A DNA stretch of 64,000 bases from positions 425,624 to 489,623 of the forward strand of contig NZ_KV917376.1 in the NCBI RefSeq assembly GCF_002019695.1, given 5' to 3'. Position numbers and translations under genes: made by a program. The DNA comes from Evansella clarkii. GTDB lineage: Bacteria > Bacillota > Bacilli > Bacillales > Salisediminibacteriaceae. The stretch's first letter is position 1. Each line of letters begins with the position of its first letter. Below, piece after piece: positions 1 through 64,000 of the stretch. Below the pieces are notes generated by a model. It made no database searches. It was not told the origin of the DNA and worked only from the letters and a program-made list of their open reading frames with translations.

Positions 1-143
1 GATTTCAGTTCCGCAGTGGTAATGCCGTCAACGCCCTGGCTCCCTTTATTTTGGACTACCTTGAGATATGCTTTATTCAAATTGTCTCGGTGTAATATCT
101 CTTCCAACATCACATTAACCTCCACGTGGCTCTTCCTTTCCAT
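1..143 (-). CDS. ltrA: Group II intron reverse transcriptase/maturase, N-terminal fragment
   Basis: The first 47 codons of an LtrA-type protein are visible on the minus strand from an ATG at 143. The segments LHRDNLNKAYLKVVQNKGSQ and GVDGITTAELK are the conserved RT-0/RT-1 start of group II intron reverse transcriptases (pattern RxNLxxAxxxVxxNKGxxGVDG). The protein would act as reverse transcriptase and as maturase for splicing of the surrounding intron RNA. An in-frame ATG at 110 is an alternative start, but it would remove only residues upstream of the conserved part. The gene is cut by the window edge; the catalytic YxDD box is not in view. Confidence 0.85.
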   Translation of the reverse strand, partial: MERKSHVEVNVMLEEILHRDNLNKAYLKVVQNKGSQGVDGITTAELK

Positions 144-651
144 TGTGTGGTATCATTCTCCACGCTTCCTAAGCCCTGGAGGGATTCACCTCTGCTTCCT
201 AGGCAAGCTGGTATGTTCTGTGTCATCGAATGATACGTACGCAGGTGGATGAGCACTCTTTTCATGATTCAGCCCTTCCCACAAAATCTAGAAATCTGTG
301 GTACTATGGCTTCGGCTGACTTCTGACAGTTCAGTGATTCCTCCTGGAATCAGTTACCGCATTTGTACGGCGTTCCTGTCAGACCTCCCCGGGTAAGTGC
401 ATAAACTTCCTCTCCATATACCCGCCTCATTTACTGCCGGATCCTTCGGTCGTTAGGACTTTGACTTGTTTTGCAGCCTCATCCAGACCAGACAGCCTTG
501 TATGAGATTCGTGTTCCTCGGGTCGGAGATTTGCCTCCGGCTTCCTTCAGATTCCGAGTCGCCCCGGACACCCTTGCCTTTAGCTAGCAGTTACAACGAC
601 CTTCACTGTTCGGGACTTGAACCCTAAAGCGTATGCACATGCCGGGCACAC
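1..651 (-). mobile_element. Group IIC intron, 5' part (runs off the window edge)
   Basis: Read on the minus strand, the element begins at 651 with GTGTGCCCGGC, a typical group II 5' end. It continues with domain-I-like sequence (segments such as AAGGGTGTCCG, GAGGAACACGAA and TTACCCGGGGAGGTCTG) that resembles what I recall of the Oceanobacillus iheyensis group IIC intron RNA. The intron-encoded reverse transcriptase starts at 143 and leaves the window. The 5' boundary follows directly on the T-tract of the dps terminator (652-682), the usual insertion niche of class C introns. Only the 5' RNA and the first RT codons are present, so I cannot say whether the element is complete. Confidence 0.85.
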
Positions 652-682
652 AAAAAAAAGAAAAGCCATTAAACAGGCTTTC
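652..682 (-). terminator. Intrinsic terminator of dps
   Basis: On the minus strand AAAGCC, an 8-nt loop and GGCTTT are followed by TCTTTTTTTT. It lies 26 bases past the dps stop codon. The group II intron begins directly after the T-tract. Confidence 0.8.
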
Positions 683-707
683 CTCTTAAGAATATTTGTA
701 TTAACAA

Positions 708-1145
708 TTACCCCAGGTATGCATCCAGCATCCATTTATCTTTCTCGATTGCCGTTTTCATTCCGATAAACATGTCAGCGGTTGGCTCATCTTCCTGTTT
801 TTCCGCTAATTCGATTAACTCCTCAAATCCTTTGCTCAATTTACCAAGATCTTCAGAAAGGACGGAAACCATTTCTTTCGCCGATTCTCCACCGCCGGCT
901 TCTTCCAGGCTGGCCAGTTCCAGATACTCCTTCATGGAAGCAGCTGGCTTTCCTCCGATTGTGAGGAGCCTTTCTGCAATCTCATCAATATTCGCTGCAG
1001 CACCTGTATACATTTCCTCAAACTTTTGATGAAGGGAGAAAAAATCAGGTCCTTTCACAAACCAGTGATAGTTATGCAGCTTTGTATAAAGTACTTGCCA
1101 GTTCGCTAATTGCTTGTTCATTGCTTGTGTAAGTTCGTTATTCAT
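708..1145 (-). CDS. dps: Dps/ferritin-like DNA-protecting protein
   Basis: This 145-residue Dps-family protein should form a spherical dodecamer that binds and oxidises ferrous iron with peroxide and protects DNA. The diagnostic N-terminal ferroxidase part is visible: LHNYHWFVKGPDFFSLHQKF followed by EEMY and NIDEIAERL, giving the inter-subunit His, Asp and Glu ligands. The ATG at 1145 is preferred because GGAG lies 9 nt upstream; an in-frame TTG at 1154 overlaps that site. A PerR-like box lies in the promoter region, so peroxide induction as for B. subtilis mrgA is likely. The next gene upstream encodes manganese catalase on the same strand, so two peroxide defences are neighbours. Confidence 0.92.
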   Translation of the reverse strand: MNNELTQAMNKQLANWQVLYTKLHNYHWFVKGPDFFSLHQKFEEMYTGAAANIDEIAERLLTIGGKPAASMKEYLELASLEEAGGGESAKEMVSVLSEDLGKLSKGFEELIELAEKQEDEPTADMFIGMKTAIEKDKWMLDAYLG

Positions 1146-1190
1146 GTGTATCAACTCCTAATATTTTTATTAATTGTATTATATATTTAA

Positions 1191-1205
1191 TTATAATAAT
1201 TATCA
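1191..1205 (-). promoter_or_regulatory. PerR box upstream of dps
   Basis: TTATAATAATTATCA matches the B. subtilis PerR consensus TTATAATNATTATAA at all but one defined position. It lies about 46 bases upstream of the dps start codon in very AT-rich DNA. Repression by PerR with iron or manganese and release by peroxide is the inferred control. Confidence 0.65.
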
Positions 1206-1287
1206 AGTAGTAGGAATTATAATTTATATACCTCACTTTTTTACTCTTTAAACATATCTTCTTTCTCAATTGGAATTTCTATGCATT

Positions 1288-1320
1288 GAAAAAACAGCTC
1301 CCTTTTAAGAAGAGAAGCTG
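1288..1320 (-). terminator. Probable terminator of the manganese catalase gene
   Basis: On the minus strand CAGCT and AGCTG enclose a weaker inner TCTT/AAAA pairing, followed by TTTTTT. It lies about 70 bases past the catalase stop. Confidence 0.55.
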
Positions 1321-1387
1321 CTTAAAGCAATTACTATCGTCAGAGCCTGCTGAAAGAGTCCATAAAAAGATCACATTTTCTTTTTAT

Positions 1388-2248
1388 TCATGCTTTATTA
1401 GGAGCTTCGTGATTTTGTCCCTCTTCCCTGATCATCGGGTGAGTATCATGGATATATGCCGGCGCCGGTTTAAGAACAGGCCTGTCACCATAAGCAGGTG
1501 CCTGAGGGTAATACTTGAAGTTATCGAGTCCATCCATACTTCTCCCTTTAGCCCAGCGTCCTGCTTTACTTTGCTCTCCTTCAGACAGATTATAGAAATC
1601 ATACGCCGCCTGGAATTTCTCCAGTTCCGTAGGGAATGTACTTGGAACTACTATATTCTCCTGGGCTTCGAGCTCGGAAATCGCTGCTTGCCACATATTC
1701 TGATGCATTCTGTCACGTGCAATTAACCAGGAAAGCATATCCTTCACTCCACGGTCATTTGTCGCTTCGTAAAGCCGGACAGCCTGAAGACGCCCTTGAG
1801 ACTCCGCATTCAGGTTTGCCCGGAAGTCTGCGAGGAGGTTGCCGCTTGCAATAACATAACTTGCCGTCCAGCGATTTCCAACTGCATCGGCAGGCATAGC
1901 TCCTAATCCGGAGACAATCGCATGCTGTGGGTTCATCCCCCCTAAAACAGCCCCAATGACTGGATTTTTCGCTGCTGTTTCCTGATCCCCAACAGGAGCT
2001 CCATCAAGCAGGCGCGCAATCATCGTAGCAAGCATCTCTATATGGGCCAGTTCCTCTGTACCTACATCCATTAGTAAGTCACGATATTTATCTGTCCCAC
2101 GGAAATTCCATCCCTGAAATAAATACTGAATTGCCACCGAAATTTCACCGAACTGCCCTCCCAGTATTTCCTGAAGCTGTCTCGCAAATATTGGATCCGG
2201 CCGTTCCGGTTTCGCATGGTATTGAAGCTCTTTTATATGATAAAACAT
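1388..2248 (-). CDS. Manganese catalase
   Basis: This 286-residue protein of the non-haem manganese catalase family breaks hydrogen peroxide down to water and oxygen at a dimanganese centre. Ligand-bearing helices are visible: a Glu in the GGQFGEISVAIQYLFQGW helix, EELAHIEM (Glu and His) and, in the second half, NLNAESQGRLQAVRLYE and ARDRMHQNMW. The C-terminal tail, rich in Pro, Tyr and His, is typical of Bacillus coat-associated or cytosolic forms such as YdbD and CotJC-like proteins. The ATG at 2248 is preferred (AAGGAG 9 nt upstream) over an in-frame TTG at 2257. It lies directly upstream of dps, with a probable terminator between them. Confidence 0.93.
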   Translation of the reverse strand: MFYHIKELQYHAKPERPDPIFARQLQEILGGQFGEISVAIQYLFQGWNFRGTDKYRDLLMDVGTEELAHIEMLATMIARLLDGAPVGDQETAAKNPVIGAVLGGMNPQHAIVSGLGAMPADAVGNRWTASYVIASGNLLADFRANLNAESQGRLQAVRLYEATNDRGVKDMLSWLIARDRMHQNMWQAAISELEAQENIVVPSTFPTELEKFQAAYDFYNLSEGEQSKAGRWAKGRSMDGLDNFKYYPQAPAYGDRPVLKPAPAYIHDTHPMIREEGQNHEAPNKA

Positions 2249-2358
2249 ACGCCACAACTCCTTAGCAATTTTTTCTATATCAGCTAATTCACTATGGCAT
2301 GTTCTCGTGACAATTTTTTAGGCGGGAATTTAGTTTATTGGTGTGGGCTGCTTAAGAT

Positions 2359-2856
2359 TTAAAGAAACAGCACCATATGGTTTTCATCCCAATACTTGTC
2401 TTTATATTTAAGAGCCCGTTTCTCAACTCCATATGTGATGAAGCCTAAAGATTCATAAAAGCTGATTGCCGGTTTGTTCCTGGTGACAACGGCAAGCTGC
2501 ACCTGCTCAACCTGTCTCTCTTTAGCTATTTCAAGAGCAGCTTCCACAAGCTTTCTGCCGTACCCTTTATTTCTGGCTTGAGGTGAAACATACATCGCCA
2601 GCAGATGAGCCTTATGCTTCAGCTTTTCGAGCGTGTAAAACCTGAGTGCTGCTGAAGCTGCCAGCTCGCCTTCCTGAAAAATCCCCAGTGTGACAGAATC
2701 ATCTGAATTCAGGTTGGCACGTATATTCTCCAGTGCTGTATCTGATACAGTTTCCTCATAGGTAGAGGCAAAGGCTTCCGGACTTTGTTCCAATGCCTCC
2801 AGCCGGTAATCCCGGTATATCTCTGCGTCTTTTACCGTTAGAGTTCTAATTTCCAT
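2359..2856 (-). CDS. GNAT-family N-acetyltransferase
   Basis: This 165-residue single-domain GCN5-related acetyltransferase transfers an acetyl group from acetyl-CoA to an unknown amine. The acetyl-CoA motif A appears as LLAMYVSPQARNKGYGRKLV (pattern V.P..R..G.G..L). The C-terminal motif NKPAISFYESLGF is the usual motif B. An AAGGGAG site lies 8 nt before the ATG. The substrate cannot be told from sequence. Confidence 0.9.
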   Translation of the reverse strand: MEIRTLTVKDAEIYRDYRLEALEQSPEAFASTYEETVSDTALENIRANLNSDDSVTLGIFQEGELAASAALRFYTLEKLKHKAHLLAMYVSPQARNKGYGRKLVEAALEIAKERQVEQVQLAVVTRNKPAISFYESLGFITYGVEKRALKYKDKYWDENHMVLFL

Positions 2857-2929
2857 TTTATCTGCTCCCTTATATTACTGTTTATGTATCATTTCAATTG
2901 TCCTGCTGGCATACTGTTAAAAATAAATG

Positions 2930-2958
2930 TTGCATATTTTCCATAAGGATGGTATGAT
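2930..2958 (+). promoter_or_regulatory. Sigma-A-like promoter facing the structured RNA region
   Basis: TTGCAT (2930-2935) and TATGAT (2953-2958) are spaced by 17 bp. No coding gene follows on the plus strand before the arrays, so it may drive the RNA that ends at 3305. Confidence 0.5.
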
Positions 2959-3099
2959 AATCAATGGTGTGTTTATACTCCGCCAATTTTCATGCTGTAT
3001 TATGGTTTTAGACTTTTCAATTCGTAAAGAATTATTATATATTAAAAATCTCACGTAAACGATGTTTTACGATTATTATCTGGCATCCTGTTAATACTC

Positions 3100-3305
3100 T
3101 GAGCGAGCTTATTTACACTGGCGCGGTCTCGGAGCCGTTGGATGAAAGAGAGGTAGGGCTTTCATTATCCAGGAAGGGGTCGTTATCCTTCCAGGATAGG
3201 TATTTTAAGTAATTACAGGAGCAGTACAGGACATGTACCGCGGCATTTACTTTAAAATCATAATAAATAAGTAAGGGTATCTCAAGTTGCTGAGATACCC
3301 TTTTT
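3100..3305 (+). ncRNA. Unassigned structured RNA with its own terminator
   Basis: No plausible reading frame is present, but base pairing is extensive. CTTATTTA (3108-3115) pairs with TAAATAAG (3264-3271) and closes the structure. Inside are ATGAAAG/CTTTCAT, GGAAGG/CCTTCC flanked by ATCC/GGAT, and a longer arm ATTTTAAGTAA with TTACTTTAAAAT. A strong terminator follows at 3275-3305. The 5' end is uncertain: transcription may begin near 2965 or from a weaker -10-like TAATAC at 3092. The multi-arm shape does not match any riboswitch I know, and no gene follows that one could control. A 6S-like RNA was considered, but the local arms argue against it. Confidence 0.5.
3275..3305 (+). terminator. 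Strong intrinsic terminator of the structured RNA
   Basis: GGGTATCTCA and TGAGATACCC form a perfect 10-bp stem with a 6-nt loop, followed by five T. Confidence 0.85.
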
Positions 3306-3368
3306 CTATGCAGAGGTTTTGGGTCAGAAGCATTGGCAGAGGCAGGATTTTCTCCATCATTAGTCGCG

Positions 3369-3909
3369 GGCTGGGATGATGGACGCTCCAGCGTTACCTT
3401 TCTGCTCAGATTTTCCGAAGTTCGGGCATGATGGGCGCTCCAGCGTTACCTTTTTGCTCGGTTCTTCCGAAGTTCGGGCATGATGGACGTTCCAGCGTTA
3501 CCTTTCTATGCGGATTTTCCGAAGTTCGGGCATGATGGACGCTCCAGCGTTACCTTTCTTTGCGGATTTTCCGAACTTCGGGCATGATGGACGCTCCAGT
3601 GTTACCTTTCTGCTCGGTTTTGCCGAAGTTCGGGCATGATAGATGCTCCAGCGTTACCTTTCTATGCGGATCTTCCGAAGTTCGGGCATGATGGACGCTC
3701 CAGCGTTACCTTTCTTTGCGGATTTTCCGAACTTCGGGCATGATGGACGTTCCAGCGTTACCGCTTAACTAGCATTTTCCCCCGAGCGGGCATGCAAGAC
3801 GCTCTCTCGTTACCGCTTGACCATCTTTTTCCCTCGAGCGGGTATGCGAGACGCTCCAGCGTTATCGCTCGGCAATCATTTCCCCCCGAGCGGGTATGCG
3901 AGACGCGCC
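3369..3909. repeat. 52-bp tandem repeat array A
   Basis: Units start at 3421, 3473, 3525, 3577, 3629, 3681, 3733, 3785, 3837 and 3889, an exact 52-base period, with a degenerate unit before 3421. The first seven are type 1 (TTCGGGCATGATGGACGCTC, then CAGCGTTACC). Unit 3733 is a hybrid: its second half, and the units from 3785 on, are type 2 (AGCGGGTATGCGAGACGCTC, then GTTACCGCTT). Inner palindromes such as ACGCT-CC-AGCGT and CCGAA-G-TTCGG can form hairpins. The array fills the space between the structured RNA and the arsA stop. No coding sense is evident. Confidence 0.9.
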
Positions 3910-3912
3910 CAA

Positions 3913-5688
3913 TTAATTACTCGAGGAAGTCAGCTTCCGCAATGCGTCTGCCCCCTGGATTTCATCCTTAATCCATGGGATCAGCACTGTATTTTCCGCC
4001 CGGCTCCATACCTCTCTGATCCAACGGACTTCATGATTGCCTCTCGCTTTAAGAATTGGATCGGTTGTGTCAGCTGCTGCAAGGCTTTGGTTAATCACCC
4101 ACCAGCTTGGAGTTATCTCTGCCCGTTCCAGATCTTCTTCAAGTCGGGATGCTTCCAGCACAGGGGTTGCTTCCGGGAGTGTTACAACAATTACATCTGT
4201 TTCCTCTTTGTTACGAAGACGAGGGAGGAGTTTCACAACAGAATCAGGCACTTCACCGGAGGAACGTTCAATTTCCTTGTGATAAGACTGGGACGCATCG
4301 AGAAGCAGCAGCGTATGGCCTGTTGGCGCTGTGTCAATCACCACAAACTCAGAGTCCGCTTTCTCCACAGCATTTGCAAAAGAACGGAAAACTGCTATTT
4401 CTTCCGTACATGGAGAACTCAAATCCTCCTCTAAATAAGCAAGGCCTTCCTCATCAAGCTCTTCCTGCGCTTTAGAGAGCACTTCCTGTTTGTAATGCTC
4501 TACTTCTTTTTCCGGGTGGATCCGGCTTACAGAAATCTCTCCCGGTATATTCCCGCCTTTAATGACATGTTCTATATGGGCTGCCGGGTCGGTCGTTGTA
4601 AGATGGACCTTTTTTCCTTTTTCGGCAAGGCCGGCTGCGACTGCAGTTGCGATCGTTGTTTTGCCAACGCCGCCTTTTCCCATTGTCATGATTACACCTT
4701 TTGTTTTTTCAGCGAGCTTTTCTACGAGCGCTCCGAGCCCGGGCAGATCAGGCTTTTCCTGTTCAGCCGCGTCTCCGGCGACTTCCGAAACATCCCCCTG
4801 GAGAAAACTTCGCAGAGCACCAATTCCCGTCAGAGGATATGGAACATATGGAAGCTGGTGAACAGGCATCCCCTCTAACAGATGCTCCATTTTACTGATT
4901 GCCGCCTGCTGTTTGGAAAACAATGCCGCTGCGCTTTCGTCGGTATCATCACCAGGCTGGAACACCCCATTCATTAAAGCCATCTGATTTTCCAACCCTG
5001 TTTCAGCCAGTTCCGCCGCTGCACGCCCCCCTTCTCTTATAGAAGACTCATCCGGGCGCACAACAAGGAGAAGAGTCGTTTTCTTTTCATCGGCTAGAGC
5101 ATTCACCGCAGACTCGTATAAAGACTTTTTCTCATCGAGACCGGAGAGGGGGCCTAAACAGGATGCCCCGTGGGTGCTCTCTTCAAGAAAGTCTGTCCAG
5201 GCATTCGGCAGCTGCAGAAGCCTCAGTGTATGACCTGTTGGTGCTGTGTCAAAAATAATGGTGTCATACTGGGAGGTCAATTCTTCCTTTGTGAGAATGG
5301 TTGTAAACTCATCAAAAGCGGCGATTTCTACCGTACATGCCCCGGAAAGCTGTTCCTCCATCTGGGAAACTATCGCTGCGGGAAACCTGTCACGGTAAGG
5401 GCCCACGACCTTGTCCCTGTATGCTGCAGCTGCGGCTTCAGGATCAAGGTTAACGGCTGATAATCCTGGCACAGCTGGAATAGCCGTAATATTTTCACCG
5501 ATCTCCATATCAAAAACGTCCTGAAGATTTGACGCAGGGTCCGTGCTTACGATTAAGACTTTTTTTCCCTGGTCTGCCAGAGCAACCGCTGAAGCACAAG
5601 CTGCAGAAGTTTTCCCGGTGCCTCCCTTACCGGTGAAAAATAAGTAAGGGGTTTTCGGAATTTGTTCAGGTGAGAATTCTTGAAACAT
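3913..5688 (-). CDS. arsA: Arsenical pump-driving ATPase ArsA
   Basis: This 591-residue soluble ATPase energises the arsenite carrier. It has the two tandem nucleotide-binding halves of ArsA: GKGGTGKT at residues 20-27 and GKGGVGKTT near residue 335, each followed by a DTAPTGHT signal-transduction motif. Three cysteines lie in contexts like the metalloid-site cysteines of the E. coli protein: GACTVE, GASCLG and SSPCTEE. Length is normal. It is the last gene of the ars operon, 15 bases behind arsD, with GGAG 5 nt before the ATG. Its partner here is an Acr3-type carrier rather than ArsB. Confidence 0.95.
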   Translation of the reverse strand: MFQEFSPEQIPKTPYLFFTGKGGTGKTSAACASAVALADQGKKVLIVSTDPASNLQDVFDMEIGENITAIPAVPGLSAVNLDPEAAAAAYRDKVVGPYRDRFPAAIVSQMEEQLSGACTVEIAAFDEFTTILTKEELTSQYDTIIFDTAPTGHTLRLLQLPNAWTDFLEESTHGASCLGPLSGLDEKKSLYESAVNALADEKKTTLLLVVRPDESSIREGGRAAAELAETGLENQMALMNGVFQPGDDTDESAAALFSKQQAAISKMEHLLEGMPVHQLPYVPYPLTGIGALRSFLQGDVSEVAGDAAEQEKPDLPGLGALVEKLAEKTKGVIMTMGKGGVGKTTIATAVAAGLAEKGKKVHLTTTDPAAHIEHVIKGGNIPGEISVSRIHPEKEVEHYKQEVLSKAQEELDEEGLAYLEEDLSSPCTEEIAVFRSFANAVEKADSEFVVIDTAPTGHTLLLLDASQSYHKEIERSSGEVPDSVVKLLPRLRNKEETDVIVVTLPEATPVLEASRLEEDLERAEITPSWWVINQSLAAADTTDPILKARGNHEVRWIREVWSRAENTVLIPWIKDEIQGADALRKLTSSSN

Positions 5689-5703
5689 ATTTACTCCTTC
5701 TCT

Positions 5704-6057
5704 CTATAACAAGTTCAGTTTAGTTTTTTCGTCTTTTTTATTCAGTTCTCCAGCCGGGACACCGCTCCACTCAGCAAGCTCTTCGTTAGTCGGGTATCCG
5801 CCAATCTTTTTAACTTCCCCGTCAACAAGAGTTAAAGGAAGCGCCTCTGTTTCACGTTCCGTGAGCAGCACTTCTACTTTTTCATTTATAATGAATGCGT
5901 CTGGTTCCGTAGCCAGATTATAGCGGTTTACATCAACACCCTTTTTTTCAAGGAGAAACAAAGCTGTTGCCACTCTCGTCAATTCCGGGTCCACACTCGG
6001 CCCGCATACTCCTGTAGGGCAGCACAGCGCAGGATCAAACACTTCTATTTTTGCCAT
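5704..6057 (-). CDS. arsD: Arsenic metallochaperone ArsD
   Basis: This 117-residue ArsD hands trivalent arsenic to ArsA and is also a weak repressor in some operons. The arsenite-binding cysteine set is intact: Cys12-Cys13 and Cys18 in ALCCPTGVCG. The thioredoxin-like fold sequence follows (VATALFLLEKKGVDVNRYNL, later TEALPLTLVDGEV). A C-terminal cysteine pair found in some homologues is absent, as in many short ArsD proteins. It lies between arsC (22-base gap) and arsA (15-base gap), the usual arsD-arsA pairing. Confidence 0.95.
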   Translation of the reverse strand: MAKIEVFDPALCCPTGVCGPSVDPELTRVATALFLLEKKGVDVNRYNLATEPDAFIINEKVEVLLTERETEALPLTLVDGEVKKIGGYPTNEELAEWSGVPAGELNKKDEKTKLNLL

Positions 6058-6079
6058 ATTAACATCTCCTCTTTGAAAA

Positions 6080-6499
6080 TTATTTTCCAGTCTCGGCGTA
6101 TCTTTTAATTCTCTCGCCTATTTCGTCACGGACACGGCGGAACACTTCCCACTTTTCTTCGTCGGTTCCTTCCGCTTTTGCCGGGTCGTCAAAACCCCAG
6201 TGGACACGGTCTCTGTCAGGAGGTGTTGCCGGACAGACGTCATTCGCATGCCCGCACAAAGTGACTACAAGATCTGCTTTTTGCAAAAGATCCTGATCGA
6301 TCGTATCTGAGGTCTGGTCTGTAATGTCGATGCCAGCTTCCTTCATCGCTTCCACGGCTTTCGGGTTCACTCCGTGTGCTTCGATACCGGCGGAATAGAC
6401 ATCATTTTTATCGCCTAAATATTTTTTCCCCCACGCTTCCGCCATCTGGCTTCGGCAGGAGTTTCCTGTGCATAAAAAGTAAATGATTGGTTTTGACAT
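6080..6499 (-). CDS. arsC: Thioredoxin-coupled arsenate reductase ArsC
   Basis: This 139-residue enzyme of the low-molecular-weight phosphatase type reduces arsenate to arsenite, which the Acr3 pump then exports. The P-loop CTGNSCRS holds Cys10 and Arg16. The redox pair Cys82 and Cys89 is in [10 protein letters not shown], at the same positions as in the S. aureus pI258 enzyme, so the thioredoxin-linked disulfide cascade should work. The gene follows acr3 by 36 bases in the same operon. Confidence 0.96.
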
Positions 6500-6535
6500 T
6501 TCGGTTTTCCCCTTTACATATTGGATTAGTTATCG

Positions 6536-7627
6536 TTAGTTTTTCTCCGGAAGCTGTATTTCCACTGGAAACCAGTGTCTTGTGTTATTGGCAATTCGTA
6601 CAAGAAAAAGCATAAGCGGGACTTCCACAAGCACACCAACAACTGTCACCAATGTTGCTCCGGAATTAAGTCCGAACAAAGCGATAGCAACCGCTACTGA
6701 GAGTTCAAAGAAGTTGCTTGTGCCGATCATTGCGGCAGGTGCGGCAACACTGTGCTCGAGCCGCCATTTTTTCGCCCACCAGTATGCGATGGCGAAAATA
6801 AACAGCGTCTGGATGATCAATGGCACTGCGATGAGCCCTATATGGAAAGGATTATTTAAAATGACTTCTCCCTGGAAGGAGAAAATGATTATGAGCGTAA
6901 GCAGTAATCCCACAATCGTAAATTTACCTGCTTTTTTCAGATAAACGTTCTCGAACCAGTCCCTGCCCTTTTTCCTGATGAAATACATACGGGACAGCCA
7001 GCCTGCCGCCAACGGGATGACTACAAAGGCGAGCACGGAGAACAATACTGTGTCCAGCGGGACAACCACATTATTCAGGTGCAGAAGGAGCATTACAATC
7101 GGCCCGTAGGCAAAAATCAGAATGATATCATTTACAGAAACCTGTACGAGTGTATAGCCTGCATCACCCTTTGTAAGATAACTCCATACGAAAACCATCG
7201 CGGTACAAGGCGCCGCTCCGAGCAGCACAGCCCCGGCGATATACTGGACTGCCAGCTCATCAGGTATAAACGGACCGAAGATGACCCGGAAAAACAGCCA
7301 GGCGAAAAACAGCATCGTAAACGGTTTGATCAGCCAGTTTACAACTAAAGTGACAGCCAGGCCTTTCGGTTTTTTCCCGGCATTTACAATACTCGTAAAA
7401 TCGATTTGGGCCATCATCGGATAGATCATCAGCCAGATGAGGATTGCCACCGGAATGGAAACCTGGGCGTATTCAAACTGGCTCAGCGTTTCAGGCACCA
7501 CCGGGAGCCACTGGCCTACAGCAATACCGATAATAATACAAAGGGCCACCCAAACCGTTAAGTATCTTTCAAAAAAGCTTATTCCTTTACCTTCCTTTTC
7601 TTCGAGTAATTCCTGTTCTTTATCCAC
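6536..7627 (-). CDS. acr3: Arsenite efflux carrier, Acr3 family
   Basis: This 363-residue membrane protein of the bile acid/arsenite (BART) superfamily should have ten membrane segments and export arsenite. Family marks are GAAPCTAMVFVWSYLTKGDA, with the essential membrane cysteine, and IGTSNFFELSVAVAIALFG in the later half. Cytoplasmic ends are charged and short. It lies 20 bases after arsR and upstream of arsC, arsD and arsA, so uptake of the ATPase as a driving subunit is plausible though Acr3 proteins can work alone. Confidence 0.94.
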   Translation of the reverse strand: MDKEQELLEEKEGKGISFFERYLTVWVALCIIIGIAVGQWLPVVPETLSQFEYAQVSIPVAILIWLMIYPMMAQIDFTSIVNAGKKPKGLAVTLVVNWLIKPFTMLFFAWLFFRVIFGPFIPDELAVQYIAGAVLLGAAPCTAMVFVWSYLTKGDAGYTLVQVSVNDIILIFAYGPIVMLLLHLNNVVVPLDTVLFSVLAFVVIPLAAGWLSRMYFIRKKGRDWFENVYLKKAGKFTIVGLLLTLIIIFSFQGEVILNNPFHIGLIAVPLIIQTLFIFAIAYWWAKKWRLEHSVAAPAAMIGTSNFFELSVAVAIALFGLNSGATLVTVVGVLVEVPLMLFLVRIANNTRHWFPVEIQLPEKN

Positions 7628-7647
7628 ATGTCACTCCCCCAGACTAA

Positions 7648-7995
7648 TTATTTGCAACAGACTCTCAGCCCGTTATTTTCAAGATCTTTCAGCTTATCCC
7701 CCTGATCAGGAAGATGGGCTGCGACAGATTCAAGCAGGGGATAAAGTTCCGCCTCTGTATTAAGCCTGTAGAAAATCCACTGGCCTTGCCGCCTTTCTTT
7801 CACCAGGTCCATCGCTTTCAGCTTCTTTATATGCTGGCTGATGCCAGGCTGGCTCATTTTTAGGATTTCCACAAGTTCACACACACACAATTCATCCTTT
7901 AAAAGCAATGAGATAATTGTTAACCTTGTTTTATCCCCAAGGAGCTTTAACAAGCTGGACGCCTCTTCTATCTGTACAGGTTTTATGGTTTTCAC
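7648..7995 (-). CDS. arsR: ArsR-family arsenic-responsive repressor
   Basis: This 115-residue winged-helix repressor carries the metalloid-binding motif ELCVCEL at the DNA-recognition helix and a C-terminal CCK. I chose the GTG at 7995 because GGAGGG lies 8 nt upstream. The longer frame from an ATG at 8022 has no ribosome site, and that ATG lies inside the operator palindrome. The recognition helix reads KMSQPGISQHIKKLKAMDLV. It is the first gene of the five-gene ars operon and should repress it until arsenite binds the cysteines. Confidence 0.93.
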   Translation of the reverse strand: MKTIKPVQIEEASSLLKLLGDKTRLTIISLLLKDELCVCELVEILKMSQPGISQHIKKLKAMDLVKERRQGQWIFYRLNTEAELYPLLESVAAHLPDQGDKLKDLENNGLRVCCK

Positions 7996-8020
7996 TTTTT
8001 CCACCCTCCATTCATCGTCC

Positions 8021-8046
8021 ATTATATAAGTGGACGTTTATATAAT
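8021..8046 (-). promoter_or_regulatory. Probable ArsR operator/promoter
   Basis: ATTATATAA and TTATATAAT form a perfect 9-bp inverted repeat around an 8-base spacer, directly upstream of the arsR ribosome site. The AT-rich arms can also supply a -10 element. ArsR binding here is inferred from position and symmetry. Confidence 0.6.
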
Positions 8047-8149
8047 CAACTGTTTATATGTTAAGGTTTTGTAAAGATACCTTTCAGGTCATATATGAAT
8101 CAATTTCATAATTCAAGATTTCCATCATTAATACGAACAATGTTACTTT

Positions 8150-8312
8150 GCTGTTCGATTTACGCTACAGTCGGACGCGTTCTTCGGGCACGGCTTCAAC
8201 TAATTTTTGACGGCTGAATGCCGTCAAAAATGGATTTTCAGCTTTTCATGCTTTTCCCGCCAGAGTCGCCGTCTTACGCTGCAATCGAAAAGTAATTCGT
8301 CTTTTTTTTATG
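8150..8312. repeat. MITE-like palindromic element
   Basis: The outer arms are related in inverted order: TTCGATTTACGCTACAGTCG near 8155 and, on the other strand, TTTCGATTGCAGCGTAAGAC near 8295. A central perfect hairpin is made of TTTTTGACGGC and GCCGTCAAAAA. Similar 'cgattgcagcg...cgactctggcggg' elements are, from memory, common between Bacillus genes. No open frame is present. Confidence 0.55.
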
Positions 8313-8340
8313 CAAAGTCTATATATGAAATTCTCATATA

Positions 8341-8374
8341 AAAAAACACACCACCCTCACAAAAGGGTAGTGTG
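8341..8374 (-). terminator. Terminator of the coat-protein pair
   Basis: On the minus strand CACACTACCCT pairs with AGGGTGGTGTG and is followed by TTTTTT. It lies 20 bases past the stop at 8395. Confidence 0.85.
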
Positions 8375-8394
8375 CTCATAAACTTATGACATCT

Positions 8395-8697
8395 TTACTG
8401 AAGCTGGCTGCCAGGAGTATCCTGGCTGTTTTGCAGTGCCATGTCGGTAGCCTGCTGATCCATTGCGATTTGCTCTTCAAGGTTATACGGCTCATAATAG
8501 CCTTTGCTTACCATGTAGTCAGCAACCTGCTGCTGAAACATCACTGCCTGCTGCAGCTGCTGGTTCAACGCTTTACGTACATTAACAGAATGGGCTTCCG
8601 TAAGAGCCGCAGCACAATTTTTCACTCCTGCCTTTGCTGAAAGAAGCAAATCCGCGGCAACAGCCTGGTCATTCATCGGGTTCTGCATTTGATACAT
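8395..8697 (-). CDS. CotF-type spore coat protein (C-terminal-half type)
   Basis: This 100-residue protein resembles the coat F domain: AADLLLSAKAGVKNCAAALT, then VRKALNQQLQQAV and the Tyr-rich end MVSKGYYEPYNL. It is Gln-rich and lacks Cys apart from one. It matches the C-terminal half of the longer protein at 13449-13946, while its upstream neighbour matches the N-terminal half. GGGGTG lies 7 nt before the ATG. A role in the spore coat is inferred from the family. Confidence 0.85.
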   Translation of the reverse strand: MYQMQNPMNDQAVAADLLLSAKAGVKNCAAALTEAHSVNVRKALNQQLQQAVMFQQQVADYMVSKGYYEPYNLEEQIAMDQQATDMALQNSQDTPGSQLQ

Positions 8698-8712
8698 AAG
8701 TTTTCACCCCTA

Positions 8713-8904
8713 TTAGCTAAGTAATTGCTGTAAAGCCTTAATATTAGTCTGAGACGCTTTAACATCCTGCTGCAAAAGGGTTTTCAGCTCCTGGTCCTGA
8801 ACCAGGCTCTGCATCGCCTGGGACTTCTGCAGGCAGTTAGTTTTAAACATTAACATTTCATGCAGCTCTGCTTTTTCATGTACTGCCAAATAATCCTGAG
8901 CCAA
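8713..8904 (-). CDS. Small CotF-related coat protein (N-terminal-half type)
   Basis: This 63-residue, mostly helical protein has a TTG start with GGAGG 9 nt upstream. The start AVHEKAELHEMLMFKTNCLQ parallels [20 protein letters not shown] of the 165-residue CotF-like protein at 13449-13946, so it looks like a stand-alone N-terminal coat F domain. It lies 15 bases before the partner gene and both end at the same terminator. The IS3 element lies only about 75 bases upstream of the start and may have cut the old promoter off. Confidence 0.75.
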   Translation of the reverse strand: MAQDYLAVHEKAELHEMLMFKTNCLQKSQAMQSLVQDQELKTLLQQDVKASQTNIKALQQLLS

Positions 8905-9145
8905 ATCATTTCACCTCCAAGATCAATGTTTCGTGCATTCAAGCGTGGTTTACGTTCATTGAACAGCTGATTCCGGTTTGGCCCCTTCAATTTAGACACC
9001 TACTGCTCACTTTTAGGTAGTCACTTCTTCACCTTTCGAAGGATAGTTGATTGCGCGCAAGCATCAAGCCAACACCGCTTGACCCTTACGCTTAATCAAC
9101 TGCTGGGTAGTTAGGTGAAGAAGAGGAAAATCACTCCCCTTGGTT

Positions 9146-10054
9146 CTATAAGTTAATTATTTGTGGACAGTTTCCTTTGCTATATAATTTATAGAACTTT
9201 GCCGGCGATAAATATTTTAGGCTTCCATGGTAGCGCCGGTTATTATAAAAATCCATATACTCATCAATCCTGTAATAGGCTTCTTCGAAGCATTCAAAAC
9301 GGTAACGTTGGTAACACTCCCTTTCGATGACGCTATGGAACGATTCAATATAGGCGTTTAAATCCGGTGATTTGCTTGGTATGCGTTCATGATATAGGTG
9401 TTGATGCTCACAAAATCTGCCAAAATGTTCACTGACAAATTGTGGGCCGTTATCTGTACGAATAATCAACTTCGAAGAAGTCTCACTTTCATAGTGAATA
9501 CCGCGTCTCAATAACGCCCCTTGAAGCATTTTCGTAATGTTTGTTGCTTTACATTCTGGACCGCGATAGTATCCAACGATACACCGGTCATATACATCAA
9601 TAGCACTAGCTAGAAAAACGAATCGTCCACTACCTTCAATCGAGCCATACTTTATATCCACTTGCCAAAGCTGGTTAGAAGCTGTTATCGTGTGCTGCTT
9701 CGCCAACCTTCGAGGATACTTAGATTTTCTTCGCTGAGGTAACAGAATATTTAACTTTTCACAGAGGCGATAGACCTTTTTAGGGTTTATTACCAACTTA
9801 TGTTGGTCTTTAAGGTAGTTGGTGAGTTTTCGGTATCCGTAGATACCTTCCTCACCCTCTACAGCTTCCATTAGGAATTCTTCAATCTGCTCATCAGATA
9901 TTTTTATACCAGTCTGAGCCAAGGAAAATCCTGGTACTGGCCGGCCCTGGAAGGACTCTTCTGTGACCTGTTTATTTTTTTGATGGTAATAATACAACGA
10001 ACGTTCCACGTTTAATGCTCTTGTAGTTCTAGTTACTGGAAAACCGTCTTTCAC
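9146..10054 (-). CDS. IS3-family transposase OrfB (DDE integrase)
   Basis: OrfB has 302 residues from a GTG at 10054. An N-terminal helical part is followed by the rve integrase core. The DDE triad is visible as WQVDIKY, RTDNGPQF and YIESFHSVIERE, and the C-terminal YNNRRYHGSLKYLSP is typical of IS3 transposases. The OrfB frame is open upstream as far as the A9 run near 10098, so the active product is probably the OrfAB fusion made by -1 frameshifting rather than OrfB alone. Confidence 0.93.
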   Translation of the reverse strand: MKDGFPVTRTTRALNVERSLYYYHQKNKQVTEESFQGRPVPGFSLAQTGIKISDEQIEEFLMEAVEGEEGIYGYRKLTNYLKDQHKLVINPKKVYRLCEKLNILLPQRRKSKYPRRLAKQHTITASNQLWQVDIKYGSIEGSGRFVFLASAIDVYDRCIVGYYRGPECKATNITKMLQGALLRRGIHYESETSSKLIIRTDNGPQFVSEHFGRFCEHQHLYHERIPSKSPDLNAYIESFHSVIERECYQRYRFECFEEAYYRIDEYMDFYNNRRYHGSLKYLSPAKFYKLYSKGNCPQIINL

Positions 10055-10083
10055 CCACTCCTCGATTTCTTTTAGCAGGAGGA

Positions 10084-10392
10084 TTAGAGGAACTCGTTTT
10101 TTTTTATAACATTCTTGAGCATGGCAACTTCCAACTCTTTTTCGCCTAATAGAAGCATCGCCTGCTCATATTTCTTTTGAAGTTCCTCCTTTGTGGGGTT
10201 ATCGGATAAACCCGTTGATCCTTCGGTTTCCATCACGTCACGAACTTCATCTTCGTAAAGTTTGAACCAATTCCTAAGAGTTTCTCTGGATATTCCAGCC
10301 TTTCTGGCGATAGAGGTATAATTCCCAGTCTCCAAGGCCATGCGAACGTATTTCTTTTTTACATCTTCAATAACATCAATTCTCTTAGCCAT
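10084..10392 (-). CDS. IS3-family OrfA (helix-turn-helix)
   Basis: This 102-residue protein has a transposase_8-type helix-turn-helix (NYTSIARKAGISRETLRNWF) and a leucine-rich helix toward the C terminus (KYEQAMLLLGEKELEVAMLK) for multimerisation. It binds the IS ends. The codons near the end read ATA AAA AAA AAC: nine A in a row, a classic slippery site that would shift ribosomes into the OrfB frame before the OrfA stop. Confidence 0.9.
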   Translation of the reverse strand: MAKRIDVIEDVKKKYVRMALETGNYTSIARKAGISRETLRNWFKLYEDEVRDVMETEGSTGLSDNPTKEELQKKYEQAMLLLGEKELEVAMLKNVIKKNEFL

Positions 10393-10562
10393 TCTGTACT
10401 TTCTCCCTTTTTTAAATCATTTTTGCCATCATCTAGGTGTTTTCATAACCTGTATATGGTGTCTAAATGATTAAGGGGGCTTAAAAGATTCCGCACATTG
10501 CATCACCGTTTTCGTTCATTAAACCATTGATTTCGCACACGAAAACCTTCAGGCGTTTATAT

Positions 10563-10934
10563 TTAATGCCCGCCTACAAGATCATCTTCCTCATCCAGAA
10601 CGGTTCCTGCCATATATTTATGGAAGAACCATTCGCCGCCGCCAATTAACAATGCTGAAATAAAGGCAAGGCTGAATGGTACGGCCGCTCCAAGAATGAA
10701 TGGAGCTAACACCCAAATTTTTAAAGTACAAAGCGCTATATCAGCTACTGTTGATACCGTATTATTAGCCCGCTGAAGTATCAGGAGATCACCGATAACA
10801 TAAGCAAGCCCTGTGATTAGCAAAGACAGGAAAATGGTGTTCAGCAGCGGGTAGCCATTAAACATTGTAAGGAGGGTGACCAGCACTAACGTAATCATTA
10901 ATGATTTAATTACTAACGCCCTTAAATGCTTCAA
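10563..10934 (-). CDS. YndM-like membrane protein (DUF2512)
   Basis: This 123-residue protein has four predicted membrane segments (about residues 7-25, 30-50, 64-85 and 88-105) and an acidic tail, DEEDDLVGGH. Sequence and length resemble the Bacillus YndM family (DUF2512), found in spore-formers and of unknown function. AAGGAGT lies about 8 nt before the start. It is flanked by the IS3 element and a DksA-like gene and appears monocistronic. Confidence 0.75.
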   Translation of the reverse strand: MKHLRALVIKSLMITLVLVTLLTMFNGYPLLNTIFLSLLITGLAYVIGDLLILQRANNTVSTVADIALCTLKIWVLAPFILGAAVPFSLAFISALLIGGGEWFFHKYMAGTVLDEEDDLVGGH

Positions 10935-11168
10935 TTGATCACTCCTTTAAATTATTGCTTTGCCAGAGCTTATGGGTGTTTTCCAAAAAAACCGGCAGTA
11001 AAACTTCAGCATTAATATCTTTTGTTTAATCAACATTTTTTATAGAAACTTCGCAAGGTAATTTCAGCCAGTCCCGTGCCCATGGTTTTTATGCCCTGAA
11101 TGCCGGCCCGCAGTTAATAGCGGCCATCTATTACAAAGGTGTGCCGGGAGAACTCAGGAAGATTCTCA

Positions 11169-11205
11169 GGAAAACAGCACTTATTTTATAAGTGCTGTTT
11201 TCCAT
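11169..11205 (-). terminator. Terminator of the first DksA/TraR-like gene
   Basis: GGAAAACAGCACTTA and TAAGTGCTGTTTTCC form a long perfect stem; on the minus strand the last part of the stem supplies the T-run. It lies directly behind the stop at 11208 and could act in both directions. Confidence 0.75.
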
Positions 11206-11207
11206 CC

Positions 11208-11924
11208 TTAACTTTCATCTCTGTCCATAATTGTATCAACGTCATTTTCATCCAGGTATTTTTCATACTTATGGTGGTCCACGCTGACACCGCTGAATTT
11301 CCCTTCAATGTCTGCAGTGAGAATATCTTCAATTTCCTCAGGCACTTCTGTGTCCTCTTCCCCTTCCACATACATGGCGTTATAGTCTTTGTCTGTATCG
11401 GAAAAATCGGAGGGTGTCTCCGAAGTTCCAAATTTGGCAACTGTCTGCCATGAGTCCTCAGCGTCAAAGAACGTTTGCTGCTCGTTGCTTTCATCGTATT
11501 CAAATTTTCCGAAAGCAGGCTTTAATACATCCTCTTCCACTGGTCTTGTATTTGATACAGTGTTATCTTCCGCATGCTTTACGCATCTCCGGGTGGTTGG
11601 CACAGCTTCCAGCCGCTCGTATGGAATAAGGTCACCGCACTTTTCGCATTTCCCGTACGTTTCTTCCGCAATGGCGTTCAGTGCAAGATCTATTTCCTTT
11701 AACGTATACTCGGAATGCTCATCGAGAGCCAGGTCCTTTTCCCGCTCATATAGCTCTGTGCCAAGGTCCCCAGGGTGGTTATCGTACCTTGAAAGCTCAT
11801 CCATGGATTCTGTGGCATGTTCCAGATCAAGTCCGTAATGATGATCTTTAAGCCTTTTTTCCAGGCTTTCTTTTTCTTCAGTAAGCACTTGCCGCAATGT
11901 CTGTATTTGCTCTTCGCTTAGCAA
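11208..11924 (-). CDS. DksA/TraR zinc-finger protein, YteA type
   Basis: This 238-residue protein has a helical N-terminal part (LSEEQIQTLRQVLTEEKESL), the YteA signature SRYDNHPGDLGTELYEREKD and a C4-type zinc finger of the DksA/TraR family, KCEKCG...RRCVKH with His near the last position. The acidic C-terminal part is unassigned. I start it at TTG 11924, 9 nt after AGGAGG; a TTG at 11942 lies in the ribosome site itself. DksA-type proteins enter the RNA polymerase secondary channel, but that role is not shown for YteA. A paralogue lies at 12566-13276, with a repeat array between. Confidence 0.88.
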   Translation of the reverse strand: MLSEEQIQTLRQVLTEEKESLEKRLKDHHYGLDLEHATESMDELSRYDNHPGDLGTELYEREKDLALDEHSEYTLKEIDLALNAIAEETYGKCEKCGDLIPYERLEAVPTTRRCVKHAEDNTVSNTRPVEEDVLKPAFGKFEYDESNEQQTFFDAEDSWQTVAKFGTSETPSDFSDTDKDYNAMYVEGEEDTEVPEEIEDILTADIEGKFSGVSVDHHKYEKYLDENDVDTIMDRDES

Positions 11925-12015
11925 AACTCCGCACCTCCTCAAGCATCACAAAATTCTGCTCTGTTCTAGTATGCGGCAGATACGGCGGGAATTTGCTAGG
12001 ATTTTATGGAAGTAA

Positions 12016-12440
12016 CAAGGGATGCAAAAACCTCTTGTGTCCCTTGAATTATAGGACCGCCCCTGCTCAAGGGATGCAAGACCTTCTTGAGTCCCTTCAG
12101 TTGCAGGATTGCACTTGCTCAAGGGATGCAAGGACCTCTTGCGTCCCTTCAGTTGCAGATTTACTCCTGTTCAAGGGATGCAAGACCTTCTTGCGTCCCT
12201 TGAGTTGCGGATTGCACTTGCTCAAGGGATGCAAGGACCTCTTGCGTCCCTTGAGTTGCAGGATTGCACTTGCTCAAGGGATGCAAGACCTTCTTGCGTC
12301 CCTTGAGTTGTAGATTTACTCCTGTTCAAGGGATGCAAGGCCTTCTTGCGTCCCTTGAGTTGTAGAATTGCTCCTGTTCAAGGGTTGCAAGGCCTTCCTG
12401 CGTCCCTTGAGATGTAGAATTACCCCTGCTCACGGTTAAA
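12016..12440. repeat. About 52-bp tandem hairpin array B
   Basis: Eight units begin with CAAGGGATGCAAG at about 12016, 12069, 12120, 12172, 12223, 12275, 12327 and 12379, a period of 51-53. Each unit has a near-perfect palindrome: CAAGGGATGCAAG, a 5-nt loop and CTTGCGTCCCTTG (12 of 13 paired), then a linker such as AGTTGCAGGATTGCACTTGCT. It fills the gap between the two DksA-like genes. Frames through the array are by-products of the repeat. Confidence 0.9.
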
Positions 12441-12529
12441 AAATACCACACCTCACAGATGTGTAGACGAGAAAAATTATATACTTTCTTATCTTTTGAA
12501 GAAAACCGCAGGCGCCTTCAGGCAAAAAG

Positions 12530-12553
12530 AAAAACCGCTATGCAGCGGTTTTT
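12530..12553 (-). terminator. Terminator of the second DksA/TraR-like gene
   Basis: On the minus strand AAAAACCGCT and AGCGGTTTTT pair around a 4-nt loop and are followed by CTTTTT. It lies 13 bases past the stop. Confidence 0.85.
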
Positions 12554-12565
12554 CACGGTAATTTA

Positions 12566-13276
12566 TTACCTTTCATGATTTTTAGGATCGTCATCGAGGT
12601 CAGAACGGCTGCCAGACCCTCCTTCATGCTCTTTCCTGTCTGAGGTTATCCCAGTATCATTCCCTTCAATGTCTGAAACCGGAACATCCTCCACGTCTTC
12701 CGTAATTCCTGTATTATTTTCAGAGTCCTCCTGCTGATTGTTATACTGCCTGGCTGAGTCTGTGTAGTCTGACGGCGACTGGGAAGTGCCAAAGTCACTG
12801 ACCGTCTCCCAAGCGTCTTTTCGATCAAAGGCGACTCTTTCCTTTGCTTTAGAATCGTCTTCAAGGGAAGCATTTTGTACTTCTTCTTCTACTGGCCGGT
12901 ATCTGCCCCGGTCTTCCTCCTGTGCATGCTGCACACATTTTACAGCTTCCGGCACAATTTCAAGGCGTTCATATGGTATTTCTTCTCCGCACACTTCACA
13001 TTTTCCGTATTCTCCATCCTCGATGGCCTGCAATGCTTTTTCCACTTCCTCTAGCCGCTGTCGTGAATGATTATTTAATGCTGTGTCCTTTTCCCGTTCA
13101 AACAACTCGGTTGCCTCGTCTGCAGGGTGGTTATCGTAGCGGGAAATTTCTCCTGTATCTTCGGCTCTTCTTTCATTGGCAGTTTCATTTTCTGCCGGCG
13201 CAAGACGTTCTTCGTGCTCCTTTTTCAGTTCAAGGAGCCTGTCCTTCAATGTATTTATTTGATCTTGTGTAAGCAA
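12566..13276 (-). CDS. DksA/TraR zinc-finger protein, YteA type (paralogue)
   Basis: This 236-residue paralogue of the gene at 11208-11924 shares the start pattern (LTQDQINTLKDRLLELKKE), SRYDNHPADEATELFEREKD and the finger KCEVCG...VKCVQHA. A conserved segment after the finger (DAWETVSDFGTSQSPSDYTD, against DSWQTVAKFGTSETPSDFSD in the first copy) shows that the shared family extends beyond the zinc finger. The C terminus is strongly acidic and Asn/Ser-rich. The start is TTG with GGAGG 7 nt upstream. The tandem pair probably arose by local duplication; the copies have diverged considerably. Confidence 0.88.
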   Translation of the reverse strand: MLTQDQINTLKDRLLELKKEHEERLAPAENETANERRAEDTGEISRYDNHPADEATELFEREKDTALNNHSRQRLEEVEKALQAIEDGEYGKCEVCGEEIPYERLEIVPEAVKCVQHAQEEDRGRYRPVEEEVQNASLEDDSKAKERVAFDRKDAWETVSDFGTSQSPSDYTDSARQYNNQQEDSENNTGITEDVEDVPVSDIEGNDTGITSDRKEHEGGSGSRSDLDDDPKNHER

Positions 13277-13368
13277 TGGTATTCCTCCATTTCTGCAATC
13301 TTATCATCATGTGTAAAAAATATGGTTAGTTTGCTAATACACAAAAATCAAAATTACTAAACCTCTGC

Positions 13369-13406
13369 AAAAAGGGAAATCACCATCTCAGAAAGAGACG
13401 GTGATT
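13369..13406 (-). terminator. Terminator of the 165-residue CotF-like gene
   Basis: On the minus strand AATCACCGTCTC pairs with GAGATGGTGATT, followed by TCCCTTTTT. It lies 42 bases past the stop at 13449. Confidence 0.8.
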
Positions 13407-13448
13407 GCAGCAGCAGTATTTACAATTAAAGCAAGAAGGTTTTTCTTG

Positions 13449-13946
13449 TTATTCATCTCGCATAGACAACGCCTGCCTGGCAAGACGTACATCGCCGTCC
13501 AGGAGCTTCTCTAAATTATAGGCAGGGTAATAGCTATTTTTGTACATATAATTGAACACAGCTGCATGAAGGTCTATATGCCTGTTCAGCTGCTTTCTTA
13601 AAACCTGCCGTACAGAAGGCGTCGCAGTTTCCGTAATTGCAATCGCATAGTTCCTTACAGATGTCTTAGCGAGGGCGAGCAGGTCACCGGCATAAAAAGC
13701 AGGTGAAACATTCCCATCAGCCCGCTCTTCTTCCTCTTCAGCGTCCCTTGGCATATTCGGATAAAATTCCAGAAGTTCATTCAGATTGGCAGTTAACCCC
13801 TGAATACCTGTCCGGTAAATTTGCTGCAGTTCTCTCTCTTTGACTTCCGGCAGAGCTTTTTTCAGTTTCATTAAACCAATGGACTGCATGGCTGTCAGTT
13901 CGTGGATTTCAAGTGTCTCGTGCCAGGCTAAATGTTTCTCGTTCAT
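13449..13946 (-). CDS. CotF-like spore coat protein, two-domain form
   Basis: This 165-residue protein contains both halves of the coat F arrangement. Residues 5-60 match the small protein at 8713-8904, and residues 85-150 ([20 protein letters not shown] to [11 protein letters not shown]) match the protein at 8395-8697. An acidic linker, [10 protein letters not shown], joins them. AAGGAG lies 9 nt before the ATG. A coat role in the developing spore is inferred from the family. It is single and ends in its own terminator. Confidence 0.85.
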
Positions 13947-14070
13947 TCAATACAACTCCTTATAGGTAAATATTAGAACTACACATCTACCTTATTCTCC
14001 TAAGGGTTGTATTTGTGACGATTATCCATTTAATTACAATAAAGTTGACAGCTCAGCTGCTTTTGTCCGG

Positions 14071-14304
14071 TTAATCAAGCGCGTTATTTTCGTTTTGCTG
14101 CTTAAGCTCTTCTTTTGCCAGGTCCAGATTCATTTCTTCTATTTCTTTATGCTCGTTAACGGAATCCCCTGGATAATATTTATTTGTGTTAAATGGAGCC
14201 CTGGGGCTTGTCTCGGTACTTACCGTGATTTCTTCATCAACAGGTGTATTTGTTAATGTAACTTCGTTTGCGGCAAAGCTTTCCTTCTTTTGTTTTTTTG
14301 CCAA
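14071..14304 (-). CDS. Small hypothetical hydrophilic protein
   Basis: This 77-residue charged protein has no membrane segment or cysteine. It has a Lys-rich start (KKQKKESF), a central stretch with Pro and Tyr (NTNKYYPGDSVNEHKEIEEM) and a helical acidic end. I do not recognise the family. The start is TTG with AGGAGG 8 nt upstream, which supports translation. It follows the 126-residue unknown by 37 bases, likely in one transcript. Confidence 0.6.
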   Translation of the reverse strand: MAKKQKKESFAANEVTLTNTPVDEEITVSTETSPRAPFNTNKYYPGDSVNEHKEIEEMNLDLAKEELKQQNENNALD

Positions 14305-14341
14305 TTAAATCTCCTCCTGTCATTATTGTGAAGTAATATTT

Positions 14342-14722
14342 TTACCGTTTATATTCCGCATCATAACTGTTTTCTCCCGCATGTACTGAAAGAAGGGTAT
14401 CCGCATACCCTACAAGACGGTTCACAAGCTCATCACATGCGGCATACAGCAAGGGATAAGCCGGGATGTCGTGGAGAGCAGGATCATCAATGATAACAGT
14501 GGTGTTAATAAAAACATCCCTGTTGCCCATTAAATTATAATGAATGATGGCCTTCCCAGCCGCTCCTCCTGTTTTTGGATCTTCATACCCAGGCAGAAAA
14601 ACATACCATTCCTCCGCAGTAGCTGACCGGAAATTCTTTGTAAAAGACAGACCTTGTACTAATTCTTCTATTTTCTCTTCCGTCTCAGGGGTGACGAGTT
14701 CAGTAATTTTTTTCTTATCCAA
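14342..14722 (-). CDS. Hypothetical protein of 126 residues
   Basis: The family is not recognised. The protein is soluble and acidic, with an N-terminal helix (TPETEEKIEELVQGL) and a mixed segment WYVFLPGYEDPKTGGAAGKA, and ends in a helix with one cysteine (LLYAACDELVNRLVGY). It starts at TTG, with GGGAGG 8 nt upstream. It lies 25 bases after the methyltransferase stop and 37 before the 77-residue gene, so the three may form an operon. Confidence 0.65.
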   Translation of the reverse strand: MDKKKITELVTPETEEKIEELVQGLSFTKNFRSATAEEWYVFLPGYEDPKTGGAAGKAIIHYNLMGNRDVFINTTVIIDDPALHDIPAYPLLYAACDELVNRLVGYADTLLSVHAGENSYDAEYKR

Positions 14723-14747
14723 TTAATTCCCCTCCCGGTTTTACAGC

Positions 14748-15440
14748 TTAATCAGCAGTGCTTGCGACGAAAAAAAGCTCATTATACATAAAGCATTTAG
14801 AATACTTTTTAATCACCTTACAGGCAAAGCCTCCATCCTGGAAAAAATCGAGATAATTTTTTTCACCCTGTATATATTTGCCCTTGTCGTATTTCTTCAT
14901 AAACCAGTTGCTCAGCCGGGTATTATCAAACAGACATGGTTCAATTACGGCTACCTGGCCCCCTTCAGCTTTTAAAACTCTCCTGAATTCTTTTACAAAG
15001 GCCGGAATGTCTGCTGAAGGAATATGATGGAGCACAGCGATGATAAGCACGAGATCTACAGTGCCAGATTCTGCCGGAAGTCTGCTGCCATCACTCGTTT
15101 CAAATTTATATTCTGGGTACATATTTTTGGCAAAATCCACACGGTGTTTGTCCGGATCCACCCCAAGATAATGTTCTGCATCACAGAGACAGCAGTTTGC
15201 CCCTGTTCCACAGCCGAAGTCAAGTATTATTCTGTTTTGAAACTGAATATGGTCATTGAGCAAATCATGTATGTATTTTTTCGTAATCCATTTAGGTCGA
15301 ATTAAATTATGATACAGCCTCGGTGTCAGTTCCAATTTCAGCGCCCTCTCCAATGTTGATATGCCAGGAAACCTGCCTCGCTCTGTTACATAGTGGTGAG
15401 CAATTAGACGCAAATTTATACTACCCTTTTCCGGACACAT
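14748..15440 (-). CDS. Class I SAM-dependent methyltransferase
   Basis: This 230-residue Rossmann-fold methyltransferase carries motif I, ILDFGCGTGANC, the acidic end of strand 2 in YLGVDPDKHRVDFA, and motifs around DLVLIIAVLHHIP and LKAEGGQVAVIEP, as in the Methyltransf_11/25 families. The first 75 residues are an extra helical part of unknown role. Substrate unknown. The ATG at 15440 lacks a clear ribosome site, so the true start may be a little inside. Two unknown genes follow closely. Confidence 0.82.
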   Translation of the reverse strand: MCPEKGSINLRLIAHHYVTERGRFPGISTLERALKLELTPRLYHNLIRPKWITKKYIHDLLNDHIQFQNRIILDFGCGTGANCCLCDAEHYLGVDPDKHRVDFAKNMYPEYKFETSDGSRLPAESGTVDLVLIIAVLHHIPSADIPAFVKEFRRVLKAEGGQVAVIEPCLFDNTRLSNWFMKKYDKGKYIQGEKNYLDFFQDGGFACKVIKKYSKCFMYNELFFVASTAD

Positions 15441-15534
15441 GCAGCTGCCATTCTTGCATTAGGAAGGCTGGTACTCTCCGGTGTATGGCCCCAAAAAAAA
15501 TCGAAAGGAAAGGGGTAAGGTTGTTGGCCTTTAG

Positions 15535-16401
15535 TTAATCTTTGCTTAAAAATTCAATAATCTGTTTGTTAATAAGAAGTGGCTGTTCATGGTTCACCCA
15601 GTGGGTTGCTTCGCCTGCAAAAATAAGCTCCCCATTTTCGCAGTATTCAAGACTGGCTTTCGCAGACTTCATGCTCAGAAACTGGTCTCCCATCCCCCAG
15701 ATAATTTTTACCGGGACATCAATTTTTTCCCCGTCAAAAGCGCTCAGACCACCATACCTTATTGCCCTGTACCAATTAAGCATCGCAGTTATACTACCTT
15801 CCTGTGACCATGCTTCTTCATATTTTTTCAGATCAGAGTCAGAAAAAACTTCTCTTTTTGAAGTTTTAAGAAGTGCTTGTTTCATAGGGCTGTAATTATT
15901 CCCTGCCAAAACCGCTTCAGGTAATTGCGGCAGCTGGAAAAAAGCCATATAGGAGCTTTTAAGCCATTGCGGCGGGTATCTTAACATGATTTTTTTCATC
16001 GCTTCAGGATGAGGAATATTTATGGCGATAAGCCTTTCGACTAGTTCAGGCTTCGTTGCGGTCAAATACCAGGCAACAGCACCTCCCCAATCATGGCCGA
16101 TGATCGATGCTTTCTCTCTTCCGGAGGCGTGGATTAAACCAATAATGTCATCTCTTAATTTATCAATCGTATAATTTTCAATTCCACTTGGCTTGTCACT
16201 CAAATTATAACCACGCTGATCCGGAGCAATTACTCTGAATCCTGCATGGGCAAGTGGTTCAATCTGGTTTCTCCAGCCATACCAGAACTCCGGAAAACCA
16301 TGCAGCAAGATAACAAGGGGGCCATCTTCAGGACCTGCCACAGCCGTATGAAGCGTTATGCCGTTTGTTTCTGTGAATTGGAATTTCATTTTTGGCTTCA
16401 T
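15535..16401 (-). CDS. Alpha/beta hydrolase, epoxide-hydrolase-like
   Basis: This 288-residue alpha/beta hydrolase has the oxyanion motif HGFPEFWYGWR and the nucleophile elbow GHDWGG with Asp, the set seen in epoxide hydrolases and haloalkane dehalogenases. A late Asp/His pair lies near GMGDQFLS and ATHWVNHEQP, and tyrosines of the cap are present. It likely hydrolyses an epoxide through an Asp ester. AGGAGG lies 7 nt before the ATG at 16401; a GTG at 16422 precedes that site and is rejected as start. Substrate unknown. Confidence 0.88.
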   Translation of the reverse strand: MKPKMKFQFTETNGITLHTAVAGPEDGPLVILLHGFPEFWYGWRNQIEPLAHAGFRVIAPDQRGYNLSDKPSGIENYTIDKLRDDIIGLIHASGREKASIIGHDWGGAVAWYLTATKPELVERLIAINIPHPEAMKKIMLRYPPQWLKSSYMAFFQLPQLPEAVLAGNNYSPMKQALLKTSKREVFSDSDLKKYEEAWSQEGSITAMLNWYRAIRYGGLSAFDGEKIDVPVKIIWGMGDQFLSMKSAKASLEYCENGELIFAGEATHWVNHEQPLLINKQIIEFLSKD

Positions 16402-16473
16402 TTTCCATCCTCCTTTTCTCACAAGATGTATTCATATCATTATTCCACTATGGTCTAGCCGTAAAACAGAAAT

Positions 16474-16504
16474 ATGGCAGGAGCAACCTGGTCGCTCCTG
16501 CCAT
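16474..16504 (-). terminator. Hairpin behind the M14 carboxypeptidase gene
   Basis: ATGGCAGGAGC and GCTCCTGCCAT form an 11-bp perfect stem with a 9-nt loop, 10 bases past the stop at 16515. The T-run after it is interrupted (ATTTCTGTTTT). Confidence 0.6.
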
Positions 16505-16514
16505 CGATCCTATT

Positions 16515-17549
16515 TTATTCACCCTTGAAATACTGTACCGGGAGTGTGTCCCAGAAAGAAGCGTCTGTTGTATTAATGGATCTGTCTGCAATAGCATCTA
16601 TCGCAGCTTCCATTGATATAACAGCTTGCTGTATCAAGTAACCGTTACTCTTCTGGCCAAGAACCTGGTTTGGATTCGTGTGGTCCGTCATACCTCTCAT
16701 TTCAAACAGTAACGTAGCAATACCGTATTCATAAGCAAGTCCGTTACGGGAAATTGTAAGCGCATCTCCTCCGTTATATTTTCCTAAATGACCAAAACCT
16801 CTTGCTTCTACGGCGTCATACATAACAGCCCCTAACTGTTTGGACATTTCAACAACGCCTGCATCTACTTGTGCATTTGTCGGGTAAAGGATGGACCCTG
16901 ATACATAGCGGTCGTCCACAGCAGAACGAGCTCCCTGATGGTGGAAGTCGACGAGATAATCAATATCGTACTTTTGGAGAACATTTGTATGAAGCGCATA
17001 AGTTTCAGGTTCATTTCGGTCTACATGGTCACGGTTTAAGTCAACGCCATTTGCGTTAGTCCTTGTAGCCTGGCCCCCTCCAACGTGATCAGAAATATCA
17101 AAATTAACATCGCCCGCAGCTCCATCAGGATTCAGACGGGGAACGAAAAATACATTTACCTCTTCGGCAAGCTCACGCACTTGTCTGCTGTTACCAGACA
17201 GAGTTCTAATAACATTTAACGCCCCTTCTGTAACAAGAGCTTCGTTTCCGTGCTGTTGTGTAAGGAAAAGAATAGTAGGGTTTTCCGGATTGTTCCCAAA
17301 CTTAACTAAGTGAAGGTCACGCCCTTGTACAGATTGTCCAATCACTTCCAGCTCTATATTTTCTGAACGGCTGTCTGCACGCTCCAGTTGCTTCACAAGG
17401 TCTTCATAACTGGTCAGTCTTTCATTTTTAATTGTCTCATTTCCATTATAATTTGGCCCTTCTCCTACAGCACCCGCTTGAATCGGCAGTAATGACATAA
17501 CAAGCAAAGCAGCTAAGATCAGTGTAATAGTCTTCTTCAAGAAAACCAT
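16515..17549 (-). CDS. Secreted M14-family zinc carboxypeptidase
   Basis: This 344-residue protein has a Sec signal peptide (KKTITLILAALLVMSLLPIQ, cut near AGA). Zinc ligands of the M14 family are visible: QQHGNEAL (His and Glu of HxxE) and the third ligand in VDFHHQG. The specificity segment NANGVDLNRDH and the catalytic Glu in LLFEMRG are also present. It probably trims amino acids from peptides or cell-wall peptides outside the cell. It is monocistronic, with a hairpin behind. Confidence 0.92.
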   Translation of the reverse strand: MVFLKKTITLILAALLVMSLLPIQAGAVGEGPNYNGNETIKNERLTSYEDLVKQLERADSRSENIELEVIGQSVQGRDLHLVKFGNNPENPTILFLTQQHGNEALVTEGALNVIRTLSGNSRQVRELAEEVNVFFVPRLNPDGAAGDVNFDISDHVGGGQATRTNANGVDLNRDHVDRNEPETYALHTNVLQKYDIDYLVDFHHQGARSAVDDRYVSGSILYPTNAQVDAGVVEMSKQLGAVMYDAVEARGFGHLGKYNGGDALTISRNGLAYEYGIATLLFEMRGMTDHTNPNQVLGQKSNGYLIQQAVISMEAAIDAIADRSINTTDASFWDTLPVQYFKGE

Positions 17550-18060
17550 TCCCTTCTATGTTTTTTTAGTAAGGCGAAACAATTAGCTAAAAAAAGACAC
17601 CTCCTGTTTTACAGAATGTGAGTATATGTATGGAGAATCCTGTTGTAACTCTATTTTAACGGCATACTTTTGTTAGATATATCGGACGTTAGGCGTTTTG
17701 TGCACGTTTAAAAAGGATGTTCTTTCTGGTAATATAAGGAATACACTGCCGGGTTTTATAGGAATATTTAGACAGCAGACCTGCTGTAAAAGAAAAGAAC
17801 ATGACTAATTATTCAGGTATTTTCTTTATAAAAAATTGAAATTTAAATACATGAAGTCCTGTCCTGCCGCCTTTTTAACCAATTAACAGATTAATTACAT
17901 AAACTTCTCCATTCAGGAGGAATATTTACGTACAGGGTTATTAATCACTTAGGTATTTTCTATATATTTAAAAAGGCTGCCAGGCTTTTCCGATAAACAG
18001 AGTGAAGAATTTAATAAATGGCCGATATTAACCGGCAGCGCCATAGGGAGGAAATCATAC
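17550..18060. other. Intergenic gap between divergent genes
   Basis: AT-rich region that must carry the promoters of the carboxypeptidase (minus) and the YihY gene (plus). I see no convincing extra gene, repeat or RNA. GGGAGG at 18046 is the ribosome site of the plus-strand gene. Confidence 0.5.
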
Positions 18061-18846
18061 ATGAAATTTCTGCGGTCTTTATATATACGTTTTAAAGATC
18101 ATGGCTTAATTGACCTGGGAGCACAGTGTTCTTATTATTTGATCTTGTCTCTGTTTCCTTTTCTCATATTTATCATTACTTTGATGTCTTTCCTGCCTTT
18201 CACCTTTGAAGATGATCTGGGACTTATCAGCGATGATATTATCCCGTCTGGTGTACTCCAAGTTGTGGAGAACCAGTGGGATGTAATAACAGAAGCTCAG
18301 CATACAGGGCTCATGTCTTTTGGTATTCTATTTACACTATGGACAGCCTCCCTTGCTCTCAACTCCATCCTCCGCTCCCTTAACCTTGCATATAATGTTA
18401 CAGAAGAAAGAGGCATGATTAAATCTAGGTTTATCTCTATTCTTCTCACAATCAGTATGTTTGCAGTTGTGCTGGTAGCTCTTGTACTTCAGGTTATCGG
18501 AGGGGCAATGAAAGAATTTCTGGCAGTTGGATTTACTTTTTTTGAGTTCGATCTCCTGCGCTGGGGTATAAGTTCTCTTATACTTTTTATTGTTTTTACT
18601 TTGTTATATGTCACCGGGCCAAGTCTGCGCCTCTCCCTGAAAGATGTTTATATTGGAGCTGTATTTGCAACTATCGGCTGGCAGCTGACATCCTTAGGAT
18701 TTACCTATTATTTAAATAATTTTGCTGACTACACAGCAACATACGGGGCCATAGGAACAGTCATCGCCCTGATGGTCTGGTTCCACTTCTCCTCGATCAT
18801 CGTCCTTCTCGGCGGAGAAATCAACGCAGCCCTGAAAGAAGACTAA
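18061..18846 (+). CDS. YihY/BrkB-family inner membrane protein
   Basis: This 261-residue integral membrane protein of the YihY (formerly 'RNase BN') family has six predicted helices. Conserved segments: AQCSYYLILSLFPFLIFII, TLWTASLALNSILRSLNLAY, LRLSLKDVYIGAVFATIGWQ and the end YGAIGTVIALMVWFHFSSII. The molecular role is unsettled; a lipid or solute transport role has been suggested for the family, and RNase activity is a historical misassignment. GGGAGG lies 9 nt before the ATG. It is single. Confidence 0.9.
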   Translation: MKFLRSLYIRFKDHGLIDLGAQCSYYLILSLFPFLIFIITLMSFLPFTFEDDLGLISDDIIPSGVLQVVENQWDVITEAQHTGLMSFGILFTLWTASLALNSILRSLNLAYNVTEERGMIKSRFISILLTISMFAVVLVALVLQVIGGAMKEFLAVGFTFFEFDLLRWGISSLILFIVFTLLYVTGPSLRLSLKDVYIGAVFATIGWQLTSLGFTYYLNNFADYTATYGAIGTVIALMVWFHFSSIIVLLGGEINAALKED

Positions 18847-18902
18847 AAATTCGAAGCCAAAAGTTCGGGGGCCAGACCCCGCACAATTTTGTGTGAAAAT
18901 AT

Positions 18903-18938
18903 GAAAAAATACGATGCCCCTTCCAGGAGCATCGTATT
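18903..18938 (-). terminator. Hairpin terminator, better oriented for the minus strand
   Basis: AATACGATGC and GCATCGTATT pair perfectly. On the minus strand the stem is followed by TTTTTT, so it fits the 30-residue gene at 19023-19115; on the plus strand it may also end the YihY transcript. Confidence 0.7.
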
Positions 18939-19022
18939 CTTCAAGTGTAAACAGAGGAGCAGCAGGTGGTTTCTGCAGAATTTTCCCGCACCATCCATCT
19001 CTCCTCTCATTATCATTGCTTT

Positions 19023-19115
19023 TTATTTTCTCTTTCTCATAGCTGCCCATGCAACTAGTCCGAATATTGCCCCGAGCAGAAGGAACAGTATGAGTACCAT
19101 TGAAACACCTTCCAA
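19023..19115 (-). CDS. Small single-span membrane protein (30 residues)
   Basis: The frame MEGVSMVLILFLLLGAIFGL plus VAWAAMRKRK is preceded by AAGGAGG, 9 nt before a TTG at 19115; an ATG five codons in also has GGAAGG at a good distance. One hydrophobic helix followed by RKRK predicts an inside-positive C terminus. A terminator lies about 90 bases downstream on the same strand. I do not recognise the family. Such small membrane proteins often attach to a larger complex, but no partner is indicated here. Confidence 0.6.
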   Translation of the reverse strand: MEGVSMVLILFLLLGAIFGLVAWAAMRKRK

Positions 19116-19414
19116 TGAAAACAACCTCCTTTCATTGGTCATTCATATTTTCTGTTAATCTCTGTAAATTTCTTTCATTGCCTTATTCTTAAAACCACTT
19201 TTCCTTGATTTCCAAATATTTAAACCAGCCTTGTTTTTTCTGGTATTGTGGTTGTTTGCTTCATTGCGTCCTGGAGGAGACTTTGCGGCCCTCCTTTTCT
19301 AAAGCAATTAACAATCTGAATTTCCCCATACAGGAACTATGATTACATGGAACAAAATCGGGTAATGTACACTCTGAAACTTATCATTTTTAACGCAGAA
19401 AGGAAGTTGTTATT

Positions 19415-20056
19415 ATGCGCAAACAAAAATACTTATTGAGCACCGCAGCACTTTCAGCCGCAATGTTAGTGACTGCCTGCGGGGAAGGTAACGATACAAC
19501 AGACAATACAGCTAACCAGAATGGTAATACAAACCAGGGAACAGAAGTTAATAATACAGATGAAAACTCTCCTGCAGACGATACCGGAAATAATAATTTA
19601 GATGATACAGATACGAATGCTGATACTGATGCCGATAATGATGCTGTTAATAACGGTGCGGCTGATAATAATGCTGCCGATAATGACAGTACAGCAGAAA
19701 ACAACGGAGGCGAGGACACTTCAAGCACACTCGCATTCGGTGTTAGAGAATTTGAACTGGAGATTGATTTTCAGGACGGAAGTCAATGGGAATTCGAATA
19801 TGAAGATGACAATGGGGAAACAGAGGCCGAAATAGAAAGGGAAAACGGAGACGAATCTGAGCGTGAAGGCTCTGAGGCAATTGAGGAAATGGAAGCGATG
19901 CTCCAGGAGCTTCAAATCTTCCCTGACACTGCAGAAGATGATGCAATTGACCAGGTTCTCTCTTACCTTGATATCACCGAAGATGAACTAACAGAATTTG
20001 AACTGGAGATTGAATATCAAAATGGAGATGAGCTTGAAATAGAACGTTCGTATTAA
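19415..20056 (+). CDS. Lipoprotein with YusW-like domain
   Basis: This 213-residue lipoprotein has the signal MRKQKYLLSTAALSAAMLVT followed by the lipobox LVTAC with the acylated Cys at residue 22. A linker of about 80 residues, almost only Asn, Asp, Thr, Ala and Glu, follows and should be an unfolded acidic spacer. The C-terminal domain has two similar blocks, EFELEIDFQDGSQWEFEYED and EFELEIEYQNGDELEIE, as in YusW-like proteins of Bacillus. Function unknown; it should sit on the outer face of the membrane. Confidence 0.8.
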   Translation: MRKQKYLLSTAALSAAMLVTACGEGNDTTDNTANQNGNTNQGTEVNNTDENSPADDTGNNNLDDTDTNADTDADNDAVNNGAADNNAADNDSTAENNGGEDTSSTLAFGVREFELEIDFQDGSQWEFEYEDDNGETEAEIERENGDESEREGSEAIEEMEAMLQELQIFPDTAEDDAIDQVLSYLDITEDELTEFELEIEYQNGDELEIERSY

Positions 20057-20128
20057 TTAATTTTTGCGGGGGTTATTTTCCGGGTAAGCGGATATCGAGG
20101 AAAAAAGTGATGAAATTTTTATTTAATA

Positions 20129-20163
20129 AAGAGACAGCCTGATGATTCCAGGCTGTCTCTTAT
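20129..20163 (+). terminator. Terminator of the YusW-like lipoprotein gene
   Basis: AAGAGACAGCCTG and CAGGCTGTCTCTT form a 13-bp perfect stem followed by ATTGGTGTTTT. Confidence 0.8.
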
Positions 20164-20227
20164 TGGTGTTTTAGTAGTACTGAATGGTTTGGTTCATTCA
20201 TTACTTGAGAAGCAGGGTTGCTCTCTA

Positions 20228-20785
20228 TCGAAGAGCGCGAGGTCTTCTTGCGTTACCGCTTGCTTCGTTTTTTTCCTCGAGCGGGTATGCGAGACACTCT
20301 TGCGTTACCGCTTGCTTTGTTTTTTTCCTCGAGCGGGTATGCGAGACACTCTTGCGTTACCGCTTGCTTCGATTTTTTCCCCGAGCGGGTATGTGAGACA
20401 CTCTCGCGTTACCGCTTGCTTTGTTTTTTTCCTCGAGCGGGTATGTGAGACGCTCTCGCGTTACCGCTTGCTTTGTTTTTTTCCTCGAGCGGATATGCGA
20501 GACACTCTCGCGTTACCGCTTGCTTCATTTTTTTCTCCGAGCGGGTATGTGAGACACTCTCGCGTTACCGCTTGCTTTGTTTTTTTCCCCAAGCGGGTAT
20601 GCGAGGCACTCCAGCGTTACCTTTCTACTCGATTCTCCCTAAGTTCGGGTATGATGGACGCTCCAGCGTTACCTTTCTACTCGATTCTTCCTAAGTTCGG
20701 GCATGATGGACACTCCAGCGTTACCCTTCTACTCAATTTTCCCAGAGTTCTGGCATGCAAGGACCTATCCGTCCCTGAGTAACAG
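20228..20785. repeat. 52-bp tandem repeat array C
   Basis: Unit starts at 20228, 20280, 20332, 20384, 20436, 20488, 20540, 20592, 20644, 20696 and 20748 keep an exact 52-base period. The first eight are type 2 (AGCGGGTATGCGAGACACTC, then TTGCGTTACCGCTTG); the next two are type 1 (TTCGGGCATGATGGAC, then GCGTTACC). The last starts like array B (GGCATGCAAGGACC, then CGTCCCTGAG). Type 2 is nearly palindromic: AGCGGGTATGCGAG against CTCTTGCGTTACCGCTT. A 197-codon frame through the array is an artefact of the repeat. Confidence 0.92.
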
Positions 20786-20801
20786 TGCCCCCCCTCCTCA
20801 G

Positions 20802-20821
20802 GAGGCTTCAAGAAGCCTCCC
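20802..20821 (-). terminator. Hairpin behind the metallo-beta-lactamase-fold gene
   Basis: GGAGGCTT and AAGCCTCC pair with a 4-nt loop directly after the stop at 20824 on the minus strand. No T-run, so termination is uncertain. Confidence 0.4.
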
Positions 20822-20823
20822 TA

Positions 20824-21756
20824 TCACACACCATCGCCCCAATACGTTTCTCCAAGCTTAAAGACCTTAAGCATCCCTTCATCTAAGTCCAGGCGGCTCC
20901 ACTCTTTTAACAACCTGTCCAGTGCTTCCGGGCCTGTATCGTCGGCAAGCCTGTATGCCCCATAATGCATGGGCACAAATTTCTTCCCCTTCAGCTCCAA
21001 AAAAGCTTTTACAGCATCTTCCGGGTTGATATGTGACACCTTCATGAACCACTCCGGTTCATAGGCACCAATCGGCATTAAGACAATATCCACCTTAAAT
21101 TCGTCCCCGATTTCTTTAAACCCGCGGAAGTAGCCTGTGTCGCCAACAAAATATACGGACCGGCCGCTGCTGTCCTCGAAAATCCACCCTCCCCAGTGGG
21201 AAGTATTCGTGTCTGTTATCGTCCGTTTTGTCCAGTGCTGGGCGGGAACAAAGGAAAGCTTTATGCCCCCTGCTTCAAAAGTGTCCCACCAATTCGCTTC
21301 GGTTACCTTTTTGTAGCCTCTTCTCGTAAAGGCAGACTTCAAACCTTCAGGGACATAAAAAGTAGGCTCTCCCTTCAATTTCCTTATTGACCTGAAATCC
21401 AGATGGTCGTAATGACCGTGTGAAATAACTACTATATCTATTTCCGGCAGCTCTTCCTGCGCCAGCCCGGGCTCTGTCAGTCTCTTCTGTACGCCCATGC
21501 GCTTCGCCCAGACCGGATCAGTTAAGATGTTGAGCCCGTCCATTTGAATCAAAAAGGTCGCATGGCCAATCCATGTAAGAGAGAAAGCCTCTTTATTTTC
21601 CCGCAATTCTTCTGCTTGTTTTTGTTCTGAGTGGGGCAGCTGAACAGAGAGATCTTTTTTCTTCTGCCTCCGTTCCTTCGCCCACCTGAGCATATCTGAA
21701 AAAGACTGTTCATTTTTTACGTTATCATAGTTTTTGTACCTTTTTCTTTTCCCCAT
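20824..21756 (-). CDS. Metallo-beta-lactamase-fold hydrolase, NAPE-PLD-like
   Basis: This 310-residue protein has the metal motif SHGHYDHLD (HxHxDH), preceded by LTWIGHATFLIQMDGLNILT and DPVWAKR, the arrangement of the UlaG/NAPE-phospholipase D-like group. Later ligands are VGDTGYF (Asp) and PMHYGAYRL (His). The WGGWIFED and YFVGDTGYF block is shared with bacterial NAPE-PLD relatives. A zinc phosphodiesterase acting on a lipid or nucleotide is likely, substrate unknown. The first 55 residues are charged and may be disordered. Confidence 0.88.
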   Translation of the reverse strand: MGKRKRYKNYDNVKNEQSFSDMLRWAKERRQKKKDLSVQLPHSEQKQAEELRENKEAFSLTWIGHATFLIQMDGLNILTDPVWAKRMGVQKRLTEPGLAQEELPEIDIVVISHGHYDHLDFRSIRKLKGEPTFYVPEGLKSAFTRRGYKKVTEANWWDTFEAGGIKLSFVPAQHWTKRTITDTNTSHWGGWIFEDSSGRSVYFVGDTGYFRGFKEIGDEFKVDIVLMPIGAYEPEWFMKVSHINPEDAVKAFLELKGKKFVPMHYGAYRLADDTGPEALDRLLKEWSRLDLDEGMLKVFKLGETYWGDGV

Positions 21757-21976
21757 CCACCATCACCTGCATTAACCTGTATAATAGTTCTGTCCGGAAA
21801 AAATTTATGCCTGACAGATAATAACAATGTGAATCATATTCATAGCTTACTGCAGAGGGCGATGATTTATCAAAAATATTGTCCCTTCCATCCAGCTGGA
21901 GTTCAAACCCTGAAACCCTTCTGCCAGTAAGACGTAAATACAACTGATACTATGAAAGTAATAAGGAGAAGAAAAA

Positions 21977-23350
21977 ATGAATAAATTTACTGGGAAAATA
22001 TTGACCGTGGCTCTGGGAGCCGGACTCGTGCTCAGCGCATGTTCAGGCGAAGGCGATACTGACTCTGAATCAGCTGAACAAACTGGAGAAGAGATAATCT
22101 CTAAACTTATTAATGAAGAATACGAGGATATATACTCCGAGTACTTTACGGCTAATTTGCAGGCTTCATTGTCTTCAGATGACTTCGGGGACAACTGGGA
22201 AAGTCGTACAGAAGACGCAGGCAGTTTTTTGGAAATTTCATCGATTACTGCTGCAGACTGGAATGACACCCATTCAGTAGCTGAGGCAATCCTTGAATAC
22301 ACAGAAAGTACTGTGGAAGTCAGGATGACGATTAACAGCGATGATCAGCTCGACGGGTTTAACATCACCGGAATTTATGCAAGTAATGAACTGCCTGAGG
22401 GGGCAGTTGAAGAAGAGGTCACTATCGGGGAAGGTACAGACTATGAGCTTGGGGGCACACTGACCATCCCGGTTGAACCACTTGATGGTGCTCCCGCAGT
22501 TGTTCTTGTTCACGGTTCCGGTCCGATAGACAGAGACGGAAGTGCTTTCGCCTATAAGCCCTTCCGCGATCTGGCCTGGGGCCTTGCGGAAAATGGAGTG
22601 GCAGTACTCAGGTACGATAAAAGAACTTATACCCACTCTGCTTCCATGGACCCTGACAGTATGAACAGATTTACCGTTAACGAAGAAACAATTGAAGACG
22701 CTGTCCGTGCAGCAGACCTGCTAAAATCAGATGACCGTTTTAACGAAGAAAACATTTATTTAATCGGGCACAGCCTTGGAGGGATGCTCGCTCCAAGAAT
22801 CGATAAGGACGGGGGAGATTTTGCAGGCGTTGCTATTCTTGCCGGCTCACCACGCCCTCTCTGGGAAATAATCTATGACCAGAATATAAATATGCTTGAA
22901 AATGAATCTGCTGAGATGTCCGAGCAGGAGAAAACAGAATTTCTCCACCTGGTTGAAGCAGAGATGCAGAAAGCCCGAAACCTGGAAGAAATGACCGATG
23001 AGGAAGCTGCCCAGTCCACTCTTTTCGGCCTGCCAGCATATTATTTTAAAGAAATGGACCAGTATAACCCTGGGGAAATTGCAGCTGAGCTGGATAAACC
23101 TTTGTTTATAGCCCAGGGTGAGGCGGATTTCCAGGTATCAGTGGAAGAGGACTTTTCCGCATGGCATGATTATCTGGAAGAAACCGGCGATAATGTGACT
23201 TTCATTACTTATTCGCAGCTAAACCACTTTTTTGTTCCTTCAGAAGGGCCCGAAGCAGGTACTGCCGGGGAATATGAACTGCCGGCAACTGTTGAAGCAC
23301 AAGTGATTGCTGATATTGCAGAATGGATGGAAGAAACATCAGGAAATTAA
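21977..23350 (+). CDS. Lipoprotein alpha/beta hydrolase with N-terminal DUF3887
   Basis: This 457-residue protein starts with a lipoprotein signal (lipobox LSAC, Cys at residue 22). Residues 35-135 resemble DUF3887, a small cystatin/NTF2-like domain. The catalytic part has VVLVHGSGPIDRDG (oxyanion region), the nucleophile elbow GHSLGG and a late QGEADFQVS plus NHFF that can supply Asp and His. It is likely an extracellular, membrane-anchored esterase or peptidase-like hydrolase. The next gene encodes a stand-alone DUF3887-type lipoprotein, so the two probably work together. Confidence 0.88.
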   Translation: MNKFTGKILTVALGAGLVLSACSGEGDTDSESAEQTGEEIISKLINEEYEDIYSEYFTANLQASLSSDDFGDNWESRTEDAGSFLEISSITAADWNDTHSVAEAILEYTESTVEVRMTINSDDQLDGFNITGIYASNELPEGAVEEEVTIGEGTDYELGGTLTIPVEPLDGAPAVVLVHGSGPIDRDGSAFAYKPFRDLAWGLAENGVAVLRYDKRTYTHSASMDPDSMNRFTVNEETIEDAVRAADLLKSDDRFNEENIYLIGHSLGGMLAPRIDKDGGDFAGVAILAGSPRPLWEIIYDQNINMLENESAEMSEQEKTEFLHLVEAEMQKARNLEEMTDEEAAQSTLFGLPAYYFKEMDQYNPGEIAAELDKPLFIAQGEADFQVSVEEDFSAWHDYLEETGDNVTFITYSQLNHFFVPSEGPEAGTAGEYELPATVEAQVIADIAEWMEETSGN

Positions 23351-23400
23351 GTTTAGTGACCGCGGATATATGTGTATATTACGGAGGGAGACAGAATCCT

Positions 23401-23817
23401 GTGAAAAAGTCTTTGTATATCTTCATCATCTTAATGATCAGTTTAATTGCTGCCGGATGTAATAATGAGGACACCAGTGAATTAAATGAAGAGACTGAAG
23501 AGCTGGTTGAAACTGCGGAAAGTTTTATAGATCACCTTGACGCTGGCAATTATGAAGAGGCGTATGAGTACTTCGATGAAACAATGGCAGCAGAACTGCA
23601 GCCCGATGTACTGGAGGAAGTCTGGGAAACAGCTGCCGGCCAACTGGGCGGCTTTATCGATCATAATTACAACAGAGTAATAGACAGAAATACTGAGGCA
23701 GGCAATTATCAGGTTGTTCTCATGGACGGCTTGTTTGAGGCTTCTGAAATGGTTTTCCAGATTTCTTTTAATGAAGAGAACGAAATTGCCGGATTCTTTA
23801 TCCAAAACCCACAGTAA
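23401..23817 (+). CDS. DUF3887-type lipoprotein
   Basis: This 138-residue lipoprotein starts at GTG 23401 behind GGAGGG. The signal KKSLYIFIILMISLIAAGC places the acylated Cys at residue 20. The rest is a single domain with EETEELVETAESFIDHLDAG and NYEEAYEYFDETMAAELQ, like DUF3887 and like the N-terminal domain of the hydrolase just upstream (50-base gap). Longer frames that start inside the hydrolase gene lose the signal position and are rejected. Function unknown; outer face of the membrane. Confidence 0.8.
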   Translation: MKKSLYIFIILMISLIAAGCNNEDTSELNEETEELVETAESFIDHLDAGNYEEAYEYFDETMAAELQPDVLEEVWETAAGQLGGFIDHNYNRVIDRNTEAGNYQVVLMDGLFEASEMVFQISFNEENEIAGFFIQNPQ

Positions 23818-23861
23818 ATAACCGGATACGAACAATAGCCCATTAACTGGAGTGTTTATGC

Positions 23862-24974
23862 ATGGAAAAAATATATCTGGATTACAATGCAAGTACCCCT
23901 GTAGACCCGCAGGTGACAGAAGTGATGACTTATTATTTAACAAGGCATTTCGGCAATCCTTCTACAACCCACTGGGCTGGACGGGAAGCGAAAGAAGCAA
24001 TCGAACTTGCCCGGAACCAGGTTGCCCGAATGCTGAATTGCCGTCCTGACGAAATCATCTTCACAAGCGGCGGGAGTGAAGCGAATAATTTGGCTTTAAA
24101 AGGAATCTATTTTGCCTTAAAAGAAAAAGGAAATCACATTATTACAAGTAAAATAGAGCATCCGGCAATTATGAACCCTCTCGAATTTCTTAAACAGCTT
24201 GGGGCCGAAGTTACTTATGTAGAAGTGGATGAAAACTGCCGGGTTGATCCTCATGATATTGAGAAGGCAATTACAGACAAAACGATTCTCATCACTGTCA
24301 TGCATTCTAATAACGAGGTTGGCACCATTCAGCCAATTGAAGAGATCTCACGAATTGCAAGAAAGCACGAAGTACTGTTTCATTCAGATACAGCACAGTC
24401 TATAGGTAAAGTCCCTGTGCAAACAGACAGCCTTGGGGTTGACCTGTTAACCTTGGCCGGCCACAAATTTTACGCGCCTAAGGGCGCTGGAGCTTTGTAT
24501 GTGAAGAAAGGGACACCTCTCGAGCCTTTAATTCACGGAGCCGGCCATGAACACGGTCTGAGAGCAGGAACAGAGAGTCTTCCGCTTATTGGCGCTCTCG
24601 GGAAAGCGGCCGAACTTGTCTCAGAAACTGACAATCTGAAAGTCCAGCAGCTCCGTGATTATTTCTGGGAATCCTTACAAGCTCAATTTGGAGATGAACT
24701 CGTTCTCAATGGACAGCTCTCTGGAACGTTGCCTAATACACTGAGTGTTAATTTCACAGGACGAACCGGGGACGACGTTTTATCCTCTGTTCCTGAAATT
24801 GCCGCTTCAACAGGTTCCGCCTGCCATTCAGGGAATGTGGAATTATCCCCTGTGCTAAAAGCAATGAAAGTTAGTGAAGCAACAGGTAAAGGAGCAGTGC
24901 GCTTCAGCCTTGGAAGATATACAACGAAAGAGGATATCGATAATGCCCTGGATTTATTGAAGAGCAGGCTCTGA
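23862..24974 (+). CDS. NifS/IscS-like cysteine desulfurase
   Basis: This 370-residue PLP enzyme of aminotransferase class V takes sulfur (or selenium) from cysteine (or selenocysteine) and leaves alanine. MEKIYLDYNASTPVDPQV opens the protein as in NifS/IscS. Lys202 in AGHKFYAPKG should hold PLP. The persulfide Cys321 lies in STGSACHSG, with a short loop as in NifS-type enzymes. There is no iscU, thiI or mnmA partner beside it, unlike the yrvO and nifZ loci of B. subtilis. A link to the candidate selenoprotein transporter 39 kb away is only speculation. Confidence 0.92.
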   Translation: MEKIYLDYNASTPVDPQVTEVMTYYLTRHFGNPSTTHWAGREAKEAIELARNQVARMLNCRPDEIIFTSGGSEANNLALKGIYFALKEKGNHIITSKIEHPAIMNPLEFLKQLGAEVTYVEVDENCRVDPHDIEKAITDKTILITVMHSNNEVGTIQPIEEISRIARKHEVLFHSDTAQSIGKVPVQTDSLGVDLLTLAGHKFYAPKGAGALYVKKGTPLEPLIHGAGHEHGLRAGTESLPLIGALGKAAELVSETDNLKVQQLRDYFWESLQAQFGDELVLNGQLSGTLPNTLSVNFTGRTGDDVLSSVPEIAASTGSACHSGNVELSPVLKAMKVSEATGKGAVRFSLGRYTTKEDIDNALDLLKSRL

Positions 24975-25035
24975 TATATATGGTGAAAGACGCTGCAAAG
25001 GCAGGATACGGGCCTGTTTTCTGGCGGAGCGCCCT

Positions 25036-25080
25036 TTTTATTGGCGGGTCGCCGATAAATTGGGATTATCGCCAATAAAA
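25036..25080. repeat. Intergenic hairpin
   Basis: TTTATTGGCG and CGCCAATAAA are a perfect 10-bp inverted repeat, with an inner GATAA/TTATC pairing. Not followed by a T-run. Purpose unknown. Confidence 0.5.
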
Positions 25081-25095
25081 CACCTATTACGTTAA

Positions 25096-25123
25096 AAGAG
25101 GCGCATCCAATGATGCGCCTCTT
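25096..25123. terminator. Bidirectional terminator
   Basis: AAGAGGCGCATC and GATGCGCCTCTT form a 12-bp perfect stem with a 4-nt loop. AATTTTA follows on the plus strand (for the desulfurase) and TTAACG on the minus strand (for the 47-residue gene). Confidence 0.75.
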
Positions 25124-25127
25124 AATT

Positions 25128-25271
25128 TTAGTAGCCTTCATATTCCCATTCCGAATGGCTCATTTCCTCTCTGTCCTTTATGGTATGTTTGGCGTCAACA
25201 AAATTTTCCCATCCCATAAATATAAGTATCCATGAAACTAGTAAAAATAAGGGCAGCAGTAGTCTCTTCAT
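25128..25271 (-). CDS. Small membrane-anchored protein (47 residues)
   Basis: An ATG at 25271 follows GGAGG by 6 nt. The product begins MKRLLLPLFLLVSWILIFMG, one hydrophobic segment, followed by a charged tail (WENFVDAKHTIKDREEMS and then HSEWEYEGY). It ends just before a terminator. I do not recognise it. It is read away from the cydAB promoter region, which may be a coincidence. The clear ribosome site and terminator make it a likely gene. Confidence 0.65.
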   Translation of the reverse strand: MKRLLLPLFLLVSWILIFMGWENFVDAKHTIKDREEMSHSEWEYEGY

Positions 25272-25380
25272 CTTTTTCCTCCGTTAATTTTTTGATGTAC
25301 CACCATATCTTATTAACAACTCTCGAATTTATGACAAAAAAATTTTACAAATCTGTAACTCGTGCTAAGACCCCATTGCC

Positions 25381-25593
25381 ATCAAGTTAACGAATCTTGT
25401 ATCGTAATGCTGGCTTTCACTCTGGGCAGCCGCTTCACTCGGGCAATGCTTCAGCTAAATCGGGAACGAATGAGGCGCATTCATTCCCAGAGTATTGGCG
25501 TTACTCCGAGCGATGCACGAATGAGGCGTATTCGTTCCCTGAGTAAGGCACTTGCTCCGAGCGTGGGTACGAATCCAGTTTTCTTAACTTGAT
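25381..25593. repeat. Short hairpin array D bounded by inverted repeats
   Basis: ATCAAGTTAA (25381-25390) and TTAACTTGAT (25584-25593) are perfect 10-bp inverted ends. Between them, CGAATGAGGCG-type units recur at 25467 and 25518, with a partial one at 25570, a spacing of 51-52. Each can fold, for example GGGAACGAAT against ATTCATTCCC. GCTAAGAC occurs just outside both ends in direct order. It looks like a small mobile or repetitive element with the same period as arrays A to C. Confidence 0.7.
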
Positions 25594-25774
25594 AGGTACG
25601 GGCTAAGACTCCTAAAATGGAAACACAGCCTGCAGGCAGCAGTACCTTCCCGACTCCCCGTAAAAACAAAACTTACCTGTAAAGTATACTTCCCGTTCTC
25701 ATATTCGAATAGTTTTTCATTTTTTAAATAAGGGAATAGCTAATTGGTTCCTTATTTTGACGTTAATAATTCCC

Positions 25775-25897
25775 TTCACAAAATTATCACACTCTGTTCA
25801 TTTTTTGCTCACAATTTCACAAAAATAGGTGTTTTCCCCTATAAACGAATGAAGTATAAATTATTAATATATAGATAGTGTTAATTTATTCACAAAG
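25775..25897. promoter_or_regulatory. Cluster of TTCACAA-like sites upstream of cydA
   Basis: Sites in one orientation lie at 25775 (TTCACAA), 25787 (TCACA), 25809 (TCACA), 25815 (TTTCACAAAA) and 25888 (ATTCACAAAG). The last is the complement of TTTGTGAAT, the ResD site pattern; TTCACAA is also a Rex half-site. Control of the oxidase by redox state or low oxygen is inferred. Confidence 0.45.
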
Positions 25898-25948
25898 TAG
25901 CCATATAAAATTCAGATAATTATCATACAAAGATGGGAGAGAGCCAGT

Positions 25949-27304
25949 ATGTTTGAATATGATCCGGTCCTGTACAGCCGGCTGCTGACGTCATTGACTC
26001 TGGGATTTCATGCGATCTTCGCTACCCTGGGCGTGGGGATTCCGCTGATGATAGCAATTGCCGAATGGATGGGGATAAAACGAAATGATCCTCACTATAC
26101 ATTAATGGCCAGACGCTGGGCCCGGGGCTTCGTAGTAATAGTTGCTGTCGGAGTTGTAACCGGGACAGCAATCGGCCTTCAGCTGAGCCTTTTGTGGCCT
26201 AACTTTATGCAGGCTGCCGGGCATACGATCGGCTTGCCTATGTTCATGGAAGTTTTCGCCTTCTTCTTTGAAGCTATCTTCTTAGGAATTTATTTGTATA
26301 CGTGGGATCGGTTTAAGAGTAAAATGAAGCACTTCCTGCTGATTATCCCGATCGTCATTGGGGCTACAGCCAGTGCATTTTTCATTACAACAGTAAATTC
26401 ATTTATGAACGTGCCTCAGGGCTTCGAGATAATTGACGGAGCAATCAGGGATGTAAGCCCGCTTGCAGCGATGTTTAACCCTGCCACACCGACAAAAATC
26501 TCGCACGTGATCATTACCTGCTACTTAACAGCAGCATTTGTCTTAGGGGCTATAGCAGCCTTCAACCTGTTAAAAGGAAGAAACCATGTTTACCATAAAA
26601 AAGCACTTCACTTAACGATGGTTTCCGCCGCTATTTTTGCCATTGGTACTGCTGTTATCGGGGATTTCTCCGGAAAGTATCTGCACGAGTACCAGCCTGA
26701 AAAATTAGCTGCTGCTGAATGGCATTTTGAGACGGAAAGTGAAGCACCTCTGATTCTTGGGGGTATACTCACAGAGGATAATGAAGTAAGGTATGCTCTG
26801 GAAATCCCTTACGCTCTGAGTATCCTTGCAGGTAATACTCCGGATACAGTCGTTACCGGCCTGAATGATTTTCCTGAGGAGCTCCATCCGCCGCTTTGGG
26901 TGCACTATATGTTTGACTTAATGGTATTTATCGGCATGTATCTTGCAGCAATTTCTGCCCTGTTCGTGTTTATGAACTGGATGAAAAAATGGAATGCCTT
27001 CAGACGCCCCGTATTATGGGCTATTTTTGCCGGCGGTCCCCTGGCGATTGTGGCCATTGAAGCAGGCTGGATTTTTGCGGAAGTCGGGCGCCAGCCATGG
27101 ATTATTAATGGGGTAATGACAGTTGCAGAGGGTGCTACCGCATCTCCGCACGTCGATATTATGCTGTATGTGTTTATCTTGCTGTACGCAGTGCTTGGAG
27201 CGACATGTATTGCGGTACTGAGAAGAATGTTTAAATCAAACCCTGCCGAGCATGAACTGGAAGAACGGGGCATTGCCCACACGAAAGAACAAAATGTTAA
27301 TTAA
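25949..27304 (+). CDS. cydA: Cytochrome bd menaquinol oxidase subunit I
   Basis: This 451-residue subunit carries haems b558, b595 and d and oxidises quinol. The N-terminal GFHAIFATLGVGIPLMIAIA supplies an axial His (residue 21). RRWARGFVVIVAVGVVTGTA, ATASAFFITTVNSFMNVPQG and the FFFEAIFLGIYLYTWDRF helix are conserved. The Q-loop is short. The sequence is closer to the YthA/CbdA branch than to classic CydA of Bacillus, from memory. GGGAGAG precedes the ATG. It forms an operon with cydB (14-base gap) and a cydS-like gene. Confidence 0.93.
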   Translation: MFEYDPVLYSRLLTSLTLGFHAIFATLGVGIPLMIAIAEWMGIKRNDPHYTLMARRWARGFVVIVAVGVVTGTAIGLQLSLLWPNFMQAAGHTIGLPMFMEVFAFFFEAIFLGIYLYTWDRFKSKMKHFLLIIPIVIGATASAFFITTVNSFMNVPQGFEIIDGAIRDVSPLAAMFNPATPTKISHVIITCYLTAAFVLGAIAAFNLLKGRNHVYHKKALHLTMVSAAIFAIGTAVIGDFSGKYLHEYQPEKLAAAEWHFETESEAPLILGGILTEDNEVRYALEIPYALSILAGNTPDTVVTGLNDFPEELHPPLWVHYMFDLMVFIGMYLAAISALFVFMNWMKKWNAFRRPVLWAIFAGGPLAIVAIEAGWIFAEVGRQPWIINGVMTVAEGATASPHVDIMLYVFILLYAVLGATCIAVLRRMFKSNPAEHELEERGIAHTKEQNVN

Positions 27305-27318
27305 AAGGAGGGATAGGC

Positions 27319-28332
27319 ATGAGCTATGAAGTTATTGGGATTACGGTGCTGTGGGTATTTCTCTATGGATATCTTATTGTGGCATCGGTTGACTTCGGTG
27401 CAGGATTCTTTAGTTACTACACGAAGCGGACAAACAAAAACCATATTATTCACGACATCATTCAGCGCTACCTGTCCCCCGTGTGGGAAGTGACGAACGT
27501 ATTCCTTGTATTTTTCTTCATTGGAATCGTCGGTTTCTTCCCGCAAACTGCCTTTTATTACGGCAGTGCCCTCCTTATTCCCGGGAGTGTGGCGATTATT
27601 CTTATTGCAATCAGGGGTTCTTATTATGCATTTGCAACTTATGGCGCAAAGGAAAGCAGATTCTTCACCTTTTTATACGGGGCTACGGGGCTGCTGATCC
27701 CCGCCTCCCTCACCACGGTGCTGACGATTTCGGAGGGAGGATATATCAGTTACGAAGACGGCCACGTGCAGCTTCTTTACGGTGAGCTGTTCGGAAGCCT
27801 TTATTCCTGGGGAGTGGTTATCCTCGCCATTGTGAGTGTGCTGTTTATCTCAGCCAGCTTCCTCACCTACTACGCCTCACGGGCGCAGGATAAGGGAGCT
27901 CTCGAGCTGCTCAGGAAGTATGCGTTAATCTGGTCATTCCCTTCAATCATAATGGGAGTCATCGTATTCTTCCTTCTCGGAGGAAGAAATCCGGAACACT
28001 TCTCTAACATGGTTGACCTGTGGTGGATGTTTGCCATCTCATTCCTGGCCTTCGCAGCAGCAACGTATTTAATCTGGAAGCGAAGAAATTATGGAACTGC
28101 ATTTATGATGGTTATGCTTCAGTATTTCGCAGCCTTCTTCGGCTACGGAGTCTCACATTTCCCATATTTGCTGTATCCTTATTTAACGATTTACGATGGA
28201 TTTACAAATGAAACGATGGCTATCGCGTTAATCAGTGCCTTCATTGGCGGCCTGCTGATGCTGATTCCTTCACTCTATTTCCTGATGAAACTGTTCCTGT
28301 TTGACGCAGATTATGTACAGGGTAAAAAATAA
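27319..28332 (+). CDS. cydB: Cytochrome bd menaquinol oxidase subunit II
   Basis: This 337-residue membrane protein is the structural partner of CydA. The start ITVLWVFLYGYLIVASVDFG ASFF-like region, the RYLSPVWEVTNVFLVFFFIG segment and repeated pairs of helices are typical for CydB/YthB. AAGGAGG lies 9 nt upstream. It lies directly after cydA and is followed after 56 bases by the cydS-like gene. Length fits the family. Confidence 0.93.
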   Translation: MSYEVIGITVLWVFLYGYLIVASVDFGAGFFSYYTKRTNKNHIIHDIIQRYLSPVWEVTNVFLVFFFIGIVGFFPQTAFYYGSALLIPGSVAIILIAIRGSYYAFATYGAKESRFFTFLYGATGLLIPASLTTVLTISEGGYISYEDGHVQLLYGELFGSLYSWGVVILAIVSVLFISASFLTYYASRAQDKGALELLRKYALIWSFPSIIMGVIVFFLLGGRNPEHFSNMVDLWWMFAISFLAFAAATYLIWKRRNYGTAFMMVMLQYFAAFFGYGVSHFPYLLYPYLTIYDGFTNETMAIALISAFIGGLLMLIPSLYFLMKLFLFDADYVQGKK

Positions 28333-28388
28333 ACATTAATCTGTTGAACGAAAGCAATACTCTGACCAGATTAAAGGAGGCTTAAGCA

Positions 28389-28547
28389 ATGGATTTAACA
28401 CATTTCCTTTTAACATTTGCCCCGCCCCTTACGCTGTTCCTGTGCGTATTTATCGTCTTCTTCTGGGGAGCGAAAGCAAAACCAGTTTTTACAGAAGAGA
28501 AGGAACACGAGGTGACGGGCCGAAAATCAAGCAGATCAAAAAAATAG
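28389..28547 (+). CDS. cydS: CydS-like small subunit of cytochrome bd oxidase
   Basis: This 52-residue protein starts at an ATG with AAAGGAGG 8 nt upstream. MDLTHFLLTFAPPLTLFLCV is followed by FIVFFWGAKAKPVFTEE and a basic tail. The pattern of a short start, 'FLxxxAPP', one helix and a KxxPV turn matches CydS described in the Geobacillus bd oxidase, which lies beside CydA. The tail is longer than in that protein. It is the last gene of the operon and lies before a terminator. Confidence 0.75.
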   Translation: MDLTHFLLTFAPPLTLFLCVFIVFFWGAKAKPVFTEEKEHEVTGRKSSRSKK

Positions 28548-28595
28548 ATGCAAGTTTAACAGCGAAGCCCATCGAGCTTTGCTTTGATATAGATG

Positions 28596-28626
28596 GCTCC
28601 TTCTTCAATTGAAGAGGAGCTTTTTT
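28596..28626 (+). terminator. Terminator of the cyd operon
   Basis: GCTCCTTCTTC and GAAGAGGAGC pair around AATT and are followed by six T. Confidence 0.85.
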
Positions 28627-28681
28627 ATATGCGGGAGCATTCATTCATTGAGTTAAATCCACTTCCACCGTAAAAAGGTGT

Positions 28682-28878
28682 AAAATAACCGGAGATTTTC
28701 CGGTTATCTGCAGATTGGGGCTCGTTTCGGGGCGATATAAGGGGAAGTTTTCCGGTTATGCAGTGCAAAACCTCCCATTTTCGACTTTTTTTAAGTAATA
28801 GGCGGAATACCTCCGCCTATTTAAGCGTATTTAATAGTCATTTACGTATTAAGCGGAATTTTTCCGTCTATTTATTAC
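28682..28878. repeat. Dispersed hairpin repeat, copy 1
   Basis: The core at 28719-28826 (TTTCGG, ATAAGGGGAAGTTTTCCGGT, then AATAGGCGGA and TCCGCCTATTTAA) reappears in reverse orientation at 59482-59590. Hairpins AACCGGA/TCCGGTT and TAGGCGGA/CCGCCTA lie inside. No coding frame is evident. It fills the gap between the cyd operon and the next gene. Confidence 0.7.
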
Positions 28879-28957
28879 ATCGGGTTGCTGGCCCTCCCCC
28901 CAGCCGACCAACCGGTAAGTAATTGCCAACCCTCTTTATCCTGGGTGAACGATAAAG

Positions 28958-28989
28958 AAAAAAGACGTATGCCAATTCATACGTCTTTT
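28958..28989. terminator. Bidirectional terminator, mainly for the gene at 29037
   Basis: AAAAAGACGTATG and CATACGTCTTTTT form a 13-bp perfect stem with a 6-nt loop; T-runs are supplied on both strands. Confidence 0.75.
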
Positions 28990-29036
28990 TGTCTCTTTTA
29001 GAGGGAAAGCATCCCTTACAAGAAATGCTTCCGAAC

Positions 29037-29495
29037 CTATATTATCCGCAGCCCAACAACTACGATTACCATTACTGAAAGAGCCGCGGATAAAAACATA
29101 AAGTTAGTATACATCAGAGCGAGAGATTCAAGCGGCTTATCTTTCTTCAAGGCAGCCCCGTTCAGCTTTTTCCCCATCTTCCTGCTGTATATCGAAACAA
29201 AGACAATGGTTAATAAGATTATCATTGTTCCTGCCTGCTCCATAAAACTGAGATAAAAAGGCATGCTATCCCGGTCAAACTGTAAAATCATGAATACGCC
29301 TGTAATGAGAACGATAAACAATCCAGGTAATATCCCTAAATTAACCCAGCGTCTTATTTTTTCAAGAATAAAAGAATGATCATCAAGTCTTTCTCCCTTC
29401 TTAACTATAGACCTCAGCAGAAAACCAAATGCTGCAAAAGATCCAATCCATAAAGCAATGCCGACTATATGCAAAATATATGAAATTGAATACAT
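29037..29495 (-). CDS. Four-helix membrane protein, CopD/DUF2269-like
   Basis: This 152-residue protein starts YSISYILHIVGIALWIGSFA, with a His in the first helix as in CopD-like and DUF2269 membrane proteins, and has three further helices near residues 50-70, 85-103 and 130-150. No metal-binding motif beyond that His is clear. Function unknown; a role in copper or haem handling would be a guess from the fold. It is single, with a terminator on its 3' side. Confidence 0.6.
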   Translation of the reverse strand: MYSISYILHIVGIALWIGSFAAFGFLLRSIVKKGERLDDHSFILEKIRRWVNLGILPGLFIVLITGVFMILQFDRDSMPFYLSFMEQAGTMIILLTIVFVSIYSRKMGKKLNGAALKKDKPLESLALMYTNFMFLSAALSVMVIVVVGLRII

Positions 29496-29550
29496 ACTGT
29501 TCCGCCCTTTCCTTTCACTTAAAAATTATATTAATTAAAACCGACAGGAC

Positions 29551-29579
29551 AGGGGGAAGTTAAGGCTTCCCCTCTCCCT
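29551..29579 (-). terminator. Terminator of the MMPL gene
   Basis: On the minus strand ACAGGG/CCCTGT and GGGGAAG/CTTCCCC enclose a 6-nt loop, followed by CCTGTCGGTTTT. Confidence 0.65.
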
Positions 29580-29585
29580 GTCTTC

Positions 29586-31793
29586 CTAAGCACGTTCTAT
29601 ATTTTTTAACGCAGTTTTCCCCCAAGGCCACCAGTTCCATTTTCCACACAGAGTAACAATGGAAGGAACAAGTATCCCTCTCACAAGAAAGGCATCCATT
29701 AAAATTCCAATGCTGACAATAAACCCAAACATAAACAGTTCTAATATTGGCTGTGTCATTAGTACCCCAAACGTGGCGGCTAAAATCAGGCCCGCTGAGG
29801 ATATCACGCCACCAGTTAATGCGACGCCTCTTCTCACTGCCTGTGACAGAGAAAAGGCTCCTGCCTCCTCTTTAATCCTGGAGATGAGCATAATATTGTA
29901 GTCAACTCCCAGGGCTACAAGGAAGACAAATGCATAGAGAGGTATCCGGTAACTCATACCTTCAAAACCGAAAAAGTTCTCGAAAATGAACCAGCTAAGC
30001 CCCATTGCCGACAAGTAGGAGAGTAATATCGTCGACATCATATATACAGGTGCGACAAGAGAACGAGTATGGAAGATCAGCATTGCAAATATCACAATTG
30101 TTACTAATATTACTACCAGGGCTGTATCCCTTTCGTTCAGTCCCCTGATATCAGCTTGTTTTGCAGTCTCACCTGCAAAATAAAGGGAATATACATCCGG
30201 GCTTAGCCCGCTCTCTGAAAGGATCTCCTCCCGGTTTTCATTAAGAACATCCAGCGTATCAAGAGAGTCATGGTCATAAGGATGGCCGGAGAGTACTACA
30301 TCAAATTTAAGAGCCTGATCGTTTTCAGCAAAAAAGCTCGTCCCCTGCGCCTGCCCCTCTGCTGCTGCCTCAACCTCTTCAGGCATAGTTGTTGTGCTAA
30401 TACCATCTGTTTCCTGGAAAATTGCGTTTAAAGCTTCTACTCCTGCAAATTCTTCACTCTCATAGACAAATCCGCCTTCCCTCTCCAGGATGACAGTAAC
30501 AGGAGCCAATTCCCCAGCCGGAAAACTCTCTTCCAGCTGCTCGAACCCTTCTCTGGAAGCCATATCTTCCGGAAAAGAATTTATCAAATTGAAAGAGTAC
30601 TGGATAGTTGGAACATTTAACCCGTTAATAATAAGAAATATAAGGACTGCTCCTCCTGCAACTAAAGGTTTTTTCGTAACAAAGGAACCTGCAGACCCCC
30701 AGAACCTGTTTTTTTCCAGAGTATTTTCTCCGACCTTTGGTACGGATGGCCAGAAGGAACGTCTACCCACGATGGTAAACAAAGCAGGAATTAACGTAAG
30801 TCCCGCCAGGAGAACAATTAAAATAGTAATGGAAAAAATCGGCGCGAAGTTCTGGTATGGTCCGTAGTCCGCTACGAAAAGCACCAGCATAGCAGCAAGG
30901 ACTGTCCCCCCGCTGTAAAATATAGGAGAAGCTACTTCCTTCACTGCCCCTTCCATAGCTTCATACTTCAATTCTATTTTTCGCAGCTCTTCCCTGTACC
31001 TGGAGAATATGAAAAGACTGTAATCTGTCGTCGCCCCGAAGAGAAGTATCATAACGATAGACAGAGATTGTGATTCAATGGTGAAAGCTCCATTCGCAGC
31101 CAGAAGCCCTAATACCCGGTCTGTCACCTGGTATACAAAGACTGCCGCTACAAGAGGGATAATCGCCAGTAAAGGAGAACGATAAATAACTATTAACAAA
31201 ACAAGGACGAGTAAAATAGTACTGAATAACAGAACCAGATCAGCGTTTGTAAAAATAGCAATTGTATCTGAGGCAATTCCCGCAGGGCCTGTTATCAGCA
31301 AGGTTCCCCTTTCCATTGCCCCGTCTCCGTACTCCTGGATACTCGTAACCGTATCATTTACCTCTGACATCTCCAGACCATCCTGCAACATGGCTGGCAA
31401 AACCAGTGTGGTTCCATCCTCTGAAAGGAACGCTTCCTTTGCATGGTCAGGAAACTGGTGAAAAGGGACGACTCCCTCCAGTGCCGGAAGATCAGCCTCT
31501 TCTGTCATCCATTCACTGACATTATCCACCGGCTCATACCCAGCTGCATCCCAGCCGGATTCTTCCCGGAATACTAACAGCGCCAGCAGGCCGTCTTCAT
31601 CGGGAAAATGCTCCTGTAATTTTTCAGAAGCGATAAATGACCTGGCATCCTCCGGGAGATCATTCTCCCCTGTATTAATCGTATAATCATTTGCAGACGG
31701 CGCCGCACTCAGTGTCCCCGCCGCAATCACCCAGATACCCAGGATCAGCCAGACCCATTTTCGATTTGAAACAAATTTCGCAAAAATATTCAT
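29586..31793 (-). CDS. MMPL-family (RND superfamily) transporter
   Basis: This 735-residue transporter has the MMPL/YdfJ layout: one helix, a large outer loop (residues 30-165), five helices, a second repeat with an outer loop (about 380-540) and five more helices. GATTDYSLFIFSRYREEL and ALGVDYNIMLISRIKEEA are the paired Asp-Tyr motifs in helices 4 and 10 that carry protons. I start at the ATG 31793 (AGGAG just upstream); an upstream in-frame start at 31847 lacks a site. It follows a sensor kinase/regulator pair, which may control it, although a terminator separates them. Substrate likely lipid or drug. Confidence 0.9.
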   Translation of the reverse strand: MNIFAKFVSNRKWVWLILGIWVIAAGTLSAAPSANDYTINTGENDLPEDARSFIASEKLQEHFPDEDGLLALLVFREESGWDAAGYEPVDNVSEWMTEEADLPALEGVVPFHQFPDHAKEAFLSEDGTTLVLPAMLQDGLEMSEVNDTVTSIQEYGDGAMERGTLLITGPAGIASDTIAIFTNADLVLLFSTILLVLVLLIVIYRSPLLAIIPLVAAVFVYQVTDRVLGLLAANGAFTIESQSLSIVMILLFGATTDYSLFIFSRYREELRKIELKYEAMEGAVKEVASPIFYSGGTVLAAMLVLFVADYGPYQNFAPIFSITILIVLLAGLTLIPALFTIVGRRSFWPSVPKVGENTLEKNRFWGSAGSFVTKKPLVAGGAVLIFLIINGLNVPTIQYSFNLINSFPEDMASREGFEQLEESFPAGELAPVTVILEREGGFVYESEEFAGVEALNAIFQETDGISTTTMPEEVEAAAEGQAQGTSFFAENDQALKFDVVLSGHPYDHDSLDTLDVLNENREEILSESGLSPDVYSLYFAGETAKQADIRGLNERDTALVVILVTIVIFAMLIFHTRSLVAPVYMMSTILLSYLSAMGLSWFIFENFFGFEGMSYRIPLYAFVFLVALGVDYNIMLISRIKEEAGAFSLSQAVRRGVALTGGVISSAGLILAATFGVLMTQPILELFMFGFIVSIGILMDAFLVRGILVPSIVTLCGKWNWWPWGKTALKNIERA

Positions 31794-31875
31794 GCTACTC
31801 CTCTTCCCTTCCGATTTACACATTGCTTTAAAGTGCAATAACAGCATACCAAGTTAATATGAACGTCTGATGAAC

Positions 31876-31905
31876 AAAAAAGGACGACAGCTTCAGCCAT
31901 CGTCC
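31876..31905 (-). terminator. Terminator of the two-component operon
   Basis: On the minus strand GGACGA and TCGTCC pair and TTTTTTG follows, 24 bases past the kinase stop. Confidence 0.75.
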
Positions 31906-31928
31906 ATTACTTCAATATATAATAACAG

Positions 31929-33353
31929 TTAAGCCAGTGGAAGTTTAAACGAGAATACTGTTCCCGCGCCTCGTTTACTTTCGGCTTTAATGGAAACACC
32001 GTGCAGCTCGAGGATCGATTTTACAATGGATAACCCAAGCCCTGTGCCTGATTTCCTGGAGCGGGCCGAATCCGCTTTATAAAACCTGTCCCAAATATGG
32101 TTCAGCTCTTCTTCATCCATTCCAATGCCCTGATCTTTTATGGATATCTTCACCCTGTCATTTTCTTTCTTCAGTTTTATCAATACTTTACTGCCTGTTG
32201 TTGAGAAATTCACCGCATTCTGGAGCAGATTTATGAATACCTGTTCCATCCTGTTCTGGTCCGCATTCACCATTATATCTTCCTCTGTGCCAATCAATTC
32301 GAGTTCGATCTGCTTTTTACTTAACTGAGGCTCCATTTTTGCCGCAGTAATCCTCAGCTGCTCCGACAAATTATAGTCAGCGGGCTGTATAACAATCTTT
32401 CCCGCCTCCAGCTGGTTCACATGAAGTAAATCGTTCACCAGCTTGATCAGCCTGTCTGTCTCGTCTTTCATCAGCTTATAGTAATGGCCTTTGCGGCTGT
32501 CAGGGATGGTGCCGTCCAGCAAAGCGGTAAGAAAACCATTAATTGAGGTAAGGGGAGACCTCAAGTCATGGGATACATTGGCGAGAAAGTCCTTACGCAT
32601 TTGTTCGAGACTGTCCAGATCCTCCGCCATTGTATTAAACGTTTCGCCTAACTGGCCAATTTCATCCTTAGAGCGGATTTTTACTCGCTGGGAAAAATCC
32701 CCCTTTGCCAGTTTCATAGCAATTTTGTTCATTTCCCGAAGCGGTAAAGTGAGCCTTCTTGAAATAAACCACAGAATGACTCCTGCGCAAAGTATCGTAA
32801 TGAAAATTGCAAAAAGAATCATAAGTACAGCCTGCCGGATTTCATGGTCCAGCTCATGGAAGACCATTATCATCACATCTTCGGAAGCCTGCTCGGGACC
32901 AGCCTGGAAAGGAGCCGCAATTAAGTACATTAAATCTCCATTAATCCTCATTCCCTGTGCAATTTCTTCCCCTGCCAGCACTTCCTCCACAACACTGCTG
33001 TTTATGCCGATAAAAGCTCCGTCACCAGGAGAAGGCTGATAGAGAAGCTCACCAGCAGAGTCATACAGATAAATGCTTCTGTTATCCTGCCTCAGGATAA
33101 TCTGCAGGGAAGACGCGACCATATCACTGTCCCAGTTATTTTCTTCAGCATCCTGCAAATGGCTCTCTATCTGCTGCCGGGAATTCCCAAAAGAATCCTG
33201 GTAATCCTCATAAAGATTCAGATGGAACATATAGAGGTAAACAGAACCGAATAAAAACAGGGATACGAAGAACGTCACTAAGTATGTGAGAAACAGTTTA
33301 AGGAATATCCCTTTCTTTTTACCGGAAGGAAATAACTTCAAATTTATATCCAA
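31929..33353 (-). CDS. Membrane sensor histidine kinase with HAMP domain
   Basis: This 474-residue kinase has two membrane helices (about 18-40 and 175-198) around an outer sensor loop. It continues with HAMP (RRLTLPLREMNKIAMKLAKG), HisKA with the phospho-His in NVSHDLRSPLTSINGF, and HATPase with the N box (QVFINLLQNAVNFS), DQGIGM and GTGLGLSIVKS. The start is a TTG at 33353 or four codons further; AGAGGAG lies just there. It overlaps the regulator gene by 35 bases, so translation is coupled. The signal is unknown; the MMPL exporter downstream suggests cell-envelope stress. Confidence 0.92.
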   Translation of the reverse strand: MDINLKLFPSGKKKGIFLKLFLTYLVTFFVSLFLFGSVYLYMFHLNLYEDYQDSFGNSRQQIESHLQDAEENNWDSDMVASSLQIILRQDNRSIYLYDSAGELLYQPSPGDGAFIGINSSVVEEVLAGEEIAQGMRINGDLMYLIAAPFQAGPEQASEDVMIMVFHELDHEIRQAVLMILFAIFITILCAGVILWFISRRLTLPLREMNKIAMKLAKGDFSQRVKIRSKDEIGQLGETFNTMAEDLDSLEQMRKDFLANVSHDLRSPLTSINGFLTALLDGTIPDSRKGHYYKLMKDETDRLIKLVNDLLHVNQLEAGKIVIQPADYNLSEQLRITAAKMEPQLSKKQIELELIGTEEDIMVNADQNRMEQVFINLLQNAVNFSTTGSKVLIKLKKENDRVKISIKDQGIGMDEEELNHIWDRFYKADSARSRKSGTGLGLSIVKSILELHGVSIKAESKRGAGTVFSFKLPLA

Positions 33354-34017
33354 CTCCTCTTATGGTTTTAAGGGACCAGTCCGGAGAATGGTCTTTCAGC
33401 TTTTCCCGAAGCCTTTTTACATGGACATCTATTGTCCGGGGGTCTCCCTCATAATCGTACCCCCAAATCTGGTCAAGGAGCTGCTGCCGTGTAAAGACTC
33501 TGTTTGGATGAGACGCAAAAAAATAAAGGAGCTCCAGCTCTTTCGGGGGCATGAAAACCTCGGTGTTATCGACGAATACTTTATGCTCGTTCATATCAAT
33601 CGACAGGAAAGGAATATCAATATTCTTCTGCGTGTCGTAAAAAACTTCGCTTCTTCGCATTACGGCCTTAACTCTCGCAACTAATTCGTTCGGATCAAAC
33701 GGCTTAACAACATAATCATCAGCCCCTATTTCAAGGCCTTTAATTTTATCGTAGCTTTCACCTTTGCCAGTAAGCATGATTACAGGTACCTTCTGATCTT
33801 CAAGGCGGATCATTTTACATACTTCCCAGCCATCCATCTCCGGGAGCATAATATCAAGAATAACAAAGTCGGGATTCTCATCATAAAACTTTTGTATTCC
33901 TTCGTCTCCCCGGAACGCTGTGGTTGCCGTAAAACCTTGTTTCTCAATGTACATCTGAATGAGGTCAATGATACTCGGATCATCCTCAATAATGAGAACT
34001 TTCAGCTGTTTATTCAT
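33319..34017 (-). CDS. OmpR/PhoB-family response regulator
   Basis: This 232-residue regulator has a full receiver: acidic pair in LIIEDDPS, phospho-Asp in FVILDIMLPEMDGW, Thr in IMLTGKGES and Lys in VVKPFDP. A winged-helix DNA-binding domain follows, with the DPRTIDVHVKRLREKLKDHS helix and RGVGYKF. It pairs with the kinase just downstream. Confidence 0.95.
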   Translation of the reverse strand: MNKQLKVLIIEDDPSIIDLIQMYIEKQGFTATTAFRGDEGIQKFYDENPDFVILDIMLPEMDGWEVCKMIRLEDQKVPVIMLTGKGESYDKIKGLEIGADDYVVKPFDPNELVARVKAVMRRSEVFYDTQKNIDIPFLSIDMNEHKVFVDNTEVFMPPKELELLYFFASHPNRVFTRQQLLDQIWGYDYEGDPRTIDVHVKRLREKLKDHSPDWSLKTIRGVGYKFEVISFR

Positions 34018-34184
34018 TCTGAAGTCCCCCTTTCCTAAAGTCCTATTGAATTTATAGCATACTAATATGAATATAAGATGAACAAAAGAGCGGTTGTTAA
34101 CCCAGGCACCTGAGCCACCAAAACAAAAGACAGACAGGGCTCCTGTATCCGGATAAACCCCTCTGCCTGTATTATAGACTATAA

Positions 34185-34604
34185 TCAGCTGTTACTTCCG
34201 CTCCCCTTTTCACCTGAGCTTGTTAAAGCTTTCATGAAGCAGGCTGTTGGCAGCAAAACTCCGAGAGATGCCTGAAGTAAGGAAAATAACCTCGCACTCC
34301 CTACTGGCACGAGATCACCATATCCTACCGACAGCATCGTTACTCCACTGAAATAAAGATATTCAAGAAAATTATGATCGGCAGGCTCACCTGTCGGATC
34401 GTTAATGACCAGTACTGTGCCATAAGAGGATAAAGCATAATACAAGACGGCAAAACCAATGGTCAGTCCGAGCATCGTATAAAAAAGCTTATAAAACAAA
34501 GCAGAACTGAAGTAGCTTTTCTTAAATGTTTTATTCGTAAAAAAATAATAAAGGTTAACAAGGATAAACAGCATTGTAATCGCCATTAAAATTGCAGGAA
34601 TCAC
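34185..34604 (-). CDS. Two-helix potassium channel
   Basis: This 139-residue ion-channel protein has a first helix near residues 3-22, a second near 44-65, and a pore loop with the selectivity filter SVGYGDLVP, then a last helix. It lacks an RCK/TrkA domain. The order and filter are those of simple K+ channels of the Ion_trans_2 family. I start at GTG 34604 (GGAG 8 nt upstream); a GTG at 34613 overlaps that site. A weak hairpin follows. Four subunits should form the channel. Confidence 0.85.
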   Translation of the reverse strand: MIPAILMAITMLFILVNLYYFFTNKTFKKSYFSSALFYKLFYTMLGLTIGFAVLYYALSSYGTVLVINDPTGEPADHNFLEYLYFSGVTMLSVGYGDLVPVGSARLFSLLQASLGVLLPTACFMKALTSSGEKGSGSNS

Positions 34605-34811
34605 TGGTACCACTCCTTTTAATTACTGTATTTTTACAGTTTCCTTAAAAGGCAGACTGAGAAACATACTAAAACCAGGTGATATACTTATTTAAGGATC
34701 CGCTTTTATTTTTTTTGTTACACATTCAAAATCCGCCTTTAGCTATTATTTACGCAGCAATTTTGGTGTGCCAATCAAGTGTCAATATCGAGTAATTGTT
34801 GATGTATAAGC

Positions 34812-34847
34812 AAAAACAAAAGACCAAATCCCGGGATTCGGCCTTTT
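34812..34847 (-). terminator. Terminator of cydC
   Basis: On the minus strand AAAGGCCGAATCC pairs with GGATTTGGTCTTT and is followed by TGTTTTTG. Confidence 0.65.
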
Positions 34848-34919
34848 TATTGATATTCTTTTCATATAATTCTTCACGATACCGGTATTCTGCTCCCCAC
34901 ATATTTTTAAACTGCCCTG

Positions 34920-36641
34920 CTATGCGAAAACACTTTTTTCAATTTGTTTCATTTCATAGAAGTAGCCTTTTCGGGACATGAGGTCTTCATAGCTTCCTGA
35001 TTCAATAATTCTCCCTTGCTCCATGACAATGATTTTATCCATATTTTCAAGCCCGGTAAGACGGTGGCTTATAAGTACCAGTGTATCATCTTTTCCCTGC
35101 TCAAAAAGGTGGTCAAAAATCAGCCTTTCCGTCAGCACATCGACAGAGGAGGTTGGTTCATCAAGAAGCCAGAGCTTTGCCCCTTTAAGCATCGCTCTTG
35201 CAATTGCAAGCCTCTGCTTTTCTCCTCCTGACAAATTTTCTCCCTTTTCAAGGATCTGTTTATCGAGGGAAAAACTCAGCTTCACTTTTCCCAGTACATC
35301 GTTCATCGCTTCATCACTTAGATCATCTTTAGCCAGTAGCAGGTTTTCTTTCACTGTACCGTAAAAGAAGTGATTGCTCTGCAACACTGGGTTAATACCC
35401 GCCCAGATGCTTTCATCTTCGAGATTTTCCACGAGCCGGCCATTCAGGCGTACTTCCCCTTCGTACTCGGGGTACATTTTAAACAGCAGCTGCAGCAGCG
35501 TCGACTTGCCGCTCCCGCTTGGCCCTACTATAGCAGTTTTTGACCCGGCAGGTAAATGAAGATTAATGTCTTTAAGTGCCTTTCTTTCTTCTCCCGGGAA
35601 GGAGAATGATACATTATTCATTTCAACCGCCGGTGCCTCCTGCAGATTATGCTTCGTTGTCCCTCCACCAGGTTCTGCACCAGACGACTCTCCTTCTTCA
35701 ACCACCGAAAACAGCCTGGATGCTGCTCTTCGGCTGTCTTCTAAGTGTACTGGAAAGGCAGCCATCGGAGTAGATGTATCAAAAACTGTGAGCGAAATCA
35801 TCACGAGCATCGCCAGAAAAATACCGTCCAGTTCTCCCCCTGCTATTAAATACGCCCCGGCACCTAAAACAAACCAGGAAATAATCAGTGCGATCATCTG
35901 GTTTACTGACTGGCTGAATAACGCCTGAAGACTGTTTTTTTCCTGCTCGCTGATATAAGCATTTGAAACCGATCCAAGCTGCTGCTCCTGCTCATCCAGC
36001 TTCTGATACAGCTTCAGATCCCGGAAGCCATAGAAAAACTCAGCAGCTTCCGCCGATAAGCTTCCCCGCATTTCCCTTAGCTCACTCTGAATCTTCCGCT
36101 GCTTTAATGCAAACAGAAGAGGGACAAGAAAGCCTGTAATGAACAGCCCCGCTGCAAGAATCAGGGCAATATACACAGAGAAGAACAGCGTGAAGGTAAT
36201 CGTTGCAAGAAAAACAATTACCATAACAATCGGCGGATAATATACCCTGAGGAAAAAGTTCTGAAGGCTTTCCACATCTCCGACAATCCTCGCCAGAATG
36301 TCCCCGCTCCTGTACCGGTTAAATACTCTTGGCGCGAGCGGCTCCAGCCTTTCAAAGAAATACACCCTGAGGCTGCTCAGCTTTGTAAAAGTAGCCCTGT
36401 GGGAAAAATAACGTTCCCCGTAGCGGCTCACCGCTCTTGTCACACTGAAAATTTTCATCAGAGCAATGCTCAGCGTAAGCACTACAAGTGTCGAAGCGAT
36501 GGCAGCCTGGGAAATTAAATAGCCGCTGTTGGCAAACAGGGCAACCGCCCCTGCCCCTGCGAGAAAACCAAACAGAATGGAAAGGAAGACATCCTTTCTT
36601 TCTTTCATTAATAATTTCATGACAATTTTTAAATCCTTCAT
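34920..36641 (-). CDS. cydC: Thiol reductant ABC exporter subunit CydC
   Basis: This 573-residue ABC half-transporter has six membrane helices (residues 15-300) and an ATPase domain with GPSGSGKST (Walker A), LSGGEKQR (signature), LWLLDEPTSSVD (Walker B) and a His switch in LISHRLTG. With CydD it exports cysteine or glutathione-type thiols, or haem, needed to assemble cytochrome bd. The start overlaps the cydD stop by 4 bases (ATGA). The oxidase genes cydAB lie about 6 kb away, on the opposite strand, instead of in one cydABCD operon. Confidence 0.93.
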   Translation of the reverse strand: MKDLKIVMKLLMKERKDVFLSILFGFLAGAGAVALFANSGYLISQAAIASTLVVLTLSIALMKIFSVTRAVSRYGERYFSHRATFTKLSSLRVYFFERLEPLAPRVFNRYRSGDILARIVGDVESLQNFFLRVYYPPIVMVIVFLATITFTLFFSVYIALILAAGLFITGFLVPLLFALKQRKIQSELREMRGSLSAEAAEFFYGFRDLKLYQKLDEQEQQLGSVSNAYISEQEKNSLQALFSQSVNQMIALIISWFVLGAGAYLIAGGELDGIFLAMLVMISLTVFDTSTPMAAFPVHLEDSRRAASRLFSVVEEGESSGAEPGGGTTKHNLQEAPAVEMNNVSFSFPGEERKALKDINLHLPAGSKTAIVGPSGSGKSTLLQLLFKMYPEYEGEVRLNGRLVENLEDESIWAGINPVLQSNHFFYGTVKENLLLAKDDLSDEAMNDVLGKVKLSFSLDKQILEKGENLSGGEKQRLAIARAMLKGAKLWLLDEPTSSVDVLTERLIFDHLFEQGKDDTLVLISHRLTGLENMDKIIVMEQGRIIESGSYEDLMSRKGYFYEMKQIEKSVFA

Positions 36642-38371
36642 CCTGTATCGCCTCCCTGCTGAACAGCAACCATGTTCCGGTATTCAGGCACAGACTCCAT
36701 CAGCTCATCATGAGTTCCCCTGCCTGCAAGCAGACCGTTATCCAGAAAAAGAATCTGGTCGGCCCTTCGAATAGTATGAAGCCTGTGAGCAACTGTAATT
36801 ACCGTAGAGGTTTCCGCGAGCTCTTTCATGGACCGCTGAAGAATTTGTTCCGTCCGCAAATCCAGTCCTGCCGTAGGCTCGTCGAATAATATAACCGATG
36901 GCTTTTTCAAGAAGGCACGGGCCAGCGCAACCCGCTGTTTTTCCCCGCCGGAGAGGCCTCTGCCCCCTTCACCAACCGTTGTATCATAACCTTTTTCAAG
37001 GCCGGCAACCATTTCCGAAATTCCCGCCTTATCAGCAGCTCTTTCAATTTCTTCCCTCGTTACCGTCTCATTAACGCCAACCGCTATATTTTCCGCTATA
37101 GTGCCTGAAAAAAGATAAGGATTTTGTGAAATATAGCTCAGTTCATTAAACCAGCTTTTTTCTTCATACTCACTGAGCGTCTCTCCATTTACAACAATAT
37201 CACCTTCGCCAGGAGCTGCGATGCCCGATAGTAAATGGAGCAGAGTTGATTTACCTGAACCGCTTCTTCCAACAACCGCTGTTTCAGTCAATGGCTTGAT
37301 AGTCCCGGTCACCTGTTTTAAGGCGAATGCCCCTTCTCCATAGCTGAAACCAACATTACGAAGCTGTATTTCCGGAGGTGCTCCCCTCTTTTCAATCTGC
37401 TTGTTTCCCCATTTTACCGGCTGCTCTTTTTCTTCCAGCTCCTCGATCACTTTCGCAGCCGCTCCTGTACTTCCTCTGCCTGTGTGGAATGCTGTACCCA
37501 GCTCTTTCAGTGAGTTGTAAAACTCAGGAGCGAGAATCAGGACGAAGAAGGCTGTAAAAAAAGTTAGCTGGTCATACAAAACGAGACGGAGGCCGACTTC
37601 AAGAGCAATAAGCGCAATGCTGAGCATGGAAATAAACTCAAGCATCAGCGAGGATAAAAATGCTGTTTTAAGTACCGTCATCGTGGCATCCCGGTATTCT
37701 AGACTGCTGTTTCGGATCGCTTCCCTCTGTGCCCGGGCTCGTCCGAAAAGCTTCAGTGTTGAAAGCCCCTGCAGTATATCAAGAAACTTTCCTGAGAACG
37801 CCGCCAGCTTCTCAAGCTGTTCTTCAGATTTTTTCTGGGCGGCACTTCCGAAGATAATAAAAAAGAGCGGAATAAATGGTGCAGTGATCAGCATGATCAA
37901 TCCGGACACCCAGTTATAGTAAAAAACCGCACCTAAAATCATCAGTGGAACGACGCTTGTCTGAATCATCTGCGGATAATACTGGCTGAAATAGCTGTCG
38001 ATTTCATCTACGGAATCCAGGAGGACACTAACCTTCTTCCCTGATTGTCCTTTCAGGGATGCCTGCACCGGGTTTCTTCGATATTTCGAAAGTAGAGACT
38101 GGCGGAAATCCGCCTTAACTTCAGAAGCCAGCTTTATACCTGTCCGCCCGTTCAGATAACTGAAGGCCGCTCTGGCCGCAAGAACAGCTGCAAGAACACC
38201 CATTAAAGAAACGATGCTCTGAAAAGGGGCTCCCTGGAGAAAAATCAAATCCACAATAGCAACTATATAATACGCCTGGGCGATGACAGCAGCCCCCGTT
38301 AATACAGAAAGCAGAAGGAGCAGATACATTTGCTTTTTTTTATTTCGTGCGATTTCCTTCAGCTGCTTCAT
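36638..38371 (-). CDS. cydD: Thiol reductant ABC exporter subunit CydD
   Basis: This 577-residue ABC half-transporter partners CydC. It has six helices in residues 15-300 and an ATPase with VVGRSGSGKSTLLHLL, GGRGLSGGEKQRVALARAF and ILFDEPTAGLD; the His switch is in TVAHRLHTIRRADQ. The order cydD then cydC agrees with the usual operon. The upstream gap holds a MITE-like element at 38434-38668. Confidence 0.93.
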   Translation of the reverse strand: MKQLKEIARNKKKQMYLLLLLSVLTGAAVIAQAYYIVAIVDLIFLQGAPFQSIVSLMGVLAAVLAARAAFSYLNGRTGIKLASEVKADFRQSLLSKYRRNPVQASLKGQSGKKVSVLLDSVDEIDSYFSQYYPQMIQTSVVPLMILGAVFYYNWVSGLIMLITAPFIPLFFIIFGSAAQKKSEEQLEKLAAFSGKFLDILQGLSTLKLFGRARAQREAIRNSSLEYRDATMTVLKTAFLSSLMLEFISMLSIALIALEVGLRLVLYDQLTFFTAFFVLILAPEFYNSLKELGTAFHTGRGSTGAAAKVIEELEEKEQPVKWGNKQIEKRGAPPEIQLRNVGFSYGEGAFALKQVTGTIKPLTETAVVGRSGSGKSTLLHLLSGIAAPGEGDIVVNGETLSEYEEKSWFNELSYISQNPYLFSGTIAENIAVGVNETVTREEIERAADKAGISEMVAGLEKGYDTTVGEGGRGLSGGEKQRVALARAFLKKPSVILFDEPTAGLDLRTEQILQRSMKELAETSTVITVAHRLHTIRRADQILFLDNGLLAGRGTHDELMESVPEYRNMVAVQQGGDTG

Positions 38372-38433
38372 AGGTATCTATCTCCTGTCTGAAAAAATAG
38401 TAATAAAATATGAATTATGGTTTACTTAAAAAG

Positions 38434-38668
38434 TGTGTTGAGGAGAACTACACGAATTCGCTTTCCTCGGGCAACGCCTCAGCCTCCTCGGGAGTCTCTT
38501 CCTCTGCGAGCAAATTCTTCGAAGTGTATACGTCGAGACAACTCGCAGCGGATTCATGACGTGTCGCTCGTCCCTGCGGGGTCTTCGGCTGCTCCTGCGG
38601 TTACTCGTCGCATGAAAACATGTTGCTTTTCCCGAAGGAGTCTCATTCGTTCCGCTCTCCTCAACAAC
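38434..38668. repeat. MITE-like element with inverted ends
   Basis: GTTGAGGAGA near 38436 faces TCTCCTCAAC near 38658, with further paired sequence (ACGAATTCGC against GCGGAACGAATGAG). About 230 bp, GC-richer than its surroundings, without a coding frame. Such elements are, from memory, common between Bacillus genes. It lies between the start of cydD and the stop of the regulator at 38735. Confidence 0.65.
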
Positions 38669-38734
38669 TCTTGTATAACATGAATTATTTAATCATTCTG
38701 AGCTAACCACATACTCATTTAACTGAGAAACAAC

Positions 38735-39352
38735 TCATAATAACCCCAGTTTTTTTCCCCATTCAAACCATTCACTGTTTCTGCCGATGCTAAGTTTCCG
38801 GCGAATATTCCGGCGGTGGTTCTCTACCGTTTTTGGGGAAATCTTCAGTATGGACGCTGTATCCTTTACCGAGAATCCTCTCACCTTCATATGAAAAATC
38901 TCTTTTTCCCTGTCAGATAACAGATGGCTTTCCTGGTTATCATTACCTGGCTGATGCCTGCTTTTCCCTGCATGCAGAAAGGCGGTTTCTCCCTTTAAAA
39001 TTCTCTGGAAGAACTCCATTAACTCATCTAAAGTTGCTCCGTGGTAAAACGCACCTTCCAGACCGCTGTCCTCTGAGTAGCTTTCTGGTGCGCCTCCCGG
39101 ATTTCCAAGCATGAGCACCCTCTTCGTACCAGGGGACAGATTCTTTAGTTCAGAAATCAATACAGGAAGGCCGCCTGCTCCTGGAAGTGTGGTATTGGCG
39201 ACAGTAAGGTCAAATTCATATTTTCTCAGGGAATCTATAAATTGCTCTGTATCTGAAGCTTCCACCATATACTCTACCGGCTGAATGTCTTTCAACAGCT
39301 GAATCAGACCGTAACGAAGCAATTCATGCTCTATACCAATCAAAACCTTCAT
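38735..39352 (-). CDS. LuxR-type response regulator with degenerate receiver
   Basis: This 205-residue NarL-like protein has a C-terminal LuxR helix-turn-helix (LLSDREKEIFHMKVRGFSVK and ILKISPKTVENHRRNIRRKL). In the receiver, the phospho-acceptor position is Asn53 (DLTVANTTLPGAGG in place of the normal D..LLD..LPG) and the N-terminal acidic pocket is IGIEHELL, lacking the Asp-Asp pair. It is unlikely to be phosphorylated, so control by binding or abundance is inferred. It begins 4 bases after fetB, so it belongs to the pterin dehydratase-fetAB operon. Confidence 0.88.
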   Translation of the reverse strand: MKVLIGIEHELLRYGLIQLLKDIQPVEYMVEASDTEQFIDSLRKYEFDLTVANTTLPGAGGLPVLISELKNLSPGTKRVLMLGNPGGAPESYSEDSGLEGAFYHGATLDELMEFFQRILKGETAFLHAGKSRHQPGNDNQESHLLSDREKEIFHMKVRGFSVKDTASILKISPKTVENHRRNIRRKLSIGRNSEWFEWGKKLGLL

Positions 39353-39356
39353 ATAG

Positions 39357-40169
39357 TTACTTCTCCTTTGAAGAGATCAGCAGCAGTTCTTTTTTATCAA
39401 GCTGAGCTCTGTCAGTAAAAAAGGCTTTATATCCAAGCTGGACAAATAAGATGACTGTCAGCGACACACAGCCGACAATTCCAAGCATAATAGCGATCTG
39501 ATACTGGATAGCCGTAACAGGAGACAATCCTGCTAAGATCTGCCCTGTCATCATCCCTGGCAAAAATACAATTCCCATACCTACCATAGAGTTAATAGTC
39601 GGAAGGATCGCTGCATCAAAAGCCTGATTTACTATTCTCTCCGACGCTTTTTTAGGATGAGCACCAAGCATCAGGGCTGACTCTATATGTGCACGCTGGT
39701 CATACATCCCTTCCACCAGACGCTGTACACCTAAAGATATTCCAGTCATAGAGTTTCCAATCAGCATACCGGCAATCGGGATAAAATACCTTGCCTCAAA
39801 CCACGGAGAAACCTGAACAACGACAAGTATAAAATAGAAGATACTTGTCAGGGTTCCTGCAGCCATGGAAAACATGATCATTTGCTTTATCCTTTTACTG
39901 AGCCTGTATTTCACTCTCCTGAATATGTTACGTACTGCAAAAATCTGCATCAAAATCACAACGAGAATAACGAGCCACACATTGTTCGCTTCAAATAAAT
40001 AAGCAAGTATATATCCGGCAAGTACGAGCTGCAGAGTCATTCGCACTGTTCCAATAAACAATTCCTTTTCTCTGTTTATCCCCCGTGCTTTTATAATAAG
40101 AAAAAGCAGTATGATAAATACATAAGCAGCGGCCATCTGCCAGAATCCAAGTTCGATTATCTCATTCAT
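39357..40169 (-). CDS. fetB: Iron-export ABC permease FetB
   Basis: This 270-residue permease of the UPF0014/YbbM family has about seven membrane helices. RYFIPIAGMLIGNSMTGISL and GVQRLVEGMYDQRAHIESAL and LGAHPKKASERIVNQAFDAA are strongly conserved family segments, as is VGMGIVFLPGMMTGQILAGL. In E. coli FetAB lowers cell iron and helps against peroxide. It overlaps fetA by 4 bases. Confidence 0.92.
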   Translation of the reverse strand: MNEIIELGFWQMAAAYVFIILLFLIIKARGINREKELFIGTVRMTLQLVLAGYILAYLFEANNVWLVILVVILMQIFAVRNIFRRVKYRLSKRIKQMIMFSMAAGTLTSIFYFILVVVQVSPWFEARYFIPIAGMLIGNSMTGISLGVQRLVEGMYDQRAHIESALMLGAHPKKASERIVNQAFDAAILPTINSMVGMGIVFLPGMMTGQILAGLSPVTAIQYQIAIMLGIVGCVSLTVILFVQLGYKAFFTDRAQLDKKELLLISSKEK

Positions 40170-40810
40170 CGGTGCCGCTCCTTTACCCCGGCGACTTTCC
40201 CATCAGCCATCTCCACAACTATTTCTCCATACTCTTCAGCAACAGCTTTCGAATGTGTGATCATGAGCAGCATTTTACCTCTTCCCGAAATATTCCGGTA
40301 TATATTTTCTATGACTTTTCTTTCTGTTGTTTCATCCAGGCCTGAGGTGGGCTCGTCAAGAATGTATACTTCAGGCTCGAGAAGTAAAGCCACGCCGAGA
40401 GCAAGCCTCTGTTTTTCCCCGCCTGACAGCTGGTCGGCACTCTCATCCAGTTTTTTCTCCAGGCATACTGTCTTTAAAACCTCAGTAAGAAGGCTATCTT
40501 CTGCTGGAGGGTGTCCGGAAAACTCCAGACCTGCTACCAGATTATCTTTCACTGTTCCCCCAAACACAGGGGGAGTTTGCGGTACCATAACAACTTTCCT
40601 TCTGAGCTCCACCGGATCAGTTTGTTCAACAGGTGTACCCTGATAAGTAATTGTCCCCCTGTCAGCAGATATGATATTATTAAGCAGTTTTACGAGCGTA
40701 CTCTTACCACTGCCGCTTTCACCTGTAATACAGGTAACTTTTCCAGGCGGTATATAAAGCTCCTGTATCTCGAGAATATTCCCGTATGTCACATTTTTCA
40801 GCAGAAACAT
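40166..40810 (-). CDS. fetA: Iron-export ABC ATPase FetA
   Basis: This 214-residue ATPase of the YbbL group carries GESGSGKSTLVKLLNN (Walker A), QLSGGEKQRLALGVALL (signature) and VYILDEPTSGLDETT (Walker B). The ATG at 40810 has AGGTG 6 nt upstream; a GTG at 40819 precedes it without a site. It pairs with FetB and follows the pterin dehydratase gene by 23 bases. Confidence 0.92.
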   Translation of the reverse strand: MFLLKNVTYGNILEIQELYIPPGKVTCITGESGSGKSTLVKLLNNIISADRGTITYQGTPVEQTDPVELRRKVVMVPQTPPVFGGTVKDNLVAGLEFSGHPPAEDSLLTEVLKTVCLEKKLDESADQLSGGEKQRLALGVALLLEPEVYILDEPTSGLDETTERKVIENIYRNISGRGKMLLMITHSKAVAEEYGEIVVEMADGKVAGVKERHR

Positions 40811-40833
40811 CCAGATCACCTGATTTCGTATAG

Positions 40834-41130
40834 TTACTGTTTAAGTTCATTATATATTCCGTCATATTTCTCTGCTAATTGAAAGTCCAGCTTTGTTAAT
40901 CCTCTGGCATGCCAGGAGGTGATCTTCACTTTAATGAGCTTATAGTCAATAGAGATAAACGGATGATGATTCGCTTCCTCTGAAAGCCGGGCTATCCTCT
41001 GGACAAACTCCACCCCTGTTAAATAGTCGGTAAAACGATATTTTCTTTCGATCCATTTTTCTTCTGTAAGCTTCCATTCGTTTTGTTCCACCAGAAAGGC
41101 TCGAATTTCCTTATCAGTAAGTCTTTCCAT
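40834..41130 (-). CDS. Pterin-4a-carbinolamine dehydratase
   Basis: This 98-residue enzyme dehydrates 4a-hydroxy-tetrahydropterin; homologues also act as dimerisation cofactors. The signature [20 protein letters not shown] and [12 protein letters not shown] contain the paired His and the later His of the active site. The start at 41130 (AGGAGG 9 nt upstream) gives the usual family length; the longer frame to 41190 is unlikely. No phenylalanine hydroxylase is near. It is the first gene of an operon with fetA, fetB and a LuxR-type regulator, an unusual grouping. Confidence 0.9.
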
Positions 41131-41509
41131 TTCCCCCAGCCTCCTAAGTTTTTTTATTGCAGGCCTGTTGTTATACTCTTCTTCAGACATTGGTATGCCG
41201 GAGACAGACGACCGAATGAACTAATATATTTCCTCTATTATAAATCATAGGAAAGCAGACATCTAACTTCTTCCATCATGGTTCAGCATGCTCGACTCAG
41301 GAACTTCTGAAAAAAGGTGTTCAGATGCCAAAAACAGTGCAAAAGTTTCATATTTTAGGATTCCCGTATTGATTTACAGGGTATAGAAATAGATAGAGCA
41401 GGTGAGGAGGCAGAGGAAATAACCATATTGTGGGTCTTCTTCCTGAGGAATCTTCAAAACTTCCCACTGATTTAGTTGTTTAAGCTATGCCAATATGGTA
41501 CATTTTTGT

Positions 41510-41551
41510 GTGAAATTCTATTTATTTTTATATAAGCTTGCAGAATTTCAC
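41510..41551. promoter_or_regulatory. Inverted repeat upstream of pgsB
   Basis: GTGAAATTCT and AGAATTTCAC form a perfect 10-bp inverted repeat with a 22-base AT-rich spacer, about 140 bases upstream of the pgsB start. It may be an operator or an RNA hairpin in the leader. No other feature is seen in the gap from 41191 to 41692. Confidence 0.45.
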
Positions 41552-41692
41552 CTTTTCAGACGAATGGTGAGTAAAGTATTATATAAGACTCCCATTTTCT
41601 CCGCATGCGCCCTAATTAATTTTAATACCAAATAATTTTATATTAAAAGTAATGTGTTTTTGAGTGGCATTTACTTGAAGGGAGTTGTTTTT

Positions 41693-42952
41693 GTGCATGA
41701 ATTAGCGTACATGAGTATTTTTGCGGCAGTTGTACTTATAATTGGCATTATGGAAAAAAGGCGTATTGACGGTCGTGTGGAGAAGATTCCCCTGAGAATT
41801 CTTGTTAACGGGATCCGGGGAAAGTCAACAGTTACGAGACTGATCACAGGGATCTTAAAAGAAGACGAACGCCGCGTTGTCGGTAAAACCACCGGGACAT
41901 CTGCCCGGATTATTTATTGGGACAGGGATGAAGAAGAGCCGATTGTCCGCGCGCTTCAAGGACCCAACATTAGTGAACAGAAGCATTTTAACCGTAAAGC
42001 CGTTAAAAGGAACGCCGATGCAATCGTTTCTGAATGTATGGCCGTAAACCCTGAATACCAGGCAGTGTTTCAGGAGAGGTTTGTAAAAGCCAATATTACG
42101 GTTATAGCGAATATTCTTGAGGACCATATGGAAGTGATGGGGCCTTCCCTCGATCATATTGCTGAAGCATTCAGTTCCACTATCCCGGAAAACGGGCATC
42201 TCGTTATGCCTGACACACCATACCGGAGATACTTCCATAAGCTTGCGGAGCAGAAAAATACGAAGCTTGTCATTTGTGACGAAGACGCTGTTGATGAAGA
42301 ATACTTAAAGAAGTTTCCATTTATGGTATTTCCACAGAATGCTGCTCTGGCACTTGCTGTGGCTGACATACTTGAAATTGACAGGGAAGTCGCCCTTCAG
42401 GGAATGCTGAACGCACCTGTAGACCCGGGAGCGATGAGAGTCCACCAGATTGGCGAACCTGCTGACCAGAAGTTTTTCTTCAACGGCTTTGCCGCAAACG
42501 ATGCCACTTCCACGCTGAATATCTGGGAGCGGATTAAACAGCTTGGTTACCCGGTCCACAACGCAACCATTGTGATGAATTGCCGTGACGACCGTGTGGA
42601 AAGAACAATTCAGTTTGCTGAGGATGTCATCCCGCACATTGAGATGAAGAATCTCATCGTCATGGGAAAAGATGTCTGGCCAGTCAAGAATGCTTACGAA
42701 GAAGGCAAGTATAAAGCCGATAATTTCATCAACCTGGAAGGCTATGATACGGAAGAAGTAGTACAGCAGCTGAAAGACCTGCCGAGAGAAACGGTCATTT
42801 ACGGAATTGGCAACATTCATGGCGGCGGCGATAAACTGGCTGATGAAATGGCCCTGCTGGCCGAAACTCATATGACGGACGAAGAAGAGCTTACCTCCAT
42901 TAGAGAAGCAGATTCTAATAAAGGCTACCGCACATCCTATCAGGGAAACTGA
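41693..42952 (+). CDS. pgsB: Poly-gamma-glutamate synthase PgsB (CapB)
   Basis: This 419-residue Mur-ligase-like amide ligase joins glutamate units using ATP. An N-terminal membrane helix precedes LRILVNGIRGKSTVTRLITG (P-loop). ANILEDHMEVMGPSLDHIA, PFMVFPQNAALALAVADILE and YGIGNIHGGGDKL are conserved in CapB/PgsB. I start at GTG 41693, 8 nt after GGGAG; longer frames have no site. It is the first gene of pgsB-pgsC-pgsA-ggt. A 193-base gap before pgsC is longer than usual. Confidence 0.94.
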   Translation: MHELAYMSIFAAVVLIIGIMEKRRIDGRVEKIPLRILVNGIRGKSTVTRLITGILKEDERRVVGKTTGTSARIIYWDRDEEEPIVRALQGPNISEQKHFNRKAVKRNADAIVSECMAVNPEYQAVFQERFVKANITVIANILEDHMEVMGPSLDHIAEAFSSTIPENGHLVMPDTPYRRYFHKLAEQKNTKLVICDEDAVDEEYLKKFPFMVFPQNAALALAVADILEIDREVALQGMLNAPVDPGAMRVHQIGEPADQKFFFNGFAANDATSTLNIWERIKQLGYPVHNATIVMNCRDDRVERTIQFAEDVIPHIEMKNLIVMGKDVWPVKNAYEEGKYKADNFINLEGYDTEEVVQQLKDLPRETVIYGIGNIHGGGDKLADEMALLAETHMTDEEELTSIREADSNKGYRTSYQGN

Positions 42953-43145
42953 TAGCAGCTACTTTAAAAGCTTGATAGTTTCCTTGGATTATTCACAGTA
43001 ATTTCTATAAAGAAAACTCGCCGATTGGCGAAGACAGAGGCATAGTTGCACTTATACTTTAGCCATAAAATTTTCTACTGCGTCGAATTAACTTCATCGC
43101 AAAAAATTTATACTTTCTTAAAGTGTTAAAAAGGGAGGAACCCTC

Positions 43146-43598
43146 GTGTTTGGTACGGATTTATATATTGCAATAGTTATTGGTGTTATTTTAAGTCTGA
43201 TTTACGTAGAAAAGACAGGAATCGTTCCAGCCGGGCTGATTGTGCCCGGCTATTTGGGGCTTGTTTTTGATCAGCTCATGTTTCTGGTAGTTGTGGCGCT
43301 GATTAGTCTTGTAACCTATTTATTTGTTACACAAGTGATTGGAAGAATAACAGTTTTATATGGAAGGCGGAAATTTGCCGCGATGCTCACTGTCGGTGTG
43401 CTTCTGAAAATGAGCTTTGATTTTCTCACAGGCTTTGAAGTCCCCTTCGAGGTATATGAGCTCCGGGGTATCGGTGTTATTGTACCGGGGCTGATCGCTA
43501 ATACAATTCATAAACAAGGAATCATTCCAACATTTAGTTCAACACTTGTTATTTCATTTTTCACATTCGTAATCATAACAGTTTATCACCTGTTTTAG
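43146..43598 (+). CDS. pgsC: Poly-gamma-glutamate synthase PgsC (CapC)
   Basis: This 150-residue protein with four or five membrane helices is the integral partner of PgsB. FGTDLYIAIVIGVILSLIYV, EKTGIVPAGLIVPGYLGLVF and YELRGIGVIVPGLIANTIHK are strongly conserved CapC segments. It starts at GTG with GGGAGG 7 nt upstream and lies 15 bases before pgsA. Confidence 0.95.
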   Translation: MFGTDLYIAIVIGVILSLIYVEKTGIVPAGLIVPGYLGLVFDQLMFLVVVALISLVTYLFVTQVIGRITVLYGRRKFAAMLTVGVLLKMSFDFLTGFEVPFEVYELRGIGVIVPGLIANTIHKQGIIPTFSSTLVISFFTFVIITVYHLF

Positions 43599-43613
43599 AG
43601 GGAGCGATCCTAG

Positions 43614-45023
43614 ATGGAAGATTATACTTTTAAGGAAAAGGTTCTGGACTGGATTAAAAAACACCGAAAAAATGCAACCAGAGATTCTCTGATCGCATTA
43701 GCTGTAGTTATTTTAATCATTGCAGTCGACAGTTTACTCATAAATCCGGAGGCTCCGGAAACTACCCGCCCTGACAATGTGGAGTATCGTATGTCAATGA
43801 TTGGCGACATTATGATGGGGCGCCATGTACAGGATGCGGCAAGATATCAGGGCGAGCCAATTTCACGTGTTTTTAACTATGTGTATCCTTACTTTCATGA
43901 TTCTGATTACACTACCGCTAACTTCGAAGCAGCAATTATGGACCCAGATGATCCGGTAGTGGAAAACGAAGTCGATGAATGGGCTTTGGAAAATAAAGAT
44001 ATTCACCTGTATGCAAAACCAGATACATTAGATGCGATGGAAGCTGCCGGGATTGACTCTATCAGTCTGGCTAATAACCATACAATGGATTACGGCGATC
44101 TCTCCCTGGAGCAGACATTAGAACATGTAAAAAATTCCAATGTCGATTTTGTAGGCCTGGGAGAAGTCCGCGGAGGTGCTGGCACTGCTTTAGGAGATAC
44201 TGATGAGGACTCAGGCTTCCAGGGTGAAGAAGGAACTGAGTCAGAAGAAAATGTTACAGAGGAAGGCGTACCTGCCGGTGAAGATTCAGCGGAAGAAGAC
44301 TCTTCAATCGAGGGCTCAAATCCAGCCGATGAAGAGACTGACTTAACAGACCGGGACTTAGAAGATCCAATTGAAGCAGCGAGAATTTCTTACTTCGAAA
44401 TGGGAGACGGTTTGACAGGAGCTTTAATTGGTTTTACTGAGGTCAGGGTTGTCGGCTTTGATGCCAACGACCATGTAGGCGGCGTATTTTCTTTCTTTGA
44501 CGGCGGTGATGCTGTCCTTAGGGAGAGGCTCGCAGAAGCAAATGAAAACGCCGATGTAGTCTTTGTTCATGTCCACTGGGGCGATGAGTACCAGGTAGGC
44601 TATAATGACGACCAAAGAAGGCTTGCCCAGCTGATGGTTAATTACGGAGCAGACGTTATTATTGGCCACCACTCACACGTACTGGAGCCCGTTACAATTA
44701 TTGAAGGCACTGCAGGAAACAGAGCAGTTGTTATGAATAGTTTAGGAAACTTTATTTTTGACCAGGGCTGGTCCAGAACGAAAGAAACTGTAATTGCCCA
44801 GCTCGACTTTCTTGAGGACGGCAGCAAAGAATTATCTTTTGTTCCTATCAGGCTCTTAGATTCACAGCCTCGGGAAACGAGCGGTATTACAAAACCTTAC
44901 CGGAATTTCAGGATATTCCGCACGCTCAGAAAAGAACTGGATGAAAGTTTATGGCGAGTGGAAAATGACCGATTAATTATCGACTTGGACGCGGCTGGGG
45001 TACTGGAAGGGGTTGAGTTATAA
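43614..45023 (+). CDS. pgsA: Poly-gamma-glutamate export protein PgsA (CapA)
   Basis: This 469-residue CapA-family protein has one N-terminal membrane helix (about residues 22-42), then an outer metallophosphatase-like domain: MSMIGDIMMGRHVQDAARYQ, ANFEAAIMD, SLANNHTMDYGDLSLEQTLE and VHWGDEY with IIGHHSHVLEP. It helps polymer synthesis and transport. Between VDFVGLGE and ARISYFEMGDG lies an acidic, Glu/Asp-rich insertion of about 65 residues, roughly residues 190-255, which most homologues lack as far as I recall. The ggt gene follows after 2 bases. Confidence 0.94.
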   Translation: MEDYTFKEKVLDWIKKHRKNATRDSLIALAVVILIIAVDSLLINPEAPETTRPDNVEYRMSMIGDIMMGRHVQDAARYQGEPISRVFNYVYPYFHDSDYTTANFEAAIMDPDDPVVENEVDEWALENKDIHLYAKPDTLDAMEAAGIDSISLANNHTMDYGDLSLEQTLEHVKNSNVDFVGLGEVRGGAGTALGDTDEDSGFQGEEGTESEENVTEEGVPAGEDSAEEDSSIEGSNPADEETDLTDRDLEDPIEAARISYFEMGDGLTGALIGFTEVRVVGFDANDHVGGVFSFFDGGDAVLRERLAEANENADVVFVHVHWGDEYQVGYNDDQRRLAQLMVNYGADVIIGHHSHVLEPVTIIEGTAGNRAVVMNSLGNFIFDQGWSRTKETVIAQLDFLEDGSKELSFVPIRLLDSQPRETSGITKPYRNFRIFRTLRKELDESLWRVENDRLIIDLDAAGVLEGVEL

Positions 45024-45025
45024 CT

Positions 45026-46849
45026 ATGAATTACTTAAGAATCACAAACATACTCGCAGTTGTTATTTTTCTCGGCCTCGTAGCTTACAGCTATTTTGAG
45101 GATGAGCACTTTGACCCTAACCGGCAGCCATACTCCGGCGGAGAATTTACAGAGCGGCAGGAAGATTCGGTGGAGGTTGCACAGGATCCGGCAGCAACTG
45201 AAGAAGAACGGGAACATGTTGGTGTATACGGTGTCAGTGCGGCCCACCCTCTTGCAGTGGAAGCAGGGATGAGAGTCATGGAGGAATATGGCGGCAACGC
45301 CGTTGACGCTGCGATCGCTGTTTCATTTGTTCTTAACGTAGTAGAACCATATGGATCAGGTATTGGCGGAGGCGGATCTATGATCGTCCACGAACCTGAG
45401 AACGGTGCTGTCCACTATGACTACCGTGAATTAGTCCCGGAAAGCGGAGCGTGGGGCACTCGGGCTGCTGCTGTGCCTGGAATGGTTGATGGTATGGAAA
45501 CACTCTATCAGGACTACGGCTCCGTTAACTGGGAGGACCTGCTTCAGCCGGCAATTGATCATGCTTACGATGGTTTTCTCGTAGATGAAAACCTTCATCA
45601 GCGTATAGCCAATTCCGCTCGCTGGCTTGAATTTACCGACGGGGGTTCAGAGCGATACTATCCGGAAGGGCGGGCAATTGGCCTGCGTGATAACTTAGTT
45701 CAGGAAGAACTTGGCCGCACACTGGAATTAATACGTGATAACGGGGCTGCCGGGTTCTATGAAGGTGAGATCGGCGAAGCAATTGCCCAGCATACGGGCT
45801 TTCAGGTTAGCGATTTAGCAGCTTATTCGACTGAAAAAAGAGCTCCTGCAACTGCTCAGTATAATGGCTTTACCATTCACGGTGGTGCTCCCCCTACTTC
45901 CGGTGTAGTTCTTGCACAGGCTTTGCAGATTGCCGAAACAATGGATTTGTCTGAAATTCTTGATTCGGATCTGCCGATGGATGACGGCCTAAAGCTCGGG
46001 GATATTATTGATAATGAAGACTGGCAGCATGTATATCTGCATTTAATCAGTGAAATTACCAAAACAGTGTACGCTGACAGGCTCGATACACTGGGCGACC
46101 CGCTGTTCGAGGACGTGGATTATGACGCACTTACTGCTCCTGAGTATACAGCAGGACTGATTGATGAAATTGATTTTGATTCTATAGATGTGGAAAATTT
46201 ATGGGACAGCCCGGCTGAAATTAATGACTCCCGGCATACAACTCACTTTGTGGTTGTTGATAAAGACGGGATGATGGTTTCAGCGACAAATTCACTTGGT
46301 GAGTTCTTCGGCGCCGGGTTAAATATCAAAGGCTTTTTCATGAATAACCAGCAAAATAACTTCTCTGAAAATCCGGAATCGCCAAACTTCCTGGAACCAG
46401 GAAAGCGCCCTCGTTCCTTCGTTTCTCCGACAATATTTGAGGAAGAAGGCCGCGCAGTGCTTGGTATTGGTACACCTGGGGGTACGAGAATACCTGCAAT
46501 GCTTTTCCAGACTATCATGCAGTATGAATATGGTCTCCACCAAAGTACCGGGGAACCATTAACACTGCAGGAGGCAATCACACGCCCTCGTTTTTACGCA
46601 GATGGGGATGTTATGTATGTTGAACAAGAGCTGCCTCCATCTGCGGAACAGGCACTGAATAATATGGGGTATGCAGTCCGGCTGCAGACTTCTCCTCTTT
46701 ATTACGGTGGTATTCAGGGGCTTGGTATAGAGCTTGACGAACATGGCTATGTCCAGCGTATGTTCGGCGGAGGAGACCCACGCCGTGACGGAGCCTGGCA
46801 GATCGCAACTGAAGAAGAAGGCGCTGGTGAGATCCAGCAGGAAGACTAG
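45026..46849 (+). CDS. ggt: Gamma-glutamyltransferase, membrane-anchored
   Basis: This 607-residue enzyme of the GGT family has an N-terminal anchor helix (residues 8-22). The proenzyme is expected to cut itself before Thr405 in DSRHTTHFVVVD, giving the catalytic N-terminal Thr. GGNAVDAAIAVSFVLNVVEP and YGSGIGGGGSMIV open the family domain, and GKRPRSFVSPTIFEEEGR lies in the small subunit. Placed 2 bases after pgsA, it likely trims the polymer or attaches it to the wall, as CapD does in B. anthracis, or recycles it. This is inference from context. Confidence 0.92.
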   Translation: MNYLRITNILAVVIFLGLVAYSYFEDEHFDPNRQPYSGGEFTERQEDSVEVAQDPAATEEEREHVGVYGVSAAHPLAVEAGMRVMEEYGGNAVDAAIAVSFVLNVVEPYGSGIGGGGSMIVHEPENGAVHYDYRELVPESGAWGTRAAAVPGMVDGMETLYQDYGSVNWEDLLQPAIDHAYDGFLVDENLHQRIANSARWLEFTDGGSERYYPEGRAIGLRDNLVQEELGRTLELIRDNGAAGFYEGEIGEAIAQHTGFQVSDLAAYSTEKRAPATAQYNGFTIHGGAPPTSGVVLAQALQIAETMDLSEILDSDLPMDDGLKLGDIIDNEDWQHVYLHLISEITKTVYADRLDTLGDPLFEDVDYDALTAPEYTAGLIDEIDFDSIDVENLWDSPAEINDSRHTTHFVVVDKDGMMVSATNSLGEFFGAGLNIKGFFMNNQQNNFSENPESPNFLEPGKRPRSFVSPTIFEEEGRAVLGIGTPGGTRIPAMLFQTIMQYEYGLHQSTGEPLTLQEAITRPRFYADGDVMYVEQELPPSAEQALNNMGYAVRLQTSPLYYGGIQGLGIELDEHGYVQRMFGGGDPRRDGAWQIATEEEGAGEIQQED

Positions 46850-46888
46850 TAATATTTGTTATTGAGCAATAAGATATAATATCAAGCA

Positions 46889-46919
46889 AAAACGCCTGGA
46901 GTTTTTATCCAGGCGTTTT
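46889..46919 (+). terminator. Terminator of the pgs-ggt operon
   Basis: AAAACGCCTGGA and TCCAGGCGTTTT form a 12-bp perfect stem with a 7-nt loop; GTTTG follows. Confidence 0.85.
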
Positions 46920-47187
46920 GTTTGTTTTATAGTGAATGTGCAATGAGGATCCGCTCCACATTCCTATAGCACCTTTTTATCTGTTATACCGCCATTCCGC
47001 ATGATAGAGGCTTTTCTGTTACTTAGTAATTAATTACACAAAATTTCACACCAAACAGTACCAGGCGAGCGTTTAGGTTCGTTCTGCAAGGGTACTACTA
47101 CATATAAGATAAAATATATCCTCCGCCTGAACTTTACATAGTCACGAGCTGACTAAACTACTCTATGTATAAAAGGAGCTGAAGTTA

Positions 47188-48498
47188 ATGAAGGTAAAAA
47201 CCCCCATTCCTAAAGCTAAGGGGATTGACAACTCCATGTCTCTTATTAAGGAAGGATTCCACTTTCTCCCGAACAGACGCGAGGAGCTTGGATCTGATAT
47301 TTTTGAAACACGTCTTATGGGGAGAAAAGCTGTTTGTATGAGCGGTGAAGAAGCAGCTGAAGTCTTCTATGATAATGATAAATTTAAGCGAAAAGGGGCT
47401 CTTCCAAAGCCGCTCCAACTGTCGCTGTTCGGAACTGGCAGTGTTCATGCCCTCGATGGAGAAGCACATAAAAACAGAAAAAGAATGTTTTTATCCATGT
47501 TTACTCCTGAAAGGGTCGAGGATCTGAACAGAATCGCCTTAAAGCACCTTGATAATAAAGTGAACCAATGGGTAAAGCGAGATAAAGTTATTTTAATTGA
47601 TGAAATGCACGAAATTCTCACCCGTGCAGGATGTGAGTGGGCCGGCGTACCGCTGAAAGAAGAAGAAGTGGAACAGCGGACGGCGGAAGTTGGTCAGATG
47701 ATTGACTCATTCGGAGGCTCTCTCTCCAGATGGCGGAACGGTAAAAAGGCTCGTGACAGCCATGAGGAATGGCTCGAAGGAATTATTAAAAAAATCCGCA
47801 AAGGGAAAATGGAAGTTCCGGCGAACACTGCCGCATACATTGTCGCCCACCACAGAGAATTAAACGGTAAACGGCTGGACAGCAGGCAGGCGGCGATTGA
47901 ACTGAGCAACTCCTTCCGTCCGCTTATCGCTACTGCATACTTCCTCACTCTTGGAGCGGTAGCAATGCATGAGCACCCGGGAACTATGGAGAAGCTTAAA
48001 AAAGACGAGGGAAATTACAGCCACATGTTCTCTCAGGAAGTAAGGCGTTACTACCCGTTCGTTCCTGCTATGGCTGCTAAAGTAAAGAAAGATTTTGTAT
48101 GGCACGATTATAAATTCAAGAAAGACACCCTTGTAGTACTGGATATCTTCGGCACTAACCGCCATCCTGACAACTGGGAACAAGCCGATGAATTTATTCC
48201 TGAAAGGTTTAAAGACTGGAAAGGAAGCCCGTTTTCCTTTATTCCCCAAGGAGGCGGAGACCATCATATCGGCCACCGCTGTGCCGGTGAATGGCTGACA
48301 GTTATGGTAATGCGCTCGTTCTTTAAATACTTTGTTAACAATATGAATTACCATGTCCCTGAACAAAACCTCGCATACAGCCTTGAGAGGATGCCTACAT
48401 TCCCAAAGAGCGGCTTCGTAATCACCGACGTGAAAAAAGCATCCGACTCAGGAGAAAAAATGCAGGAAATGATGCATAACCCGATTACAGTGAAATAA
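47188..48498 (+). CDS. CYP152 fatty-acid peroxygenase (cytochrome P450)
   Basis: This 436-residue P450 uses hydrogen peroxide to hydroxylate (or decarboxylate) fatty acids. The haem Cys365 lies in PQGGGDHHIGHRCAGEW, with the CYP152-type insertion. Arg244 in NSFRPLIATAYFL is the residue that binds the substrate carboxylate in CYP152 and replaces the acid-alcohol pair of usual P450s. The ExxR motif is QEVRRYYPF. It resembles B. subtilis YbdT (CypC). AAAGGAG lies 9 nt before the ATG. It needs no redox partner, and none is encoded beside it. Confidence 0.95.
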   Translation: MKVKTPIPKAKGIDNSMSLIKEGFHFLPNRREELGSDIFETRLMGRKAVCMSGEEAAEVFYDNDKFKRKGALPKPLQLSLFGTGSVHALDGEAHKNRKRMFLSMFTPERVEDLNRIALKHLDNKVNQWVKRDKVILIDEMHEILTRAGCEWAGVPLKEEEVEQRTAEVGQMIDSFGGSLSRWRNGKKARDSHEEWLEGIIKKIRKGKMEVPANTAAYIVAHHRELNGKRLDSRQAAIELSNSFRPLIATAYFLTLGAVAMHEHPGTMEKLKKDEGNYSHMFSQEVRRYYPFVPAMAAKVKKDFVWHDYKFKKDTLVVLDIFGTNRHPDNWEQADEFIPERFKDWKGSPFSFIPQGGGDHHIGHRCAGEWLTVMVMRSFFKYFVNNMNYHVPEQNLAYSLERMPTFPKSGFVITDVKKASDSGEKMQEMMHNPITVK

Positions 48499-48511
48499 TA
48501 AGTACCGTCCA

Positions 48512-48547
48512 AAACTCTGCCTTGTATTCCAGGCGGAGTTTTTTTAT
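48512..48547 (+). terminator. Terminator of the CYP152 gene
   Basis: AAACTCTGCCT and AGGCGGAGTTT pair around an 8-nt loop with one mismatch, followed by TTTTATTT. Confidence 0.8.
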
Positions 48548-48622
48548 TTAGCAAAATAACGGATAATCACACAAATTTTCGGTTATTGAGCATAATAACA
48601 ACTAATTGTGAGGTGATAAGCT

Positions 48623-49879
48623 ATGCAGAAAACTGATAATATAACTGCATATATTAACAAGCATGCCACTCCTTATACACAAACGGCAGACCTTGAACCA
48701 TTAATCAAGGAAGCGTCCAAAGCACGGTACGTAATGCTTGGAGAAGCGTCCCACGGAACATCAGAATTTTATACAATAAGGGCTGAAATTACTAAGCATC
48801 TTATTGAAGAGCATGGTTATTCCTTTGTAGCTGTCGAAGGAGACTGGCCCCCCTGTTTTGAAGTAAATCGCTACGTTAAGGGCATGGCTCCTGAGTACTC
48901 CACTGCCCGTGATGTGCTCCGGTCATTTAACCGCTGGCCCCAGTGGATGTGGGCCAACGAAGAGATCATTCCCCTCATTGAGTGGATGAAGGAGTTTAAT
49001 AAAAAGCAGCCCGCCAGGAACCAGGCTGGATTTTACGGGCTCGATGTGTACAGCCTCTGGGAATCCATGGAGGCGATAATAGAATACCTGGAGAAAATTA
49101 AGTCCCCTGATGTTGAAAAGGCAAAAAATGCCTTTGAATGCTTTGAGCCATTTAATAAGAAGCCGGAAAAATACGGCGTATCTGCAGCTTATTATGGTGA
49201 AGACTGTATGGAAGAAATGCTGGAGATGCTGCGGACACTAAGGCAGAATAAAAGTACGTATGACGATGACCCGGAAGCCTCATTAAACATGCAGGCAAAC
49301 GCAGTTGCTGCAAGTAATGCTGAAGCATATTACCACGCCATGGTAAGCCATGATGCAGAATCATGGAATATCCGTGACAAACATATGATGGAAGCCCTTC
49401 GCATTATTAGCGAGCACTACGGTACAGGTACTAAAGGAATCGTCTGGGAGCACAACACTCACATAGGAGACGCCCGGGCTACTGATATGGCCAGTGAAGG
49501 GATGGTTAATGTGGGGCAGCTTGCCAGGGAAATGTATGGAGAGGAAGATGTTTATGCGGTAGGTTTCGGCACCCATAGAGGCACAGTCATCGCAGGAGCA
49601 AAATGGGGTGCTATTCCTGAAAAGCTGGTAGTTCCTAAAGGAGTAGCAGGAAGCTGGGAAGACCTCCTTCACAAGTCAGGCTCTTTTAATAAATTTATTA
49701 TGTTTAATGAGGAGAACCGGAAGCTTTTCAGAGATATTATCGGGCACCGGGCAATTGGTGTCGTTTATCATCCTGAAATGGAGCACCTTGGAAACTACGT
49801 CCCTTCCCGGATTTCAGAACGGTATGATGCGTTTATCCATGTAGATGAAACAAAAGCCTTAACTCCACTAAATAGCTAG
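48623..49879 (+). CDS. Erythromycin esterase-family protein
   Basis: This 418-residue EreA/EreB-like protein has MLGEASHGTSEFYTIRAEIT (conserved Glu and His), VAVEGDWPPCFEVNRY, FYGLDVYSLWESM and WEHNTHIGDARAT, which hold the active residues of the family. True Ere enzymes open the macrolide lactone, but most chromosomal relatives in bacilli, such as YbfO, have unknown substrates. It is single. GAGGTG lies 7 nt upstream. Confidence 0.88.
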   Translation: MQKTDNITAYINKHATPYTQTADLEPLIKEASKARYVMLGEASHGTSEFYTIRAEITKHLIEEHGYSFVAVEGDWPPCFEVNRYVKGMAPEYSTARDVLRSFNRWPQWMWANEEIIPLIEWMKEFNKKQPARNQAGFYGLDVYSLWESMEAIIEYLEKIKSPDVEKAKNAFECFEPFNKKPEKYGVSAAYYGEDCMEEMLEMLRTLRQNKSTYDDDPEASLNMQANAVAASNAEAYYHAMVSHDAESWNIRDKHMMEALRIISEHYGTGTKGIVWEHNTHIGDARATDMASEGMVNVGQLAREMYGEEDVYAVGFGTHRGTVIAGAKWGAIPEKLVVPKGVAGSWEDLLHKSGSFNKFIMFNEENRKLFRDIIGHRAIGVVYHPEMEHLGNYVPSRISERYDAFIHVDETKALTPLNS

Positions 49880-50007
49880 CTTTTTTCCGGCACTCCGGAA
49901 TCTTCCGTTTGTGACAATTTTTCATCATATCGCCCGAAGAACTCCATCTGGCTGAAAAAACCTATAAAATGATAGTAGCAGTAAGAATGAAAAAAGAGGT
50001 GCAGCAG

Positions 50008-50439
50008 ATGGAACAGAATGAAATCAATCAGGAAATAATGCGTATTTTAGATGAAAGCAAATTAGGAAGCCTGACTACTATGAAAAAGGACAGACAGCCA
50101 TTTTCCCGGTATATGATTTTTCGAAATGAAGGGTACACGCTTTACGCTGTGTCGAGTAAAAACACAGATAAAGTACGGGATATTCTGAACAATAAAAAGG
50201 TTCATATTCTGATCGGCTTTTCCGGTTTTGGAAAACCCTTCGTTGATATGACAGCAGAAGCAACCATTCATGAGGATGAGAGTTTAAGGAAGAAATTCTG
50301 GCATGAAAATTTCCGTAAATACCTTGAGGGACCCGATGATCCGAATTATGTAGTCATCCGGTGTGAGCCAGCTGTTGTTCGTCTGATGAGCCATCCTCAG
50401 CTTGATGGTCCAGTAGTATTAACATCCGAAAAAGTTTAG
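50008..50439 (+). CDS. Pyridoxamine-phosphate-oxidase-fold flavin protein, YdaG-like
   Basis: This 143-residue split-barrel protein resembles general stress protein 26 (YdaG) of B. subtilis: ILDESKLGSLTTMKKDRQPF, VSSKNTDKVRDILNNKKVHI and GPDDPNYVVIRCEPAVVRLM. It likely binds FMN or a deazaflavin and acts in stress. I start at the ATG 50008 with GAGGTG 6 nt upstream; the frame open to 49969 has no site. Confidence 0.85.
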   Translation: MEQNEINQEIMRILDESKLGSLTTMKKDRQPFSRYMIFRNEGYTLYAVSSKNTDKVRDILNNKKVHILIGFSGFGKPFVDMTAEATIHEDESLRKKFWHENFRKYLEGPDDPNYVVIRCEPAVVRLMSHPQLDGPVVLTSEKV

Positions 50440-50632
50440 ATTTTCTTTTCTGCGCCCTTGCCATTGCCAGGGCGTATTTATATGCTTCTAAAAAGAAAAA
50501 CACTCATAATTTATCAAAAATTCCAATTATTACCCGGAAAATATTATATAATGAAAATGACCGATGTTCTGTCCTTCGGTAAAACTGCAGATCTTATTAT
50601 TATTACATACTTTTCCTGGGAGGATGCCAGTT

Positions 50633-51877
50633 ATGAAAGTAAAGCTCTACATATTTTCCTTGTTTGCAGCAAGCTTACTGGTTGCTTTCTCTTCAGGTCC
50701 TGTCCAGATCGAGAGTACAACTTTTCTTACTGCCTTAATCATTTATTTGTTTTTTTCCATAATATATTACAATATGAGAATCTTTCAGAAAAAAGGCGGA
50801 ACTACCACAGACTACGGGATAAGCTACAGTATGTCTTTCGCTTTGTTTACTGGCCCTTTAGGCCTTCTCATATATGAGTTTTTATACCGTCTGAGCAGTT
50901 ATATTATGCAAAAATCGGCCAAAAGGGCTGATCCTGATGAGTTCCTGCATATTTTTTATAATGCTGGCTCCTTTGTGCTCGTCCATTCTGCAGGCTATTA
51001 CTTATACCAGTTTCTGCTTCCTTATTTTCAGCCCCTCCCGTTCGGATTCTGGCTGCTATTAATTTTACTTGTAATTATTACATCCTTTTTAACGGATTTC
51101 ATCATATCCATCCTGTTTTACTTACTGGGCGAAATCACTACCCGTGAAGAAGCCTTCCATTTCTTTAAAGACAGAAGCCGGTTGGATATGGCAAAAACTT
51201 CCTTTACTAATGGCTTTCTGCTGCTTTTCCTTATTGAGGGGCGCTGGGAACTCCTCGTAAGTCTGTTTATACTCAATTATATTGTTAACCAGTCGTTCCA
51301 TACAAAGACTCAGAGCCTCCAGGCAAAAGAGGAACGGGATAAATTCAGAAAGATGGCTTATACTGATTTTCTGACTGGTTTATATAACCGGGCTTTTATG
51401 GACAAAAAAATGGAACAGTTAAACCAAACAAAAGAACAAGTTGGGGTAATAGTTGCTGATATTGATAATTTCAAAAGAATTAATGACGATTATAATCATG
51501 CTGCCGGGGACTCTGTTATCAGGCATTTCGCCCAGACTCTGGCAAGCACGTTAAGTAAAGATGATTATTTATTCCGCAGCGGAGGCGAGGAATTCGCGGT
51601 CTTTCTCAGAAACAGGAGCTTTGAAGAAATGGCTGAGCTGGCAGAGAAAATGCGCCGGGAAGTGGCCTCAGGCTCCGCAGAAGCAGAATTTAAAGGGGAA
51701 ACAACCCAGATTAGCTATACCTCCTCCTTTGGTTTGTACTGCTTTACTATTTCTGAAAAAATGCCCATGGAAAAAGCGTTCATAAGAGCTGATCATCTTC
51801 TTATAGAGGCTAAACGAAACGGTAAAAACAGGGTTACTGCTGAGTCTCCACAACCTGCAGCGGCAACAGTTAACTAG
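50633..51877 (+). CDS. Membrane diguanylate cyclase (GGDEF)
   Basis: This 414-residue protein has six or seven N-terminal membrane helices (to about residue 225), a short coil and a GGDEF domain. The active site is intact as FRSGGEEFAVFL, with VIVADIDNFKRINDDYNHAA before it. No RxxD inhibitory site is seen five residues upstream of the motif. It should make cyclic di-GMP in response to a membrane signal. The ATG 50633 has GGGAGG 9 nt upstream; a longer frame from 50564 is rejected. No partner phosphodiesterase is near. Confidence 0.9.
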   Translation: MKVKLYIFSLFAASLLVAFSSGPVQIESTTFLTALIIYLFFSIIYYNMRIFQKKGGTTTDYGISYSMSFALFTGPLGLLIYEFLYRLSSYIMQKSAKRADPDEFLHIFYNAGSFVLVHSAGYYLYQFLLPYFQPLPFGFWLLLILLVIITSFLTDFIISILFYLLGEITTREEAFHFFKDRSRLDMAKTSFTNGFLLLFLIEGRWELLVSLFILNYIVNQSFHTKTQSLQAKEERDKFRKMAYTDFLTGLYNRAFMDKKMEQLNQTKEQVGVIVADIDNFKRINDDYNHAAGDSVIRHFAQTLASTLSKDDYLFRSGGEEFAVFLRNRSFEEMAELAEKMRREVASGSAEAEFKGETTQISYTSSFGLYCFTISEKMPMEKAFIRADHLLIEAKRNGKNRVTAESPQPAAATVN

Positions 51878-51956
51878 CCCCTTGTTGTTTGAGATGGCTC
51901 AAAAAAGGTAAATTAGTAATAATACAAGTTTTAGCCGAAAAACAGGAGGGATTACA

Positions 51957-52352
51957 ATGGCTAACCCAATTGTTTTATTTGATGGTGACTGCAACTTTTG
52001 CGACTCAAGTGTGCAATTTATTTTAAAGCGTGATAAAGAGGAAAAATTCTATTTTACCGCCTTACAAAGCAAGGCAGGCGAGGAGCTGCAGGAAAAACAT
52101 AATGTCTCCTCTGATATTGACAGTATGGTTTTAATCGATGGAGATAAAGTTTATTATAAATCCGGAGCTGCCCTGAGAATCGCAAGGCATCTTAAAGGCC
52201 TGTGGAAGCTCTCCTATATCTTTATTATCGTCCCGCCCCCGATCCGGAATGCGGTATATAATATTATTGCAAACAACAGATATAAGTGGTTCGGAAAAAA
52301 AGAAGAGAGCTGTGCCCTCCCATCTCCTGAAGTAAGAAAAAGGTTCCTCTAA
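51957..52352 (+). CDS. DCC-family thiol-disulfide oxidoreductase-like protein
   Basis: This 131-residue DUF393/YuxK-type protein opens with IVLFDGDCNFCDSSVQFILK, the DxxCxxC motif that gives the family its name. FTALQSKAGEEL and YYKSGAALRIARHL follow. A thioredoxin-like fold with a CxxC active pair is expected; substrate unknown. GGAGGG lies 6 nt before the ATG. Single, with a strong terminator behind. Confidence 0.9.
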   Translation: MANPIVLFDGDCNFCDSSVQFILKRDKEEKFYFTALQSKAGEELQEKHNVSSDIDSMVLIDGDKVYYKSGAALRIARHLKGLWKLSYIFIIVPPPIRNAVYNIIANNRYKWFGKKEESCALPSPEVRKRFL

Positions 52353-52384
52353 CCCAGCCGGTTAAATAGCAGTTGAGCACAAGA

Positions 52385-52418
52385 GAAAGCCTGCCATTCC
52401 GGCAGGCTTTCTTTTTTT
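52385..52418 (+). terminator. Terminator of the DCC-family gene
   Basis: GAAAGCCTGCC and GGCAGGCTTTC form an 11-bp perfect stem with a 5-nt loop, followed by seven T. Confidence 0.9.
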
Positions 52419-52433
52419 AGTCCCCTTTTACTC

Positions 52434-53630
52434 TTACTCAAAGTTAGAACTTCGCCAATGTTGATTTGCAATCGGAGGAGCCATCCATGCCAGGCCTTTG
52501 TTTTCCGCCTGATGGACCGCCTCCCAGTCCTGGCTGTTTCCGCCCTTTAAGTAAACCTCATGGTTGGGCGACTGATCATGTTTTCCAGCGATATCAAAAT
52601 ACCCGTTCCTGTTAAAGACAACATGCACTTCATATTTCACATCAGGGGAAGCAACGAGAGGATTACCTACAGAATGATTCAGTGTAAAAAGCAGATTTTC
52701 CCCGTCTTTCCGAATGTTTTTCAGGACAATTCCTTCATTAGAAGCTGCCTCTTCTTCCCTGAGTTCCTTATTCTGGTCAAATGATCTGGAAGTCCCCGTC
52801 TTTCCTTCCAGTTTTACATCAGGTACCGCTTCGCTGAAGTTTATGGAAATATCAGCTCTTGTACGGTAATGCTCGCTTTCAGCATCAAAGCCTCTTCCGT
52901 CACCTTCAAAATACCGGTCAAGTGACAGGACATTTGGATTTTCAAGCAGCTTTTCTCCTAAAAATGTCGTATAGCGCAGTTCCCAGCGCTTTCCTGTATC
53001 GTCTGTGATATCCTCGGTATCCTGTTTAAGCAATTTTCCGGGAGGCCCGATTTTTTTCATGATCCGGAATTTTTCCATTGCAGGTTCTTCCTGGGATAAA
53101 TCAGGGTTAACTGCTCCAAAGGCCCGGGCAATCAGCGACTTTTGTCTTTTCAGGCTTTCCTCGGAGTCTTCCAGCGGCCGTTCAGCCATAATCCAGTAAA
53201 TGGCGTATTCACCAGGATCAGTTTCCTCGTCCGTAAAATGAGGAGTATCTGTTACTGTAACTTTTTCACCATTTTTATATACATCATAGGTTCCTGTCCC
53301 CTCAATTTCCTCCCAGAAGAGCTCTGTATGGGCTGCAGAAACGACTGCTGCCATGCTCATCTCCTGAAGAATATTATCAGGATTTCTCGCTTTTGGACCG
53401 GTTGTAACCTGCAGCATTAATTTCTCAGCTGGCTCTTCATCGTCTTCATGTTTCAGCCCTTCAAGTGTATAAATACACACTTCTCCTGGAATCAGTTCGT
53501 TATCTTCCAGCTTCCTTCCCCTGTCTTTAAATATAAGCTCATCATCACGGAAAATCTGATAAATGCTCTCTTTCCCTTCCCAGGTAAACGTAATACCGCC
53601 TGAACGGAGTTCCACCGAGTTTATTTTCAT
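52434..53630 (-). CDS. Hypothetical protein with fibronectin-III-like segments
   Basis: This 398-residue cytosolic-looking protein has no signal or membrane helix. The first half has two beta-rich repeats with FN3-like features (ITFTWEGKESIYQIFRDDEL and TELFWEEIEGTGTYDVYKNG). The second half contains LSLDRYFEGDGRGFDAESEH and a late HDQSPNHEVYL that recalls DUF3238 of bacilli, though I am not sure of that assignment. It is rich in Glu and Asp. It converges on the DCC gene, and GGAGGG lies close to the ATG. Function unknown. Confidence 0.65.
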   Translation of the reverse strand: MKINSVELRSGGITFTWEGKESIYQIFRDDELIFKDRGRKLEDNELIPGEVCIYTLEGLKHEDDEEPAEKLMLQVTTGPKARNPDNILQEMSMAAVVSAAHTELFWEEIEGTGTYDVYKNGEKVTVTDTPHFTDEETDPGEYAIYWIMAERPLEDSEESLKRQKSLIARAFGAVNPDLSQEEPAMEKFRIMKKIGPPGKLLKQDTEDITDDTGKRWELRYTTFLGEKLLENPNVLSLDRYFEGDGRGFDAESEHYRTRADISINFSEAVPDVKLEGKTGTSRSFDQNKELREEEAASNEGIVLKNIRKDGENLLFTLNHSVGNPLVASPDVKYEVHVVFNRNGYFDIAGKHDQSPNHEVYLKGGNSQDWEAVHQAENKGLAWMAPPIANQHWRSSNFE

Positions 53631-53763
53631 CTTACCCTCCCCTTCCAGTGTTGGATAGCAGCTGTTTTTGTTCTATATACCCTTTTTCCTCTGGAAAAAC
53701 TCAGCTGTGTTTAATCCGTTGCAGACTTCAGCCTCCCCCTGATTGAATATTAATCATACGTAT

Positions 53764-53822
53764 TTGCAGCTGTCAGCAAGATATGATATAGTAGAGAAAG
53801 GATTGAATGACAGTCAGTCATT
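53764..53822 (+). promoter_or_regulatory. tetR promoter with operator
   Basis: TTGCAG (53764-53769) and TATAGT (53787-53792) are spaced by 17 bp. AATGAC-AGTCA-GTCATT (53806-53822) follows over the expected transcript start, an inverted repeat that returns before the next gene as TGAC-TGATA-GTCA. Confidence 0.6.
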
Positions 53823-53837
53823 TTAGGGGAGAATACT

Positions 53838-54419
53838 ATGGTAACTATTAAAAACGAAAAATACGAAAAACTGCTTGATGCGGCCTTTAAAGTGATGCAG
53901 GAAAAGGGGTTTGAGAAAGCTTCCGTTTCTCATATTGTAAAGGAAGCAGGCGTTGCTCAAGGTACCTTCTACCTTTATTTTTCTTCAAAGAGTGCAGTAG
54001 TGCCTGCGATGGCTGAAAAAATTCTTCATGAGCAGCTGGCGGAATTAAAAGGAAGGCTGCCGGATGCAACCGATATTTATGAAACGATACGAAGTATAAT
54101 AGACGTATCCTTTGAGATAACGGAAAGGTATAAAGATGTCATCCTCTTCTGCTATTCCGGTATGGCTTTTCACCACTCCTTCGACCGGTGGGAACAAATA
54201 TACCTTCCATACTACAGCTGGCTGGAAGCCCGGCTACAGAATGCAGCTGAATCAGGAACAATTCAAGCGGATATAAACATGGGCTATCTTGCCAAAATGA
54301 TTGTTGGTTTAATAGAAAACTCCGCGGAAAACTGCTATCTTTCACATCAGCAGGAAGACAGTCCGGAACAATACAAGGAAGAAGTAAATAAATTTATTTT
54401 AAAAGCTCTTCATCCGTAA
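53838..54419 (+). CDS. TetR-family transcriptional repressor
   Basis: This 193-residue regulator has an N-terminal helix-turn-helix (AAFKVMQEKGFEKASVSHIV, KEAGVAQGTFYLYFSSKSAV) and a ligand-binding C-terminal part, WEQIYLPYYSWLEARLQ among it, similar to YxaF/QacR-type regulators. The same operator pattern stands before it and before the transporter gene that follows, so it probably represses both and responds to a compound or metal handled by that transporter. Confidence 0.9.
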   Translation: MVTIKNEKYEKLLDAAFKVMQEKGFEKASVSHIVKEAGVAQGTFYLYFSSKSAVVPAMAEKILHEQLAELKGRLPDATDIYETIRSIIDVSFEITERYKDVILFCYSGMAFHHSFDRWEQIYLPYYSWLEARLQNAAESGTIQADINMGYLAKMIVGLIENSAENCYLSHQQEDSPEQYKEEVNKFILKALHP

Positions 54420-54439
54420 GAGCTTTTTCAGAACTCATT

Positions 54440-54456
54440 AATGACTGATAGTCAGT
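54440..54456 (+). promoter_or_regulatory. Second TetR operator, before the CDF gene
   Basis: AATGAC-TGATA-GTCAGT repeats the TGAC-N5-GTCA pattern of the site at 53806. It lies 25 bases before the transporter start. Confidence 0.55.
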
Positions 54457-54481
54457 CACAATTTCAAAAAGAGGTGCTAGT

Positions 54482-55396
54482 ATGAATAGCTTTATTAAAA
54501 CAGAAAAAGGAATACTCACTATATCTGTATACAGTGCAGTTGTTTTTTCTGTTGCCGGGGTACTGCTCGGGATTTTAAGTATGTCACAGATGATTTTATT
54601 TGATGGTCTGTATTCTTTTATAAGTGTAGTACTGTCCCTCCTTTCTCTCGGGGCAGCGCAATATATCCGTAAAAATGATTTTCAGCGTTTTCCTTTTGGG
54701 AAAGAAATTATTGAACCGATCGTCTTAATTGTAAAATACACAGTTATACTTGTTCTCTGTTCCGGTGCTTTTATCTCGGCCGCCGCTGCCTTGTTCACAG
54801 GGGGACGGGAAACAGCCTTAGGATATGCTCTGTTATATGCTGTCCTGTCTGCAGGCGGCTGCTATCTCGTATATTTATTCCTAAGCAGGAAACAGCAGAC
54901 AATTCGTTCAGGTTTTATTAAAGCAGAGGCAAACCAGTGGAAAATGGATATGTATTTAAGTTTTGCCGTACTCGGTGGTTTTATCGTTACCGCAATGGCC
55001 TCTGCTGCCGGCTTCAGCTTCATAACTCCTTATATGGACCCTCTGATGGTACTTCTTGTTTCAGGGTACTTTATTAAAGTGCCGCTTGCTGAAATAGTAA
55101 AAGCTTTTAAGGAAGTACTGGAGATGGCTCCCGATAAAGAAATTCAGCAGCAAATCAGCGGAACAATAAAGAAAGTTACTGTACGCCATAATATTGAAGA
55201 ATCATTTCTAAGGGTCTCCAAAGTTGGAAGCAAGCTTTATGTGGAAGTGGACTTTGTTCTGCAGACTGAATCAAACGTGAAAACTGTGGAACAGCAGGAC
55301 CAGGTGAGAGAAGAAATAGCTGACGGAATTAAGAAAATCAAATATGATAAATGGCTGTCTGTTTCCTTTACTAAAGACAGGAAATGGGCAATATAA
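54482..55396 (+). CDS. Cation diffusion facilitator-family transporter
   Basis: This 304-residue membrane protein has six predicted helices, with family positions in ILFDGLYSFISVVLSLLSLG and IKAEANQWKMDMYLSFAVLG, where the usual metal-site Asp/His pairs are partly altered (FDxxYS and EANQWxxD). It exports a divalent cation or a related substrate. The C-terminal cytosolic domain (residues 225-304) is present. It follows the TetR gene and should be under its control. The altered site makes the substrate uncertain. Confidence 0.8.
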   Translation: MNSFIKTEKGILTISVYSAVVFSVAGVLLGILSMSQMILFDGLYSFISVVLSLLSLGAAQYIRKNDFQRFPFGKEIIEPIVLIVKYTVILVLCSGAFISAAAALFTGGRETALGYALLYAVLSAGGCYLVYLFLSRKQQTIRSGFIKAEANQWKMDMYLSFAVLGGFIVTAMASAAGFSFITPYMDPLMVLLVSGYFIKVPLAEIVKAFKEVLEMAPDKEIQQQISGTIKKVTVRHNIEESFLRVSKVGSKLYVEVDFVLQTESNVKTVEQQDQVREEIADGIKKIKYDKWLSVSFTKDRKWAI

Positions 55397-55440
55397 TGAT
55401 AGACCAGCCGCCAGAAAAAAAAGAAATGATTTTTAGGAAG

Positions 55441-55472
55441 AAAGCCGGGGATATTTCCGGCTTTTTCTCTTT
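55441..55472 (+). terminator. Terminator of the CDF gene
   Basis: AAAGCCGG and CCGGCTTT pair around an 8-nt loop, followed by TTCTCTTTTT. Confidence 0.8.
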
Positions 55473-55788
55473 TTATAACTTACTTTTTTATAATAATTAC
55501 TAGAATCACCTCTACTTTCAGACTTTTTGATAGTAAACTCCTCCTCCATTCCTCCTGGTCATTCCTGTCTCCCCACTATTTCCGGATATTTCGTGCACCT
55601 TCTGCAAAATCCGACGCTCAGACAATTTATTTAATGAATATCAAAATAGATTAGAACTATTGGCAGTTTATCGATAGTTTAAGAGAATAAAGTCATACGG
55701 GGTTTTCCCTGTTTTTTGCCAATAAGCAAGAAAAGGAGGTTCTAAGTATTATCCATCTGCTAAATTATCACAAGGAGGTTTTGAGTGA

Positions 55789-57186
55789 ATGACAAAGAAA
55801 TTCAGTCTTATAACTTTAACAGCTATGCTATTTTTCTCAACTATGTTTGTCATTAATCCAGGTTTGAATCTTTCCTCATCCGGAGTTTCGACTGCTTTTG
55901 CAGAAGCACCTGGTAAATCCGCTTCTGCGTTTGACCGTAAAATTACAGCAAGGTTCAGCTCCGATAATGCGATGGAACATATTTACCACCTTTCTGTAGA
56001 GATCGGCCCCCGTGTTGCAGGTACTGAGGAAGAATGGGAAACAGCCGAGTATATACAAAATGAGCTTGAAAGCTATGGGTACAACACACATATTCAGGAA
56101 TTCGGCATTCCTGACAGGGTAGAAGGTTCACTTACCGCCTCTTATACTAACGATGAGATCCCGATGCGCCTCGCTACAGGGTCTGCAGGTACTGATGCAG
56201 AAGGGCTCACTGCGGAAATCTATCATACGGGACTTGGGTATCCTGAAGACTTCACAGAAGAAGCTGAAGGAAAAATCGCTCTCATTCAGCGCGGCGGATT
56301 TACCTTCTGGGAGAAAACGGTGAATGCAGCAGAAGCAGGCGCTGCGGGAGTTATAATCTATGACAATTCAGCAAGCTCCAATCCTTTTACACCTAGCCTT
56401 GGAGGAAATGTTGCACCTGTCCCGGTAATGGGAATAACAATGGCTGACGGTGAAGCGATGGCAGCTGCTGCAGAAGATGGGCATACCGCTACTATTCAGG
56501 TTACAGCCTTTGAGAACCAGTCTTCCCCTAATGTAATAGCTGTTAAAGAACCTAAAGGGGGACCTCCAACTGGCCAGGACCCTGAAATAGTCTATGTTAC
56601 CGCGCATTTTGACAGTGTTCCAGGTTCACCCGGCGCCAGCGATAATGCTTCAGGAACAGGAACAGCTTTAGAGCTTGCGAGAATTTTGAAAGCGTATCCA
56701 ACGGAAAAAGAGATTCGCTTTGTTTTTGTAGGTGCGGAAGAAATCGGCTTATTAGGAGCAAGACATTATGTGAGTGAGCTTTCGGATGATGAAATCAGCC
56801 GGAGCGCAGCCAACTTTAATATGGACATGGTAGGAACTGCCTGGGAACAGGCTACAGCACTTTATGTGAATGTAGTGGACGGACAGCCAAATGCTGTATG
56901 GCAGGCTGCAAGCGCAGCAGCGGAACGCCTTGGAAACGATACTCTCGTACTCTTCCAGAGGGGGTCGTCCGACCATGTTGCTTTCCATGACGCAGGTATT
57001 GACGCCGCTAACTTTATTCGAAGAGAACCAGGTACAGCCAGTCTTGAACCTTGGTACCATACTCCGGAAGATACATTTGACAAGATAAGCCAGGAACGTA
57101 TTCAGGAAGCTGGGGAGTTAATTGGTTCGGCAATATATGATTTCAGCAGCAGAACTGTTCCAGGTCGTGGGCCTGGAGGCCGATAA
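55789..57186 (+). CDS. Secreted M28 aminopeptidase with PA domain
   Basis: This 465-residue exported peptidase has a signal peptide (residues 1-38), a PA insertion domain (about 140-245, with GKIALIQRGGFTFWEKTVNA) and the M28 zinc core. Ligands: VTAHFDSVPGSPGASDNASG (His and bridging Asp), VGAEEIGLLG (catalytic Glu and ligand Glu), NMDMVG (Asp) and YHTPEDTFDKI (His). It likely frees N-terminal amino acids outside the cell. AAGGAGG lies 10 nt before the ATG. A paralogue without the PA domain follows after 53 bases. Confidence 0.93.
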   Translation: MTKKFSLITLTAMLFFSTMFVINPGLNLSSSGVSTAFAEAPGKSASAFDRKITARFSSDNAMEHIYHLSVEIGPRVAGTEEEWETAEYIQNELESYGYNTHIQEFGIPDRVEGSLTASYTNDEIPMRLATGSAGTDAEGLTAEIYHTGLGYPEDFTEEAEGKIALIQRGGFTFWEKTVNAAEAGAAGVIIYDNSASSNPFTPSLGGNVAPVPVMGITMADGEAMAAAAEDGHTATIQVTAFENQSSPNVIAVKEPKGGPPTGQDPEIVYVTAHFDSVPGSPGASDNASGTGTALELARILKAYPTEKEIRFVFVGAEEIGLLGARHYVSELSDDEISRSAANFNMDMVGTAWEQATALYVNVVDGQPNAVWQAASAAAERLGNDTLVLFQRGSSDHVAFHDAGIDAANFIRREPGTASLEPWYHTPEDTFDKISQERIQEAGELIGSAIYDFSSRTVPGRGPGGR

Positions 57187-57239
57187 TTTATTAGTAGTTT
57201 TTCAGATATTAAGCGAATTTAATAAGGAGATGATTAGCT

Positions 57240-58217
57240 GTGAAAAGACAGATATCTGTTTTGTCTGTCATAATAATGCTGTTCACTCTGCTTCCTTTTG
57301 CCGCACTTGAGGCAGAGGCCAGAAACCCATCTGCACAGGCTTTTGATAACAGGATTATTAAGCAAATTGACGTTGACAATATTTATGATCATGTGTACCA
57401 CCTGTCTGAAAACATCGGGCCTCGTGTATACGGTACGGAGGCTGAACTGGAAACAGTTGAATATTTAGCAGATCAGTTTGAAAGTTACGGTTACACAGAT
57501 GTAGAAATTCAGCCATTCCCTGCGCGGAATACGACGGCATATAATGTTGTAGCTACAAAGTATCCTAATAACAGAAATATGGACAGCGGACAAATTCTAA
57601 TTGTCGGCGCCCATCATGATACTGTCCCTGGATCTCCCGGGGCGAATGATGATGCATCTGGAACAGGGGTTATGCTTGAGCTGGCCCGTGTAATGGCAAA
57701 CGCTCCAACAGACACTGAGATTCGTTTTGTGGCCTTTGGTGCGGAAGAGATCGGGCTGGTAGGCTCCCGTTATTATGCAAACAATATGACACAAGATGAA
57801 GTGGATCGGACAGTCGGTATGTTCCAGCTTGATATGGTTGGAAGCAGAGACGCCGGTGACTTAATCATGTTCACTGTGGATGGGCAGCAAAATACAGTGA
57901 CAGACCTGGCAGCTTCAGCAGGTGCAAGGGTTTCCCAGAATGAAATCCCGCCATTCAGCATGCTGGGGCGAAGCGACCATGTTCCTTTCTATGAGAGGGG
58001 TATACCTGCCGCTTTATTCATCCATACTCCTCTTGAGCCTTGGTATCATACTCCTGAGGATACGATTGACAAAATCAGCATTGAAAAACTGGAGGATGTA
58101 GCGCGTATTGTGGGAGCAGCCGTTTACCATGCTGCAAGGCCTGATACACCTGCTCTCGAGCGATCTCAGGTAGCGCCACAGCCAGTAGATTACTATTATA
58201 AAGACCCGAATTTGTAA
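57240..58217 (+). CDS. Secreted M28 aminopeptidase (paralogue without PA domain)
   Basis: This 325-residue exported peptidase starts at GTG with AAGGAG 10 nt upstream and a signal peptide (KRQISVLSVIIMLFTLLPFA, cut after AEA). Ligands match its neighbour: VGAHHDTVPGSPGANDDASG, FGAEEIGLVGS, LDMVGS and YHTPEDTIDKI. The PA domain is missing, and the early part (HVYHLSENIGPRVYGTEAEL) is shared with the first copy (HIYHLSVEIGPRVAGTEEEW). The pair likely arose by duplication and forms an operon ending at 58267. Confidence 0.93.
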   Translation: MKRQISVLSVIIMLFTLLPFAALEAEARNPSAQAFDNRIIKQIDVDNIYDHVYHLSENIGPRVYGTEAELETVEYLADQFESYGYTDVEIQPFPARNTTAYNVVATKYPNNRNMDSGQILIVGAHHDTVPGSPGANDDASGTGVMLELARVMANAPTDTEIRFVAFGAEEIGLVGSRYYANNMTQDEVDRTVGMFQLDMVGSRDAGDLIMFTVDGQQNTVTDLAASAGARVSQNEIPPFSMLGRSDHVPFYERGIPAALFIHTPLEPWYHTPEDTIDKISIEKLEDVARIVGAAVYHAARPDTPALERSQVAPQPVDYYYKDPNL

Positions 58218-58235
58218 GAGAGGAGAAATCTTTAC

Positions 58236-58267
58236 GGTCGTATGAGAGGTCCATACGACCGTTTTTT
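58236..58267 (+). terminator. Terminator of the M28 pair
   Basis: GGTCGTATG and CATACGACC form a 9-bp stem with a 7-nt loop, followed by GTTTTTTT. Confidence 0.85.
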
Positions 58268-58365
58268 TATGCTCGAACCAATCTTTTTTTTCTCATGACC
58301 CCACTGGCTAATCCTCAAAATACTTCAGCATTGCACTCTTTCCTTTTTTTAAGGGGGGCATGCTT

Positions 58366-59175
58366 TTAATTCTGGCAGTTACGGCAGTAAAAAGTTTTCC
58401 GGGACGAAATTTCATCTTTTGTAAGTGAACCGCTGCATCTTATACACGGTTCCCCTGCTCTGTCATAAACATAACAATTGTTATTATAGCTCCCTGTAAG
58501 CTCGTCCCCTTTGAATACTGGTTCATCCATATATCCGCCAAGTGATATTCCCCGCTCCAGCACTGATATGATGCTTTCATAAAGTGCGCTCACTTCTTCT
58601 CCTGATAATTCATTTACCGGCCTTGCCGGGTGCAGCCTTGCATTAAAGCAGATTTCATCGGAATATAAGTTTCCAATGCCAGATATAAACTTCTGGTTAA
58701 CAAGCAATGTTTTCAGCATACTTCGCCTGTTAGAGAGAAGGGATCGAAATTTCTCTTTTGTAAAACCAGCACTTAAAGGTTCAGTCCCCAGATCAGCCAG
58801 CTTTTCATCCAGCTGATCCTGAGTCAATAAGTGTAAGTAACCAAGCCTCAGACCGATAAAATAGAGCTCCTGGTTTCCGAAGGACAAAGTTACCTGCTTC
58901 GTCCGGTCCGGACTGTCTTCCCCGCCCCCTATATACATCCATCCTCCGAGCATAAGATGAAGCAAAAGGCTCTTCCCTGAGTCCAGCCTGAAAATCAGGT
59001 GTTTTGCTCTCCGGTCCACAGTAGTCAGTGCGGAGTTCTGCAGCTCGGAGGCAAACTGGGGTAAAAGAAGATTTACTGTCTTTTCCCTTGTCACTTCTGT
59101 TTTAGTTATTCTTTGTCCAGCAAGCCTTTCATTAAATATCCGTCTGTAATTTTCCATCTCTGGCAGTTCCGGCAC
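58366..59175 (-). CDS. Formamidopyrimidine-DNA glycosylase family protein (Fpg/Nei)
   Basis: This 269-residue protein starts at GTG 59175, so that Pro becomes residue 2 (PELPEMENYRR), the catalytic N-terminal proline of the family; a longer frame from the ATG at 59184 would bury it. Other marks: Lys in DRRAKHLIFRL, the H2TH segment KFISGIGNLYSDEICFNA and a zinc finger CIRC...CRNC at the end. It removes damaged bases and cuts the strand. The main Fpg of bacilli lies beside polA; this is probably a second, divergent member. Confidence 0.92.
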   Translation of the reverse strand: MPELPEMENYRRIFNERLAGQRITKTEVTREKTVNLLLPQFASELQNSALTTVDRRAKHLIFRLDSGKSLLLHLMLGGWMYIGGGEDSPDRTKQVTLSFGNQELYFIGLRLGYLHLLTQDQLDEKLADLGTEPLSAGFTKEKFRSLLSNRRSMLKTLLVNQKFISGIGNLYSDEICFNARLHPARPVNELSGEEVSALYESIISVLERGISLGGYMDEPVFKGDELTGSYNNNCYVYDRAGEPCIRCSGSLTKDEISSRKTFYCRNCQN

Positions 59176-59439
59176 TTTTCTCATCCTTATCTTAAGAAAT
59201 TACCCTGAGGTGTCTGCTTACAAAAATCCTCTTCAGCTCACAACTGTAGTATGTAACCAAAATTTCATACCATGCGGGAAACAATGGTGTTTGCTAATAA
59301 TAAGGGGGTAATACTTCTGCATTTACAGTGCTGCTGTAAGTACCGATTTATTAATCTTTATAATAAACTGGGCCGAATTAAGAGAGTTTGCACTTATCGG
59401 CTTTGGAGGTTTAAGTTAAACAGCCTATTTAATAATTAG

Positions 59440-59632
59440 ACGTAAAAATTCCGGTTAATTATTATTTTTTGTTAAAAAGGGCTTAAATAGACGGAGCGAT
59501 TCCGCCTATTCACCTGAAAAATGCAAAAATGAGAGAATTTGCTTCGCATAACCGGAAAACTTCCCCTTATACTACGCCGAAACAAGCTCAAGTCTTCATA
59601 TAGACGGACAAACTCCGTTTATTTTACTATTG
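59440..59632. repeat. Dispersed hairpin repeat, copy 2 (reverse of copy 1)
   Basis: The core 59482-59590, read on the minus strand, matches 28719-28826 over about 105 bases with small gaps (TATAAGGGGAAGTTTTCCGG, GAATAGGCGGAAT, CTATTTAAG). It also holds AGACGGA/TCCGTTT hairpins. No coding frame is evident; it fills most of the gap 59185-59725. Confidence 0.7.
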
Positions 59633-59667
59633 GGTTTTATACCCCTCCTTAAAGATAGTGCAAAAGA

Positions 59668-59700
59668 AAAGCTTCCCCCAATTATGGCGGGGAAAGCTTT
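59668..59700 (-). terminator. Terminator of the 79-residue gene
   Basis: On the minus strand AAAGCTTTCCCC pairs with GGGGAAGCTTT and is followed by TCTTTTG. Confidence 0.75.
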
Positions 59701-59725
59701 CACTGTCTCGTAAATTAGTCTGTTC

Positions 59726-59965
59726 TTAAACTTTCTCTACGAGATATACTTTCTTTTCGTAATATTGCTTCTCTGCAGTTTCCTGTGAATGTTCAAAGAA
59801 ACCATCAAACTCCTGGGTTACTTTATACTCCCGGTCCGACTCCGTAAAGAGTTGTCTCCCGTTCGTGGAAAGCAGCACGGCCTCCGTCGTACTGATAAAA
59901 CTGTCCAGTTCACTCGCAGTGTAGTGTTCTCCTGGTTTTAAGCTCGTTAAACCTGGCTTAGACAT
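59726..59965 (-). CDS. Small hypothetical protein of 79 residues
   Basis: GGGAGG lies 9 nt before the ATG at 59965. SKPGLTSLKPGEHYTASELD is followed by a beta-rich middle and an acidic helix (EKQYYEKKVYLVEKV). Soluble, no Cys. Not recognised. It lies behind ohr in the same direction but with a 114-base gap. Confidence 0.65.
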   Translation of the reverse strand: MSKPGLTSLKPGEHYTASELDSFISTTEAVLLSTNGRQLFTESDREYKVTQEFDGFFEHSQETAEKQYYEKKVYLVEKV

Positions 59966-60079
59966 TTTTATCAACCTCCCGTTGTTATTGGCTTTTCCCA
60001 GTACCTGCAGAGGCAAAACGTAAAAAGTTGTATCGCAGCAGTTAAGAAAACTCGTAGATTGGTGAACTGAAGGCGAAGA

Positions 60080-60496
60080 TTATACTGCTTTTGGAGTAAT
60101 GTTCACCTCAATATTTCCTCTTGTCGCCTTTGAATATGGGCAAAATTCGTGCGCCTTATCTGTAAGCTCTTTCGCCTCATCCTGTGATACGCCTTTAATC
60201 TCCACGATCAGCTCCACAGCTATTTTAAACCCACCATCCTCCGGGTCTTTCAGAAGGCTTACTTCCGCGGTAGTTTCCGATTCGATCTCTTTTTTCGACT
60301 TTTTCGCCATCAGATTTAAAGCACCGTCATAACATGCCGCATAGCCTGCCGCGAACAGCTGCTCCGGATTTGTTCCTTCCTTTGACGAACCAGACCCTGG
60401 CATTGTCAGCCCAAGATCAATCATACTATCATCAGATTTCACATGTCCTTCTCTGCCGCCCTGCGCGGTTGCACGTGAAGTGAGGACTTTTTCCAT
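60080..60496 (-). CDS. ohr: Organic hydroperoxide resistance protein
   Basis: This 138-residue OsmC-fold peroxidase reduces organic hydroperoxides with lipoyl thiols. The active pair is seen: Cys in GYAACYDGALN (near residue 55) and in HEFCPYSKATRGN (near residue 119). Arg and Glu of the site are in TSRATAQGGREGHV and GTNPEQLFA. No ohrR repressor lies beside it, unlike in B. subtilis. Confidence 0.95.
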   Translation of the reverse strand: MEKVLTSRATAQGGREGHVKSDDSMIDLGLTMPGSGSSKEGTNPEQLFAAGYAACYDGALNLMAKKSKKEIESETTAEVSLLKDPEDGGFKIAVELIVEIKGVSQDEAKELTDKAHEFCPYSKATRGNIEVNITPKAV

Positions 60497-60799
60497 TTTT
60501 ATAACCTCCTTTAAAAATAAGCATCTTTAATAACATTCCCCGATAAGCTGTCTTAGAAAACGAGACTAAAGTCATTTTTCCATGGGAAACTTAAACTATT
60601 TTAGCGGATGGAATTCAGCTTTCGTTGATTGACTGCCTGATTTCGCTGATTGAATAGCCTTTTTCAATAATTGAACCTCACTTTTCGCTGAAACAGCGGT
60701 CAAAACCAACTCCGGAAAAGCAAAAATATAGCAAAAAGACGTCCCTCTTAAGCTCGCTATTCGCGGCCTTAAGTGAGAACGCCTTAACTTTTGAGAAAA

Positions 60800-61750
60800 T
60801 TATGCTTTTAACAGAGACTGGACACTAGTAGTGAAAGAGAATAATGCATTTTTCACCCGTGCAAATAGTCCGTCGGATTTCTCCTCAATTTCAGCGGCTG
60901 CGATGGCTGGATCTGCCAGTAATTCAGCAGTCAGCCCGTCAAAATTGTCCGCTTCTGTCACCCCCGCTGGAAAATCACCCTCGTTTCCAGCTAATATAAC
61001 TCTCTCTGCTCCGAGTCTGTCAATTTCCTTGACTATATCCCCGGAAACTTGTCCTTTTTCAGTAAAAAGAACAGGGGCTTCATCATACATATCGGATAAG
61101 GCTTTTGTGGAAAAATGAGCTGCTTTCGCCGGAAGGATGATTACAGTTTTCGAAGGATGCTCTTCTGCGAAACCTTCAGGGTACATACCACGGGAAATCT
61201 CTGCAGACATCCTCACAAGTTCACTGCCATTCAGCCTGTCCATAAAAGTCTGTCCAGTTGTCCCATCGTCAATAATCACCCTGGTTGCCCCAAGATAACG
61301 GGAGTTCCAGTAATTGCTCTCCGGAAGATTAGTAATCGTTACTCCTTCAGAGCGCGCCGCATGAATGAATTCATCGTTACCGATATACATGCCTGAGTGA
61401 GTAATCTTTACGTTATCCCGGTGGCCCGTCCTTTCAAAATAAAGGATGTCCCCCGGCTGAAGGTCTTCCCTGCTGACTGGTATTCCTGCTTTTGCCTGGT
61501 TTCTTGCTACGCGGGGAAGGTACACGCCCACTTCACGATATATATATTGAAGGTATCCTGAACAATCAAATCCTTCAGGGGTTGTGCCGCCCCATTCGTA
61601 TTCAATGCCAAGATAATCCCTTGAAATATCCATAAGCTCGTCTACCTGGTTACTCTCCTGCCCTCCGGCAGCTGAGACTGCGGAATTCTGGGTAAATAAA
61701 CCAGTGAACGCTACAACAAACAGCAATGCGATCGATGTAATCTTTCTCAT
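60800..61750 (-). CDS. NlpC/P60 endopeptidase with cell-wall-binding region
   Basis: This 316-residue exported protein has a signal peptide (residues 1-28, cut after VSA). The NlpC/P60 domain (about 35-165) has the catalytic Cys in EGFDCSGYLQYIYREVG, His in THSGMYIGND and third polar residue in EFIHAARSEG. The C-terminal part (about 170-280) resembles a single cell-wall-binding repeat 2 (SAEISRGMYPEGFAEEHPSK, GAERVILAGNEGDFP), where most proteins have three. It cuts gamma-D-Glu-diamino acid links in peptidoglycan. Confidence 0.9.
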   Translation of the reverse strand: MRKITSIALLFVVAFTGLFTQNSAVSAAGGQESNQVDELMDISRDYLGIEYEWGGTTPEGFDCSGYLQYIYREVGVYLPRVARNQAKAGIPVSREDLQPGDILYFERTGHRDNVKITHSGMYIGNDEFIHAARSEGVTITNLPESNYWNSRYLGATRVIIDDGTTGQTFMDRLNGSELVRMSAEISRGMYPEGFAEEHPSKTVIILPAKAAHFSTKALSDMYDEAPVLFTEKGQVSGDIVKEIDRLGAERVILAGNEGDFPAGVTEADNFDGLTAELLADPAIAAAEIEEKSDGLFARVKNALFSFTTSVQSLLKA

Positions 61751-62215
61751 GATCCATTCCTTTCTCGTGGTGTGGTTTTAAGGCCGGATATAATTAGTTA
61801 AACAAATGGAAATTAAAAGTTTTGTGTTGGTTGGAAGAGTGAAGCAGAGTGGATGTTTTAGTGGTGCTGGTGCCGGATATTTTGCTGGATCTTATTGATA
61901 AACGGCCCTGTGGTTTGTCCGAATGAACGGATATTTTTTTAAGCTCACTTGTACAGACAAGCAGCTCACTGGAATATATTCTCTCATAAAATGGATTATT
62001 TTTCTATGAGTCGAACAGCCTATATAGGACCTGCTTATAACACTTCGTTCCTTAAGCCAAAAAAATGATGCTGAAAAAGAATCCAGTATCATGATTCTGT
62101 CAAATGGTGGTCCCGGTTAACCGCTGAAGGCGGCCTGTCCATCCAGCCATGTTAAATTTTATGTACTTAAATTCATCCATTTTTCTGGATGGACTCTGCC
62201 ATTCGAAAGTGAAGA
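61751..62215. other. Intergenic gap
   Basis: No gene is visible. GTCCATCCAG (near 62137) and CTGGATGGAC (near 62184) form a perfect inverted repeat around a 37-base spacer, and CATCCA-TTTTTC-TGGATG is a shorter hairpin that may end the gene at 62216 on the minus strand. Confidence 0.45.
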
Positions 62216-62575
62216 TTACCTTTTCAGCCATTCCCAGGCTGCTTCTTTTTCTTCGTATTCAAAGTGTTTAATCTTTACTCCGGGCCAGTAATTTCCTATA
62301 TCACTGATTACTTGCTTCCACTTTTTTTGTTCACTCACTACCGCAACCTTCCTAATCCGCTTCCAATATTTCGTATCAAACTTCATTCCTTCTGTCATCC
62401 CCTGGAAAGTCGCATTCTTCATATCATGTATAAAAGCGAAAATTTTAAATTTCTCCTCCCCAGGAAACTTTTCTTCTATATGTGCCTCTAATTCCTCCAT
62501 ATCATCCTTCATTGTTTTCCCCTCAAACTCCACCGCAACGGCAGCCGGGTCCTCTGACTGAATCAGTTTTATCAT
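62216..62575 (-). CDS. SpoIIAA-like (STAS/SEC14-type) protein
   Basis: This 119-residue protein fits the SpoIIAA-like family: AVAVEFEGKTMKDDMEELEA at the start, IFAFIHDMKNATFQGMTEGM in the middle and KVAVVSEQKKWKQVISDIGN toward the end. The fold is that of STAS/CRAL-TRIO proteins; the role is unknown. It is not an anti-sigma antagonist gene in an operon. Single. Confidence 0.82.
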   Translation of the reverse strand: MIKLIQSEDPAAVAVEFEGKTMKDDMEELEAHIEEKFPGEEKFKIFAFIHDMKNATFQGMTEGMKFDTKYWKRIRKVAVVSEQKKWKQVISDIGNYWPGVKIKHFEYEEKEAAWEWLKR

Positions 62576-62760
62576 TCTTCTGTCCCTCCCTATAAGGTTT
62601 TCATTTTTTTAATCAATTCCCTTTTTTAATTGCTGTGAAAACTTTTGCAGGTTAAAATAAGGTGTTTATTTTTGCCGGGATAAATATAATTAATATAGAG
62701 CCCAGGCGAAGAGGAATTATAACAATTATTGTCGAAAGGAGGTATCGGGAGGTGGTCACA

Positions 62761-63081
62761 ATGCCGGAAAAAGAAGAACGTATTATTGCAATGTTAATTT
62801 ATCTTGTTAGTTTTGTAACAACTTTTATTGGCCCGCTAGTCATCTGGTTAGTGAAGAAAAATGACTCGGAATTTATTGATTATCACGGGAGAGAGTATTT
62901 GAATTTCCTGATCACCATGACTGTTTATTCCATTATAAGCGCCATATTAGTTGTGGTGCTGATCGGGCTGCTGCTGTTATGGATAATCGGGATAGCTGCA
63001 CTCATTCTTACTATAGTTGCCGCAATCAAAGCATACGAGGGAGAACACTATCGCTTTCCTTTCATTTTCAGGATTTTGTAG
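62761..63081 (+). CDS. DUF4870-type membrane protein
   Basis: This 106-residue protein has three helices (about 8-26, 48-72 and 74-92). AMLIYLVSFVTTFIGPLVIW, DYHGREYLNFLITMTVYSII and the end AYEGEHYRFPFIFRIL match the Tic20/DUF4870 group. GGGAGGTG lies 6 nt before the ATG at 62761; the frame that opens at 62662 runs through this site. Function unknown. Confidence 0.88.
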   Translation: MPEKEERIIAMLIYLVSFVTTFIGPLVIWLVKKNDSEFIDYHGREYLNFLITMTVYSIISAILVVVLIGLLLLWIIGIAALILTIVAAIKAYEGEHYRFPFIFRIL

Positions 63082-63106
63082 GGCAGATGCTTTTGGTGGA
63101 TAAGTT

Positions 63107-63151
63107 AAGATGCGGGTTCTGTATTCTTCCAGAGCCCGCATCTTTTTTTCC
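63107..63151 (+). terminator. Terminator of the DUF4870 gene
   Basis: AAGATGCGGGTTCT and AGAGCCCGCATCTT form a 14-bp stem (one G-T pair) with a 10-nt loop, followed by TTTTTCC. Confidence 0.9.
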
Positions 63152-63363
63152 GGTTTGTGGTTTTATGGGGATGACAGCTCTTCATCTTATATTTAATTAC
63201 CTATCAAAATCATAGATGTCCAGTCGGCAGGTAAATTTCTATCTCATGAATATTTAAACATCTTTTAATACTGCATTTACCAGTTGACGAAATACGCACT
63301 ACGTAATATCCTATTGTATAGTCATAAAACCCAGAAAACTAATCGGAATTAGAGGTGAATGTA

Positions 63364-64000
63364 ATGAGTACTTCAAATACACAAGGGAGCTCTTTGAACC
63401 CTAATCAATTTGACGGTAAAAACCTGCTCGTTCCTGCACTGCCTCCTCCACAGAGTTTACATGTCTGGATAGGTATTGCAGCAGCAATCATATTAAGTAT
63501 CGCAACTTTCACAATCGCTGACGGCTTATTTTTAATTCAGCTTTGGATCGGACTTTTATTCGGGTTAGCATTATTCCATGCCCGCTTCGGGTTTACTTCC
63601 GCATTCCGCCGGCTTATGTCTGTCGGTAACGGACAGGGGTTAAGAGCCCATATGGTAATGCTTGCAATTGCATCTACTTTATTTGCACCAATTTTGGCAT
63701 TGGGCTTGTCTTTCGCCGGTCATGACCCGGCAGGCTTTGTCTCACCAGTAGGTGTGAGCCTGCTGTTCGGAGCATTTATCTTTGGTATCGGCATGCAGCT
63801 CGGCGGTGGCTGAGCATCCGGTACATTATATGCCGTCGGTGGCGGCAGATCATCTATGATTTTAACATTGTTCGGATTTATCGTTGGCTCTGTTATCGGA
63901 GCTGCACACTTTGATTTTTGGATGAATGATACACCTACACTTCCTGCAATCTCACTTGCTACAGACACAGGCTTAGGATACGGAGGCGCATGGCTCCTTC
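63364..64000 (+). CDS. YeeE/YedE-family transporter with in-frame TGA (candidate selenoprotein), partial
   Basis: From the ATG at 63364 (GAGGTG 6 nt upstream) 149 codons lead to TGA at 63811-63813. The frame then continues without a stop to the window end, ASGTLYAVGGG and GFIVGSVIGAAHFDFW among it. The first part (FHARFGFTSAFRRLMSVGNG, FGAFIFGIGMQLGGG) is YeeE/YedE (TsuA-like), sulfur-compound transport proteins with many helices. At the TGA this family has its conserved Cys (GGGCASGTLY). A cysteine replaced by Sec at codon 150 is therefore likely; the N-terminal RFCF-type Cys is Gly here. A hairpin at 63831-63847 fits a bacterial SECIS. A nonsense mutation or sequencing error cannot be excluded. 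The 3' end is outside. Confidence 0.75.
63831..63847 (+). promoter_or_regulatory. SECIS-like hairpin after the TGA
   Basis: TGCCGT pairs with GCGGCA (five Watson-Crick pairs and a U-G) around the loop CGGTG. The loop begins 23 nt after the TGA and has G at its second position, as bacterial SECIS elements require. Two more A-U pairs follow below an A-G mismatch. It lies inside the reading frame. Confidence 0.5.

Follow-up and report, generated by a model that had tools for sequence, protein, structure and literature searches.

The best described relative of the protein discussed here is the YeeE (TsuA) transporter of S. thermophila, represented in the PDB by entries 6leo and 6lep and, together with YeeD, by 8k1r. 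Thiosulfate has been proposed to pass through this protein along a relay of three cysteines (Cys22, Cys91 and Cys293); in the accessible part of one report Cys91 and Cys293 are described as indispensable (PMC11582611), and the title of 6lep designates an inactive mutant, C91A. A selenocysteine (Sec) form of the YeeE/YedE family, which places Sec in a membrane transporter, is listed as a prediction in reviews of 2022 and 2026 (PMC9312934, PMC13188914). In the accessible portions of these sources, a selenoprotein table includes a 'YeeE/YedE family protein, pfam04143' with WP_012471001.1 as example (PMC9312934), and the later review gives the motif GUxSG. No functional study of a Sec YeeE was found in the literature searched. 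The tabulated example is presumably a Geobacter lovleyi protein. The initial annotation of the locus analysed here had called Sec in such a transporter unusual and had doubted whether it was already described; the family is in fact in both reviews. The protein has the Pfam family, the motif (GUASG, within GGUASG, fits GUxSG) and the single Sec in common with the listed family as far as the latter is described in those portions, and judging from its sequence the gene belongs to that family, with better comparative evidence than one TGA would provide.

The yeeE-like gene and described transporters

The window, the whole 64,000-nucleotide stretch of DNA that was analysed (C1:425624-489623 of genome G000), ends within its last gene, which is yeeE-like. 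The features of this region are:

63351..63357, + strand: AGAGGTG, probable ribosome-binding site 6 nt 5' of the ATG (by eye)
63364..64000, + strand: yeeE-like Sulf_transp gene, first 212 codons (ORF reading, Pfam)
63589..63591, + strand: codon 76 (Gly), at the position of Cys22, the third relay cysteine in S. thermophila YeeE (alignment)
63811..63813, + strand: in-frame TGA, codon 150, which replaces Cys91 of S. thermophila YeeE (frame, alignment, codon comparison)
63831..63847, + strand: SECIS-like hairpin TGCCGTC-GGT-GGCGGCA, stem from 17 nt and loop from 24 nt after the TGA (folding, comparison)

The start codon is the ATG at 63364, and the gene continues past the window to a TAA at codon 422, ending at G000:C1:490252, which gives 421 codons plus the stop. 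Codon 150, in the context LGGG-TGA-ASGTLYAVGGG, is the sole internal stop. The initial annotation had described one long frame broken by TGA, open before this codon and open again to the window end; this description holds, and the further downstream stops that would be a sign of decay were looked for and none was found, the frame being clean to the TAA beyond the window. The standard code splits the gene into two ORFs, and annotation is therefore likely to miss it. The full gene matches PF04143 (Sulf_transp) with an E value of 8e-73 and a score of 246.1 bits against a gathering cut-off of 27. The piece before the TGA matches positions 1-73 of the profile (E 2.6e-14) and the piece after it positions 76-309 (E 4.1e-49), so that both are one continuous PF04143 domain, and the in-frame UGA has a conserved protein family on both sides, as in a selenoprotein gene. 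No other PF04143 gene was found in G000.

Comparison with 6leo gave a sequence match with an E value of 4.9e-16 at 23% identity, and the predicted fold (mean pLDDT 88.3) matched the same entry with a Foldseek E value of 1e-11. Residues 150, 372 and 76 align with Cys91, Cys293 and Cys22, respectively. In the model, helices 131-147 and 151-159 are separated by a break that holds Sec150, represented as Cys, and Cys372 occupies a break between helices 349-368 and 373-382. The first 212 residues, those within the window, include no Cys, as had been noted from the visible part, and Cys372 and Cys421 are in the part outside it. With respect to the three relay cysteines of TsuA, two positions are kept (Sec150 and Cys372) and the third is Gly76; this place is Gly in all 61 covered rows of a 62-row alignment and in 48 of 48 rows of a second one. 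The protein differs from S. thermophila YeeE in the Sec for Cys91, the Gly for Cys22 and also in the lack of a YeeD neighbor: no yeeD (TusA-like) gene lies beside yeeE in G000, where the four TusA-family hits are at C1:2.19-2.20 Mb and 2.63 Mb and yeeE is at 0.49 Mb. In genome G139, which also has the Sec form, a TusA-family gene adjoins a second PF04143 gene (G139:C5:28033-29666) in a YeeD-YeeE-like arrangement.

The scores against curated models of both TsuA (NF041049, 72.2 against a cut-off of 645 bits; NF052577, 87.4 against 400) and YedE (NF033796, 156.5 against 350; TIGR04112, 20.1 against 200) are below their cut-offs. Judging from distant homologues, the protein is probably an importer of sulfur or selenium oxyanions or of sulfane sulfur; that thiosulfate itself is the substrate has about even chances. 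We infer that it could import thiosulfate or related sulfur (or selenium) species independently of YeeD.

A dedicated selenium importer (for selenite, selenosulfate or similar), as opposed to a sulfur transporter, appears unlikely. Such a role would agree with the proposal that YedE of other lineages is a selenium-related transporter, which is found in the accessible part of one review (PMC9312934) and has as its basis, in that of another paper, the co-occurrence of YedEF with selenophosphate synthetase (PMC11097638). It would also agree with the best NF033796 (YedE/FdhT) stretch, which covers the C-terminal half with an E value of 1e-45; YedE/FdhT and the protein encoded here have the superfamily in common and are similar in this half. 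On the other hand, the NF033796 score is well below the cut-off, yeeE is outside the sel cluster (C1:489 kb as opposed to 3,116-3,122 kb), and 12 genomes of the two sets scored for selA have a Cys orthologue without any selA above cut-off, codon 150 being TGT or TGC in all 12. Furthermore, the accessible part of a study of Methanococcus maripaludis reports the deletion of five putative transporters, yedE included, none of which was required for any selenium species tested, and the yedE deletion strain still used every one of them (PMC11097638).

Decoding of codon 150

The reading of codon 150 as Sec was examined through comparison with homologues. A search of 60 genomes (G000 and 59 relatives) gave a match in 41 and an internal TGA in 2. 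Another 32 loci came from a named-genome scan, and more from a sample of 397 genomes of the order, in which the internal TGA was present, among the matches listed, in G000, G240 and G139, a list that does not include G003. The codon 150 count covers the 88 loci examined, not every match from the genome searches, and it is a count of rows, not of species, as some species are present twice across two collections (L061 and L092 share one coding sequence, and the protein pairs L060/L094, L065/L105 and L076/L086 are identical or at zero distance in the tree). TGA was found in 6 rows (5 distinct sequences from 5 genomes), TGT in 69, TGC in 12 and CTT in one. Cys is thus encoded in 81 of the 82 non-TGA rows, and Leu in a single distant row (L088). 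This, with the alignment to Cys91, bears out the conserved family Cys that had been claimed for the position of the TGA, and TGA at the same codon, looked for in other genomes, was found in four more.

Besides G000, the owners of the TGA are G003 (same genus, 97% identity), Halalkalibacterium ligniniphilum L1 (77%), Salsuginibacillus kocurii DSM 18087 (68%, with a coding sequence identical to that of G240) and G139 (65%, from the genus of G240). There are no other stops in the five distinct TGA sequences. The Bacillales Cys orthologues, mostly 390-425 amino acids long and about 60-81% identical, have Gly76 and Cys372 in common with the TGA forms but differ from them in the TGT or TGC at codon 150 and in that, as a class, they do not keep the hairpin. 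Plasmid records matching yeeE numbered 113, all below 60% identity, 12 of the 113 being listed.

The genome G000 has the full Sec set, as expected of a genome with a selenoprotein gene. Profile searches identified selA (E 3.1e-163) and selB (E 1.7e-108), and these genes, the tRNA-Sec gene (62.2 bits, anticodon TCA) and selD (E 1.6e-123) are all within C1:3115651-3121859, each above its family cut-off. The selD gene has its own in-frame TGA in the context KAGUGCK. Between selD and selA, on the selA strand, there is a SelW-like Rdx ORF (PF10262, E 8.6e-22; L003:7476-7715 of G000:C1) with a CxxU TGA. The hairpins of selD and of this SelW-like gene in G000 have 3-nt loops beginning with G. Counting yeeE, at least three TGA-Sec genes are therefore likely in G000. 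A selA gene above cut-off is found in all five TGA genomes, and also in 27 of 32 and 21 of 29 genomes of two sets from this order, so that its presence alone proves little and is no predictor of Sec, many genomes with the Cys gene having selA as well. Arrays of 21- and 42-nt repeats (TTCGAGAATTGAATACC..., TCGCAACAAG...) lie in or near the gaps between the sel genes (L003:5947-6213 and 9917-10063). At L003:1337-3105, near the tRNA-Sec gene (3648-3744), there are ORFs that resemble, by eye, a broken IS21-type transposase pair.

The bacterial SECIS model given in the accessible part of PMC13188914 consists of a stem of 4-16 bp, a loop of 3-9 nt with a G in either of its first two places and located 16-37 nt from the UGA, and an energy of -7.5 kcal/mol or lower. 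The initial annotation had pointed to a hairpin with a G-containing loop at the right distance, and folding gave a 7-bp stem, a GGU loop 24 nt after the TGA and an energy of -9.3 kcal/mol. All five distinct TGA sequences conform to the model, as compared with 8 of 81 Cys rows, and in all five the hairpin is at the same codons with the loop starting 23-24 nt after the UGA. The loop is GGU in G000, G003 and Halalkalibacterium (-9.3 kcal/mol each), GGG in S. kocurii (-9.8) and AGGUG in G139, where the hairpin has 6 pairs, a 5-nt loop and an energy (-7.6) barely past the limit. By the same model, hairpins of -7.5 kcal/mol or lower follow 64 of the 2321 TGA triplets on both strands of the window, that of yeeE included, and 33 of the triplets have one at least as stable as that of yeeE. 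The shared seven-pair helix has 7 pairs in four of the five distinct TGA sequences and 6 in the other; among the 82 non-TGA rows it has 7 pairs in 3 and 6 pairs in 15 (Fisher p values, which ignore relatedness, of 8e-5 for seven pairs and 9e-4 for six or more). The second pair is G-C in G000, G003 and Halalkalibacterium and U-A in S. kocurii, with both sides changed, and is also U-A in G139.

The codons that encode the hairpin are conserved beyond the amino acid sequence, strikingly so in the comparison with Halalkalibacterium alone. G000 and Halalkalibacterium have identical codons at 9 of 9 positions in 155-163, as compared with 41% of 302 amino acid-identical codons gene-wide; complete identity was reached in 8 of the 220 nine-codon windows scored, and the six listed among these all overlap codons 155-163. 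The close Cys homologue L091, from genome G352 (81% protein identity), keeps 1 of 8 codons in this region. Compared with S. kocurii and with G139, 5 of 7 are kept, the hairpins there being different in sequence. This synonymous conservation is the pattern expected of an RNA element inside a coding region. The folding energy of the raw 36-nt stretch did not separate Sec from Cys sequences (10 of 57 Cys rows are at least as stable), and for this reason a chance hairpin was rejected on the basis of the position-specific helix, the published SECIS model and the codon conservation.

These results indicate that the product of the gene is very probably a YeeE/YedE (TsuA-type) membrane transporter in selenoprotein form, with Sec almost certainly inserted at codon 150; the candidate selenoprotein of the initial annotation is thus supported by the Sec machinery, the intact frame and the same TGA codon in four further genomes. 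It is very improbable that the TGA is a plain stop, be it in a decaying gene or in one whose product is half a transporter of 149 residues, the other half perhaps being translated on its own. TGA is a stop in the standard code, single-half family members of about 130 amino acids, PmpA and PmpB, are described in the accessible part of PMC11582611, and an ATG is present at codon 165, but a start there would omit the conserved ASGTLYAVGGG. Moreover, the parts before and after the TGA have dN/dS values of 0.094 and 0.044, respectively, between G000 and G003 (the one pair used, since several more distant comparisons gave a saturated dS or none at all), which points to purifying selection that continues past this codon. 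Decay and a plain stop were rejected on these values, on the lack of other stops in the five distinct TGA sequences and on the same codon in five genomes, and the conserved hairpin codons also argue against them. UGA readthrough occurs in Bacilli, but the insertion of Trp or Cys by near-cognate readthrough is hardly credible given the full Sec system of G000, the homologues with Cys, not Trp, at codon 150 and the positioned SECIS-like hairpin.

Phylogeny and genetic context

The tree was built with 82 of the 88 rows, with the omission of L061 (duplicate) and of L088, L045, L067, L081 and L080 (partial, distant or from short contigs). The five TGA sequences group with the Cys gene of G352 in a single clade (bootstrap 100, SH-aLRT 94) that is surrounded by Cys genes, and therefore do not represent five independent origins. 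The named or placed members of this clade belong to Bacillota or to the window's own order. The tree requires two changes at codon 150. These can naturally be read as a single Cys-to-Sec change with a reversal in G352, two gains being equally costly. The Cys gene of G352 (L091; G352:C24:24909-26126) is the exception in a clade of Sec genes and, as selA is present in G352, a candidate case of Sec reverting to Cys while the machinery was kept.

G002 and G007, from the genus of G000, have Cys genes that are in another clade and share no neighbor with the G000 locus in the stretches compared. An in-place Cys-to-Sec conversion within the genus was rejected on these grounds, and the Sec form most likely reached G000 and G003 by horizontal transfer. 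The neighbors of yeeE in G000, a DASS-type symporter (PF00939, Na_sulph_symp; L002:10202-11845, - strand, downstream of yeeE and on the opposite strand), DUF6612 and DUF4870, are common to G003 alone among the ten loci compared, and consequently have little weight as a clue to the function of yeeE.

A cysteine-rich ORF of about 195-210 amino acids with no Pfam match is conserved beside or near yeeE in G352 (L124:8184-8771), G240 (L122:10190-10825) and G139 (L123:10773-11357); no counterpart was found in the G000 stretch compared. The genes close to this ORF are ones that, by eye, we take to resemble those for 2-oxoglutarate dehydrogenase E1 and E2.

The literature searched gave no description of a Bacillota Sec clade that lacks the third relay Cys and the YeeD neighbor, and no paper with both Salsuginibacillus and selenocysteine. 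The terms 'YeeE' and 'YedE' are absent from the main text of PMC2398784, PMC5029168 and PMC12013277, which are sources of the reviews; the original Sec-YeeE description may include members of the TGA clade. The most useful new points would be the Sec/Cys pair at 81% identity, the absence of the third Cys and of the partner, and the horizontal spread.

Proposed mechanism and implications

In the mechanism that we propose, the UGA at codon 150 would be decoded as Sec by SelB with tRNA-Sec through the hairpin that starts 17 nt after it. Within the first half of the protein Sec150 would lie where a helix is broken, with Cys372 in a similar position in the second half, and would act as the 'second cysteine', the middle place of the relay proposed for S. 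thermophila YeeE. Compared with a thiolate, its selenolate may be superior as a ligand or nucleophile and may bind the terminal sulfur of thiosulfate, or of another sulfane-sulfur or selenium analogue, more readily. As the third Cys is replaced by Gly and there is no YeeD/TusA neighbor, the substrate probably leaves the protein directly into the cytoplasm and is not passed on to a docked YeeD. A more speculative possibility, to which we assign a low probability, is that in this YeeD-independent YeeE branch of haloalkaliphilic Bacillota Sec150 is a covalent chalcogen relay, which would form a reversible selenyl-sulfide with the sulfane sulfur of the substrate that is resolved via Cys372. This would link substrate movement to redox reactions within the pore, as opposed to the S-H...S hydrogen bonding proposed for the all-Cys protein, and the Sec gene would be moving horizontally among Sec users as an upgrade of the Cys form.

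The genes of G000 and Halalkalibacterium, with Sec, and of G352, with Cys, are natural Sec/Cys pairs at about 80% identity that differ at a site whose solved C91A mutant is titled inactive. Such pairs make it testable what advantage selenium gives in a transport pore, and whether thiosulfate is relayed in this family by hydrogen bonding or by covalent chemistry.
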